DNA of 64,000 nt from Dactylellina haptotyla (lineage: Eukaryota; Ascomycota; Orbiliomycetes; Orbiliales; Orbiliaceae): positions 2,852,001-2,916,000 of the forward strand of contig CM062381.1 in the NCBI GenBank assembly GCA_031310005.1, read 5' to 3'. The notes under the pieces are model-generated. The model was not told where the DNA came from and did not search any database. It was given only the letters and a program-made list of their open reading frames with translations. Numbering within the stretch: position 1 is the stretch's first letter; every line of letters begins with the position of its first letter. Shown one piece after another: positions 1 to 64,000 of this stretch. The position numbers and the translations under genes were made by a program.

Positions 1-990
1 CCAGATGTCAAAGGGAAGGTTTTTAGCAGACATGATTGATGTTGATGCTCGTTGATCCAAATCGAGAGTAACGACAATAAAGTGAGTGGGATCCTTTCGC
101 CGTTCTAGCATACCCACAGAGCTCTGCTGAGGCTGGTAGACGATACCGAATGTGGGTTCTCGATACTCGTGAAGGAACACGATGTCGACAATGTGTTCGA
201 CGGCTTCGTCCAACTGTGACGCTGAGAGAACGAAGGATGAGTGGTATGGTGTATCGGATGGTTTGCCGTCCGTTGTGCTGTCCTTCATTTCCACATCCTT
301 CTTTGGCTTTTCCGCATCATCGTCATCCTCCAAGTCGTACGTAAAGGAATCGTTGTCCGGAATTTCAAGATCTTCGTCTTCTTTCTGCCTGAAGGGTAGG
401 ATGGCGACCAGGTCATGGTTGAATTTGAAAGCGGCGCATCTGCTTTTCGGATCGGATATGAGATAGTTGATAGGCGACTCTTGCGTCAGAGGGGACTTGA
501 ACTCGTCTCCCTCGTAATAGTGCAAGCTGATGGTTGATATTGAATGCGCGGTAGGATCCCATTCCAGCAGGGAGAGCTTGGCAGAGTCGAATGACACCAG
601 AAGGCAATCACCGCCGCTTTTACTCGTAGGGATTCGTATTTTAACCATCGAGCTAACGCTGCCGTAGAGGTGATACTGCGAAATGAGAACCAGCTTGGTA
701 GTCTTCTCAATTGTTTCACGCTGGAGGTGCATCCCACTTTCTACCGTGAAGGAATCTTCATGATCACGGCCTTCATAAACGCGTCTATCACTGCCGCCTT
801 CATGGTCTTTCCCCTCATCGAGAGCGAATTCGTCCTCAGCATCCTCGTACTCGACTAGGCGGAATATCTGCAGGAGGGAGGTTTTGGCGACGACAAGGTT
901 ACGTTCTGTCGCAGAGATGAAGTTGAGGGCCAGCGCATTGTTGACCGCGGTGGGGTCCGTGATCTCGGAGTATACCTGCATGCTACCCAT
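1..990 (-). CDS. CFT1: CFT1 / CPSF-A subunit of mRNA 3'-end processing complex (5' part only)
   Basis: The frame is open without interruption from an ATG at 990 to the left edge, about 330 codons, so only the N-terminus of a protein that is usually near 1,400 residues is present. The start reads MGSMQVYSEITDPTAVNNAL and is followed by NLVVAKTSLLQIFRLVE, the characteristic N-terminal strand of Cft1/CPSF160, the beta-propeller scaffold of the cleavage and polyadenylation factor. An acidic low-complexity insert (DLEDDDDAEKPKKDVEMKDS) lies near residues 205-225, a common place for fungal inserts between propeller blades. The second methionine (residue 4) matches where many family members begin, so the exact start could be three codons later. 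The gene is divergent from the LMBD1-like gene. The assignment rests on recognising the N-terminal sequence; the rest of the gene is outside the window. Confidence 0.85.
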   Translation of the reverse strand, partial: MGSMQVYSEITDPTAVNNALALNFISATERNLVVAKTSLLQIFRLVEYEDAEDEFALDEGKDHEGGSDRRVYEGRDHEDSFTVESGMHLQRETIEKTTKLVLISQYHLYGSVSSMVKIRIPTSKSGGDCLLVSFDSAKLSLLEWDPTAHSISTISLHYYEGDEFKSPLTQESPINYLISDPKSRCAAFKFNHDLVAILPFRQKEDEDLEIPDNDSFTYDLEDDDDAEKPKKDVEMKDSTTDGKPSDTPYHSSFVLSASQLDEAVEHIVDIVFLHEYREPTFGIVYQPQQSSVGMLERRKDPTHFIVVTLDLDQRASTSIMSAKNLPFDIW

Positions 991-1844
991 GGCTGTCAGT
1001 TGCGAGAACTATTAAGATTCCCGAAGTTCAGGTTAGTCGGCTGAATTGTTAATCTGTGCGACGCGCTTGGTCATAACGTCGACATTGCAAAGATATCTGG
1101 TTTCGGGTCGTGTGGCGCGTCGAGGTGAGGTCGAGAAGAACGGCATCGCGGGAGCAGGGACATGTGTTGGGCAGCACCGATTGGCTGCCGATCTCTTGAC
1201 CACAGCCAACGCACTGTCACCCGCTACCAGCAGGCATCATTTGGCTAGCTACCACCAACTGAGTGGCCATCTAACCAGAAACATCCACCGTCGCCAACTT
1301 CACATCGATCACGGACGATAGATCTCTCGCCTTGAGATAGGCGCTATTACAGGAGCTATCTTATCTCCAACATCCGAATGACGCCTTCGTCTTGGATGGC
1401 TTGGCCCGCGGGTTTGAGGTCGTACAAACTTGCAGCAAAATCAGCGGGATCTATCTGTTGATTGATACACGCAAACCGACTGGCCTGGCATGCTCTCCGA
1501 CACACTCGCATTCTTCGTGGGTGCAGCGGCGGGGTGCATGGGTTCTGTCCGATGCGATTGGGCTGGATGCCCCCGGCGTCATCGCTCGGTAACTGGAAGT
1601 GACGTCTGCGCGTCCCGTTTAAACCAAACCAAAACAGCCACAGCCCGCCTCCCTCCCTTCTCTTCCCCCAGCCATGATTCCTCCTCCTCCTCCGGTTTGA
1701 ATCCCCTCAACGTCCACCTCCGTCTTTGACAGACACAAATACCACCGATCACAAACAGGCTAACAGCGACACAAACTCAAACGACGAAATACTCGACCGA
1801 AACCCAACCGGACTCCGTGAGCTAGTCAGCTCAAGTCCATCGCG
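991..1844. promoter_or_regulatory. Shared upstream region of CFT1 (minus) and the LMBD1-like gene (plus)
   Basis: This 854 bp stretch separates two divergently oriented start codons, so it must hold both promoters. The part next to the plus-strand gene (about 1640-1720) is rich in pyrimidine tracts such as CCTCCCTCCCTTCTC, typical of fungal core promoters and leaders. I see no coding exon in it. Small open frames at 1046-1321 and 1392-1592 show no recognisable protein features. Confidence 0.5.
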
Positions 1845-3676
1845 ATGGCCCTGCTCCAGACATCGCTCATCTGGGTTACCGGCTTGGTTGCCCTCGCCAT
1901 TCTCATCATCGTCAGCATAACTTTCGTCGCCATATACAGTTCACCCCGGGACCGCAGCTTATTCGTCTCAGTCGTCACCGTTCTCTCGCTCACATCCTTA
2001 CTCGCGACCGTTTGTTTACTTCCACTCGACATCGCCCTCGTAGCATCGACTACCGATAATGCAACTGGTACCAAGAAGAAATGGGCCGATCCCGACACCA
2101 TCAACAACATCTTACTCAGCTTAAAGGTGGTCTACTATCTGCTATACTCGTTAGACGCTATATTGTGCATTCTCGTTATCCCTTTCGCCTACTTTTGGTA
2201 AACAACCAATTCTCACAATTGTAGTTATCCAGGTGTGTGCATTTGCTGACATTTCTCTTAGGTATGAGGAATGGGATATCGACTCGACCGCCGGGTCTCG
2301 GATTCGAGGCGCTCTCAAATACACCACGGCGTTCGTTTGTCTCCTTCTTGTTCTCTTCCTCGTCGGCTTCTTCGTCCCTGTCGCTGCCCAACGATCTGGA
2401 AAGGAACACTACGATCTCGATTTCTTCCGTAAACTCCTACTCGAAAACAGAGGGGAACGAGCTTTGACCTTTATAGTCGGGGTCTTGCTATGTCTAGGTA
2501 CAGTGATATACGCCGTTTACACTGGACCAGGCCTTGCCTTATTCCCCGTATCCCTTATTAAGTCGATACCCGCAATTTCTATTACTTCAGCGGAAGAGGC
2601 TCGCGATGCGCTAGCAATTAATAGAGAACGACAGCGTATCATCGAGGCAAAGCTTGCCGGTGGCAACAATCTCAGCCCAAAGGAGAGAAGGGAGTTTGAG
2701 AATCTGCAGCGAGAAGAGAGAAGCTTGACAAGGAAGCAAAGGCTGGCTGACGAAGGAAAGAACACATGGTGGCTCAAGGTCCAAGCCGCACTCCGACCAT
2801 TCAAACTCCTCCTCGGTCTCCTCTTGCTTACCATTTCGACTTTACTTGTAACTTCTATGTTGATCACAGGGTACGTAGCCCCCTCCTCCCGGTATATTTC
2901 AGACCCAGGATCCCGTTAACATATTGCTTAGTATCGATAAAATCAAATTCTCCAAGTGTGGGGCCAAATGTGGTTACATCCTCACCGATGTCAATATCTT
3001 CAACCCGATCAATTGGATCTTCGTCCGCGCTTCAAAAGTCTTTCCAATCGACTACATCATTATTATCCTTCTGGTTCTTTTCTTCTTCGTCTCCACCGTT
3101 ATCGGTCTGGCCTTCATTGGCATTCGCTTCCTCTGGATTGTTATATTCAAGATCCGTGCCGGCCATACCAAACCGCAAGCTCTACTCATGGGTACAACGC
3201 TACTTACTCTCTCAGTCTTAGCAATCAATTATGGTCTTACTATGTTTGTTGCGCCGCAGTACTCTCACTTTGGTGGCCAAAAGTACTGCACGTGGCCTAT
3301 GAACGAACCTGGAGTCGTGCGAGACTGCACTAACCATCCAGATCATCTTATTCCATGCTCCGCGAGCGCCACCGGGCCTGCTGCAGAGGTCTGTACACCA
3401 ACGGTCGTATCTACATTCATCAACAGAATAACTCTCAACTACCCGTTCTTCGGTGTCTTTACCTTCTGGGCGCAATTCGCTTTTATCGGATTGTATCTGG
3501 TTACTGCATTAACAGCACTCGTCAGAACGCCGAAGATGAACTTTGAAGATCAACTGGCTGACGAGGACGAGGAGGAAGAGGAGAGTTTGTTGAGAGCCAC
3601 GGGGACCAGGTTTAGAGGGGCGTGGGATGATGTTCAAGGAGGGCGGAACGGTAACGGAGATTACGGGTCGTCATGA
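1845..3676 (+). CDS. LMBR1/LMBD1 family multipass membrane protein (probable lysosomal/vacuolar cobalamin transporter)
   Basis: Three exons, 1845-2197, 2262-2870 and 2932-3676, join in frame to give 568 residues. The introns are GTAAAC...TTAG (64 bp) and GTACGT...TTAG (61 bp). Many hydrophobic helices are spread along the protein: the first at about residues 8-30, then pairs around 40-60 and 90-117 (ending PFAYFWYEEWDID across intron 1), and further helices near both sides of the second intron and in the C-terminal half. A charged loop ([19 protein letters not shown]) sits in the middle, as in LMBD1. The C-terminal tail is acidic ([15 protein letters not shown]). LMBD1 proteins move cobalamin out of lysosomes in animals; the role in fungi, which rarely use B12, is uncertain, so membrane location is safer than substrate. 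The length matches fungal members annotated as probable lysosomal cobalamin transporter. Confidence 0.88.
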
Positions 3677-4078
3677 TCTTTCAAATGTTTGCTTTATTAT
3701 GGGTATTTAGCCTGGCGAAACGTTTCTTATGATTTATTGGGTTTATTCATCAGGTTATGCATCCGGATTATAGTAAATGGTTTCTAAGTTTCGACAGGCA
3801 TATTGATTGTGCAATTGATATCGGTTTGGAAGTGTTCAGAATGGGAGAGCTTGTCACTGTTCATATTTATTACTTATTATTAGGATATTATTGCACCAAA
3901 TTCGGCTATATGGTTTACCAGATACTACGAGGGCGATTAGGAGAAAACCAGTTGTATATCGATGTATGTAAATAGCTCAAAGCCGCCACGACTGTTCCTA
4001 GATGTTACGAGACTGCTCCCAGATTTCGTCCGCGATGTCTTCAAAACAAACAACACATTTATTCCAACAATTGATGAG

Positions 4079-5928
4079 TTAACGGATTTCAATGACCCTC
4101 GAAGAAGTATCTCCCTTCTCCCCATTCATTATACCATAGATGAATGTAAAGCCTCTGATCACGAATTTACAATCCTCCACCGGTCTCATAACATGTGGGT
4201 ATGTGCTTCCAAGTGGGACTACGACAACATCTCCAATTTGTGAAGTCGAGACACAGCAGCCCATCAAACCAGTGTCGGTGATCAAGAAGCTTGCCTCTGG
4301 ATATGTGAAATCCCAAACTGGCTTCCCAAATAGAAGCCCGTCTGCCACAGCGGCTTCTTCAGCCATGTCTCCAGGCACATACTTCTGGAAATCTTCCTCT
4401 TCCAAGACTATTTTCAGGTACGCAACAAACCGATGAAGCAACAATACCTCAGCAGCAGGAAGACTCGTCTCGTTCAATCCGAAAGAAAATGTGGTTGCTG
4501 CAGCATTGAGGGTCTCCCTATCGAACGGTGTAGATAAGGACAGAGTTTCTTCTATCATACCGAGCATCTCTTTCCAAACAATTTTGAGCTCCGCCTGTCC
4601 CTCTTCTGAGGTCAATTTGGTAGTACCAAAGTACGTCTCCCAGTGAGGATGCACGGCTTTGATGGTACCTACAATGAATCCGTCAATTGATAAAACGTTC
4701 TCATTCTTATCAATGCTCCAGACCGCTTTCGTATCGCCCGCTGGTTTCCATGGAAGCCGATTCCCAAACCGGAACGGATTCCTAAACATCATTCCTACGT
4801 TCCACGCTGGGATCCACGAAGGTACCTCGATACCAGTCACATACAGCAAAACGTCTGTATTCTCAAAATTAACCAAAGCAGCTTCAACTGAGTCTCTGTA
4901 TACTTCCAGGGTCGTTTTATCGTAGTCTGGGGTCAGAAGTTCGGCACCCTTGGTAAACTGCATCAAACCCCTAAGACCGTAGATGATATCCCGGGGATCC
5001 AAACAACCATAGTTCGAAGCCAAGTACAACATCGTCAGCCAATTGTCAGGCCTTTTAAGCTCAGTCGTGGTAGCAGCCCACCAGACGTTGGTCTTGGTGA
5101 ACCCCAAGCGTCTCGAAAAGTCCGTCTCCATGATGATATACCCCGCGACAAGCTCCACTAGATCCCATTGAAGGGTTTCGTAGCCACAATGTGCGGTCCT
5201 GTTACGATTGGCATTTACTTCTTGGATGACCCATACTCGAGTAAAATATTGGATCGAGTAGAACCATCTGAGCAAGCTCCAAAGTTCATCCGAGCTGAAC
5301 TCTGTTTTGTCCGGGTCGGGGAGGGTCTTCCGGTGCTTAAAGACGTATTCCGTCATGTTGTTCATGTCTTTGAGGTCGTCGACGTTGAGATTGAGTTCTT
5401 TACAGAGAAAGTCGGAAACTGTCTTGACGGCAGCCATTGCCGGACCGGCTTTGCGGTCGTCCGTGTCGTGGCCCAACCACGAGAGAACCCATTGAGCATT
5501 TTCATAGATCCTTTTCATTTGACCAATCTGTTTACCTTTCTCAACATTGTGTTTTTGGTCGATACTAAATAGTTTTATTATCAGGGCCATTTTCTAGAGG
5601 ACTTCTTATATCAGGTGACATACCAGATAATATCTGCCCACAAAAAGCGGGGTCTATCAGTGTAACGGAGATGATTGATTGCACCGTGCAGACTTCGTGT
5701 AACCTCCAATCTCTTTCCGTCAACAAAGACTGGTTCTTTAAGAGCCGCATCTCCCCAGACGTACGAAATAGCCTCGTAGGGCAGTGGTTCTTCCCAGTTA
5801 GTAACATGAAGTTTGCAATATATAGGAGTATCCTTCTCTCCTGGGAGAATTTCCGCTACCCTGAATGCTGTTTCTTCTGGCAAACGTACAAAGACGTAAT
5901 CTTCCTCAGTGATATCGAGCAGATCCAT
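4079..5928 (-). CDS. HET-domain (heterokaryon incompatibility) protein
   Basis: Two exons, 5928-5624 and 5564-4079, encode 596 residues; the 59 bp intron (GTATGT...TTTAG) splits the conserved CIDQ motif. Upstream in-frame sequence lacks another ATG, so the start at 5928 (MDLLDITEEDYVF) is preferred. The N-terminal HET domain is clear: PYEAISYVWGD, then SLHGAINHLRY, then RPRFLWADIICIDQ, and finally QIGQMKRIYENAQWVLSWLG at about residues 40-150. The rest is a long variable C-terminal region with no domain I recognise, as is usual for this family. HET proteins trigger programmed cell death in vegetative incompatibility and perhaps antimicrobial defence, usually on activation by a partner sensor. 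The gene converges with the LMBD1-like gene and lies one gene away from the RyR-domain cluster. Its trigger cannot be read from sequence. Confidence 0.92.
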
Positions 5929-6452
5929 TCTTGTTTGAGAAACTCGTGAATAAGATGTTTTAAACACAGAAACGTTCAAAACTAAAATCTAAAATTCGGT
6001 AATTATAAATTTCCTAATATTTTTCGATAGCTGAAAGATAGTATTTAAACAATCGAACCAAAGATATCGGGTTTACATTGGGACTATCATTGAGATAAAA
6101 AAGGAAAACCAGGCTGAAATAAATCGGTATCGATCTCGGCAGAATACGGTAGTTCGTCGCCTCCCCACCATCAGAACACTCGGTCTAGGTGAGGCTCATA
6201 CCATGCGAATGCATGTTCCACTTTAGAGTACTGTGCACTCTTTCGGACGGGAGCTAGTGAAGGATTAACCGTGTGACCTTCGCCTCGCCGCGATGCCGCA
6301 GCCGTTGTGTCAGCTCTATCGACAACCCCGCTCGAGTTTAGCCCCGCTGTTCCCCCCAAAAAGACGATTCCGCAATTGCGAGCCGTCGACAACTCATTTT
6401 CTCAATCAAGAGAAAATAAAAATAAAACTTCACAGTATAAGTACTACGGTAG
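5929..6452. promoter_or_regulatory. Divergent intergenic region, HET gene / NIF3-like gene
   Basis: This stretch of 524 bp lies between two outward-facing start codons. It is AT-rich near the HET gene (AATTATAAATTTCCTAATAT, around 5999-6018) and contains a degenerate TATA-like stretch. No exon is visible. The minus-strand frame at 6171-6392 has no protein-like character. Confidence 0.4.
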
Positions 6453-7101
6453 ATGCATTTTCTAAAGCAGTTGGTTTTAGGTAAAGCCCCTCGTCACATC
6501 TTCCTGCGCCCATATTGTTATCATCATCAATATTTGCGAACCTATCAATTTAAATCTACTGCAACAGCCGCCGTTATGTCTACCAATACCACAACTACAA
6601 GCACCGCCCAGCGCTACAAGCTCATCTATTTTGTGCCACTTGAAAACCTCGACGCTACCAAAGATGCTATCTTTGCTGCCGGGGCGGGGCGATATCCTGG
6701 ACCTGGAAATTACACCGAATGCGCTTGGGTCGCTATTGGTACTGGTCAGTTCCGTCCAGGTGATGCTGCGAATCCTCACCTTGGGGAGGTAGGCAAACTT
6801 GAGAAAGTGGAAGAGGCGAGAGTTGAGACCCTCATTGTTGGTGAGGATGTTGCGCGCAAAGTTGTCGAGGCGTTAAAGAAGTAAGTCTTGTTCTTATAAT
6901 GTGATAAAACGCAGAAGTGAATCCTGAATAAGTCATTTTTTAACTTGGAAAATGACCATTTCACTGTCCCTGGAGGTTCTTCACAATTGATTTGCGCCTT
7001 GAATATATCCGCCTTACAGAAAATCACTAACAAATCCTGTTACTAGGGCTCACCCATATGAAGAGGCGGCATATGATATCATCAAAGTGGAGGATTTTTA
7101 A
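6453..7101 (+). CDS. NIF3/YqfO-like small protein (PII-like fold)
   Basis: Two exons, 6453-6880 and 7047-7101, join through an intron GTAAGT...CTAG to encode 160 residues. The core reads YKLIYFVPLENLDATKDAIF, then GAGRYPGPGNYTECAW, GTGQFRPGDAANPHLG and, across the intron, ALKKAHPYEEAAYDIIKVED. This order is typical of the short fungal homologues of the PII-like insert of NIF3/YqfO proteins. A second ATG at 6576 (MSTNTTTTST) starts exactly at the conserved part. The 41 extra residues from the first ATG are basic, poor in acids and rich in Arg, His and Tyr, so they may be a mitochondrial presequence, with the two starts giving two locations. Biochemical function is not established for this short family; a metal- or nucleotide-linked role is only suggested by the fold. 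Confidence 0.85.
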
Positions 7102-7747
7102 GCATAAGTCATTTAGAAAGTCAATATGGCAACTGACGGGCGTATGGTGTTTCCTATGGAGAAAATATAATTCTGATTTCATAGTATCTAGCAGATGGCC
7201 TGTAATGCTGGTTAACATTGTTAACCCTTTGTGTTCTATCAGAATCTATGGTTTTCGCAATTTTATCATCAGAAACGCGCAAGCTAGCCCAAATAATTCG
7301 CCATTTGCTATCAATAGCGATAGCTATCAATCACATCACATGCAGGTTGCGTCCACTTTCAGAACGAGGGGCAAAGCCTGAGTCATTTAATACCCTATAG
7401 CACATCGACAAATGGGATCAAGTTCTCAGATTTACTATGAGAGTTGCCCCCGCAAAGACGATGTAATTTCGGTTCGTCATCCACAGAGCCGCAAGAATAG
7501 GGCGTGGGATCCTATCCAAATATCAAATGTGTGAGCCGCCGCGCATGATCTTATCAAGAGGCTGAGCCCGCCACGAATCCCCAAAAGTATCCCGCATGTG
7601 TATATGGCGCTATGACCTGGAAACACAAATAATTCATTCAATATCAATCAACCAACCCTGAGATTTCTAGCGCTTAGAAATTTAAATTTAAATATAAGCC
7701 TATATACCCAGAACAGGAAAAATACCAAAATCAATCATCTAAGATAG
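7102..7747. promoter_or_regulatory. Upstream region of the large RyR-domain gene
   Basis: No coding exon is seen here. Small frames at 7058-7400 are not protein-like. An AT-rich TATA-like element (AAATTTAAATATAAGCCTATATA) lies at about 7681-7706, roughly 90 bases before the start codon used at 7794. Confidence 0.4.
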
Positions 7748-7837
7748 ATGGCGTCAACGATTTCTCTCCTTTACCGTATGCAGGACCGCAACTATGGATC
7801 CAACCAATATCATCCTAGCTGGAGATGCTCCAGTTGA
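7748..7837 (+). other. Upstream ORF overlapping the start of the large RyR-domain gene
   Basis: An ATG at 7748 opens a 29-codon frame in another phase, which ends with TGA at 7835-7837, past the main ATG at 7794. If the transcript begins upstream of 7748, ribosomes starting here would read through the main start, so it could hold translation down. It could also be an artefact of an unseen transcript start between 7748 and 7794 or of a small leader intron. Confidence 0.35.
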
Positions 7838-10328
7838 CGTTTTAATATACCCGGGTCTCCCGGATGAAAACTCTCATAAAAAGCATATGCTGCAAACCTG
7901 CCGACAAAGGGGTGGCATTAATCTTATATCACGCTTCGTTCGCCATGTAGCTGGCGACTATGGTCTCAGGGTCCACGAACCGTTGAACAAGGGCCCAGAG
8001 AATATCCGTCAGGAATTCGTTAGTTCGATTCTCGAATTCGAAATTCGTGACGAGGCAAACCCGACCGCGTTTTTTTCTCTAAAATTAAATCGAAGACAGC
8101 GCTTAGACTACCAGCCTCTGTTCCAACTGCCAGCGCCCTATATCGCCTATGGCAAAAGAGATACGGTTGTTATCCAAGACACTGAGGGTTCGTTCAGTAA
8201 CGTTGACAATGCTGTCAATTTTCTACGTAACACTCACCCCGGCCTTTTGGTCTATCATATGACTCGGCCGTTAGCATCTGGCGCTATTTGGGACACTATT
8301 CGAAATGGGATTTATACAGAGAGTGGGATACAGGATCCCGACAAGTTAGTTGTCATAGTTAGCGCCAACGACCTCCGCGCCGAAGGAATACAGCTATCAC
8401 ACGGTCTATCTTGGGAAAAGACCTGCGAAGACTTTGTCGAACAACTCGGATCTGTTGGAAGACTAGTCAGCTTGGTAACATGCGCACATCTCATTGTTAA
8501 CTTCGGCTGCGACGGGGTCATATATCACCGTGGAGGGCACCTCAACCAACCGATATTATGCTTCGATCCAAGGGGTACCGAAGGCGAATTTGTGAGGCAA
8601 AATATGGGTGACGTTCCTGGGATCACCGAAGCCTTTATCGCAGGCATGGTTACTAGTCTGGATGGCTCAGCCAAAAACCTCGAAGAATGTATCGAACTTG
8701 GCTTCTTATCGGCGAGAAGACTAGCCGCAACAGGTCTCTCATTAGGTCTGAATCCTTCTGATAAGCCTGAGCACTCTATTCACACCATTATGGGGCGGCC
8801 TTCTAGAACCGAGAGTCCAATATTCAAATTATTGATTCCTTCGGATGTCATTGGTAGCGGGGCCGATCAGTACTGGTCTATTCTCGATCGCATTGTCGGT
8901 GACCCAGCTGAAGTCGCAAGGGACATTGTAAAGAACGGAATAAGCTCTTCCAATTCAAATGGTATTCCGATAGCCCAATTCGGGCGCCTCGTTCTGGTTG
9001 ACCGTAACGAGATCGAGTCTTTTAGAATAGTCTCTAACGTTCTGAGAGACTACATCGACGTTCCACAAAACAAACCCGTTAGTATAGCATTATTTGGACC
9101 GAAAGGATCAGGTAGATCATATGCCGCTCTCGAATTAGGCACCGCATTATTGAGCGGCCAAAGCGTTTCCCAGTTTCGAATGGATCTTACGCAAGCCGCG
9201 ACTCCAGCTGATCTAGTTCCTATCTTTCATTCCATCAGAGACAGCAATCTCGAGGGAAGATTCCCAATAGTCTATATAAATGGGTTTGATACCGTGGTTC
9301 CCGGAACGCAACTTATGTGGTTATTCCACTTGTTGACACCAATGCTCCATGGTCGTTTCCTTGATAACGGGGTAAGTCGGCCAATTGGAAGGGCAATCTT
9401 CTTTCTGGGATCTCTGGATTTCAAGACCTATCAGAAATTTCGAAATCAGGTTGGCGGAGGAAGAGGCCTGCCTCCAGCTCGGTTCGAAGAGTTCGTTGGA
9501 TGTCTTCATGGCTATGTCAACATGCTTGGTCCTGATTGTGTAGGCGAGCACGACCGATTATACCCCGTTCGTCGAGCGGTTATCGTCAGAGAACTTCTTG
9601 AAGTACGAGAACCGAAACTAAAGGTCGACGGAAAGATATCCATTGATGAGAATGTACTAGATGTATTATTATTGGTGCCGTTTTATAGACAAGGCATTAG
9701 ATCTCTGAAGGCAATAATCGCCATGAGCAGACTGAATGGATGTCGTCACTTTGAACGAGCAGCGCTTCCACCAGCCAGCCAACTGGACTTACATGTCGAC
9801 CACAAAAGTTTTATACGATACCTCGATGGACATGTCTTACCCGAAGCTATTCGAGAACACTTAGCTGATAAAATCCACACTACGTATTTACAGAAGCGAT
9901 TCTCCATGGGAATGAGCGAAGAAGATCGAAAACGACCAGCTCACCAGCCATGGAGTCAGCTACCAGAAGAATTTAGAGAATCAGCCAGAGCCCACGCAGA
10001 CGATATACCCCGGAAACTACGTTTGATCTCTTGTTTCCTGGCGGAACAACAGGACCACATGCACCGTGAACCTATCACAAGCTTTACCCCTCAAGAGCAG
10101 GATATATTGGCCGAAAATGAACATGACAGGTGGAATGCAGAGCGATTGCAGAAACAGTGGTCAAAGTCATCAGGCGTTGCGCCTTCTAGTGCTCGCGCGA
10201 GCTCCTTTCTAGTAGCTTGGAACGATCTTCCGGCGGAATGGCAGGATGTAGATAGAGTACTTGTTGCTTCGTATCCAAGGATACTACCAGATGATTATAA
10301 GATATATCGGATGGGGAGTGTTGGCTAG
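7794..10328 (+). CDS. Multidomain protein: sugar-kinase-like N-terminus, P-loop NTPase-like centre, C-terminal RyR domain
   Basis: A single uninterrupted frame of 844 codons starts at ATG 7794. The C-terminal 125 residues (about 715-840) match the RyR domain: PWSQLPEEFRESARAHADDI, PRKLRLISCF, then NEHDRWNAERLQKQW, and a closing DLPAEWQDVDR...YKIYRMG half. At about residue 435 IALFGPKGSGRSYAALELG is a Walker A P-loop (GPKGSGRS), followed by hydrophobic strands with acidic ends (FPIVYINGFD). The N-terminal 300 residues resemble a ribokinase/PfkB-type fold: VVIVSANDLRAEG, HLIVNFGCDGVIYHRGG and a glycine-containing helix region near EAFIAGMVTSL. The usual catalytic GAGD is not obvious, so kinase activity is doubtful. 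The gene converges with the CorA-like gene 238 bp downstream, and a second RyR gene follows beyond that. RyR domains are thought to bind nucleotide-like ligands; sensing with NTPase-driven signalling is inference. Confidence 0.82.
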   Translation: MDPTNIILAGDAPVDVLIYPGLPDENSHKKHMLQTCRQRGGINLISRFVRHVAGDYGLRVHEPLNKGPENIRQEFVSSILEFEIRDEANPTAFFSLKLNRRQRLDYQPLFQLPAPYIAYGKRDTVVIQDTEGSFSNVDNAVNFLRNTHPGLLVYHMTRPLASGAIWDTIRNGIYTESGIQDPDKLVVIVSANDLRAEGIQLSHGLSWEKTCEDFVEQLGSVGRLVSLVTCAHLIVNFGCDGVIYHRGGHLNQPILCFDPRGTEGEFVRQNMGDVPGITEAFIAGMVTSLDGSAKNLEECIELGFLSARRLAATGLSLGLNPSDKPEHSIHTIMGRPSRTESPIFKLLIPSDVIGSGADQYWSILDRIVGDPAEVARDIVKNGISSSNSNGIPIAQFGRLVLVDRNEIESFRIVSNVLRDYIDVPQNKPVSIALFGPKGSGRSYAALELGTALLSGQSVSQFRMDLTQAATPADLVPIFHSIRDSNLEGRFPIVYINGFDTVVPGTQLMWLFHLLTPMLHGRFLDNGVSRPIGRAIFFLGSLDFKTYQKFRNQVGGGRGLPPARFEEFVGCLHGYVNMLGPDCVGEHDRLYPVRRAVIVRELLEVREPKLKVDGKISIDENVLDVLLLVPFYRQGIRSLKAIIAMSRLNGCRHFERAALPPASQLDLHVDHKSFIRYLDGHVLPEAIREHLADKIHTTYLQKRFSMGMSEEDRKRPAHQPWSQLPEEFRESARAHADDIPRKLRLISCFLAEQQDHMHREPITSFTPQEQDILAENEHDRWNAERLQKQWSKSSGVAPSSARASSFLVAWNDLPAEWQDVDRVLVASYPRILPDDYKIYRMGSVG

Positions 10329-10566
10329 GACTGTAGTAGATGGAGATTCCATCAGCGTACCAATTACCTTATATTAGGACCCAAACAATGTTTTATCAAC
10401 TGTATTTATATTTTTTTTCCCCGGCGTTTATTATAGATAGATAACCAATGCGCAATGCTCTAATATACAATTATCGCTAGTAAACAAGACAACCCGATCC
10501 TCGTAAAGTCATATTCCAATATATAATTCATTAAAGTAATTTCAAACTCTAGAAGTAAGCCCTATA

Positions 10567-12199
10567 TCAGAGAATTTTTATTGCTATTCTCTTCTTATAA
10601 TCTCTTTCGCTCCTAATTGTCCAAATAATCCACAAAATCATAACTGTTAGAGTTAATGGAACTGCTATGGCGAAGTACATCCAGATGTGCCTCGATACCA
10701 CAATAGACCCATCAGACTCCCAGTTGAACATCGACATACTAAAGACAGCCTGTGGAGCCAAAGTCAGTACATCATTTATAGAGAAATAATTTTTAAAAAG
10801 TGGGTACATACAGCAACAAAGGTGCCTGGTAGAAATACCAATGTGATGATTGCTATCGTTCGCATAAATGAACTGTCCTTTCGAGCCGCTGTTGCCGCAA
10901 ACTCGGAGTTCTTAGCGATCATTATACTAATTTGACTGTCAATCTAGAATTTTGTTAGATTCAGGACTTGGTAGTTACATTTATAGATTTGTGGGAAATC
11001 TACTTACCATCCCATGTTGAAACTTAATCTTTCCTGGTATCGTATCGAGGTCATATCTCAACGTGCCAGATAGATCGTTTTGCGTCTGCACATGTTGTCG
11101 TTGCTTCCGAGAATAAGTAGCCACATCATCCCGGCTAGCCCGTCTCTCGATAACCTGGAAGCATTGAAGAAGTTTCGTAGCAAGATCTTGCTCAAATGTC
11201 CACCTTCTCTGAAGCACTAGGTGTCTTTTCTCCAGCTTAAACAACTCCCTTCTCATCTCTTCCAAACTTTTCGCCAACCCATTGGTTAGCTTATCATCCT
11301 GGGCGAGTATATCTTCGGCAAGGGTATTGATTTTGTCTCTCGTTTCTTGAACCTGCCACTGGAGAAGACAGCTGGGGAGGAACATAAAGTCTGGCGCTAC
11401 TGGGGGGTGAAAGTCAGACGGGAAGCTAGTGTTGCATAGTAGTCGTTCGATATCAATGCCTTCATCCGCAAATATAAGACATGCCCAGTCCGCATCAGCT
11501 TTCACACGGACATTGTTTAATTCCGTCAGTGCGAAACTAAAATACGGTAAATTATCCTTGGGTGTTTGGCTTATGAAACCTATGGAATTACATGATCAGT
11601 AAACACAGTCAAGACAGTATTACCATGGCTAGCAGCTTACTCGTCGCAGTATCGGTGTCTACAACTGTAGACCCGGTAGTCCCTTTCTCGACAAAATAGA
11701 TAAATTCGTCTCCAATCCAATGCGATTCTTTCGCTGTATTTATGATGCCATATTGCCGAAGTAGGTGGTGTCTATCTGCAACACTCGATTGAACAAGCCT
11801 AATTTCGTGAGTCGGATGAATACTAGATAGCTAAGAAGCTAGAAATTACGAGGGAGGGCATCATACAGTATTCTAAATCTGTTCTTTTCCATATTTGTCC
11901 GTCTATCTCTCTGGATAGCGAATCAAAGATCCACATTAGCACGACCATTTAGTCTAGGTTCTAAGGATTAGCAAATATAACATACCGCTGGCACTGTCTT
12001 AATAAAATCCTTGGCCCCCTCTTCGGACATTCTTTCCCAATTAATCGGGCCTCTGATTTTCCATTGTGCTCGCTAAGAAATAATTAACACTGCATCTATC
12101 ACTTAGGGATTCGAGCTCCAGTATTACCTCTATCACAGTAGCACTCGTTACAAAGCCTTTGTATGTGACGGGCCCACTCATTATGGGCAATAACATCAT
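10567..12199 (-). CDS. Fungal CorA-like two-helix membrane protein
   Basis: Seven exons can be joined in frame: 12199-12128, 12072-11986, 11910-11867, 11822-11641, 11579-11008, 10943-10812 and 10749-10567, giving 423 residues. The start could also be the ATG at 12196 or 12181. The small 44-nt third exon and its 44-bp following intron are the least certain part. The C-terminus is diagnostic of fungal CorA-like proteins: a long helical region with heptads (KSLEEMRRELFKLEKRHLVL), then AKNSEFAATAARKDSSFMRT, helix 1 TIAIITLVFLPGTFVAAVFS, a short loop SMSMFNWESDG, and helix 2 MYFAIAVPLTLTVMILWIIW. The GMN signature of true magnesium channels is absent, so ion selectivity is unknown. It lies between two RyR-domain genes, convergent with the first and divergent from the second. 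Family membership is firm; function is not. Confidence 0.8.
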
Positions 12200-13169
12200 A
12201 GTATTACTAACTTTTGAGACACTCAATTCAAGCTTGAATGGGTGATCGATACAAGGATGGTATCCGAAAAAAGCTAAAATCCTAAGTACTGGCGGCCAGG
12301 TTTCTTAAGCGCTAATTCCGCAATGCCGTCAGGTTGTTACATTGCACAATGGGTTTCGAAGCTTTGGCCTGGATTCAGCTGGGTTTTGGTTGGATTGTGC
12401 TATCTTTCGCTGTTACCGTGCGTTAAAGTTCGCGAAGGGCTAAGGAATAACCAGAATAGGTTTAATCATCCTGTGCTTGAGTGTGAGGTTTACTTATAAT
12501 GGCTGCTCATTCCCTTCAGCCTCGTTCGTGCAGCGTTTGCCGCCTGGGGGGGTCTCATGTGCGTTTGATCCTTCAGCACAGCGGGGCGGCAATGTCCCTG
12601 CACACAAAAGCAGGATTACGACCATCCCGCTGCGGCTTACATACAGAAAAATAATTATTTTACGGTCAAAGAGGAATGCATGTCCAAGTTGAGAAATCTA
12701 GAGACTATCGTTATTATGACAGTTAACTGCGCCCTCACAAGTGCAAGTTTTCAGTTGCGGCCGACGTGAATCCGAATTATTACTAGAACCTACACTCGAG
12801 ATTGATATGCTTCTAGACCAAAATGGCGCGAGAAGAGCAATACAGGAAGGAGCTTAATCTAGTTCCGCGGCGAAAGCTATTGGTGCCATTCTCGTTTGGT
12901 TCCAAGGCATACCTCAAGACAAACACAGGCACGGTTCGCTCCTTAGCGCCCGGTATCCTCGCCTGGATCCATAGAGCTCATTGTTGGGTCCGAAGTTCTA
13001 CCATTTCGCACGCCATGTCCAAGATATCATCTACAGTGCCGAAATATTTAAGCCCGGATAAACCCCATCTTTTGCCCCTCTGTAGCTCTCAACATCACCG
13101 TACTTGCAATTCACGGGAGTTATAAGAACCAAATCCAACTTCAAGATCACAGAAAATACCATAGAAGTC
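12200..13169. promoter_or_regulatory. Divergent intergenic region, CorA-like gene / small RyR gene
   Basis: This stretch of 970 bp lies between outward-facing starts. A plus-strand frame at 12823-13125 starts with ATG (MAREEQYRKELNLVPRR) and has a protein-like first 20 residues, but the remainder is low-information and I find no clear splice to the RyR gene. It is left as part of the leader or promoter. Confidence 0.4.
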
Positions 13170-13856
13170 ATGCCGCCATCTGCTACTGCTCCTTCGGATC
13201 TTCCTAAGGTCAATCCTGGTGGCCAACTGCAGGCTGATTCTGCACCGCCGTCGCATAGCAGCCTTCCTGCATCTTCTGCCAACAACAGCAGCAGTACGTA
13301 TACCCCAAACCATGACATCGATTCCACCCCGCCACTGGACCCGAGCATCCGAGAAGCGGTCTCCGAAGAACTCTACAAAAGATACAAACAATCCCGTCGA
13401 GATATGGCAGAGAAAGACGAGACCGAAAAAGCCAAACTGAAAGAAAAAGACGCCTCCCTTCAAGACGGTTGGGATCAACTACCCGATCATCTGAAAGCGT
13501 CTACTCGCGCGCAGGCGGACGATATCCCCAGAAAACTGCGAATGATCGGGTATTATATGGCAAAAGACGCCGACGCAAAAACAAACGGACACATTTTAGA
13601 AATGTTCAGTGAGGCGGAGTTGGAGTTCCTTGGGGAGGTGGAACATGATAGGTGGGCTGCTGAGAGGATGAAGAGCGGATGGACGTCCTCGGAACAACGG
13701 AATTCGACGACTCAACAGACGCCGTTTTTCGTACCTTACTCTGAGTTGGAGCAGAAATGGAAAGACGTCGATAAAGACATGGTAAAGGGAGTCCCTGAGA
13801 TATTGAAGAAATCCGGGTACAGGATTTACAAGAGGGAAGAAAACAACAAGTTGTGA
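13170..13856 (+). CDS. Small RyR-domain protein
   Basis: A single exon of 228 codons from ATG 13170; the frame is open a little further upstream but has no earlier ATG. Residues 1-75 are Pro/Ser/Ala-rich and look disordered, and a charged helical segment (KYKQSRRDMAEKDETEKAKL-like) leads into the domain. Residues about 103-225 form an RyR domain with both halves: DQLPDHLKASTRAQADDIPR, KLRMIGYYMA, then EVEHDRWAAERMKSGW and YSELEQKWKDVDKDM...GYRIYKRE. It shares the strings QADDIPRKLR/HADDIPRKLR and EHDRWxAER with the C-terminus of the 844-residue protein at 7794-10328, so the two are paralogous domains. There is no enzyme domain, so it may act as a free ligand-binding or competitor subunit; that is inference. 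It converges with TOS1. Confidence 0.85.
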   Translation: MPPSATAPSDLPKVNPGGQLQADSAPPSHSSLPASSANNSSSTYTPNHDIDSTPPLDPSIREAVSEELYKRYKQSRRDMAEKDETEKAKLKEKDASLQDGWDQLPDHLKASTRAQADDIPRKLRMIGYYMAKDADAKTNGHILEMFSEAELEFLGEVEHDRWAAERMKSGWTSSEQRNSTTQQTPFFVPYSELEQKWKDVDKDMVKGVPEILKKSGYRIYKREENNKL

Positions 13857-14919
13857 TAGAACAAAGTCTCCAAAGCCTCCATGCTGTAGTTACTTCCTTC
13901 GTCCTTGATGTCTGACGGTGTATTTTGAGATACCCGCTATCTATATACCCTTTAAATTTTGGTTTTTGTTTGTTTGTTTGTTTGCTTTCTTAAAATAAAA
14001 TAATATCCTTCGTTGAATTTTGAATATCATATCCCTACATCGCCCCAGGAAATGTATACCTGGAGACTATATCAATTTTTAAACATTTACGCGGCTCCGT
14101 AGCACATATGTCTTCCCAAATTTCTAGACCAACTGTTGAGCCTGCGAGCTGAACTATTGAGAAAGGAGAAATACCGCCACTGTCAGCAGCAAGAGTGATC
14201 GTCGTGATTTTCATAACCCGCCCTATAAACCATGTTCTGGCGCATGATAACAGAACGCCGTTTGTTCGTGCACAGGTTCTTCGCGGTGTTGGATCAGCGT
14301 CACACAGACTCGCCAGCATTGTATTGAGCGTAGCGCATTCCATTTTTGCGTATTCGTAACATTTCAACAGAGAGAGAAAACACTACAATTGCACCCGTCC
14401 TAAAAATACATGGTATCGACAACAGTTGGTAAAGCAATTACATTTATACACTAATCCGAAAAGAAATAGCAGGCAGGTTAGAAAGATCTACTCATCAGGG
14501 TAAAAAGGGACCAAGGCGATTCGGTTGCGGCTGGCGTCAGTGGAATAGCGATTGCACTACAATATCGGTAACGACGAGCAAGAACCCTTCAAGTGAAAAG
14601 AGAATAGTGCAGTGTGTTCTTCGCTAATTACATCTTCATCAATACACATCTCCAATGCTTTCCCTGTCGTCTCGTGGATCTCCTCCCTCCCGCTTTCATA
14701 CCGTTAAAGTTGTAAGATGATGGTGAGAAATAAACAATATGTAAGAGAATATGTCCTTTCTCCGCAGAATAAAAAAGAAAGTATGCCCGTTAGAGGAAAG
14801 AAATAATACGTGAGAAGGAATAAAAAAATTATTCTCACGGGGTTATAAAGTCATTCGTAAAGATTAAAGTTGATAAGAAAAACAAGGAAACTTTTTCATT
14901 TCTTCTTTACAAAATAATC
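13857..14919. other. Convergent 3' intergenic region
   Basis: This stretch of 1,063 bp lies between the stop of the small RyR gene and the stop of the TOS1-type gene. It contains a (GTTT)n tract at about 13967-13984 and AT-rich sequence near 14820-14915 that probably carries the TOS1 polyadenylation signals. A minus-strand frame at 14035-14367 of 110 codons lacks an ATG at its start and shows no family features. No gene is supported. Confidence 0.4.
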
Positions 14920-16387
14920 TTATGAAGCGACCTTGAAGGAAGGCATGCTGGCGGAGAAGCCCTTCTTGATGTCGTCGGTAGTGATGTACTCAGGGAAGTC
15001 CCAGTCATCGGCAAGCTTTTGGATAGTAATAGTACCATCGCTAAGATAAGAGACCATACCGGTGAAGGTACCATCAGTTGGGCGCTTGAAGTAGTCGCAG
15101 GTACCACCGCCACCCTTTCCGGTTCCTGGGTTACCTTGGGCGCTGTGGAGAGTCGAGGTCATGAATTCGCAAGCTGGGGCCTGTGGGTAGAGGACCTCCC
15201 AGATATCAAATTCACCACAGCCCGAATCCCAGCAAGACCAGTCCTTGTTGGATGGGTATTGCTGAGTGCGACCGATCAAAGAGTTCAAGGACCAGATAGC
15301 AGGCATGTTGGAGTTTCCGTAGATATTGCTGTCATCGGTGTGGCCGGGGGGCATGGTGAACTTGAAAACGAAGACCTTGTTGTCTCCATCCCAGCCGCCT
15401 AATATCATGAAAAATTAGAATATATTCCCCACATCAATTTCGACTTGATATGGAACTTACGGTAGCAAGTATCAGCACCATAGGAGTAACCACATGTGCC
15501 ATCGCAGCTCTGGTTAGTCCAGATGGAGAATTCCTCGTTGACACCGAAGAGGGTGTTATCGGCGAGGATCTGTGGGGTGGGGGAGCCGCTCTTTCCGTCG
15601 GCAGACATGTGAGAAAGAGAGTTTCCGAAACAACCAGTCCAGGTACCAGAGCCCTGACCACCCTTATTGTTCAAGAAAGTAGCGCCCTCGAGGATCTGCT
15701 TTCCAGAGTCATAAAAGCCAACTCGTTTCCAGAGATCACCAGTGGCTGGCTTCTTTGGCTTTCCGCTGTTGCTTTTGTAGGCGTTGGCTACAACACCAGA
15801 AGGAGCAGCGGTAAGTTCGAGGGTAGAGGATGGCTCTGGGGTATCGGCATATCTGGTGATAGTGACAACCTCCTCCACAACTTCGGTCTTGACCTTCAAC
15901 TTGCGCTTTTCGTGGTGGTGGCGATGGTCGAATCGACGGTTCTTCTCGTGGACTTCCTCACGCTTAGCACGGGCTCCATAAGTCTGCGGCGTGTCTTCGT
16001 CGTCGGGAGTATTGTCGATATAATAGGCAGCAAAGTTGTATAACTTGAGGGGACCACGAAGATGGAAAGTGATCTTGAACGTTCCGGGGGAAATCAGTAT
16101 GGATTACAAAGCAGCGATGGCATTTTCCAATCTAATGAGCCTACCTGGTTGTTAAGAGGTGCCAATGGACCGCTGTAGGCCTGCTCGGCATAGTTGACGA
16201 CACATTGACCGCTGTTGTCGGTCATGACGCTTGGTGTCTTGTATGTACCAGAACATCCAACGTTCTGGTATTGCATTTTGGTAACCTCGTCGCAGTACCA
16301 GACGTTATTGATTACCTGCTTCGCGCTACTGAATTGGCCCAAAGCCAGCACGGCCCCCATGAGGGCCGTCTTCGAAAACAACGGCAT
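14920..16387 (-). CDS. TOS1: TOS1-type secreted cell-wall protein (DUF2403/DUF2401)
   Basis: Three exons, 16387-16145, 16073-15461 and 15398-14920, encode 444 residues. The introns are GTAGGC...CAAG (71 bp) and GTAAGT...TTAG (62 bp). A signal peptide is clear (MPLFSKTALMGAVLALGQFS, cleavage likely after SSA). The N-terminal DUF2403 part reads VINNVWYCDEVTKMQYQNVG and PLAPLNNQITFHLRGPLKLY; the C-terminal DUF2401 part contains TFLNNKGGQGSGTWTGCFGN, MPAIWSLNSLIGRTQQYPS and CGEFDIWEVL. The last holds an ExDxxE arrangement like the catalytic motif of GH16 beta-glucanases, consistent with proposals that TOS1 acts on beta-1,3-glucan. There is no C-terminal GPI-type hydrophobic tail, so it is probably secreted or wall-bound rather than membrane-anchored. 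Dibasic sites flank a His-rich linker near residues 105-130. The upstream 5' region is long. Confidence 0.9.
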
Positions 16388-18754
16388 CGTGTTGTGATAT
16401 CGGTCTTTGTAAAAGATACGTTCTCAAATTAGTTTCCAGAAAGTTCGCCCCTGTCAAAAGCGCCGAATCGAGCAAATCGCAAAAAACAATAGGTAATGAG
16501 CGTGGTCGGACGTGATGTCCGCGATAGTAAAGAACGACGAGAGAATTGAAGAGATTCGTAAACGAAGCAATGTGTTCAGAAAACACAATACATGTCGCAA
16601 GATATGCAAGCGGGAAGAAAGGGAAAAGGAAAAGAAGAAAGGAAAAGGGCATGCAATCGGAGGGGGACTTGGCTAGTAATGAAGGCGCATGGTAGCGCAG
16701 ACAACAGGTGTGGTGTGGTGCACTCAGTCGAAAATTCGAAAAGGGGTGAGCCACCCCAGCAAAGCAGAAACACCCCATCTCAGGAAGCTGGCCCCAAAGA
16801 AAAAAAAGTAAAACACCAGAGGACGATACCATCCCTGCGCCTTGAACAGGCGGGCGACAGCAGATTGAGGGGGTGCCAGACATCTGGACAGGGGGTTGCG
16901 CTGGACAGGGCAAAGATTGGTGATTGGCCAGGAACCACTTCATTTCAAGCACAGTGCGCATTACGCGGTGTAGCCAATCCCGAGCAGGCATTTTTTAAGA
17001 TTAGGTTTTTTTTCTTTCTTGCTCTCTTTCTCTGGTGGCCTCTTGAAAACCTAAGCAGCGCAAGGAGACGAGAAGGGAAGAGAGGGAAAAAAATCCTGCC
17101 CTAAGAAATGCTACCGAATCCCCTTTTGCTAGTCATTTCACAGGCAAGAAATGCCAATCATCCAGTCGCAATATCAGGGCGAGTCTGCTCGATCGAGTCT
17201 GCTGCCGCGTGCTCGGGGACATTGGATAAGGAGCTGGAAGTGGGTTTCTCGCCAACCTCTCAAACAGACCGGATGGATATGTCAAGACAGGCAAAGCGCT
17301 GGGAGCGCCAAATTTCGCTTGCCAATCAAGACTGATAAGAAGAGCCCTTCGATTTCGATTTCAAAATCAAAAATACCAAGGAGACACTAGTCGAGCTGTC
17401 CGCAATGAAATGACGATCTCATGACCACTTATTTCTCCGAATTATCGATGCTAGCACGTCTCAATCGCCTAGAGCATTTTGGCGGTGCTTGACAGCGGTA
17501 ACCGGCTTGAAATCGTAGCATTTGGCAGAACGGGTTCAGGGGTATGGGAAGAGAGAGGCAACAGGCGAATATAAGTAACATAATAATAGCTTACCGGTGA
17601 AGAACGACCATGCACCAAATATAGCACTATCGAGGAGAATGGCGTTAGCAGACGAGCACTCAATTCCAAAAGGCCAGAAGGTGCCAATTTCGGCGTCAGG
17701 ATGGCATCTGGAAATCGTCAATCGGGAATCCTCATTCTTGCACACTCACCGGCACAGGGGTAATGATATTTTCTGTGGGAAGGAAGGATAAGTCTCCGCG
17801 TCCCGGATGGAATTCCTCTCCTGCTAGATTTTGCTGGATAAGAATCCCCCAAGGAAGACCGCAACAACCTTCTCGAAGCGAGGAATCGGCCGGACGTAAC
17901 AGCACAAAAGGAGTGTGAATATCACCAGAAGGGGCGCTTGATGATTGTTGTCGTAGCAAGTTCACGGTGACGGTGGTGACGATGCAGGCGGTGATGAATG
18001 CGTGAGGAGGGAGAGGGAGGTGTGAGCAGAGATGGGTAGGCCGTTTAATTTCTAGTCGTCCGCGGTGAAGAAGCTGTTGAGCATCGCAAAGCTGCGTGCA
18101 GCAATGGGAATGGCGCACACAGCTGTGCTCGGAACCTCCCTTTTGGACCCGGGCGAGCAACAACCACTCGCAAGCCATCGCCAGAAAAACACCGCTGCAC
18201 AAAGGGGGCTGCTCACAGCTCATGCTTGCGCTCCTGCTCCTGCTCGATCAGGTCAGCTCAGGGTCCGGTCCCCTGGTTCTTCTTCGAGCTCGAGCTTCGA
18301 TTCGAATCGAATCGAATCGAGCGAGGCCAGCCCGGGCCCTGCAATTGCAACCTGCTGCCACTCAAGCTAGCGCCCTTCTTACGCAACATCCAACGCGCGG
18401 CCATTCAAACCACAGCCCGGCTGCTGTCTTCAATTGACATTTTCGATTCATGCAATGTCCGGTTGAAACATCGAACCACAGTCGAGCGCTCTGGCACGGC
18501 AAGTTTGGTGCCGTGAGCTGGTCTGCAGATCGATGCAGGTACCGTTTGCAGAGGTTGTGCCACGTTCACATGTGCCAGGAGCCGACATGTAAGCACTGCA
18601 TCAGCCAAGCAAAAATTGCTGCCCAGATATATCGCAGTCATATCAGGAAAAAAATTTTCCTCCATATTGTTGAGTGTGACAACATCGATCGCAAAGCTGG
18701 TGAATGTTCATGAATTCAGTCTCCCGAACCTAGCTGTCGGCCCTCAAACATCTG
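16388..18754. promoter_or_regulatory. Gene-poor region between TOS1 and the F-box gene
   Basis: This stretch of 2.4 kb lies between divergent genes. Near TOS1 it contains purine-rich (plus strand) runs at 16605-16650 and 17060-17095, equivalent to pyrimidine-rich leader on the TOS1 strand. At 18301-18320 there is a short AATCG tandem repeat. A 163-codon minus-strand frame (17732-18223) starts with ATG but leads nowhere convincing after a possible 42-bp intron. No gene is supported. Confidence 0.4.
18301..18320. repeat. Short AATCG tandem repeat
   Basis: Three to four perfect copies of the pentamer AATCG (TTCGAATCGAATCGAATCGA) lie in the upstream region of the F-box gene. It is a simple microsatellite; no function is implied. 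Confidence 0.7.
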
Positions 18755-20272
18755 ATGGAGTCGCCTCAGCAATGTGGGGATGCGGATGCGCAGCCCTCGG
18801 CCCTCTTGTCGCTACCAGAAGAGCTACTTGAAAGCATCTGCCAAATTATCCTGGATTCGCGCCCAACCTACAGCTTTAACAGGCGACAAATTGTCGGATC
18901 CCTGTCCTTTCTATCCAGGACATCGAAAAAACTCCATAGGATCGCAACGCCAGTACTCTACTCCACCTTCGATACTCAGAGTGAGCATCATCACAGCCAG
19001 ATATATGCCAAGTTCCTCCGAACTCTCTTTGAGCGGCCCCATCTCGCCAAACAAGTTCGACGCATGTATCTAAAAGCCTTGTATTTCCGGCTCACCGAAT
19101 GTGACGAATACCCACAATTGTGTCTCGCAATCGCTGATAGCTTAGGGCTAGCCGTCTTGCGTTCTATTTATGACGCCTACCGATTCAGTTTCCAAGGTTC
19201 CAGCTCCGATGGCGGCTATTCTGATGAAGATGATGAACCCGAGGTGCCCTCCACCGTTCCATTTGAATATACCGTTCTAGGGTATTATGAATACGCAACC
19301 TTGGTTCAACTCCTGATCGCTTTGGTCCCAAACCTTCGGGTACTCCATTTCGAGGTCCGCGATGTAGGATGTACGGACCGCAGAATGGGTGGCTCGTTTA
19401 TATTGTTAGAGGAATTAGCCAAAACTGGCCGGGCGTCCTTGCTTCATCTCGAAGAATTCACCTTTAGTCACAATAATGATGATCCAGTTACATTCGATTA
19501 CATTCATGGCATCCTAGATCTATCGCCCAATATTCGTTCGATTCATGGCAAGCCTTGCGATGATCCAGTTGACTACAATTTTGATAAACCAATTGGTATT
19601 CAAAACGTGACCAGCCTAAAGATATCAGGCTGTCTCTCAAAAGAAGGGTTGAGGACTATAGTCTCTTCCTGTAGAAGCTTGGAGGTATTCGAGCATACGC
19701 ACCTTACAAAATATATGGATCCAGATCCTCCACCTATGACACCTAGGGAAGCTATCGAGATCCTCGATTTGCACAAGCACTCTCTTCGAATTCTAAAGTT
19801 AGACCTCAGATTCCGAAATAGCGCCCGAGTAGACGGCCGTTATACACTTTGTTTCGAAGGGCACCAAATAGTTACGCTCAAGGAGTTCTCACATCTTGAG
19901 TCATTTGAAGTTGATGGCTCATCAATATTGTTCCCTCAAAAGGATGACGACAATTACCACACCGAAGTACTAGTCAATATGCTCCCCAGATCCATCCGTC
20001 GCCTCAGCCTCCAGGAAGTACAAGAGGAGGGTGCGGCAAATACCATCACATTGCTAGAACACATATCTGCATTTCCATTTCTTAACAAATTGATTCTATT
20101 CGGAAATCTTCTTCACAGCTCACTGTGGCCAGACCCAGTCACATTCCCGGAACATGAGGTGGAAGTTTTACGGCAATTAACCAGGGCCGCGGGCATCACG
20201 TTTCTTAAGCCTACGTCTTTGAGATCAGATCGGAGCTTTCAGGCCGCCCGTTATGAACTAGAGGCATGGTGA
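18755..20272 (+). CDS. F-box-like / leucine-rich-repeat type protein
   Basis: A single exon of 505 codons from ATG 18755. Residues about 15-60 look like a fungal F-box: ALLSLPEELLESICQIILDS followed by LSFLSRTSKKLHRIATPVLY and STF, with the leucine-proline start and the conserved 'SRTSKKLHRIATPVLYSTF' ending seen in Pezizomycotina F-box proteins. An acidic loop (SSSDGGYSDEDDEPEVPS) sits near residue 155. The rest carries irregular leucine-rich segments: LVQLLIALVPNLRVLHFEVR, LDLSPNIRSIHG, VTSLKISGCLSKEGLRTIVS and LRILKLDLRF. Such proteins usually serve as substrate adaptors of SCF ubiquitin ligases. Substrate is unknown; this family is large and fast evolving in filamentous fungi. The upstream region shared with TOS1 is 2.4 kb. 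Confidence 0.78.
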   Translation: MESPQQCGDADAQPSALLSLPEELLESICQIILDSRPTYSFNRRQIVGSLSFLSRTSKKLHRIATPVLYSTFDTQSEHHHSQIYAKFLRTLFERPHLAKQVRRMYLKALYFRLTECDEYPQLCLAIADSLGLAVLRSIYDAYRFSFQGSSSDGGYSDEDDEPEVPSTVPFEYTVLGYYEYATLVQLLIALVPNLRVLHFEVRDVGCTDRRMGGSFILLEELAKTGRASLLHLEEFTFSHNNDDPVTFDYIHGILDLSPNIRSIHGKPCDDPVDYNFDKPIGIQNVTSLKISGCLSKEGLRTIVSSCRSLEVFEHTHLTKYMDPDPPPMTPREAIEILDLHKHSLRILKLDLRFRNSARVDGRYTLCFEGHQIVTLKEFSHLESFEVDGSSILFPQKDDDNYHTEVLVNMLPRSIRRLSLQEVQEEGAANTITLLEHISAFPFLNKLILFGNLLHSSLWPDPVTFPEHEVEVLRQLTRAAGITFLKPTSLRSDRSFQAARYELEAW

Positions 20273-22387
20273 ACTGGAATATACCGCTATGTCAAATCGA
20301 ATTAGCGTTGTTGATATGGTGTTGATATCTTAGATTTATACTGTGCTCCCAGCCATTACTTTTTTGCCAATGAACGGGAAATTCCTGGAGTTCTTTTAAA
20401 AAGAAACCCCACAACTATAATATTAGTCAAAAGAGAAGGAAGGATTAACTAAATAATAATGATTAAGGCTCAAGACTCTGAGCTAGTTTAGCGGCTCCGA
20501 ATCGACTCAGTCCCAAACAGGTACCGAGAATACAAATCCAGATGAGTTATAAAAGATACCACCGTGCCGCAACGCATTCACAACGCATCCTCTTGCTACA
20601 ATCGAATATCGATGTTGTAAAAGGTGATATGCCTCTCCAACCTCTCAAATAGTATTTCCGTTGTGAAAATCCTTCGTTTGAGCCGGCACGCCGCTCCCAT
20701 AATTAATATCTACCAGGGAAACACTGGAGAAAAGTCCACTTGCCCCAGATGGAGTCTGACGTCCCCAGTTCAAGAGAGATCGTCAACTCCGAATCTTAAC
20801 ATAACCGGGGACGCCTTTTGATATTGCTTTTTCCGTAATTCCCGCGCCTAGGTTCCAAAACCTGTCCTTTCCGCCCTAGCGGATGCGGTAACTATCGAAC
20901 AGGTCTAGACAAGGGATGGCTGTCACCTTTGCTTTTCCAGAGAAGCAAGGTATAGCATTGCCTGCTTCGGTTGACCAATTGTTGAGACACATGGGCCCGA
21001 GAGACTCGTCCTGCTTTGGCGAGAATACTACCTTTCAGCTTTTAACCGACCATTTAGGGAAAACCTAAATGCTGAAGAGAGGCAATGGTTGAGATATGGT
21101 GAACGAGAGAGGACGGTGAGAGGGTTTTGTCAATACATTTGGCACAATACAATAATGATTGTATGTTTCTTTCATCCGATCAATTCGTGGACTCCCTGGT
21201 GTCAACAAGCAACTGCAATATAAGTATACGAGGTCCCTCATATGGAAAAACTGGATGCCCCGGTCACAGATTAAAACAAAACAAAACTTTGCCACCTCAC
21301 ATCCTGGATCAGTATGTCTCTGAGTGATTTCTGGCGTAATATCTTCCCCCCCAAAATATTATCTATTCTGAATAGCTAATTTTCTTTGAATAATTCAGGT
21401 TGTTGACGGGCGGGCAATTGTGCACCACAACGCATGATCATATGACTTGCCGAATTCTTACAATTTGCAAGGCACCTGTAGTTTAAAAGAGGTTAATTGA
21501 TCAATCCGAAATAAATAAAAAAAGATAAAAAAATACGGTAACACATAATATATTGTAATTCGAGTTGCAAAGTTACTTTAAAGTCTCAGCAAAGCCGGCT
21601 GGTTCCAAAATCTTGGTCAGTTTAAAGGAATTTCTATGTACTGAAAACCCCGCGTCCTCTGGAATCCTCATCGCTAGCTTCTTCTTCTGTTCACTTGTCA
21701 ACTTTTTCTTGTTGAGGTCTGAGTCGAAGCAATCCCTCTAGCTATTGCCGCTGTTCTTTGGAATACGCAGACTGTGAATCGGCATGAGAGAATATTCACT
21801 TCACTCCGGTCACCCTTAGTCGCAGAATACTACTTAATTTTATTTCCAAAAGCTATACTTAAACTGGCGACGAAGGAATGATGAATGGGTCCTGTGCATC
21901 TTTTTGTATTTATAATTCCTATATGATCACCACTCCAAACCTCCATGTGGTTGCTCAGCCTAATCAAATTTCAAATTCTCAGATACGACCTGACTGATCC
22001 TTTATTTTGGTTTCAAGGTGTCTATAGTTCGTTCATAGTGATATAACCTAGATCTAGGATGATTTAGAAGATCACAGTCTCTTTAATTCCTGAACGAGTT
22101 CTTGAAGTACCTCGAACCACATATTCAAAAAGATAATCATCCAATTAGTGCCTCAATCGCTCGAGGAGCGGTAGAATGCAGGCCCGATAATGTGTAACTA
22201 TTGGACATGGTTGGGAGAAGAAGGTTATTATTTATCAATAACCTGATTAGACCAAGTATTCTTTACGAATCTACCGCTGGTTGAATATACACCAAACAGA
22301 AACCCAATGTTACACTAGATCCACATTTTGCAATCTCTGGGATTTCGTATCAAGACATCTAAAGTTCTTAAAAGAGGCTACACTGCC
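20273..22387. other. AT-rich region without supportable genes
   Basis: This stretch of 2.1 kb separates two convergent genes. It is AT-rich with many stop codons in all frames; the longest frames (20624-20821, 21065-21295, 21127-21327) are under 80 codons and overlap each other on opposite strands. I see no transposase or reverse-transcriptase remnants and no terminal repeats. It probably contains the two 3' untranslated regions and spacer. Confidence 0.4.
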
Positions 22388-23466
22388 CTAGCATGGCGTA
22401 GGTTCTTGTTTGTTATATGCTAATGCCTTGTGCTTCTTCATGTCCATCGGGGCGTCTTTACCACGATGTCCTAGGAGTCGTTTAGTTTTGAAATTATAAC
22501 ATATATTGCGTATCTGAGATAACACTTACCTTCGTTAAAGCACTGCGTGCAGTACAGATCGCCGTCACAGCCTAGACATTTAACCGTCGCATCCTCGTTG
22601 CAAATGCCTTCAGGAAATTGTTAAACAAACTACCTTTTTCAGGTATATATGGTTTAGTCGAAGACTTACAACACCAGTTTTCAATATCATCCATCAAGTC
22701 GTCCACTTTTTGTGCAGGGGTCTTCTTCGTACCAGGTTTGGAACTGGGCGTAGAGGGAAGGCCTACGGGGCTTGTTGGGAGGTTAGTGGGAGCCGGAGGT
22801 AAGCTCAGTCCTTCTAAGGCGGCGAATCGTTTTCGTAGTTCTTCGTCAACATCAACGTCGTCGCCCGCCGCTTCTGACGTTTTTGTCGCTGTTGGTTCTT
22901 CCTTGGTCTCCTTCTCTCCCAATATATCTTCCACTCTCAAAGTGTCTTGAATTTGGCGGAGAATCTCGTCGGCCTCATCGTCCGAGTTTGTCTCTTTCTC
23001 GTTCGCGACATCACCGGTGGCAGCGTCACCCTTTTCCTTCAGAGGATCTGCTCCCTCTTTCTGATTTTGCAGTTTCCACTGCCTTTGAAGGTCCTTTGCG
23101 TCTGCTAGAAGCTTTTTGATATCATTCGACTCATCAATATCAAGGCTTCCTTGCTGTTTCCCTTCTTGTGATAGAGATTTTGCTTCCTCGATCCAGGAAG
23201 TATCATCTGCGCCGAGTTCTTCAAGTAAATCCTACAATATAAACTCGTTAATTCAGTATATATGATATTTGGGGGCGAACTTAGGGAGTAGATACCTCTA
23301 AGGATGTTTCGTCTGTGGCTTCCCAGCTGGTGTTTGCTGCTGCGTGGGCACCGTCGGTATTGTCTGCACGATCTATTATAGCTTCTCTATCCCACCCGCT
23401 ATTTGCTGCGGGCTTTTTTGCGAATATGCTTTCGAACCGCTTCGAGAGGTCCTCGTCGCCGGGCAT
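22388..23466 (-). CDS. ANCHR/ZFYVE19-like abscission checkpoint protein with C-terminal zinc-binding (B-box-like) motif
   Basis: Four exons, 23466-23296, 23231-22670, 22607-22530 and 22470-22388, encode 297 residues. The C-terminus, assembled over three exons, reads [40 protein letters not shown], then MKKHKAL: the Cys/His pattern that ends ZFYVE19/ANCHR-type proteins and resembles a B-box zinc site. Two MIM1-like motifs (LSKRFESIF at the extreme N-terminus and [12 protein letters not shown] before a Pro-rich linker) fit binding to the MIT domain of Vps4. A conserved [19 protein letters not shown] segment starts exon 2. In animals ANCHR retains Vps4 at the midbody to delay abscission in the NoCut checkpoint; transfer of that role to this fungus is inference. 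It is divergent from KRE33 with 463 bp between starts. Confidence 0.85.
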
Positions 23467-23929
23467 GGTTGTATGTATAAGTGCCTTTGATAGCTCAGTA
23501 GGCCTTATCCTCAGATATAAACCTCGGTTGCCCCAACGGCTGAGAGAAAGATATATATAAAGAGCTTCCGGTGATAGTCTTGAGATCTTCTTAGTAGTTA
23601 ATAGTACGCATCGCGGTGAATCGACTGAATCCCGCGATAATATTCCTGGGTACCTGCAGGTCATGCATTGCATGCCCAAAGGTCATCGGCCACGCTCGCG
23701 AGTGGCAGCGGGGCGCGAGCTGTGTTGGGTGGGCGGACCCCTGTCGTCTGGCCCGCCGCCAAAAAGCAAATTGGTGTTTCGGCTCAAGAAATTTTCTGGA
23801 GATTCGGTTCTTCGCCAGCTTTTCTTTGCAACATCAACCTCGCGCGGCACCGGACCCTCGATACATCTGTGCTCGCTGGCCAACAATTGAACGGCTGCAT
23901 AGACCTAAGATCGCATCACCATACCCATC
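23467..23929. promoter_or_regulatory. Bidirectional promoter region, ANCHR-like gene / KRE33
   Basis: This stretch of 463 bp lies between outward-facing start codons. The KRE33-proximal half is more GC-rich (around 23690-23760) and contains no usable exon; reading frames at 23616-24026 overlap the first KRE33 exon and intron in another phase. Close spacing makes shared regulatory elements likely. Confidence 0.45.
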
Positions 23930-26900
23930 ATGGTCAAGAAAGAATTGTACGCTATTCCCGGCTGCCTATCCTTGGTTTTTGCGGTTTAGATCGCTAACTC
24001 GTTCGTCAATAGAGACAAGCGCATAACGGCGCTGATACGAAATGGAGTTCAAGTACGTCGATATTGGCTAGTTTTACCTCAGATACGAATACTGATATTG
24101 CTATCCTGTGTAGGAAAAGAAGCGTTCTTTCTTCATTATCGTTGGCGACAGGGCCAAGGACGTCATCGTTCACCTCCACTATATCCTCTCCCACGTGGAC
24201 ATCAAGCAGAATCGATCGGTGTTATGGGCATACAAGCAGAAACTTCTCGGATTCACCAGGTATAAAACTTAATGGACCGCCGCCATAGTTTCGTAATACC
24301 AGTGAAGTGACTAACGCGTGCGAATATAACTCTAGTCACCGGAAGAAGCGAGAGACGAAGATAAAGAAGGAAATTAAACGAGGAATCCGCGAAGCCAACG
24401 CCGAAGATCCGTTCGAATTATTCGTCAGCTCCCAGGATATCCGATATGTCTACTATAAGGAAACCGAGAAGATTTTGGGAAACACATATGGAATGTGTAT
24501 CCTTCAGGACTTTGAAGCAATAACACCGAATCTTCTGGCCAGGACAATCGAAACAGTAGAGGGCGGTGGCCTGGTCATCATGCTTTTGAAGACCATGACT
24601 AGTTTGAAGCAGCTATATACAATGACTATGGTAAGGTGTCTGCGATCTACAGATCCTGTTTTAGACTTGGCTAATTGAAGTGTAGGATGTTCATTCGCGG
24701 TACCGTACAGAGGCGCACGGCGATGTTGTTGCGAGATTCAACGAGAGATTTATATTATCCTTGGGAGACTGTCAAAGTTGCTTAGTGATAGATGACGAAA
24801 TGAACGTTTTGCCGATATCTGGAGGAAGGCATGTCAAACAGCTGCCTCCTGCATCCGCAGAAGACGAGAAGAACTCGAAATCGAAGAAGGACCTGGAAGC
24901 TGTCAAAGAAATGGTCGCGGATGTTCAGCCCACTGCTTCCCTGGTGAACCTGGCAAAGACAGCGGACCAAGCGCAGGCACTACTAACATTCATCAAGGCG
25001 ATCACGGAGAAATCTCTACGGAATACGGTAACCCTGACAGCTGGTCGTGGTAGAGGAAAGTCTGCGGCACTCGGTGTCGCCATCGCGGCGGCGGTAGCAT
25101 ACGGCTATTCGAATATCTTTATAACCTCTCCAAGCCCCGAGAACTTGAAGACCCTGTTCCAATTTATCTTCAAGGGCTTCGATGCTCTAGGCTACACCGA
25201 TCACCTCGACTACAATATCGTCCAATCCACCAATCCGGATTTCAACAAAGCGATCGTAAGAGTCAATATCTTCCGCCAGCACAGACAGACAATTCAGTAC
25301 ATCCAACCGGCAGATGCACACGTACTGGGTCAAGCCGAACTAGTAGTTATCGATGAGGCAGCAGCGATACCCTTGCCATTAGTTCGAAAACTGCTCGGGC
25401 CATACTTGGTTTTCATGGCTTCTACGATCAACGGTTACGAAGGAACTGGAAGATCGCTTTCCCTCAAACTTATCCAACAGCTACGCGAACAATCTCGCAA
25501 CAATAAAGCCAACTCTGATAGCAAGGTTGCAGAAAATGGTGTACCAGGCGGCAGACAGCTCCAGGAAATCGTCTTAAGTGAGCCTATCCGTTATGCTCCG
25601 GGAGACTCTGTGGAAGAATGGCTGAACAAGCTCCTCTGCTTGAATGCTACACTTCCAAGGAAATCGAGCATCAAGGGATGCCCTCACCCGGATGAGTGCC
25701 AGCTCTACAATGTCAACCGTGATACATTGTTCTCGTACAATAAAGTTTGCGAAGCTTTTCTGCAAAACATGATGGCACTATACGTCGCCAGCCATTACAA
25801 AAATTCCCCGAATGATCTCCAGCTCATGAGCGATGCACCCGCCCATCAACTCTTTGTACTACTTCCCCCGATCGACCCGAATTCCAAGGAAATACCTGAG
25901 CCTTTATGTGTCATCCAAGTCGCGCTGGAAGGTCAGATCTCGAAACAGTCGGTTATGAATCAACTTGGCCGCGGACAGCGAGCGGATGGAGATCTTATTC
26001 CTTGGCTTGTAACCCAGCAGTACCAAGATGAGGACTTTGCAACACTCTCTGGTGCTCGAGTCGTGCGCATCGCGACGAATCCGGAGTACACCAAGATGGG
26101 ATACGGCTCGCGAGCGCTCCAATTACTCGAGGACTTTTACGAAGGTAAATTCGCCAGCTTGGACGAAAAGGACGGCTATATCGATGAAAAGATGGTCCGA
26201 GTAACAGACGATGAACTCGATACCGCGACCTTGACGACAGATAAAGTTCAAGTTCGGGAAATGAACGCCATGCCGCCGCTACTGCTCCGACTGAACGAGA
26301 AGAGACCGGACGAGCTGGACTACCTCGGTGTATCGTATGGATTGACAAATCAACTGCATCGGTTTTGGAAAAAGGCGAGTTTCGTTCCGGTGTATCTCCG
26401 CCAGACGGCGAACGAGCTCACGGGCGAACACACCTGCGTCATGCTCAAGACTCTGGCAGAGAAAGATAACGAGTGGATGGGCGCTTTCGCGAAGGATTTC
26501 CATAAGCGTTTCATCAACTTGCTGGCGTACCAGTTCAGGATCTTCCCGTCGGTGCAGTCGCTATCGATCATGGAGTCCGCGAATAGCGGCGCCGCATTAG
26601 CGAATATTGCTAACGCGCCGTTGAGTAAATTGCAACTTGACGAGCAATTCTCGCCTTTTGATATGAAGCGGTTAGAGTCGTATGCGAGCAATATGTTGGA
26701 TCATCACGTCATCACCGATTTAGTGCCATTGATCGCTATGCTGTACTTTACGAATAAGCTCCCCGCGTCGGTAAAGTTATCTGGTGTGCAATCTGCAATC
26801 TTGTTGGCTATTGGCTTGCAGAAGAAAACGGCAGACGATGTAGAGAAGGAGTTGAATCTACCCGGACCGCAGATTTTGGCGATGTTTGTCAAGATTATGA

Positions 26901-27420
26901 GGAAGGTTTCGACTGCTCTGAGCGGGATTGTGTCTCAGGCGATTGAGGAGGAGTTGCCGGCTGAGCACCACGGACGAAGGAAGGTTGGTGCTGAGGAAGC
27001 AATAGCAGATGGCGATGCGGATATGGTTGATTTCGCAGCGAAGTTGAAACCGTTGGAGCAAACTCTAGAGGAAGATTTGGAAGAGGGCGCAGACGAAGTC
27101 AAGATCGCGTTGAAGGAGAAGCAGAGAGAATTGATCAATGCTTTAGACTTGCAAAAGTAAGTTTCAGTGAGAACATTCTCTCCTCAAGTTATTTTTTACT
27201 AATATTCGCCTTTCGTATCAGGTTTGAGATCCCTTCTGCAGGCGGAGGTGATTGGGAAGATGCGGAAAAACAGGTTTTAAGCGGTGCTGGTAACGGGAAG
27301 AGCACTACCATCAGCGTAAAGTCATCAAAGTCGGCGAAGAGGAAGGCCGGCGAGACAGCGGCTGAGATTTATGACAAAGAGATGAGCTCCATCAAATCTT
27401 CCAAGAAGAAGAGAAAGTGA
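23930..27420 (+). CDS. KRE33: KRE33/NAT10 RNA cytidine acetyltransferase
   Basis: Six exons, 23930-23946, 24013-24052, 24114-24259, 24336-24630, 24686-27156 and 27222-27420, encode 1,055 residues, close to the yeast protein. The tiny 17-nt first exon encodes MVKKEL and is supported by its splice into DKRITALIRNGVQ, then EKKRSFFIIVGDRAKDVIVH. Landmarks in order: N-terminal region with HRKKRETKIKKEIKRGIRE; Walker A AGRGRGKSA near residue 286; Walker B-like VVIDEAAAIPLP near 389; GNAT acetyl-CoA motif NPEYTKMGYGSRALQLLEDF near 631; then the tRNA-binding region; a Lys-rich nuclear tail ends KSSKKKRK. The enzyme makes N4-acetylcytidine in 18S rRNA and, with an adaptor, in tRNA, using ATP and acetyl-CoA, and acts in nucleolar small-subunit assembly. 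All catalytic motifs look intact. Confidence 0.97.
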
Positions 27421-27805
27421 ACGCTCTTTAATTTCAACAAAAGTTCGGTTTTGTAAACTATCTTGTGTAGAAGCTGGGGTTTTTCGTCAGGAGTTTAAAG
27501 GTCGTGTACGATATGTATAGAAAAAACAACAATTTAGTTTGAACAATATCACGTCACGTAGAATGATTGAAATGGGACATGTAAGTTTGTTATCTCTGAA
27601 GCAGCGTTCAGTATTAGCTGTTTCTATGATAGCACAAAATTCCAATGTAATAATAGGTACTTTTGTACGGCTAAGCCATGTATTTCTACATATGAGGCCA
27701 AAAGGCTCGATGGATTCATCATCGAACCACTGCTTTCCCCTTACCCTTCACGTCAAACTTCGCAGAGCTGATGCTGGCAAGGCTATCGTCTATCTCGGAG
27801 AGCAT
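27421..27805. terminator. Convergent 3' region of KRE33 and ERG10
   Basis: This stretch of 385 bp lies between facing stop codons. It holds both 3' untranslated regions; an A-rich run (AGAAAAAACAACAATTTAG, about 27519-27537) is a plausible polyadenylation zone for KRE33. The plus-strand frame at 27539-27901 runs antisense into ERG10 and is not protein-like. Confidence 0.35.
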
Positions 27806-29335
<1,530 letters not shown>

Positions 29336-30385
29336 TTCGAAGGTGTTTATGAAGTCGTGTTTTGTAAAATGGGGAATATGCTCGAAGGGTGGAAAAAAGT
29401 GGAGAACTGGAAAGAGCTTTGGAGGAGCTTCCGGTTAGCTTGGGGAATGTTGAAATCACGAGACACAAGACCGAGAAAATGGAGATGCCCGGCTCACCTT
29501 CTTATATAATACCGCTATCGCCAATGATGCAGATGGATACCGGACTCCGAGTTCGGACTGAGATGAGATATCACAGCCAGGAGGTGTTTTCAAGTTGTTG
29601 GGACCCAGAAGGAATTCTCTGTGATGTTTCAATTTCGGCGCCGGATTTTCGGTAGCCGAGTTCTGCAGCGTTTCTCGCGGGCTTCAACTGAACGGGGCGT
29701 GTACCTTGCAGATAACCCAGAAACCACTCTGAGCGCATCGTATCGCCCCACTCGCGGCCGTCGGCTGGGCCGAGAGAAATGTCATCGCCAGCTTAATCAT
29801 AATTCAAGTTTAAGCGCACAATTACACACAGTTAATCGTGAGGTCTTCGAAGTACGGTGTTGTTGATACTCAGAAGCCAGAGAAATAATAAATGCAATAC
29901 CAACTAGACCACAAACGAGTTTTCTCGGGCTCGATTGATCACACAGTAGCATGGCAGGGATTTCAAGTGAGCCAGACTCTTCGATCGGATTAGCGATCGA
30001 ATTCGCGGTAGGGATTAGAGCAAAACCGGACTAGTTATGTCGTCCGTCCTTGATTGCATAAAACGCCCTTCATGAAAAATATATAGGAATAACACGAATA
30101 TAAAAAATGAAAGAGAAGAAAGGCATTGATCAACTCCTACAACAACATTTTCCTCATACGAAACATTAAGAATTACCAAAGAGTAGCGTTAAAGAGGCTT
30201 CCAAAAAAAAAAGAACCACTTGAATAGTTGGTTGGTTTGTAAACAGGTAAAACCCCCAATATTGCAAAATAAATACATACATACATACAAAGGTTGCGTT
30301 TGGACATTCACATAAAGTATTGCCAAAAATCTCATCAATAATAATCTCTTAAATGTTTCTTCGTCCTCGATATTTTGAAATACAT
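29336..30385. promoter_or_regulatory. ERG10 upstream region and 3' end of the Zn2Cys6 gene
   Basis: This stretch of 1,050 bp has no supportable gene. It must contain the ERG10 promoter (29336 upward) and the 3' untranslated region of the transcription factor gene (below 30385). A CATA tetranucleotide run lies at 30273-30288. Short frames at 29210-29866 lack family features. Confidence 0.4.
30273..30288. repeat. ATAC/CATA microsatellite
   Basis: Four perfect copies of the tetramer ATAC lie just downstream of the transcription factor stop codon. It is a simple repeat. Confidence 0.7.
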
Positions 30386-33376
30386 CTACTGATTGGCGTA
30401 CTGCCACGACCGCTTCGTTCCCGCGAATACGTGCGCGACGGTATTTTGCCAAACATCAGGTGATACAACAGGTATGTTCGGTTGGAAGTAAGCACTCGCC
30501 GTCGGCATCATTCCCTCTACCAGCCCGTTCTCAGGCACAGTCGGTAGTGTGGACGGCGGTAACGGCGCCGATGCGAGTCCTGGGAATCCGGTGCTCCAAT
30601 GCCTAAGAAGATTCAATCGTTAGAAAACCCGTACCAAAAATGCAAAATTCGATCGAAATTGGGTTATATCTTTACATACTCAAAGATCCTCTGGGGGTTC
30701 CAACCGGCCTCCGGTTGGCCGCTGTGATGCGACTTCCGTGGCGTGGGCTGTGCAACCTGCGGTACCTGCTGCATCATAATCAAAGTAGGATTCGGCGATT
30801 CTCCTCTCTCCGACGTGGGAGGCGATATGGTTACATTCCTCGACGTGTTGATCGGTGCGCTTAGGGAACTCGACAGTGGGGACCTCGTCACATCCACGGG
30901 CGAGTACGAACCAATAGATGCAGCCGGTGATGATTGATGGGCGCTCGGCGAAGAGTAGAACGGGAAGTTCGAGTTGAGTACGAACGGCTGCGTGATATCC
31001 TGGGAGAAAGCAGCACGTAGAGCTTCGATCTGGGCTCTTGTTTCCATGCTGGCGGATATGTCGATGCAAACCTCGAGGACTCGCATCGTTCTCGCAAAGT
31101 AGTCTCTGGCATCCGAGTTGAATTCCGAGTCTGGGCATGTTGCCGCCACCTGTTTAAATACACCGGTTAGAAGACATGATTTAATAGACTCTAGGTCAGA
31201 TTTTAGAACTCACCAAATTCACCATGGTGCAAGTTAACATGGCGTAAATTGTAAAATTAATGCCTCGAAGCATGCATTGCAGTCCTCTGATTCCATACTG
31301 GTCCATAACTGCCTCTGTCAGCCTGCAGGCCTTCCGCGACGAATCGTAACACGCTCTCAGGTGCATCCGCCATTGGCCGGTCGCCGTAAAGTTTCTCGCA
31401 AACGCCAGAGCGGGACGATGGAACATGATCCGAGCAAGGTAACCGTAGATCAACAGGTTTCCAGCATAGTGACTAAGAAGCGGCTCCATCGGCATATGCA
31501 AGTCCAGTGGAACGTCGATTTGTAGATGAGGCGGTAACGCATATAGCCAGTTGTCGAAGCTAGGACCACATTGAAGGAATTCCGGGTCTCCCGCCCAATT
31601 GCTTGAGGTTTTTAGCCGAGCAAATACATCGTTTATGCGACGGATGAGCTTTAGGAGTTCAACGAAGTAGGAAAAGTTCATGTGGATCGTCAACTCCTTC
31701 TCAGTCATGTCGAATACAGAGGATGATGCAGGTATATCGATTGTCGCTGGGTCGCTAGCCATGATATGCCGACCTATTGTCATATATTAGCGAGCCCTCT
31801 GATCGAAATAGCGCAGCTAAGTTGGAATACCTTGAGGAGCGCAAACCATGAATTCCAGCATAAAGCAGGCCTGCCAAACTTTAGTTTTCGTAAGACACTC
31901 TATCGGACCGTCAAGACAGTCAGTGCCATTCTTGTGCAACTCTGCATGCTTGTCAAGACCAAGGTCTCTAGCCATGGCCATCATTGTCACAATAGATATA
32001 TATGATCTGAAGAAGTATCCACGCTGGGGTGCGCTCTCTCGCGCTTTCAGCAGAAGTAACAGCGCCTGAATAGTGCTTATTCTCGGTACATCGAAGAAAC
32101 AATCCAGGTGTTCTATCACCCGATCTGTTAGCTGCTGCCCAACAGGGGCATGTAAATGAGCTACTTACTCGAAGCCATGCCCAACCATTTCAACCCAACC
32201 TTAGGATTATTGGATATCCGACCGGCGCAGGCAAGTATCGCTTCTAGTAATAGCGGGGATATCGAGTTGCGGGATCCGTGCCACTGTCGATAAAACGCAT
32301 TCTTATTGACAACCGGAAGATAAGGGTGTACGTCGGAAAAGAAGATGTGAAAGAGGGCCTCGGCCTCGTCGTCGGATGGCATTTCCTCCTGTGGGATGCG
32401 GACAGCATAGTCGTGAATGCCTGGGTTGAAGATAGGATGTAGTTCGTAATCCTCCAGTGATTCGTCCAGAGCAGGTCGGGCAGCAATTTCGCGACTTTGG
32501 GAGTGAATGTAAGAAGCTTCCTCGAATGTTAGTCAAATACATAAAAGCAATTGTGACGAAGGTTGAAGATACATACCAACACCGGTATCTTCAATCTTCA
32601 ACTGTCCGAGAACCTCCTGAACACCGGCCGTATTGAATGTCGCCACGGGGCTTTCAGACCTCCAGCTAGCGTGGGAAGCATCGGTGCCTGGTATTTGTGG
32701 TGGAAGAGCGGGAGGTGGTGTCGTATACAAGTTGTTAGGATTAAAATCCACCGAGCTGTCAACGGGCAAGGGGGCTGCAGCGTGCGGATTGGTGTAAAGT
32801 GACGGCATGAATGCAGTCTGTGGCGCAACTTGGAGCTGTGATGCCTGGCGAACACCAAAATGATCTCTTCCACCGTAATGGGGCAAGCTACCAGTACTTG
32901 TCGATCTTCGAAGAAATGATTGGGTTTGCATCTGGGCTTGCGGAGGCAGATAGGACTCTTCCTCGCCCTCGCTCGAGTGGCCATCGTCGTCCCCGAAATC
33001 CATCCCCTGGGTTTGAAAGCCGCCTTTGTCAAAGTGCATGGTCGGAGGGACACACGTAAGCTTTAACCTTTTGCAGGCAGAGCACGGCCATGTATTCGTA
33101 GTGGCAGCATCACATTTTATCTTGCGGCGGCGGCAGCCCTCGCACGCTCTCATAACTAGATTTAACCACTATCAGCGAGGGTCCTCAAATATCTGGGTGA
33201 GCGATTTGTTTGTACCTTTCAGCCTTTTATGGCGATTATGTTCATCAACGAATACATAATCTATTCTCGGTACGCAGTATTAGCGAATATGTTAACTCCA
33301 TCGAAGGGTGCCGGAACGTACTCTTCTGGTTCGAATTAGTAAAGGGCTCCGACGGGACAAATGTGACGTTCTGCAT
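30386..33376 (-). CDS. Zn2Cys6 transcription factor with fungal-specific regulatory domain
   Basis: Eight exons, 33376-33322, 33260-33216, 33155-32577, 32516-32169, 32124-31831, 31773-31214, 31149-30680 and 30602-30386, encode 855 residues. Two tiny exons add MQNVTFVPSEPFTN and YVFVDEHNRHKRLKV before the zinc cluster MRACEGCRRRKIKCDAA, then WPCSACKRLKLTCVPP, i.e. six cysteines in CX2CX6CX7CX2CX6C form. The middle domain begins near AEALFHIFFSDVHPYLPVVN and includes LEAILACAGRISNNP, DVPRISTIQALLLLLKARES and MARDLGLDKHAELH, the usual fungal-specific transcription factor domain (PF04082). The C-terminal part is Ser/Pro-rich and probably an activation region. The target pathway cannot be named from sequence. 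Intron 4 (32125-32168) is only 44 bp. The upstream intergenic region is unusually long. Confidence 0.92.
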
Positions 33377-36300
33377 GGTTGACAGATAATAGCAGCGACA
33401 GAGTGCCGCCGAGGATTTGATCAAACACCGAGTTCCAAGTAATTTGAAGTGGGGATAGTTATATATTCCTCCGAAGCGTCCAAGATCGAGTCGAGCGGCA
33501 AGATTGCGGAATGATAGAGGTTTTTCTAAGAAAAAATATATCCGAAAGAAATAATGCCGTTATAAAAGAAATTCAAAGTAAAAGCAAAGTACCGCAGATT
33601 ATTCTCAAGGCGTTCGTTCAAAGCCGCCAAAGCCGGACTCGGGTGTTTTTCGAATGTAGGGGTTGCCCGGGATGAGAGAATATAAGATCGAATCTACCAG
33701 GAAAACAAAGTATATATGACCCTGTCCAGAAGCCTAGCTACCAGTTTGTCATAAAAAATAAACAGTTGGAATCTTGGAGCTGCGTTTGATTTAGACCAGG
33801 AACAGTTGAATGTTAAATAGATTAATTGGTCTCCGCCAAGTTGGTACCAATTAATATATTAAAATGAAAAACACCAAAACCAGCCAACAAAGGGAAAAGG
33901 TATTCGTAATATTGTAAGATTTCGCTTTCACTTTGGGTATATTGGATCAGAGGGTTCCAAATCGGATTTCCGAGGTGTGGTGGTAAATTTGGTCTGTCGA
34001 AGGTGGTAGGCTTCTTTGCCCGAGTCGGTGTCAACTTGTGTATGATAGATGAGGGGTTACGTTTCACGACAGTTGCTTGCCGACGGGAACGAAGAGTCGA
34101 TGGAGTTTGATGCGCGAGGCTAGCGGACGATGGAAGGGGTAAAAGCGAGGGCCTCTTTTTTGAAAATAAGATGTCTCGACCAGTCGATGGGTAGGGCTGG
34201 AGTTAGTGATGGATCCTGGGGGAGGACGAGAATTGATAACGGGTCTGATAGTCGGGATCGTGGGGCGTCATGCAGGAAACGAGACACGGCTATAGTACGG
34301 GTCCTTTAAGTTAGTTTGGATGGACGGACAAAGCTCGACACACTCGAACACCCGTTGGTAGGTAGGGGGCAGGCATGAGGTTACAGCGTGCGTAAGACCT
34401 TTGGGTCGAAGCTTAGAGGTGGCGCTTCAAAAAATGCAAGATACTTCAAGGTTTACCGTTGGAGGTGTTTTGAAGACATGCCTTTTTTGGTGCACTTGTT
34501 TCTGAGGGGAAACCTGCGTGACCCCAGCGGCTAGCCTCCACTCTAACACTTTCAGGGCTAACGGGGAGTGGATAACTGGGGGGCAGGATGGCCAAGTGCG
34601 AGCCCGACGATGGTGTTGCTCGCCAAACAGCTAGCAGACACCCAACCCGGTGGTTACCGCAGCAGATGAAGGGGGAGGAAGTCTAGGTGGCCGGCCTAAT
34701 TTTGCGATATTGAGATATCCTCTGATGCGAACTCTGATCCGCGACAGGGCCGGTTTTCTGTAGAGGCGAGATTGAACAAAAAAAAAATAACGAAGGGCTC
34801 GTGCGAACGGGTACCTGATCGCTGTCTGCTGCCGTGAACGATTTGCTTCTTTGACAGATTGGCAAAACCTGGAACGTTCGCCTCGACTTACCACTCTCGA
34901 ATGGGATGTATCAGTGCCGTCGCACAATCCGTCGAAATCGCAGGTCGATATACGCCGGGTGGATCAGCAAAGGGATAAGATATCAGAGGATTATTGTTCG
35001 TACGCAGGCAAAAAAGATGCTGCTGCGTATAGCCGAGGGGAAGGAGCACTGGTGTAATGATAGTATGAATCTTCAGATCTGAAATTATCGGCGAAGGAAA
35101 GATATATCCTTGGTCGATTTCTCTTCTTTTATTTTCTTATTCTCTTCCTTCAAATTCTTCGTCCCTGACAAAGAAAAGGATTTCACCAATCCCAGGCCGA
35201 GGAAAATAGATAAAAAATTTCTCAACTGGTGAGGTCCGTCAGATTTAGAGCTCAAATCAACCAGTGGAAAATGCCGCTAACTAGCAGGAGTCGCCTGTCT
35301 TGATTACCAGGCAGCCGGCATGCTAGCTGCAAGAAAGATGCATGTAAGGCGAAGGGCTGCTGGGATGCTGGGGTGCTTGCTGGGAATGAGTTTGATAGAG
35401 TGGGGACAAAGCTTGCAAAGGGGGCCACACGGTTTTGGAGCCGGTTCGAACAATGCACATTCAATACACCGGCCTAGCCTTAAGCTTATATAATGATATT
35501 TCTCGTTTGCGGCTGTATGCAGAATGATGGTATAGAGTATCGGAACCTCTGGTAAACTGCGGATTGATCAAGCAAGACTAAGGTCGGCTGTGAGGCATTC
35601 AGCTAAAAACGGTCGTCATCGATCGCGATCGGGCTTGGATCGATAATGCCGTTTTAAATTTGCTTGCATGAGCTGATGATAGACAGTTCGGGATCATTCA
35701 GGCCAGGTCCATCCGAGGAAACCCAGCCGGGAGAAAAGCGTTAAAAAGGGAAAGGAGCAAGGGAAGGGGCCTCTGCATACGTAGTCTGATGGCGGGGGTT
35801 TGTTCTACCTGAACCATAAAATTCAGGTCATATCCATTTCGCCTAAGCTCCTTCTCGCCAGGTGGGGTTGTCCAAATCGCTAATTCCGTATGCCTGTCCT
35901 CCTAACCTCTGCTTCACAATTTTTCCGCTGGCTCAGGTCTACTAACCTGCATGCAAAATGGAGAGGGCCGATGGAGAAACATCAGGAGATAAAAAAGCAA
36001 ATGTCTTTTGATATGGGTGATGTTATGTTAGATGAGGGGCGCACGATGCCTCATCGTAATAATCCAAGCCAATCCAATCACAGAACTTCAAAGAGAACTT
36101 TAAACAATCTCACGCCACCTAAGCCCGAGCTTTTTGGGAAGCTAATATACTTTAATGCTAACCTTATAGTTTCATTCGGGAAATGTTCGTTGCTTTGATG
36201 TCTGCGGAAGGGAGCCACGGCAGGCAACATGTTGGACTGTTTTCTAGATCCATTCCGCGTTCTTCTGGAAGGGGTCATTTGGACAACCTAAAAGAAACGA

Positions 36301-39300
36301 CACCCTGCCCAAGTGTAATGCGGACATACAACAGTCCAGAAATCCTGGGGGGAGGAGATATCATTTCGTTCCCGCTGTGTTCCTCGAAATAAAGACATTC
36401 CAACTATTGGAGCGTAGATTTCTAATTTCTCCAAGGGCTGGATTGGCATTGAGATCTGAACATTGGGCGGTCGTGATCCTCTGGACCCCCCTGGTCCGAT
36501 ATAGGGTTGTTTGCAATTTCATTGGTACGGCCTGGGGAGAAGCGTGCTTGACGCTTAAAAGTGCGCAGGCACATGTGATTGACCCCCGCCAGCCCAACAT
36601 CCAATCTCTTGCCAGCATACTCTCGACAGGCATCCCAAGCCGTGTCGAGCGATTGCTGCTGCCGCTGGGAATATTACAGCGATTCTATTATTCTCATTTC
36701 GTGCTTTTTTTAAACGCTCAAGAAAATCAAGAGATCCCATGATTCATGATTCATGATTCATGAATTGCGGCCCGATTCTGTAAATATCCCAGAGCTGCGA
36801 CTGGGAATATCACAACATCAGATTGGCGAAATCACATTATTATTATATAATATCATGTGAATTATAGCCTCGTTCTTTTTATTTCTCCATATTGCCCATT
36901 TTAGCGCAAAAACGCCTGCTGGACGAGTAAAGAGGAAGCAGGCTGAAAATCCAATCTCCGTCCGAACATTCGTAAAGGAAAAAAATGGATGTCGCTTCAG
37001 CTGGATGGCTGGGAGTGGCCCCGTTGTGAATTGGCAAATCTCAAAGTGCATCGGAGCTCGTAGAACCGATGCTGTTTGCAGAAGACATCTTGGCCGCGCA
37101 ACGACACAGAGACGGGAGCGCATTATGCCATCGAGGCGCCATCGTTCGTTCCGTGGGACGTTGTTCAAAGCGTTGTTCGGAACACGACTACAATCGGTTT
37201 CTGGCTAAATGCCTTGATACATATGGCGACGAATTAGTGCGAGAAGGGCTGGCTGCATCTGGCTGTGTTCTGTGGCACCTGTCAAATGGTCTCTTCGGAT
37301 GCAATTTCCAACCAACATTTTCATTTTAACCCGAAAGCTTCCCGCACAAGCATCTCGAAAGAGCGTGAAGATGAGAACACAATAATTTCAATAAAAAGAA
37401 ATTTCAAATACGTATAATCGCTATGAGATCGAGGGGAAAAGGAAAGAAAGAGAAAAAATAAATGATTTTCATGTCCACAAACTCCTTGTCGCCTTATTCG
37501 ATCTGCACTATGTCGGCATCTCAGGCCCTAGTCGAGGGCGACGACGACCAGGAAGCATTTCATCCCTAATATCATCTCCCTATTAATGAAATTCGTCACG
37601 ACTCGGCAGCTTAGCAATGCAGGCTCGAGCCTCCTTTCCTGCGGCCAGGCACCAGTGTGCTTGACCCCTCAAATCGACTCGAGGTTCAAAACCTTATCCG
37701 TGTCGCCACTAGCTCCTTCCCACAACCACGCGAGATCACTATTGAATCTAATCCCAAAATCAAGGGCTGCAGGATAGCCATATGGCACACGTAAGGAGAA
37801 ACCTAGCATGGGAAGTGTTTCTCCGCACCACCTCTCCCCGAACCAGCGCTTGTTAGAGCTATGTCCTTTGAAACAAATGCTCAACATAGTTTATTAATCC
37901 AATCTTCCTGGAATATTCCGCTTCGAGGCTCCATTTCGCAGGCCTGTCATCCTTCCCGCTGACGATTTCACACGTGTCAGCCAACATCTGAACATCCCGC
38001 ATATGATGTTCCCTGCGGGTTATATAGCCTGACACCGACACCTCAGTTACGAAACAAATAAACTAATTAGTAGTTCTACCTCTGAATTAGGTAGCGGCAT
38101 TTATGTATGATTGATGAAAAATTTTGTGTCAGCATTTCGGGCATCCCGATTTCCACAGACGATTGTACGTGTACAATCGCCACCATGCGCCAACAGTACT
38201 GCAGTATTGAAGTCACTTCGAATGCCACAAGAGAAATGTTGCGACTTGCGGCAGAAAAGTGGCCGCCGCAAGTTGATTCCTTTTTCTCCCTCCCTCTAAT
38301 TCCGAACGTCCAAGCGCACAACCCTCTGGCGACGAGCCGGCTACCAGGATATGGAAGTGACATGTGCGACGCTCCATCGCGTCGCTTCGATGCATATGCA
38401 CGATCCTTCTCTTTTCGCATTCTTCAAAAAGAAAAATCAAATGATAAAACATTCCCCTGCGTATCTTGTGGCAGGAATGTTAGCGACAGACTACTTTATC
38501 GCTCCTCGAAGATTCGGGATTCAGCAGGTATTAGGATTTCTCGTTTCGCGCGGATCTCCTGGTGACCTGGTTGGCCTGGGGTCTCCCCGGCCCCAGATCG
38601 TGGTTCGAACCTCTAAACGATCATGCATAACTCAATCTGTTAAACAACAGATGACCAGACCTCAAAGCTTAACTCCGCGATTGTCGGTGATCTTTTCTGA
38701 TAAACGGGGTTTAATAATAACACGAGAGGCACTGCGATTGGCCCGAGTCCTCGCGGGATATTCCATGGGCGGAACCCGAGGAGTTGCTGTTGAGGTTTCT
38801 GATATCATCCTACGTCCTGCTGTGGAGCTCGAATTCCTTGGCGTTGCTGCAAGCTTTCAGTCGCGACCAGATGTATCGATCCCCTTCCTGATCGATTCAG
38901 GCCTCGCTTAGCTGCATTACGGAAAAGGTGACCGCTACCGTTACCTTAATAGCCCTAGGTATTGCCGACGTGATGTTCACTATTGTGCGAGTAGGCAGCG
39001 AGTTTCAGGGTGTCTCAGTGGCGTTTTTCTTCTTCTTCTCCGCGCTGTCGGCCGGGTGAGTGGAATTCGAACGAACAGGCAATGCAACGTGTGATCGATT
39101 TTCGAATCGAATGCCATGAATTGCGACAATTAATTCGAGCGGACGAGCCATGGTACAGGAATCCCTGCAGACCGACAGGCCGGCTTATCGATAAGAGCTA
39201 ACCAACCAACTTGCAACCACCCTGCTCAAACTTTTGTGTTGCCCGCGCAAGCTTCGACCTCCCGCGGCCGAGTCCGATCCCAACAACCTCATCCCGACTA

Positions 39301-39383
39301 CAGTCACCTATTCGAGACATCGTCTTTCTCTGTTCAATCACCCGTATCGACTGCAGATAGCCACGGCGCATATCCTCACCGCC
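33377..39383. other. Six-kilobase region without supportable genes
   Basis: Frames here are short, mostly below 130 codons, overlap on both strands and show no conserved motif. The longest is 38351-38911 (+, 186 codons, begins with ATG), which overlaps a 152-codon frame in another phase; neither has domain features. Composition is mixed, without the strong AT bias of RIP-mutated transposons, and I see no transposase, reverse transcriptase or long terminal repeats. The 1-2 kb next to 33376 probably contains a complex promoter of the Zn2Cys6 factor (long C/T- and A-rich tracts), and the part near 39300 is the CIA2 promoter. Non-coding RNAs cannot be excluded. Confidence 0.4.
36739..36767. repeat. 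Heptamer tandem repeat CATGATT
   Basis: Three perfect copies of CATGATT followed by an imperfect one (CATGAATT). The unit is partly palindromic (ATCATGAT). It is a simple repeat in non-coding sequence. Confidence 0.75.
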
Positions 39384-40162
39384 ATGTCTGACATCATCAA
39401 CGCCAATCCAACCATCCTCAACGCCTCGGATCTGCCCACTCGCCTCTCCGAGTCCCGCAAGAAGCAGTCCTCGTCAGCCTACATCGCGGACAGCATCTCC
39501 CGCCTGCCCACCTCCAAAACCCTCCTGCACGACCCCTTCGCTCCCAGCCCCGGCGGGGACTCTGCCTATTCGTCCGGCGCCTCCGACCAAGACGACGATG
39601 AGGACGAGTCAGCCGCAGAAGACATTGACGAGCAGGAGATATACGGTATAGTCCACCCTCATTCGCCGCCACCATCACAATCACCTTCCCTAAAATAAAC
39701 AAACAAGACAAGACAATATAATAGTACAAGAAGTTATAATATCACAGCACAATTATAATATGATCTAACATCTCCCTTTGTTAAGATCTGATCTCCTCAA
39801 TCTCCGACCCAGAGCACCCCCTCTCCCTTGGCGAACTCGCTGTGATCAACCTCCCACACATTCACGTCACCCACGGCACCCCTACCCCATCAAACCCGCA
39901 CCCGATGTCTCACGTCCTGGTGGAAATAACCCCAACAATAAACCACTGCTCGCTAGCCACCGTCATTGGCCTGGGTGTCCGCGTGCGGCTGGAGCAGGCA
40001 CTGCCCACCAGATTCAGAATCGATGTTAAGATTAGAGAAGGCACGCACCAGAGCACAGACCAGGTGAACAAGCAGCTGAACGACAAGGAGAGAGTGGCGG
40101 CGGCCTGTGAGAATGAGACGCTGATGGGGGTGCTGAGCAATATGCTGGCGACTTGTAAATAA
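39384..40162 (+). CDS. CIA2: CIA2/MIP18-family cytosolic iron-sulfur assembly factor
   Basis: Two exons, 39384-39645 and 39786-40162, encode 212 residues; the intron is GTATAG...TAAG (140 bp). The N-terminal 85 residues are a disordered, acidic extension (SDQDDDEDESAAEDIDEQE) common in fungal members. The conserved domain starts across the intron, DLISSISDPEHPLSLGELAV, followed by ITPTINHCSLATVIGLGVRV with the conserved reactive cysteine, then LPTRFRIDVKIREGTHQSTD and VNKQLNDKERVAAACEN near the end. Cia2 with Cia1 and Met18/MMS19 forms the targeting complex that hands 4Fe-4S clusters to cytosolic and nuclear enzymes such as DNA polymerases and helicases. The gene converges with SNU114, with 272 bp between stops. 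Confidence 0.95.
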
Positions 40163-40434
40163 AATTTGAACCAATTTAGGATTCCTAACAAAAAAAGTGG
40201 GTTTGTATCCAGCGCTGAGAGTATTGGCTGAGTAGGTACTCTTGTACGATATTGAGAATGATAGCAACAGAAACTGTTGATGAATTTGAGCAAAGGCCTT
40301 TTTGCATCAATTTTGGTGTTTTATTACATGAGGTGATGAATATTCTCAAATATCGTACATTCTATACGTTCATTCCCGTCATTAAAACAAAAAGCAGATT
40401 CTAAATTTTCCACGCTTAAAAAACCCCCCCAAAT

Positions 40435-43400
40435 TTAATTGAGTAAACCAGACTCTTGCAAGCTCTTCTGCAGCTCTGGCTCTAGGAACTTTGCAATTGT
40501 CACATCCTCGCTCAATCCCTTTCTCCTTCTCGTTTTCAGAGTGAAATCTCTTGCTAACGCTTGGGCGTTCGCCGGTTCCAGAGGTCGTAGTTTGATTTCC
40601 TTATCGAGCGGGTCGCCAGGAACGACACTCCACTTGTCGAAGACTAGAGAAACGAAGGCTTGACCTTGTGTATGGATCTAAAAGAGTTTTATATTAGCCA
40701 GATATTCCCAATTGCATGAATAGGAAGAGTATATATTTGGAATTCAACTTACTCTAAGATCTGTCTCAAATCCAAAAGAGTCGATGACTGGTATCAAACC
40801 TTTCACAAGATATAGTGCTATTCGAACCATCAGTTAAATTTCTTCAGATAATCGATTATTTGATAACTTACGAGTACCAGCGATAGGACCATCGGTAAGA
40901 ACGTGGCCTCTTCGCTTCGCGAGAACAGTATACAATGGACTGACGGAATCCGCAGGTCCAGTCATATGGCACGAATACATCGGCTCCATAAGACGCGGTG
41001 ACGCCATCAAGAAGGACGAATAGCACGCCCTCCTAGCAGTAGGGATAATCTGTCCACCACCTCTGTAGATCGCTTCCGAGGCAAGAGACGCATCCATTAA
41101 CTTGAACTTTGTATTTCGAATGGCTAAATTATCATCATTAGTGGAAATACCTCTTAATAATTCGAAAGGAGCAACTTACGTTCTTCACAAAGAGGTCCCT
41201 CACGTGTACCCCACGAGAATCCCTGCTTGATAGAATCCCTCACGGTATTTAACAGTTTCTTGTCGACTTCGGAAGGTAAAGTATCATCCTGTAGAATATT
41301 CGGACTTGTCTCCTCTGGGCCAAATGCCCAAATACTTCGACTTGCCAGAACATCCCATCCGTGGTTCTCCTCGAAGAATTTGCCAACCTTCCGGATCGGC
41401 CATTTAATGCTGACTCGGCTGGTCTCGATATCCTTTGCGACGTCTTCCTCCAGCGGTTCCGCAACCATAGTGATCTTGTTCTTCTTGTTCGGTGTCATCG
41501 CATAACACTTCAAAGCAGACATCTCCACCACTGTTTCGCAGAATCTTGTGACCGGATCGGAAACTTTGAGCTCCATCTCGGAGTATAATTTTCGTAGATC
41601 GTGAAGTACACAGTCCATGTATAACTCCCCGGTTCCCAAAATTATATGCTCGCCGGACTCCTCCACCTTTGTAACGACAAGTGGATAAGATTTGTTGATT
41701 CTTCGAAGACCATCCAACATCTTGGGTAATTCTGAGGGGTTTACGGGTTCCACCGCAACCTTGAAGACAGATTCTGTAAAATGTTTTATCGGTTTGAAGA
41801 TGTAGGCATCATCCTCCATTTTCGGTGGAACCAGCGTTGCGGTCTTGACGATCGAGTTGTCGATACCGCCGAGGAGACACCAACAACCTGCTGGAATACC
41901 AGACGTAGGAACCTGGTATCTAGTTTCGGCGACCCAGACGTCCGAGATAGTTGCTATTGTCATGTCCTCTTCATCGTCGATTGTATAGCCTTCCCCGAGT
42001 ACCCGAACCTGGTCTCCTACCTTAACCGTACCTGACATTACCCTTCCAAATGCGTGAAAACCCGTGGCGTCAGTCGTATTGTACAGCTTAGTGATGTGGA
42101 CCACCAAAGGACCGCTCTGGTCGCAGGTCAACATCGCATTGGCAACCTCGCTGTCTAACGGCCCGGTGTAAGAAGATTCTATCTTTGCTCTAGCACCGTC
42201 CACAGGCGAGGGAACGTGCTGCAGGATCATATCGACGAATCCCGTCGCCGTTCCAAAAAACTGCTCGCACACAGCCTTCAACAGATCACCAGCATCCATT
42301 TTGTACTGCGCCGGTTTCAACTTGATCCCCAAGCTTGCCAGAGTCGCCTTCAAGCTCGACGAGCTTTCGCCAATCGTATGAGCGTACAGCTTGTAAAGCG
42401 GTTCTAGTACAAAGTGCACAAATGTCCTCTTCGCACCCTTCTCCGCAGCCTTCTGGCGGGTAAACTTCCTGCTCTCCGCACTGAAGTAAATATCTCCCCA
42501 CATGCGCTTCGCGAACCCTTCCACGTCAACTCCAGAGTACGTATCAGCGTACATCTTCGCAAACGATTTTAACGAGAAACACCACCCCATCTTCGTAGAC
42601 GCGAAGCAAACATTGCCCTTCTCAGGCGACAACCTCAGATCATCCCTCCCCGGTGCCGCCTCCGCTATTATCGTATTGACCTGCTCCACGGTATGTTTGA
42701 TCTTGAAATACGCATCTGTAGGCGGAATCTTCAATTCGAGGATCAATCGGTCCATCTTGTTGACCACAAGCACGAGCGGCATATTCTCCGTAACAGCGTA
42801 CTTGATAATCTGCTCAGTATTGATCATCAACCCTTCAACCACGTCCACAACGAGCACCACGCCATCCGCCAACCTCACCGACGCCGCAACCTCATCCACG
42901 AAATTCACATGTCCCGGTGTATCGATAATATTCACCAGATGCGACTTCCCTGACGAACTCTGCAGCACCAACGACATGGGCGACGATTTAATCGACAATC
43001 CCCTCTCCCTTTCCAACGTATGCACGTCCGTATACCGTAACTGCGGCTCTTCCCGCCTGCCCACCGCCTTCTTCTGGTCGATGATATGCGTCTCCAGCAC
43101 CAACATATCCAAGAACGCCGTCTTGCCGTGATGTAAATGCCCCGCCACTGCGACGTTCCTAACCTGGTCCGGAAAGCTCATCATGTCCATCATAAACTCC
43201 CGCGAGAAATGCGTGACCGGCAGCTCGGCTTCCTCCACGATGAACTTTTTCACTTTTATCGGCGCGATGATCGGTTCGGATAACGGCTGGGCGTCTTCTT
43301 CTTGCACCATGGCCTCCACGTCCTTGCCGTAGACTTGCTCCGCTGTCGGGTAGTACTGTTTATCCTCGTGTAGTATAACGGCATTGGAGGGCCCATCGTC

Positions 43401-43723
43401 GACTTCCATCAGCTGCATGTTCGCCTCGCCTTCGGCATCCGAGGGCGAGCCATCCTCGTCGTGGTCGAAGTCGACGTATGCGTCCGCGCCGGTGTCCTCG
43501 TGGCCGGAACCGTCGTCCGAAGAGTCGCCGGCATCTCCTATGTAATTCCCGAATCTAATAGCGTTGGGGAAGTTATTAGCAATTGTCTTTTTGTTTTTAT
43601 TTCCTCGCTTTCCCCCAGTGGGCGAAGTTGGATTTGGGTTGACTGTGGGAAAGGTTCAAGACTGATTCGTCGGGTGGGATGAAAGGGAACGAAGGTTACT
43701 TACTCGTCGTATAGGTCATCCAT
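40435..43723 (-). CDS. SNU114: SNU114 / EFTUD2, U5 snRNP GTPase
   Basis: Five exons, 43723-43704, 43554-41180, 41123-40872, 40817-40753 and 40677-40435, encode 984 residues, the family length. The 20-nt first exon encodes MDDLYDE and joins to [20 protein letters not shown], an acidic N-terminal tail. The EF-2-like body has G1 [15 protein letters not shown] near residue 145, G3 [11 protein letters not shown], and G4 [14 protein letters not shown]. Later come [20 protein letters not shown] and [20 protein letters not shown] of the EF-2 domain IV/V region, and [20 protein letters not shown] at the end. It controls Brr2 and thereby U4/U6 unwinding and spliceosome disassembly. The first intron is 149 bp, longer than the other introns of this gene. 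The ZIP transporter gene follows head-to-tail upstream, 466 bp away. Confidence 0.97.
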
Positions 43724-44189
43724 AGTGAATTGGGGTCTTTATGATAGGTTTCGGTCTAGAAATTGATGCTGTCGCGCTTGGGAGTGGATTGGGTATGCCC
43801 GGCGCCGGCTATTTCGAAGAGATCGAGGATGTTGATGGTGGTGATGATGGAGCTTGGTGGGTGAGTCGCGCGAACTCTGCTGGCTCGAAATTTTGGCGTT
43901 TCTTCATCAACGCCACATCAGGAAGCTCGTGTTGTGGCGCTGCTTCAACAAAGCTCCCGCGCACTTATTTGAGTACTCATAAATGTCAAAGACAATATCA
44001 AACGGTAAAAATAATATATTTTTTAAGAAGCCAGGATATATTCTATTATACATGTATATGTCTTTTTTTTTTCCCATTATAGCTTCCTCATATCGCAAAA
44101 GATCCAAATGAAGATTCTACAATTATCGCCCGAGTCTCTAACAAATTTACAACCTGCCACATCTATCTTGAATATAAAATGCCAAAAGA
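43724..44189. promoter_or_regulatory. SNU114 upstream region
   Basis: This stretch of 466 bp lies between the SNU114 start and the stop codon of the ZIP gene on the same strand, so it holds the SNU114 promoter and the ZIP 3' end. An A-rich run on the minus strand (GGGAAAAAAAAAGACATATA around 44056-44075) may belong to the ZIP polyadenylation zone. No exon is seen. Confidence 0.35.
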
Positions 44190-46074
44190 TCATGCGAATG
44201 CGCCAACAAATGCCATCCCAAATGCTCCTGCAAATACACATAATGATGCTTGAATTCTTTTCTTTCCCTTTAATATCTTCCAACTCTCATCTGTTAAGAA
44301 GTCTTCCGCAAGAAGTTCGACCAATCCACTTTTATAACTAACATTAGATATTGTTCAAGCCTTGAAGGGATATGAAAGAATAACTTACGCAAAAAGAAGT
44401 AGACCAGAACTAATTGCATTCATAATTCCGACCATCAACAAGCCGACTTCACTCGCCGGGTCGTAGAGGGTATGGGTTGCAAGCCCGATAGCTTGGCCAA
44501 TTGGAGTAGTAGTACCGCTAAAACCCGCCACTGTTAATACCCGAGTTTAAATTTTATATAGCTAAGTTCAAAAATGCACTACTTACTATGCCAAAGCCAT
44601 CAACCATGGCTTCATAGATCCTTTTGGGAAAATAGTGATAGCGGATATCCTGGCCCCCAACGCCAGTCCCTCGAACGTTTCTACACAAGTCCATCAGCCT
44701 TCCGAATGTAGCATACCACCACGAGAGTTTAACTTACGGTGGAAAGAAATAGCAATAAGAAGAACCATAAAATTTGACCCAGTGGCAACGCTCAGTGCCA
44801 TTCCGATGAAGACGCTGTGGAATAAAATACCCGCTTCCAGTAGCATCACCTGCAATAGATTCTTCTTCTGTTGCGCAATTTCCGCAGGTGACATCTGGCT
44901 AAGGTGTGCCGAAGGATCGCCATGTTTCGAGCTGCTACCGTTCGGAAGGTCGTCCATCTCAGAAATTGCCTCGTCATCAGAATCCGAGATTATCGGCTCC
45001 AGAGCAATCACGTCCCGACTATAAAGATAGTTAGCAAATATACCTTCAATCCAGTCTGACCTCAACCAGTCTTACTCTTCAGAGATACGGTTCAATTGGG
45101 AGCTTATGCTCCCGCTCCGGCGTTTGTGACCCGTCGATTTCCCTAGTAAGCTGCTAGCCGCTTCACCATTCGTCCTATATTCTGGATCTTCCTCCGGGTG
45201 TAGGTCAGGGCGTAGAGCCGGGGACCCTGGGGCAACCATGTGCTCAAAGTCGCCGTGGCTGTGAGTCGCCGCACCCATCCCGCTAAATATCATCTCGATA
45301 GTAACGACAAAGAATACGGCTGCAAGGGCGATGGCACCCGCCATAGCCGGGTATGTTTGTGTCCAAAATTTCGGTAGACATGGGTCCGTTAGAGATATGA
45401 ACGCCGTGGGAAGAAGCTACACGGAAGGTTTGGCGTTAGCAGCCGTCACGAAATGTTGATGTGTATATCAAGTGTTGCGTACATGTACAAAAGCTGTCGC
45501 CAGAAGGACTCCGGTTCCAAAGTGCCGCGCCAGAAACCTATAATTCTAGTCAATACCTCGGTTCGGATACTCAAATAAGACGTTTCATAGAACTCTCTTA
45601 CAGGAAGTGATGTGGGACTTTCAGTTGCGGTACTCGACGGACCAGAATCGGAAATCCGCAAGCTATATCAAACGACCTTCATTAGAAAACTCTCTATCTC
45701 AGACTACAACGGATAGTCAACATCTCCTTACCTAGAGTACTCAGCGCCAGCACTATCACCAAAGCCAAGACGTGTAACGGAGTATCATATGAACCCTTGG
45801 CTTTGCTACCACAGGTCGACTGTCGCTCCAGAGTTAAAGAGTGTCTCGACTGCCCTGCACGTACATCGAAGATCCAAAGTTAGCAGAGAATGACGGCAAG
45901 GGAATGACGGCAAGGGCTGTGCGTGTGTGTGACGGCGGGAAGCATTAACCTTCGGCGAGTCTCCTTATGACTATAGAAAGGCAAGATGTTAGTTTACGGC
46001 GCCCATGCATGAAGAGATATCCCAAAGAGAAAGCTCATACCGTTGCCCGCATGGATCGCGGCGGCGTCCGTCAT
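44190..46074 (-). CDS. ZIP-family zinc transporter (Zrt1/Zrt2-like)
   Basis: Ten exons, 46074-46041, 45970-45950, 45854-45732, 45662-45602, 45537-45483, 45416-45076, 45018-44738, 44680-44587, 44517-44389 and 44328-44190, encode 425 residues. Features in order: TM1 PLHVLALVIVLALSTLACGF; RHFGTGVLLATAFVHLLPTA; FISLTDPCLPKFWTQTYPAM; TM3 GAIALAAVFFVVTIEMIFSG; a long acidic/Ser-rich cytosolic loop with a short HSHGDFEH metal site; TM4 LEAGILFHSVFIGMALSVAT with the conserved His; TM5 HQTFEGLALGARI with the second His; then YGTTTPIGQAIGL and NAISSGLLLFAGLVELLAED. The pattern matches fungal plasma-membrane zinc importers of the Zrt1/2 group. The unusually many small exons were each checked for phase. 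Intron 2 contains a 14-bp tandem duplication. Confidence 0.94.
45888..45915. repeat. 14-bp tandem duplication in ZIP intron 2
   Basis: The unit GAATGACGGCAAGG is present twice without spacer inside the intron spanning 45855-45949. It lengthens an otherwise ordinary intron and looks like a recent slippage or duplication. Confidence 0.8.
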
Positions 46075-49000
46075 TTCAGGAGGTGTTGAGTGAAGATCGT
46101 GTTTCCTCCGGTGAGATTGCAAACCGGGTTTGAGAGGTGAGAAAAAAGGACCGAACGGGATGTTGGTGTGATTGTTTGGGCCGGCTGTTATTCGTCGCAG
46201 GGTAGGTGAGCTAAGTACGGTATCATCGAGTATCGCTGAACTCGGGCATGTCGGAGCTGTAAGGGGATAAGGAGCGTCGATATGGAGATATGCGGAGCAG
46301 CAAGGGGGTGGAAGGAGCCGGAGCGGATGTCGAGCCCTGTGGAGATTGGGGAAGAGAAAAGAGCACCGCGCAGAAGTGCAAGTTTGATGAAAGAAACTTT
46401 CGATTGAAGTTTAGCCTCCCAGCTGGTTCCCTCCTTTCGTCTCCAGAGGCAATGGTGTCTTTGGAGTCAGGGGATTCGGGCCAGCCAACGCCATGCGAGC
46501 TATGCAGCATTGGCGAACGGACTGGTTCTGCTCAGGTGGGCCTTGGCTTCTGTCGTCGGGTGCGCTGCATCCAATTCGGCAGTGCTGCAACACGCCCGCC
46601 GCATCAGCTGAGGTCCAACCTGCCCGCAACACATAATTGTATCTAGAACAACACCAGACGAAACATCACGACATCTAAGTTATCGAGTCCGGAGTGAGTC
46701 TGCAGTTCAGGCTCTAAAGCTGAATCATATAGGCATTGGGTGTTAAGAAATTCAGGCAATTTAATATATACTCTCACATGCAGCCTCATTGGCCGATAAG
46801 ATAAACAACTTATATTATTATAATGCACATGTATATATTGATCGATCTCCGAGTTGATCAGAGTTGGAACATCACGACATATCGACAATGGCAGGTACAC
46901 GTTCCTACGCTCACCTACGTGAAATCAAACATGTCTCAGTCTCGACCAATATCCATCGGGCTCTATAGATCTACCCTCCCCACCAATATACCACTGCGAT
47001 ATCGGAACCCCGACACTTGTTTCCAAATACGAGCCATCTTTCGCTTCCCTAGACACAAGACCTGTCAAACAAGGCCCTTAAAGCTTAACTGCATCCGAAA
47101 ACCGGTAATAAATCGTCAAGATACCTGCATATCTGCGGCCGTCTGACGTCAATACACCACGTGCACAGGGTCTCTGCAGATACCCTCTGCATCGCATATA
47201 CGTCGATATCCCGACATATCTACTAACCCGCCCGAACCGGCAATCTACAACAATGATCTGCGAATGCGTATCGCAATTCTAGAAGCCCACACCTATCCCC
47301 ACTAGTGTTTTATGCATCGCGGGTACTCGACGTACTTTCTCAGTCGAGTAAGATCTTGGGAATATCTGATAAGCAGGGTCCTTCCACCACCCCTCTAGCG
47401 GGGCATAGACAATTTGGACCTGACGTTCAGAAAACAACCACCAAGTCAATAAAACCCGGCGATCTTAAGACTTCTTGGCTAGTACACACACTTGGCTGTT
47501 GCGGAACAAGCGGGGTCTTTGTTTGAACCGTTTAAGATATCAGATCAACACTCCATAGAGAAGGCGTAGGGGATCGTCCGTCGTCAACGTCCCGGTAGGA
47601 AATTCAAATATCCAAAGTTTACCAGAAACTTAACTTTAAGCAGCATGCTAGTTCGGCCGCCGGGGGTCCTCACCTGGCACGTGTAAATGTATATCTATTT
47701 TACGTACAGATCTGTTGGGGAGGATCCGAATCGTCAGGTACTTGTACAAGGCCCTCGCCGTGGCCAGAGCTTCCGAGCTGTTGTTTTCTTCCTTCCATTC
47801 GAAGCATAAACGCCCCAAGCGCACCTGCTTGTTAGCCTCTAAGTGGGCTCTCGAGTTTACCAGGTATCCTCCCTATCAGATCATCTGGTCCCGCGATTCA
47901 GCACCACCTGATAAGCCGAGATCGAGAGGAAAGAAAGAAAAATTTTAAACAGGCAGCCCCCTCTTACCCGCCACCCCTGAAACTTTACGTGCTCATTAGA
48001 TCTCGAACAAGAGTAATCAGAAGATAACGGGAAAACTGAACCATCCCAAAAACCAGAGACAGGCAGATACCTAGCCTAAAGTAAAAAGAAAGAAGGTTTT
48101 TGAACCATAATTTTTTTTAACGTGTGGCGGGGCGAATAAGACGTCATTACCGCCTCAAAGGTCCTGCTCGAAATGGAAGACCAGCCGAAATGGGCAGCCG
48201 CAGACACGCCTTTTCGCTGTGCGCCCCTGGCGCGGGTAGTCGAAATGACAGGCCCGTGATCTGCTCTTGCGATGTCCTGGAAGGTCGATGCCCTTCGTCC
48301 CTTGGCTAATCAGTGCGGGAAAAGAAAGTGAGAAAACTGCAATTGATGGGTTCCTGCAGACCCTGTACCTGTATCACATTGCTCGGCGGAAGGCTGCTAC
48401 ATCAACTCTGTGCCAGAGGCTCGAGGTCCTTCCTATGGCCCTATTTCGTTTCAAGAACGCCTGTATCTCGCCTACGAAGGTCTGGGATCGCTGAACGTTC
48501 AGAGAAGGTCGGATCCGATTGGGGCGCCATCCAGGTATGGATTGCAGATAGTATTCCTTTTTCTCTCCCAACAACCTCTCCATATTCCCAACCTTCACAA
48601 CATCTCGAACAACACAAAATGGCGTTTTTTTGTTGTTTTGACAAATACCAAGAAACACTAGTCCGAGTGCATTTTCTCTTCCTGCGCCCAAGGGAGAAGA
48701 ATTAATCCGTAACACCGAGTATATAAATGATATCATCGTTATAGGTTTTAGGCTACCTGGTCCGAGATGACGGCTGGGAATAACTATGCCGAACTCCGTT
48801 AGTTGGCTTCACACATGGTGGAACTAAGAGCTCGGAATCCTGAAAATCTTTTTTTTGGCTCCCTTGACTTTTTGGCTCCGCTTTACTGCCATGTTACATA
48901 GGGAGCGGAGCGCGAAAAAAACAAACTCCAAAATCAAAAAACCTAAACTTGAGTAATCAGATATGCGAGGGGGTTAGAACTTCCATTACTGTCGTACATG

Positions 49001-49695
49001 GACATTACAAAGCTGTTAGTGGGATGAGAATAAATTAAAGGTAAACTACGGAAGGGAGCTTTGAAGCAAGGGAATTCTGAATATTTCTTATTCAATTTTC
49101 AGCCGGAGACGCGGATAAAAATTTTTATCTTTTCGGAAAGATGCGTTTGGTGGACATGCTTCGACGGAAAGAATTTCGCGACGTTTTCTGGCATATTCTT
49201 TCATCCTGCTCGTCATTGCGCATGCAACCTTTGGCTTGGCGGTACTCAACATACCAGAAGCGAGAGGATTAGAACTGCCATGCAGGTTGCATCCCGTCAC
49301 TTTGCGCTCGGTGGGGCTGTTGCCGAGATGGAACAAGTGAAGCAAAAAAAAAAAATAAAAAAATACTACTCAACCATCGGATGGAAAGCATATCGATATT
49401 CAACTATTGATACAGTTCCGTAGTTAACGGGCGAAGATCTCTGAAATGGTAACGGGAGAGCGCTGCCGCATAGCACCATGTGAGCTTTTGGATATCGGAG
49501 ACCCTAAGCTAAGAAACTTAGGTTGCATCTTTTCCTTTTCCATCCCTATTCAATTCGAAATAGTGATTCAGTATTATTCAAACGCTTAAAATGCAGGAAG
49601 GGAAAACGGCGTTCCGATCTCGATATTATTATGTGAGCGGGCATGTGCAGATGCCGGTGCCTGAGCATGGCTGGTGATTCTTTATTTTATTTTTC

Positions 49696-49714
49696 TGTGT
49701 GTGTGTGTGTGTGT
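49696..49714. repeat. TG dinucleotide microsatellite
   Basis: About nine uninterrupted TG units occur in non-coding sequence. Confidence 0.8.
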
Positions 49715-52700
49715 CTTGAAGATACATTTACTTTACAAACGAATATTTTTAGAACAGTGATGAGTGGTGAGTGACTATCATATACAGGGTTGGACGTGAA
49801 CTCGCCACTTCTTGAAGAATTCCGCACCCAAGAAGCCGGGAAGAGCGGCGGGCATGGCGCAGCAACCATATATGTCTTTCAAACCTATTCATATGAATCC
49901 ATCTGATGGGATTCATCGACGCCATTTTTGCGACAGCGAAGGCGATACGGTAGAGTGTGAGCGAAACAGTTCGAACATGATATTCGCCTGCTGCTAAATA
50001 AAATCTCCACCCTAGCGATATCGATAGCTTGGAGGAGAGCCAAGGTTATCAGCCCCCACTCTGGAAATTCTTCGATGTGGCACCCATGTTTTCCGGCAAA
50101 GAACAAGAAGAAGAACGCTTATCTCAGGAAGTGCATTCGGCAAGGCTGGATATCGGTGTCTATGTGCCCCAGGAGCTTGTCTGGGAGGTGCGAGGATTCG
50201 GCCTTGAGCGGGCGGCTGGTGTTTCTAGATATGTCATAACAGTGCATGCAGCGGAGCTGAAGCAGAAATATACAGCATGGTCGCAGTCGCCGCATGTTTT
50301 AAAAACGAAATCGCCCGCACAGCAAGATTCGGATTTCAGTCTCTTGCCTTTATTTCCCCTCTTTATTCATGCTTTAAATCACCTGTTCGCTCGCTAGATA
50401 ATAATAATAATATAATATCGGAATCGCTCTTGTCGATAAGCAAAGCCACCGTCTCTCGCTCTTGTGGATCTTCAAATTGGAGGGCTGGTTTTGGAAGCAT
50501 ACAACGTTTGAGGCAACCCCCCCGCGAACCCCCAAAGACTCAACCGGAGAACCCACAACAGTCCCGCTCTTGAAAAACACAAAAAGGAAGCAAGCATAGC
50601 AGCGGGTTTTCTTTGGCTTCCTATTGAATCCCTACGTCTGATCGATCCTTCTCAGTTCGCGCAATATACACCTGACCTCCGGTCCGGTCGCTTTCGTTTC
50701 CTGTTGTTTACCTTACTTCTATATCGGACAATCAATCCGGCTATCAAACCCGAGGTCCTGCGAACCTGGTTACCCTTCGAAGCAAGAGCCAGAGATAGAT
50801 AGGCGCTCTGGTGTCTGGTTTTGGCACTGGCTCCATTCCAGCTCTCCCAGCGATAGCTCCAAAGTAGCGCCTTGGCGAAGCAGAGGTAAGCCAGACCGGA
50901 TTTCTCCTTACATTTTCGTTTGGCTCCGTCACATCACATTTTGGGCATGGTGTACTCCACCCAGTCTCCAGCCTTCTTCTGGCGAAAAAGATTATTGTCA
51001 TGTAGCTGACGCATGCGCGTGGGTTGAAGGGGTGAGAAACTAGAGCGGAGGTGCGAGGAATTTAAGGCCGCTCGTCGCTCTTTTTATTTATATATATAAG
51101 AAACCCGAGTCGTAACAGAGAGTCAGAACGAGGTATCGGTACCTGTCGGAACATTCGGTTTATTTACTCCAGGCAAAGGCATTCTTTACCGTCGACCGCA
51201 CTTGACTGTTTACATTATACACACACCTACACGCCAGTCTACTGCAGCACCAGCACACTCACGCTTACTCACTAAACAACGCTCGTTGCTATCCGCACAC
51301 GTTTGAACAAATAAATAAAAGAAACGGCCCACCACTATACGCAAAACGACAGAGAGCATCTTCACCGTCTCGAACCGACAAGAAAGAGAAAAGAAACGAC
51401 AAAGAGGAGCTGGGACCATTGCGCTATTGTTTCGGTATATTAACAACCTGTTCGCCCGGAACTATATCTGAAGCCCGAGTTACTATCACACAAGCACCAG
51501 CTAGCACAAGTAAGTTACACTTTTTCCCTTTCTGCTTGGTCCTCTGTAATCTGAGCTCTCAGCTCTTCCACCCTGGTTATTATTTGCTCTCTTTTTGCTT
51601 GGTGGTTACCACCCATGTCCATTGTGTGCTTTCTCCGTCCTCTTTGTTCGGCTGTGGCCTTGTCGTAGCACCGCTCTTGTTTGGCAGGTGCACCGGCACC
51701 AACAGTCAGTTGAGCGAGCGAGCGAGCAAGCAAGCGAAACAGCGACACACCAACGCTGCCTCAACTCACCCGTGAGCCCAAGAGTATCAAACGATCGAGA
51801 TATTGGTGTCGACATGGGCGGCCAGCATTTCCATTGTTCTCGAGAGGGAGAATTAAGAAGATGCTTTTAAGCAAAGGGCATTCCCGGCCGCCTAAAGTCG
51901 TCATAAATGTGCCGAATTGTTTTATTTTATTTTTCCTCTCTCGCCGCTCATCTCAGAGCCCTGCCCTGCATTTCGCATTTTTCCTGCTCTGCCCGTCATC
52001 CTCCCCTTTTTTGGGTTTTCTGTTCTATTCTGGTGTATGAAAATTTTACCCGCCGTCAATCTCTGTTCGACTTGGCGTTCGCGACATTTCCATACTCAGA
52101 AATAGAGAGCCGAAAAGAACTCCTCGCCCCAGGCACGGGTATTACGCGCAGGGGGGGACAAGCCCAATTGCCAATTAACAGTTGCTTTGGTCTTGCCTGG
52201 TGTTCTGGAGTGCAGGAAGAGAGCGACAGATAGACAGACAGAGACAGAGACAGCTCAACTAGCGTTTCCCCGGCGGGCGGGCGTCAAGTCACAATTGGTG
52301 GTTTCGCAAAGGGCGGTGGAGCTGACGGCGGTGAAAGGCACATTTTTGACAGCGGGTCTGCCCCTATTGTCAATATTACTGGGTCCTGGTATTCTCTGGC
52401 CAGGTTTGAGGGTTGAGGCCGTCGGAGAAGGACCCCACTCTCCTAATCTCGCTCGGAGCAGACCTCTCAGGCGCCACCGCTCTCACGCTCGCACGCTCAC
52501 AGAGAGCGAGCGAAGCCACGCAGAGAAGAGAGTTGAGGGCGAACATTCCTGGGGGATTCATACCCATTCTGCCATTCTGATTCCTTTGAGCGAGAGGCCT
52601 GGGAATCCCTGATCCTTTCTTTTTCCTCGTTCTGCTCGTGCGTCCGCTGCCGGTTTGGTGTCTGGTGCCCAATATTCCGTCGAGGGATGGTCCCCTGCGA

Positions 52701-52749
52701 AATTGGCCCCCAAAACAGATTTGATTTGATTTGAACGAGCGACTGATTG

Positions 52750-53684
52750 CCTGCGTGCTCGCTCGTCTCTGGCTGCTTGCTCGCTGGTGGTTTGGCGTGG
52801 CTTCTTTTCTTCTTCTTCCTTCCAGCGTAGCCCGAAGAAGGTGGCCCGGCCAATCAGACGGAGGTGCACCAACCCCCTACGCACCGCACAACACAATCGC
52901 ACCCCGGCCGCCATCCTCCTCCAATTCTCCTCCCTCCCTTCCCAGTCCAGTCCAATCTGATCCGTCCAATAATCCGCACTATCCCATCCCCATCCCCATC
53001 CCATCCTCCGCTAAGGGACCACCCTATTCCATTACTACTATTACACCACCACGCCACCCCTTCTCCCTATTATCTTTCTGATTCTTATTCATCCCTACTC
53101 CCACCTGCTTCTCTCGTCCTCGTCCACCCTACCTTCGTTCACCATCTTGTATCTTGTCTTCGGTGCTTTCTTCTTTCCTTTTCTTCAACAAACACCATCT
53201 TCATACTTTCATACCTAACATCACCCTTTCGCGACTTAGAATCTCCCCTGGTTTTGTCGACAAGGCTCTGGTTAGCTGTGATCACTACACTCATTTAGTT
53301 GTTTGGAAGAAACCGAAAGCGTTTTACTGCAATTTACCCGCCATCGTTCCCCTATTTCTCATCATCACCATCAGCATATCCTCTTCTCTCAGTCATTCGT
53401 TTGGAATCCATTCACGATCGCTCGAAATACGAACAAGTAGCAGCAGCATATCAGTTGGTGGGCATCTTTTAGTATTAACAACATCGTTTCCGACACAGTA
53501 GCCAACAACAAGAAATAGAAGGAAAAGAAACAACTCCTGTTTTCTTCTCTAAGCCTCGCCGGTTGGAATAGCTTGGTGCTCGTCCAATCCTCTACTCCAT
53601 CTTTATCCATCGTTTTTCTATTTCAAATCCTTCAAACTGGATCGATACTTGAGACATTCTCGCTCGTCGTCAGATTCGAGCAAC
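52750..53684 (+). promoter_or_regulatory. Pyrimidine-rich leader/promoter of the TPT-family gene
   Basis: From about 52800 the plus strand is dominated by C and T (CTTCTTTTCTTCTTCTTCCT at 52801-52820; CTCCTCCAATTCTCCTCCCT at 52917-52936; CTTTCTTCTTTCCTTTTCTT near 53165-53185). Such tracts lie just upstream of or in the leaders of strongly expressed filamentous fungal genes. The exact transcription start cannot be placed; an intron in the leader is possible. The start codon at 53685 has a good context (AGCAACATGTCC). Confidence 0.45.
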
Positions 53685-54918
53685 ATGTCCCTCAACACCG
53701 AGCAAGAGAAACCCCTACTCCCTCTCTACTCCGAGATTAACGAAAAACCAATCATGTTACCCGCTCCGACGCAGATGCAGCAGAGGGAAGACCCTCTGAC
53801 TGTCAAATATGCCTGGTTAGCAATCTACTTTGGCCTCAATCTGGCCCTCACCCTCTACAACAAGTCCGTCATGGGATCGAAGGTCCGTTTATTAAAATTG
53901 TCTCCCCAGGGGAAATCCCAAAGGAACATCGAATTCGTACTAACGTCTCTCTTCTCTCCAGCCCGATCGCCCGGCGCTTTTCCCATTCCCATACCTCCTA
54001 ACAGGACTACACGCCTTGTGCGGATCGATAGGATGTCTGTTCTTCTACGCTCGAGGCGCGTTCACTTTCACACGGCTTTCCGAGTACGAGAACATCGTGA
54101 TGCTGCTGTTCTCCGGTCTTTACACCATCAACATTGCAATCTCGAACGTTTCCCTGTAAGTGTTTTAAGAAACGATAATTCTACTTCCAATACGAACATG
54201 ATGCTAACGTTGCCCCAGGAACTTGGTTACCGTTCCTTTCCATCAGGTCGTCCGTGCTATGACCCCTTTCTTCACCGTCATCATCTTTGTTGTCTGCTTC
54301 CGAAAGACCTACGGATACATGACCTACATTTCCTTAATACCCGTTGTCGCCGGTGTCGGTTTCGCTACCGCTGGAGACTACTACTTCACACCTCTAGGTT
54401 TCTTTTTGACCCTTCTCGGTGCCTTCCTTGCCGCGATGAAGACCGTCGTTACCAACAAGGTCCAGACCGGACGTCTCCGACTCTCGCCTCTCGAGCTCTT
54501 GGCCCGCATGTCGCCCCTTGCCTTCCTCCAAACCCTTCTCTACTCCTACTACACTGGTGAGATGACAAGGGCGAGGACATGGTTCTTCACATCATACGAC
54601 AACCAGAAGGCAATGATCTTGTTGCTCAATGGAGCCATCGCATTTGCGCTCAACGTTATCAGCTTCACTGCCAACAAGAAGACCGGTGCTCTCACCATGA
54701 CCGTTGCCGCCAACGTCAAGCAGATCCTCACCATCGTCATCTCGTTCGCTTTCTACGATCTCAAGGTCACATGGCTCAACTCTGTCGGTATCCTTCTCAC
54801 TCTCATCGGTGGAGCTTGGTACGCAAAGGTTGAATTGGAGGCAAAACAGAATCGGTCCAGCATTCAATTGAAGGATGGTCCACCTTCGCTACAGAACGTC
54901 GTTGTCTCGAAGTCGTGA
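53685..54918 (+). CDS. Triose-phosphate-transporter (TPT) / nucleotide-sugar-transporter family membrane protein
   Basis: Three exons, 53685-53882, 53962-54155 and 54219-54918, encode 363 residues with about ten hydrophobic helices, normal for the drug/metabolite transporter superfamily. Characteristic segments: KYAWLAIYFGLNLALTLYNK; FPFPYLLTGLHALCGSIGCL; NIAISNVSLNLVTVPFHQVV; RAMTPFFTVIIFVVCFRKTY; SLIPVVAGVGFATAGDYYFT; AAMKTVVTNKVQTGRLRLSP; ANKKTGALTMTVAANVKQIL; and a last helix SVGILLTLIGGAWYAKVELE. The first donor is weak (GTCCGT at 53883), but the exon junction keeps the family alignment apart from a few extra residues (KPDRPAL). Fungal members reside in Golgi or ER membranes and are often annotated as solute transporters or GDP-mannose-like transporters; the substrate cannot be told. 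The upstream region is exceptionally long and pyrimidine-rich. Confidence 0.92.
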
Positions 54919-57900
54919 GGGGGTTTCCATTTTCTTTTCAAATTTAGTTCGACAGATTCCTCCAAGTTATATCTGGTTTATAGCGGAACGGAAATGATCG
55001 ATTGCTTTTTTTTACAAGTCGAAATCGTCAAGTCATATTATAGAGGTGGTCTGTTGTTCAAGCAAAAATGGGTATTCAGCTGTCGGCATTTCAATTGCTT
55101 TTTATTTCCGTCTCGATTTCCGGCACCAATTTTTTATAGCGAGTTTGGAGCATTACACCATGGATTTCTTTCGTCCCTTCACCGAATATTCCGCACATTC
55201 CGACCGACCTCACCTACCACAATCACACCTTCACATACGGTATCGAACCTTTCCCGAAACTCCCCACACGAGGCGCGAATCCGTTTCCGAATACCTCAAC
55301 ATCCAATAACTTTAAATTGCTTGCATCCTCTACCGGCTGGTTTATTCTATTTTCTCTCGTCCATGTCTCGGACAGACTCCTTTCGGCACATTCTGCGTTT
55401 GTTTCGATGTGGTTCATGACTTTATAGCCTTAATGTGGATTGTGGATTTCTTTTTTCTCTTTTTTTCCTCTTTTCGATATTTTAATGTCACGTTTCCTTT
55501 GTTTGAGCAAGTTTTTATTGCGTTCTTCTTCATCTTCTCTTTTATACCCACTTTTTTACTTTTTTATCTTGACAAAAACTTCATTTTCCTTGTTTTAAGA
55601 CATTTCTAATTTCAAAATTACTTTGAGGCTCCCTCTTTTTTGGGGATTTGGACATGGGGACCTCGCAAACTTTTACTCTTTCGTGTAGATACTATTACTA
55701 CTATACACTACCACTACAAACCAATACTACAATACTACGAATTGAAAAATAACACTTTTTGACACCTTAACCCGTGAATAGCTCGAATAACTCGATATGA
55801 TAGGCTCGGCATTGACTCCATGTCTCGAAATAACTCTCCTAGAACCAGCCGGCTACTTCATGCCGAACACCTCCAATTACCACATGTGGCAGGACAGAGC
55901 CCACGAATCCGCCCCAGGATCTACGTTTAAACCCTTATTGAAGTCTTCGAAAGCGCACAAGAGTCCCTAGACCGCTAGAAACAGCAGCAAATGTCTAACA
56001 CCAGCGCGAGTCCCCTCACCCTTTACTTTTTCCTCGGTGGCTCTTTAGTCCCTTCCCCCTTCCTATTTCCAATTCGGGGGACGTGTCTAACGAATTCCAA
56101 TTGAAGAAAAAGTTCTTTCCTCCGGCGCTTTCTCATCCCTTGCAGACTAACCTTGACAGTTTATTTTCGACCCCGCCAAGATAACGCCAAGCCACCCGTC
56201 GCACCCCGCCAAGACTTTTAAACCTAAAGGTGCTCCATAAAGGCGCGAGCCGACATGATGGTATACGTAAACCTCCCACCCTTACTCGGGCTTCGGAATG
56301 CCTTCTCTTCAAACCACCTTCTCTCACTCCCAGAAAGCTGGGTCCTGGTGCCTGCGCATTATAAAGGTAATTCGGGAAAACCCCCCAAACTAACTAACGC
56401 AGTCCATGGTTGGAGTAGGCAGTACACATGGCCCATACAACACGCCATTTTCTGTAGGTTTTCCTTCAACCACGCATCTGGAAATAGTTATCTGGCTTGG
56501 CCCGTGGGATTCAGGAATATGAGGATTTTATTATATTAAAACCAACATATGCACGATGCGAGTGTGTGCACGATAAATGATATCATACGATACGATAGCG
56601 TATTAATTTTGTCCCCGCCCTTCCTAGACGATACGAAGCCATTCGGATCTCAAACTGTAGGAGGGGTAAGATTAATACAGAAAAGCTATATTGAAACTGT
56701 CCAGGTCCCGACGCCCCTCTTCCACACGCGTTTATATACCCTTTCTTGCTTGGGGGACGAAAAGAATGATTGCCGTGCGTACCGAGATTTTGCTTTCGCT
56801 AAGTCGGTCCCGTCCCTTGGACGATAATTCTGGCTTTTTCTTTTCTTTCTTTCTAATTATTTGCGCCTTGGCGGAGTAAATATCAATACCTTTTTTGGGT
56901 TGCTAGTATCTATGACGAAGGTGGTTGTTATATATCGAACGGATTGTTAGGTGGTAGTTGCGGCGTGGCGATGCAATAATGCCAATTGTTTTATACTCCC
57001 AAAAATAACCCGCTGTGGGAAAAAAAAATTAATTCACCGACTTGGCTGTTTTCTAGGGTTGCCGTTTTTGTATTTATTTGTTTTTCGATCATGCGATCTT
57101 GTAGCCACTGTGGGTAATGCGGGAGGAATTAAAAAAAAAATCTGGGGTACAGAATTTTGAAAGGCGCTGAGCCTCGAACCTTCTGTTGCAGATTTCGAAG
57201 ATCTTGAGATGTGGCTCATGCGCTTTACAGATTAACGGTAATTCGCAGAACTGCAAATCAATTTGAATCACCACTCCGCTTTCCAATGGGTGGGTTTATT
57301 CCTCCCTTTACAAATTCGTTTTTAGATCGATTTAAATCAGCGGTCGTGCGCAAAGTCGTTACCTGGCGTTCAACGCCTCGAGAATGGCTAATCATCTCCC
57401 GTGTCACTTAGTTACGCCTTTTCGTCCACCTACCAAGGAGTCCGCCGTCTTGGTCTCCCCGTTTTGCAAGAACGTTGACGACGCCTTTCCTTCCACCTCC
57501 TTTCTACAAAATTCCGTTTCGTGAATCTAAGACCCTACCCTGTTTTTAGTACTCCAGTTCTCGTCGGCTTGCCACTATCGAATCAACACCCAACCCCAAT
57601 TTCCGATGCCGAGCTACCCGTAGCACTAAAGCCCAACAGGGAACCGACGCACTAAAATAGATGCCACGAGTTCGCAAAAACAACGAAACCAGTAGTGGTG
57701 AATCCTTAAACAGGCATCGTGAAATGGATCTGAAACGAGAAGAGTACTAAATGCACAAAGTAATAGGTTTGTAAGGCAGAACAACAAACCCGCTTTTTTA
57801 AACATATCCATGTGGTTATTGCTGAGAACTGTAGATGTCGTCATGTTTAATTTCGTGGCGTTTTGTCTTTGCCCTCCCTCGAGCTAGATCTTTTAGGCTT

Positions 57901-60122
57901 TGAAATTGTCCCTTTATTTGAAAGACAAGACTAGGTACGTACCTCTAGCAATGAGCTTTAACTCTGTCAACCTGGAACATAACGTGTCCGGTGGTGTCTT
58001 GCCCGCGTGCTTTTGCGCTGTTGAACTTGCTTTCAATCAAAAATATATATTATGTGCATCGAATTCACCAGAAACCTCGCCAGGGTTAAATTTGTTTAAT
58101 TCTTTGGTAAGAAAAGGATGAAGAGCCGTATACGGCAATGCGGTATTGGATGAGTACGCATACACCAGGCCCGGGTATCCACTATCCAGCTCTCGTTGTT
58201 AATTTTCGAAGGATTTATTGCGAATCTGGGGTATCTCTGAAACACGTGCCTGGTACAGAGCCCTTCTTTCAGCTCCCTGTCTTCACCTGTTACACCTACT
58301 CCTGCGACTTATGCAGCTTGCTTGCTACCGCTATTTGATACCGCTTCGCTCGGTATTGTTATTCCGTGCACAGCCTTTTGAACGGTGCCCCGCCCCTAGC
58401 CCTTCGTCATGCGCGTATGGCCTTGTTGTGACTTCTTTTTGTGGGATCAAAGGAAACCGGATCATCGGCTCCCACGCATGCGCATCGAGTAGCTTAGGAT
58501 GTAGATGTACGTATCTGTCGGTTTATATTTCCCACATGGGAGAGCGAAGGGAGGGTATCCTTGCGTTTGGGCGACCCTGGCATGCGAATACCCGGGGCTG
58601 TACTACCCAAAGCATAAGGGTTCCCGAGTTTGCGTACGCAGTCTACCCACATCTAAAATGATAATAAATCAAGCTTTTGCGACAAGCTTTTTTTTTTTTA
58701 ATTGAGAGGGTCGTTCGGTCGGGTGTAAAGCTCAATAGCCGGATAGATCGATGCGAGTGATATTTTCCCAGTAAAACTTGGTTCGCTTTTGTTTTGGTCA
58801 GCCGGTTGCCTTGGGCCAATGGAATCGGGTGCGTTATTGATACGAGTGTCGTATTCGTATCGGATAGGGTATTGGGGTGTCGGGTATAGCTTTTGATTCG
58901 ATAATCAAGTCGCTGGATATACTTCGCTGTCTAAAAGGCTATGCAGTACGGGTGTTTGAGAGGACCGGATAGGTATGTTGAACCCGATTGTCGAATTTTA
59001 GGCGAGTGATAAAGTAGATAGTCGGCTATCTGGGTATGCATTCGATGTGGATTGCGTAGGTGTGTGTACTACGACCTGTCTAGCGGAACTTAAGCTTTCA
59101 GTGAGAAAAGGGAATATATTCGGGCGCAGTGGGTGCAGATGCTTATTTTGACATCAGGTGTGGAACCTCAGGTTCACGACTATTTTGCACGATAGGAAGA
59201 ATATTTGGATCAAATTTGCCTGCAGTCTTTTAAACTGCAACATTAATATAATATTCATTAGAAAGAAAGAAAAGATACACCGCATGATTCAGTGGATCTG
59301 CGCACATAGTATGTGGATATCTGGTTATCCTTTATTACTATTCGAACTAGGAAAACACAAAGGTTCTTTGGCCTTTATAGCTTTAGACCACAAGCTTACA
59401 GTGAACTAATCGACCACATGCAACAGTATCTCGTATGCCATAATATTATTATTTTTTTAGTAAATTCTTTTCCTAATAGGACTCAAAGAGAGCCATGATT
59501 ATAAAGAATGCAAAATAAATACTTAAAAAGATGAGCTTTATTGTAAGATATCGAACCGTGGAAATCAAAATACAACACAGCCCAGTACGGATTTGTTGGT
59601 ATATTCCCAATTATAACTGATGGAAGCAAATTAGAATTAAAGTAGGCTGTACCTCTTCAATGAGACTATTAGCGGTATGAAATATCATTTCTGAGCTTTC
59701 GAACTTCTTTCTTTTTCTTAGTCTCGAGAGCCTTTCTCGAGGCTACTTTATTCCAGGCAACTTCGCAAACTGCAGGCGTGAGGCACAGCGTTCCAGCAAA
59801 GCAAACGACTGAGTTGTCAGGCAAATTTACCTCGCATATAGCAAATCCAACTACAAGGCTGGAGAAAAGGCATTCCCAAGGATCTATTTACCCCTCAATC
59901 TATAGCCAATAGAGATATAAATATAAGTGGGGGAAATGCTTAGTTCTCAAATATAAACCCATTCGACTGAACTATCAAAGCAACCAAGTCAATATGGAAC
60001 CATAGTATTCATACGTTATCCGCAGATTTGAATAACATATTCAACATTCGCCTTGTTTAGCAAAAGCTCGCTCCAGATTGGTAAGACGAGGGGAAAGGTG
60101 CGGTGCACAAGAAGATTCGAAG
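54919..60122. other. 5.2-kb gene-poor region
   Basis: This region begins with the TPT 3' untranslated region (T-rich to about 55600). Frames from 54994 to 59498 are short, overlap and lack motifs. A segment at 57160-57235 has weak tRNA-like ends but fails the T-stem test (see rejected list). The last kilobase is AT-rich and should hold the promoter of the membrane-protein gene. No transposon features or long repeats are seen. Confidence 0.4.
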
Positions 60123-61937
60123 ATGAATATCCGATATATTTTCAGAATTATACTTTTTGAAATATTCGTGGGATGTACTTGGGGGGATATCGGATGCTTG
60201 GATGGCTACAAGCAAGTCGTCCAATGCATAGAGGCCGTTGGCCATGCAGTTGAATTTTCAATGATTCTTCCGCATTTCTCGAACTGCGTCCATAAGTTTT
60301 GTGCGACTGAGGAGCACAGGCAATGTTTCTTGCAGTCGATCGCATTCCTGCAGTCTTTATCGTGCTTGGGCAAAACTTCTGAAGAACATCTGACTTGTCT
60401 TAAGGGTCACGTCGATCCTGATGAATTCAAACTCCTCGTTTGTCAACAGCAATTGGCCTGGGACCGGAAAACTAGTGGGAAATACTGTTATCAGATAGCC
60501 GACGTTCTTGGCCCGTGTATAGAGCAGGCGGGTACCATTGATAATCTGATCTCATGTGCGAATGAAGGTTTGAATACAACTGATCTTCATATCACGGCCC
60601 GCCCACTTAATTCTCCCAACCAAGGGGAAATGGAAGTAATGCCGGTATCAAGCAAGACTGCCCAAACATCGGAAAATGAACTTTCAAAATACCCCATGAT
60701 CGGAATCTTCATTCCTATTCAGTGTGGCCTGATCCTCCAGCCCCGGGGTTCTCTCGTATACCCTAGACGATCCGCAAGATTGTGGCATTTGTCTCCAATA
60801 ACTGCATTTATGGAGGGAATTGTGATAATTTATTTCCTCTTTTCCCAGCTACGAAGGCAGTCAGGAGAAAGAAAGATTTACCAGACAGCAATTGCTCTAT
60901 TATATTATAAAGCGCTCCCGAGACCCCGAGACATCCAAAGAGCCTCAAACACTACCGTACCGTCGATTTATAAGACAATATTCGGTAATGAATACGATGT
61001 TTTATGGATAGCAGATCCTTCAAGGCACAGATGGCGACATGATGTGGCCAGAAGGCATATAGGCTCACCGTCTTGGTGCAATCAGGAAGCGGACGAAGTG
61101 AAAGCCGACATTGGAAGCTTTGACGCTTCCCCCACTAGTACCAAAAAAGAGCTCTCTCTTCTATTTTTCGTTTGGGTGTGTTGGCTCGTACAAATTTGGA
61201 CGATACAAAATGCCTGGACTTTCAAGATCATTTCAACAATGCACCTATTTGGTTGGACATCTGTTCAGGCTCTTCTTTTAGTAAGGACTTTCCACGCCTC
61301 AACACCTATGTCGAACGCTGAGATTCGCAATACACACCTTTGCGTCCTTGATCTACTGCGGAGGCACCAGGTCTCTTATATTTCGATTCGAGACTTTGCT
61401 AAAATAAGTTCTCTATTGTGGCTTGTCATTTATACAAGTAAGCTGTCGTCAAACTTTGCTAGCAATCGTGATCAGACGAACACTTGGCCTGAATTGCTGA
61501 AGGCTTCAGTTTGGAGCAATTGGCCCTGGACGATATTCGTATTCCATCTTGCATTTAGCCTCGCTTACGTTTATTGCTGGGGAGCAAAAGATGAACTTGA
61601 AGAAACGCTTGATCTTAATTTGGGACAATTAGCTTACGCCGCACTGGCTGCTGTGATTCCAATGTTCATTTTTCAGCAATCTGGTCGGGGGCATTCTTGC
61701 GAGGATGCACTCTATGCTGGTCGGATAGTATGCTCCAACGGATGGCTTGCATTTTGGTCCGGAATTACATTTCTACTGAGTTTGATTGGATACCTGCTGG
61801 GTATATTGGTGAATCACCTACAGTATCATGGAGACATCTTTAACTTCATTCTTCATATCATCCCGTTGTTCTTCTATCTGTGGAACTGGGATGGCACAGG
61901 AACAGCCAAACCAGAATGGACCGATGCTCTGCCATAG
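60123..61937 (+). CDS. Uncharacterised multipass membrane protein with signal peptide and cysteine-rich ectodomain
   Basis: A single exon of 604 codons from ATG 60123; the frame opens slightly earlier, but without an ATG. Residues 1-21 (MNIRYIFRIILFEIFVGCTW) form a signal peptide. Residues about 22-170 hold at least ten cysteines in a regular spacing (QCIEAVG, NCVHKFC, QCFLQ, SCLGK, TCLKGH, VCQQQ, YCYQ, PCIEQ, SCANE), suggesting a disulphide-rich extracellular domain. After a Ser/Thr-rich linker come hydrophobic segments around PMIGIFIPIQCGLI, FMEGIVIIYFLFSQL, LSLLFFVWVCWLVQIW, ASVWSNWPWTIFVFHLAFSL, YAALAAVIPMFIF, GWLAFWSGITFLLSLIGYLL and FILHIIPLFFYLWNWDGTG, i.e. about seven helices. I do not recognise the family. 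A surface receptor-like or transport role is possible but unproven. It is followed by the haspin-like gene in convergent orientation, 288 bp away. Confidence 0.75.
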   Translation: MNIRYIFRIILFEIFVGCTWGDIGCLDGYKQVVQCIEAVGHAVEFSMILPHFSNCVHKFCATEEHRQCFLQSIAFLQSLSCLGKTSEEHLTCLKGHVDPDEFKLLVCQQQLAWDRKTSGKYCYQIADVLGPCIEQAGTIDNLISCANEGLNTTDLHITARPLNSPNQGEMEVMPVSSKTAQTSENELSKYPMIGIFIPIQCGLILQPRGSLVYPRRSARLWHLSPITAFMEGIVIIYFLFSQLRRQSGERKIYQTAIALLYYKALPRPRDIQRASNTTVPSIYKTIFGNEYDVLWIADPSRHRWRHDVARRHIGSPSWCNQEADEVKADIGSFDASPTSTKKELSLLFFVWVCWLVQIWTIQNAWTFKIISTMHLFGWTSVQALLLVRTFHASTPMSNAEIRNTHLCVLDLLRRHQVSYISIRDFAKISSLLWLVIYTSKLSSNFASNRDQTNTWPELLKASVWSNWPWTIFVFHLAFSLAYVYCWGAKDELEETLDLNLGQLAYAALAAVIPMFIFQQSGRGHSCEDALYAGRIVCSNGWLAFWSGITFLLSLIGYLLGILVNHLQYHGDIFNFILHIIPLFFYLWNWDGTGTAKPEWTDALP

Positions 61938-62225
61938 CGCTTCAAGCTGGAATACCTAGGCATATCTGTATTTGGTCTTGTATATTTACAAAAGTTAATA
62001 TGAATAAATGTTTTCTCGATTCTGTCAATGATGACCTGAAAATGCCTATGGCCTTATGATATACACTCAATAATATCTACTCCTTTCTCCAAATCGAAAA
62101 AATACCAATTTGTTTTCCTAGCAAAACGCCCGCTGATGAAATGATATTTAAACCAAAACCAAAAACAAAGATCAAAAATTGCTCCCAAAAACACCATATA
62201 CTCAAACACCAAAATGCAACAAATT

Positions 62226-64000
62226 TCACTTTCTCACCTTACCGCGACCCTTTCTTCTGGTCTTCTTGGGAGCTACATCCTCCTCTATGGCCTCTGGCTC
62301 TTCCTCCTTCTCGCCTCTCTCCCGTCTCCTTTTCTTCCTCTCTTCTTCAAGTCCCTCGAACAAACCTTCCTGCAAACACCACTTCTCAATATCCACCGCT
62401 CCATTAAAAGTCCACTCCTCATCAGCCTCTTTATCCATCATCTCATGGAGCTTCATCATCTTGCCCCAACAGTCCAAATCAAAAGCGTTCTTCTTCGCCT
62501 TTGTCGGCTTCCGGATCCATAGCTTGCCACCGTTACGACGGCCCTCATCTGATCTAATTAAGATCTTTATGAGGTAGTGCAACCACATGACATTCGATCG
62601 CGGACAGTAGGTTGACCATTCCGGTTTATTGACCCGTCCTGAACACCTTCTGCCTTTGGTTCCATTTGACCTAGCTTTGAGCATAACCACCTCCTCGCGT
62701 ACGCTGTGAACAGAGTGTTAGTAAATCCCTTTATCGCTGATTAAATTAGAATGTAAGAAATGTACCCACCTCCGATATATGTCAAACTGATACAACCCTT
62801 CAACATCAAACATCTCTTCTTCAAGCTCCATATAAGCTATACCACCGCCAAGCTCCTCTGGAATTTGCGCCCTTGATAGAGTATAATCAATCACGGTCAC
62901 AGCAACATCCTCAAAACTGCCCACTTCTAGTTCCCGCCCTACTCCAGACTCCTCTTTCGCGTTCTCCTCTCTCTCCCTTTTCAAATCCCGAACCAGGAGG
63001 TTACCATTGTGTAAATCCCGATGTTCGAACTCCCGCTGCCTCTCCGCCTCAGCGAAGGCAACGACAGTCTGCCGGAAAATCTCCAGTGGGACGTCCCAGG
63101 TTTTCCACACCGTGTGCTCCAAGCTGCACCCACCGTCTTCTAGTGCGATGATGGCATAGAAATCCGCCTTCCCGAATTTACTCGTACCTTCTTCGTACTC
63201 TTCGTCTTTGGTTTCCGCCCAAATCCTCCACGCTTCTTCGAACTCCTCTGGCACACCACCGGCGACGACCTGGCAGCCAAGGTAGTTTATGAAGTTGGGG
63301 AGAGGGGAGAGCGTGCGTGTGATTTTTAGCTCTTGGATCACCTCTTTCTAAATAGTTTCAAGTATGATTAGAACCTGCGTAGAGTTGGGTCACACTATGA
63401 CGTTAGGGCACTTACCACATTGTTTTCCTCGGCCAATGGGACCAACTTAAGCACCACGCTGCGTCCGTCGTCCGTCTTGTGAATGTACACCTCGGCGAAA
63501 CTGGATTCTCCGATCTTCTTGATTCTTGAGAAGTCTGGCGAAATAGACTTGAGATACTCGGTGTACGTCATGATCCGCTTCTCATCGCAGAACGGCAGGA
63601 GGTTGAAGACCTCACTTTCCGGGGCTAGTGTTAACACCGGATCCGATTCTGGACTCGGGGATCGCGACGGGGATGGAGTGCGGGTTGAAGTCCGCGGCGA
63701 ACTTTCTGCTGATTCTTCTGACTCTGTTTCCAATTCCGGCTGTTGCTGTTTAAGAGCTAGAGAGAGACGACGCAAAGATTAGTTCCGGTATGGAATAGGA
63801 TGGGTAGGACGTTTTGAACGTACGAGATTCTATTGCCAAGGACTGGAAATTGCTCGCCAAAGAGTCTCTCTTGAATGCTAGCGGAGCGCCTCGCCCTCTT
63901 CCTCTCCTTCTAGCTTGGTTATGTAGCGCAGCTCTTTTCTGCGGGCTCAATAATGCAGTGTCATCCAACTCTTCCTTTTCAACCTCACTTTCGACTTCTC
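62226..64000 (-). CDS. Haspin-like serine/threonine protein kinase (N-terminus beyond the window)
   Basis: Four exons lie in the window: 64000-63824 (open at the right edge), 63756-63416, 63347-62770 and 62703-62226. The N-terminal part is basic and Ser/Pro-rich (RRRGRGRGAPLAFKRDSLAS). Kinase features: SRIKKIGESSFAEVYIH as the glycine loop, VVLKLVPL with the ATP-binding lysine, KEVIQELKITRTLSPLPNFI (helix C), catalytic loop EFEHRDLHNGNLLVRD, and VIDYTLSRAQ in the DFG position. The HRDLHxGNxL loop and DYT in place of DFG are hallmarks of haspin. The distal WLHYLIKILIRS lies in the C-lobe; the tail is Lys/Arg-rich. Haspins phosphorylate histone H3 Thr3 and help place the chromosomal passenger complex. 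Missing N-terminal exons prevent any statement on total length. Confidence 0.9.

What the first reader, a model, noticed from the sequence alone, without database searches (positions are those of the whole stretch)
7794..13856. RyR / CorA-like / RyR gene trio next to a HET gene: candidate undescribed fungal sensing or defence module
Seen: a large protein ending in an RyR domain, a two-helix CorA-like membrane protein, and a stand-alone RyR-domain protein occupy consecutive positions, the CorA-like gene converging with one RyR gene and diverging from the other. The two RyR domains share HADDIPRKLR/QADDIPRKLR and EHDRWxAER. Known (from memory of comparative genomics, unchecked): RyR domains have been discussed as ligand-binding parts of nucleotide-centred conflict systems in bacteria, and HET proteins are cell-death effectors. 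Inference: the trio could be a sensor plus membrane effector, with the small RyR protein as modulator. Orientation alone does not prove linkage.
Basis: partly seen in the sequence, partly recalled or inferred. Interest (0 to 1): 0.78.

Follow-up and report, generated by a model that had tools for sequence, protein, structure and literature searches.

The report
Fungal nucleotide-sensor and membrane-pore gene trio
Three neighbouring fungal genes that stay together in related species look like a nucleotide-sensing protein, a pore-type membrane protein and a small accessory sensor, and some bacterial relatives of the main sensor sit beside genes of the kind thought to act in antiviral signalling.

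Summary
The trio is real and conserved. The window comes from a fungus at or near Dactylellina haptotyla. Its only two RyR genes found lie here, with one CorA-fold gene between them. In 5 of 5 Orbiliaceae genomes with all three tags visible, the tags are consecutive. Of 17 strong CorA homologues, 8 have tags adjacent to the large RyR gene, 2 share a contig under 12 kb, 3 share only a large contig, 4 are unresolved; in two more genomes the two are one predicted protein. The small RyR is an old lineage. The large protein is a ribokinase-fold domain without the catalytic Asp, an AAA+ domain with degraded motifs and a RyR module. Both RyR modules are tandem pairs resembling animal RyR "R12", which binds ADP and an ATP analogue; stacking aromatics are kept, one phosphate contact is not. 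Rare bacterial relatives often lie beside SLOG-like, SLATT-type, RelA/SpoT-RyR or TrkA_N-RyR genes; about half of the loci show no such partner. Best reading: a nucleotide switch controlling a CorA-type pore. Ligand, contact, gating and any defence role are inferred. The HET link could not be tested.

The parts
7794..10328 (+). Large RyR gene (BIG), 844 aa, single reading frame
   Evidence: 99% identical to H072_5131 of D. haptotyla CBS 200.50
7794..8840 (+). BIG residues 1-349: ribokinase/PfkB-fold domain; Glu279 at the place of the catalytic Asp (motif recalled)
8946..9773 (+). BIG residues about 385-660: AAA+-like domain, Walker A with Arg for Lys (GPKGSGRS), Walker B without Glu; boundaries approximate
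   Evidence: Foldseek ClpB/Skd3 matches
9843..10046 (+). BIG residues 684-751: first RyR repeat (R1), Tyr698 and Arg702
   Evidence: E 2.6e-5; helices and strand in the model
10089..10310 (+). BIG residues 766-839: second RyR repeat (R2), Trp780 and Arg784
   Evidence: Pfam RyR; model
10567..12199 (-). CorA-fold two-helix membrane protein gene; exons 12199-12128, 12072-11986, 11910-11867, 11798-11641, 11579-11008, 10943-10812, 10749-10567; FSMSMF where CorA channels have GMN
   Evidence: mends; fold from the 74% identical homologue P0137; the public protein starts six residues later
12200..13169 (.). Intergenic stretch between the divergent CorA and small RyR genes, possible shared control region
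   Evidence: gene models; function not tested
13170..13856 (+). Small RyR gene, 228 aa: variable N-terminus plus tandem RyR module
13338..13559 (+). Small RyR, first repeat (R1, about residues 57-130)
   Evidence: E 6.5e-5; boundaries approximate
13608..13835 (+). Small RyR, second repeat (R2, about residues 147-222), Trp162
   Evidence: Pfam RyR 2.7e-15; match to animal RyR
6453..6884 (+). NIF3-like gene between HET and the trio (not part of the module)
   Evidence: 2gx8 E 5.8e-16
4079..5988 (-). HET-domain gene, two exons (link to the trio not shown)

Best explanation
The locus is a conserved nucleotide-sensing module that controls a CorA-type membrane pore. BIG is the sensor and switch: a ribokinase-fold domain that lacks the catalytic Asp binds a nucleoside-like ligand without phosphorylating it, a decayed AAA+ domain is the oligomerising scaffold, and the tandem RyR module closes on an adenine nucleotide or a derived signal, as animal RyR R12 closes on its ligands. 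The bound state opens or shuts the CorA-fold protein, which lacks GMN and so is probably not a selective Mg2+ channel. In Orbiliaceae the small RyR protein binds the same ligand as a buffer or competitor. Such a switch most likely serves stress or non-self responses that change membrane permeability. SHOWN: genes, conserved neighbourhood, predicted folds, motif states, tandem RyR repeats, bacterial contexts. INFERRED: ligand, physical contact, gating, the small RyR's role, biological purpose.
Against: No expression, binding, interaction or phenotype data. Most BIG proteins in the 116-row tree have no CorA tied to them here (15 do); poor recall or real absence cannot be told apart. None of 2523 bacterial frames matches this CorA, so the tie to bacterial membrane partners is analogy. 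23 of 46 bacterial BIG loci show no named partner (one search counts 22, but L021's 'partner' is the other half of a split BIG); some contigs are short. The SLOG label is weak: the seed proteins that were scanned (L007, L008) have no Pfam or NCBIfam hit, and the best member hit is under cut-off (YpsA 7.6e-5). Of the animal phosphate contacts Arg1018 is absent in all groups. Mantel agreement (r 0.88) may only follow the species tree.
Confidence: 0.45

Rival explanations
1. Housekeeping ion regulation: BIG reads adenine-nucleotide state and tunes a CorA-type divalent-cation carrier; no conflict role.
For: CorA fold of P0137; RyR modules resemble ADP-binding R12; CorA and BIG distances agree, as in vertical co-inheritance.
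Against: No GMN in the 12 of 17 A3 rows that hold the region, nor in the two fused proteins. Bacterial BIG is rare (4 of 400, 9 of 396, 7 of 392 genomes at E 1e-60, including four genomes already known to have it) and often beside SLOG-like, SLATT-type and RelA/SpoT genes, unlike housekeeping transport.
Confidence: 0.28
2. Conflict or cell-death module in the strict sense: a detected invader or non-self contact raises a nucleotide signal, BIG binds it and opens CorA, killing or arresting the compartment.
For: Bacterial neighbours; CorA is a signal-bound effector in type III-B CRISPR (PMC10600005, passages); SLATT is predicted to control membrane permeability (PMC9503650, one passage).
Against: No SLOG-like, SLATT-type or DUF4062 match in 919 frames of the window; no PADLOC match at E 0.01 for BIG, CorA or small RyR; no challenge data; the locus is old and syntenic.
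Confidence: 0.3
3. Inert synteny: neighbours held together by slow rearrangement, no joint function.
For: The trio cases are all one family; distances may track the species; three pairs on large shared contigs have tags that are not consecutive.
Against: CorA lies next to or fused with BIG outside Orbiliaceae too; in the two fused predictions it precedes BIG on the same strand, unlike the convergent order here.
Confidence: 0.12
4. Allorecognition cluster with the HET gene as the death effector.
For: A HET gene lies 1.8 kb from BIG; the genome scan gave 8 exon matches, about seven HET genes, a lower bound.
Against: A NIF3-like gene lies between; conservation of the HET neighbour could not be tested.
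Confidence: 0.05

Closest known systems
Bacterial ribokinase-fold/AAA/RyR proteins beside SLOG-like, SLATT-type and RyR genes (found here; nucleotide-centred conflict systems of Burroughs and Aravind 2015 are recalled, not read)
   Same: BIG aligns over its length (window 30% identical to L008); membrane proteins encoded next door in some loci
   Different: Fungal partner is a CorA-fold protein; no SLOG-like or SLATT-type frame in the window; fungal AAA motifs mostly decayed
Animal ryanodine receptor Repeat12 (R12) domain
   Same: Tandem RyR repeats, aromatic stacking positions and a basic residue four on
   Different: Stand-alone or part of a ribokinase/AAA protein; Arg1018 contact absent
CorA effector of type III-B CRISPR (SAM-AMP activated)
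   Same: CorA-family membrane protein encoded beside a nucleotide-signal module (PMC10600005, passages)
   Different: No Cas genes among the frames scanned here; different sensor; no sequence test of kinship made
CorA/Mrs2/ZntB Mg2+ and Zn2+ channels
   Same: Whole-chain fold of homologue P0137
   Different: No GMN motif; Pfam CorA under cut-off for H072_5130
Oomycete PKDRR proteins
   Same: RyR repeats outside animals (PMC7399828, passages)
   Different: Fused to a PKD channel; no ribokinase or AAA part in the passages seen

Membership tests
RyR domain proteins (PF02026) | Score over Pfam cut-off | tested here: met
   BIG 33.9 and small 56.8 bits against 27.4; BIG 25.2 in the genome scan
R12-like nucleotide clamshell | Two RyR repeats in tandem | tested here: met
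   model layout
R12-like nucleotide clamshell | Aromatic at both stacking positions | tested here: met
   BIG Tyr698 and Trp780; 82 of 83 rows each; small: Tyr motif found in 13 of 15, EHxRW or EHxRF in 15 of 15
R12-like nucleotide clamshell | All phosphate-contact residues | tested here: not met
   Basic residue at the Lys884 place of R1 in 74 of 83; Arg1018 in 0 of 16 small and 0 of 119 BIG rows; Arg895 was compared only on the R2 repeat (Arg in 16 of 16 small, 100 of 119 BIG, not in the window's BIG), not on R1 where it lies in animals
R12-like nucleotide clamshell | Binds adenine nucleotide | not testable with these tools
   needs calorimetry or a structure
CorA family | CorA fold | tested here: met
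CorA Mg2+ channels | GMN motif (recalled) | tested here: not met
CorA family | Pfam PF01544 over cut-off | tested here: inconclusive
   18.4 against 27 bits for P0136; over cut-off in 2 of 8 scanned (P0147, P0149)
Active PfkB kinases | Catalytic Asp of the GAGD motif (recalled) | tested here: not met
   Glu in window; Asp in 3 of 83 fungal rows; Ser in 11 of 11 bacterial rows; placed by motif, not by structure
Active AAA+ ATPases | Walker B Glu | tested here: not met
   Gly in window; Glu in 12 of 83 fungal rows; 11 of 11 bacterial rows
Bacterial SLOG/SLATT/RyR clusters | SLOG-like or SLATT-type gene nearby | tested here: not met
   no match at E 0.01 in 919 window frames
PADLOC defence systems | Match at E 0.01 | tested here: not met
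HET allorecognition system | Conserved link to HET gene | not tested

The most novel reading that the evidence does not exclude
A eukaryotic offshoot of a bacterial nucleotide-signal conflict system: the RyR clamshell is a general sensor for an adenine-based alarm signal (ATP, ADP-ribose type or RelA/SpoT-type), and in ascomycetes it gates a CorA-derived death or leak pore with a dedicated small RyR antagonist. This would also suggest where the RyR domain of animal calcium channels came from.
Probability: 0.22. Interest if true: 0.9.

Novelty: new variant of a known kind. Interest (0 to 1): 0.7.

Why it matters
RyR domains are known mainly from animal calcium channels; a 2020 paper calls the domain's function unknown and names animals, oomycetes, bacteria, archaea and viruses as holders, not fungi (PMC7399828, passages). 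Here RyR modules form a conserved fungal pair with a CorA-fold membrane protein, and bacterial relatives sit near nucleotide-signal genes. If the module gates a pore, fungi have a sensing route apart from NLR and HET proteins, and what RyR domains sense becomes testable with small soluble proteins.

Tried and rejected
Recent tandem duplication of the small RyR: rejected. It forms one clade (13 rows, 100/100), and the fungal BIG rows group apart from it at 94/81; holding it with Orbiliaceae BIG lowers the likelihood by 24.6, AU p 0.025, the group having been named after the tree was seen. Three further small RyRs (P0133-P0135, organisms unnamed) group with Cercospora and Fulvia BIG rows, so small RyRs may have arisen more than once; holding all small RyRs together gave p 0.050, not decisive.

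RyR-RyR pairing between BIG and small as the only way to make a clamshell: dropped once each module was seen to hold both repeats.

BIG restricted to fungi: the window's protein alone found nothing in bacterial genomes; an alignment of eleven rows out of P0098-P0110 (A4) found 29 loci. I had supposed those rows bacterial; they nest with fungal rows, origin unknown.

CorA next to bacterial BIG: no hit among 2523 frames. The 15 CorA-linked BIG rows are spread over the tree of 116 (10 changes; 0 of 500 shuffles as low); rows marked unlinked are unresolved, not shown to lack CorA.

Literature: the listings showed no paper on fungal RyR/CorA modules. A search by PDB code gave nothing relevant. One search gave one BIG relative and one weak RyR match on viral contigs, not followed.

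My first CorA gene model had one wrong junction; it was used in the query (a stretch of about a dozen residues, with two other rows in the alignment) and is mended.
Full report
Observation. The window is G000:C3:2852001-2916000 of a 39.8 Mb genome. BIG and small RyR are 99 and 96% identical to H072_5131 and H072_5129 of Dactylellina haptotyla CBS 200.50, and the mended CorA model is identical to H072_5130 at 396 of 409 residues. D. haptotyla is in the Orbiliaceae (Drechslerella and Orbilia checked; other genera recalled). The genome scan gave two RyR matches, both here. BIG and small RyR are single frames; the CorA gene has seven exons (which corrects one junction).

Conserved neighbourhood. 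I had no fungal genomes to scan, so I used locus tags and contig lengths in the protein searches, where only one or two tags per 90% cluster are visible. Consecutive tags for all three: H072_5129/5130/5131, TWF694_008488/8489/8490, DRE_06040/06041/06042, TWF730_004800/4801/4802, TWF281_007212/7213/7214, that is 5 of 5 genomes with all three visible. BIG and small two apart: these five plus TWF718_008146/8148 and TWF751_004409/4407, 7 of 7. The CorA search gave 31 proteins, 17 of them strong (269 bits or more) before a fall to 96. Of the 17: tags adjacent to BIG in 8 (the five above, Apiosordaria 407510/407511, Phialemonium 192/193, Chlorociboria g2586/g2585); same short contig in 2 (Glonium, 11,559 bases; an unnamed JGI contig, 10,301); same large contig only in 3 (Dactylonectria, Hyaloscypha, Rhizodiscina), with tags not consecutive; unresolved in 4 (two Orbilia oligospora entries from strains whose BIG tag is not shown, Exophiala spinifera, Trichoglossum). 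Same contig is inferred from equal contig length. Only 120 of 192 BIG hits were listed. Neonectria ditissima and Cercophora samala have CorA and BIG as one predicted protein; an internal Met precedes the BIG part, so these may be merged neighbours rather than true fusions. CorA and BIG distances agree (15 pairs, Mantel r 0.881, 0 of 10,000 permutations as high; 9 pairs left after six Orbiliaceae or near rows are taken out, r 0.823, 0 of 10,000), without control for the species tree.

Small RyR. 15 homologues, 11 of them named Orbiliaceae entries from ten species. In the tree of 75 RyR modules these and one unnamed relative, with the window's, form one clade (100/100); the fungal BIG rows group apart from it at 94/81; AU p 0.025 against a joint Orbiliaceae clade.

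RyR module. Pfam marks one RyR stretch strongly. A profile built from second repeats of bacterial and animal RyR found a first repeat just upstream in 147 of 154 modules at E 0.01 or better and in 0 of 138 control stretches even at E 1 (control number); the window's BIG scored 2.6e-5 and small 6.5e-5. The BIG model shows two units of helices and a strand, like the layout described for animal R12 (PMC12627627, passages). That paper shows AMP-PCP/ADP in the R12 cleft, adenine on Trp880 and phosphates on Lys884, Arg895 and Arg1018. In fungal BIG the R1 position is aromatic in 82 of 83 rows with a basic residue four on in 74; the R2 position is aromatic in 82 of 83 with Arg four on in 82. Arg1018 is absent in all groups; Arg895 was compared only on the R2 repeat, where the window's BIG lacks it.

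Bacterial relatives. 29 loci came from GTDB genomes. In three phylum samples 4 of 400, 9 of 396 and 7 of 392 genomes matched at E 1e-60; four of these were known beforehand (G004, G005, G002, G008). 17 further stretches were fetched. In the 46 loci, BIG carries RyR in the same frame in 28; SLOG-like occurs in 18 (3 within BIG, 14 of the other 15 directly beside it), SLATT-type in 5, a TrkA_N-RyR channel in 4; 24 have one of these or a second RyR frame, 23 if L021's split BIG is not counted. Seed loci of the profiles are among these. Independent checks: TrkA_N and RyR over cut-off in all four channels; SLATT hits below curated cut-offs (best 1.9e-8); SLOG weak, with no family hit for the two seeds scanned and YpsA 7.6e-5, under cut-off, in L048; RelA_SpoT and RyR over cut-off in L011, L012, L048 and L049, with TRPM-type SLOG under cut-off in three. 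Second RyR genes cluster with BIG: in 24 genomes (26 less two added after their pairs were seen), 7 of 19 non-BIG RyR frames lie within 10 kb of BIG, 3 more on the same contig at 10-22 kb, 9 elsewhere; leaving out G004 and G005, hand-picked after their pairs were seen, 5 of 17. Genomes are 1.9 Mb or more, so chance would put about 1% so near.

Reading. BIG is shared with bacteria, where about half of the loci place it beside nucleotide-signal domains or two-helix membrane proteins. In ascomycetes its partner, where resolved, is a two-helix CorA protein. CorA acts as a signal-bound effector in type III-B CRISPR (PMC10600005, passages), and SLATT is predicted to control membrane permeability (PMC9503650, one passage). 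The simplest joint explanation is a nucleotide sensor that governs a membrane protein. Defence is plausible but unproven; metabolic control of ion flow is a main rival. The HET gene is separated by a NIF3-like gene, and its conservation could not be tested.

Noticed in passing
L011 1724-4420, L012 3448-6021, L048 9895-12429, L049 4193-6787: RelA_SpoT-RyR proteins encoded near or beside BIG, three with a TRPM-type SLOG match under cut-off: a candidate signal synthase that shares the RyR module.
   Followed up: partly
L014, L018, L019: BIG proteins whose frame holds a SLOG-like match and no RyR match, as if the two can replace each other.
   Followed up: no
L043, L044, L045: 337-aa SLOG-like proteins overlapping BIG; L043 has a low-molecular-weight phosphatase match.
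   Followed up: no
L056 6001-8001 and L057 1965-2162 (IMG/VR contigs): A BIG relative (42% best segment) and a weak RyR match on contigs classed as viral.
   Followed up: no
P0133, P0134, P0135: Stand-alone small RyR proteins, organisms unnamed, that group with Cercospora and Fulvia BIG: possibly a separate origin of small RyR.
   Followed up: partly
P0098-P0110, P0119: Many of these BIG rows keep intact Walker motifs, among otherwise decayed fungal rows.
   Followed up: partly
window 6453-6884: NIF3-like gene between the HET gene and the trio.
   Followed up: no
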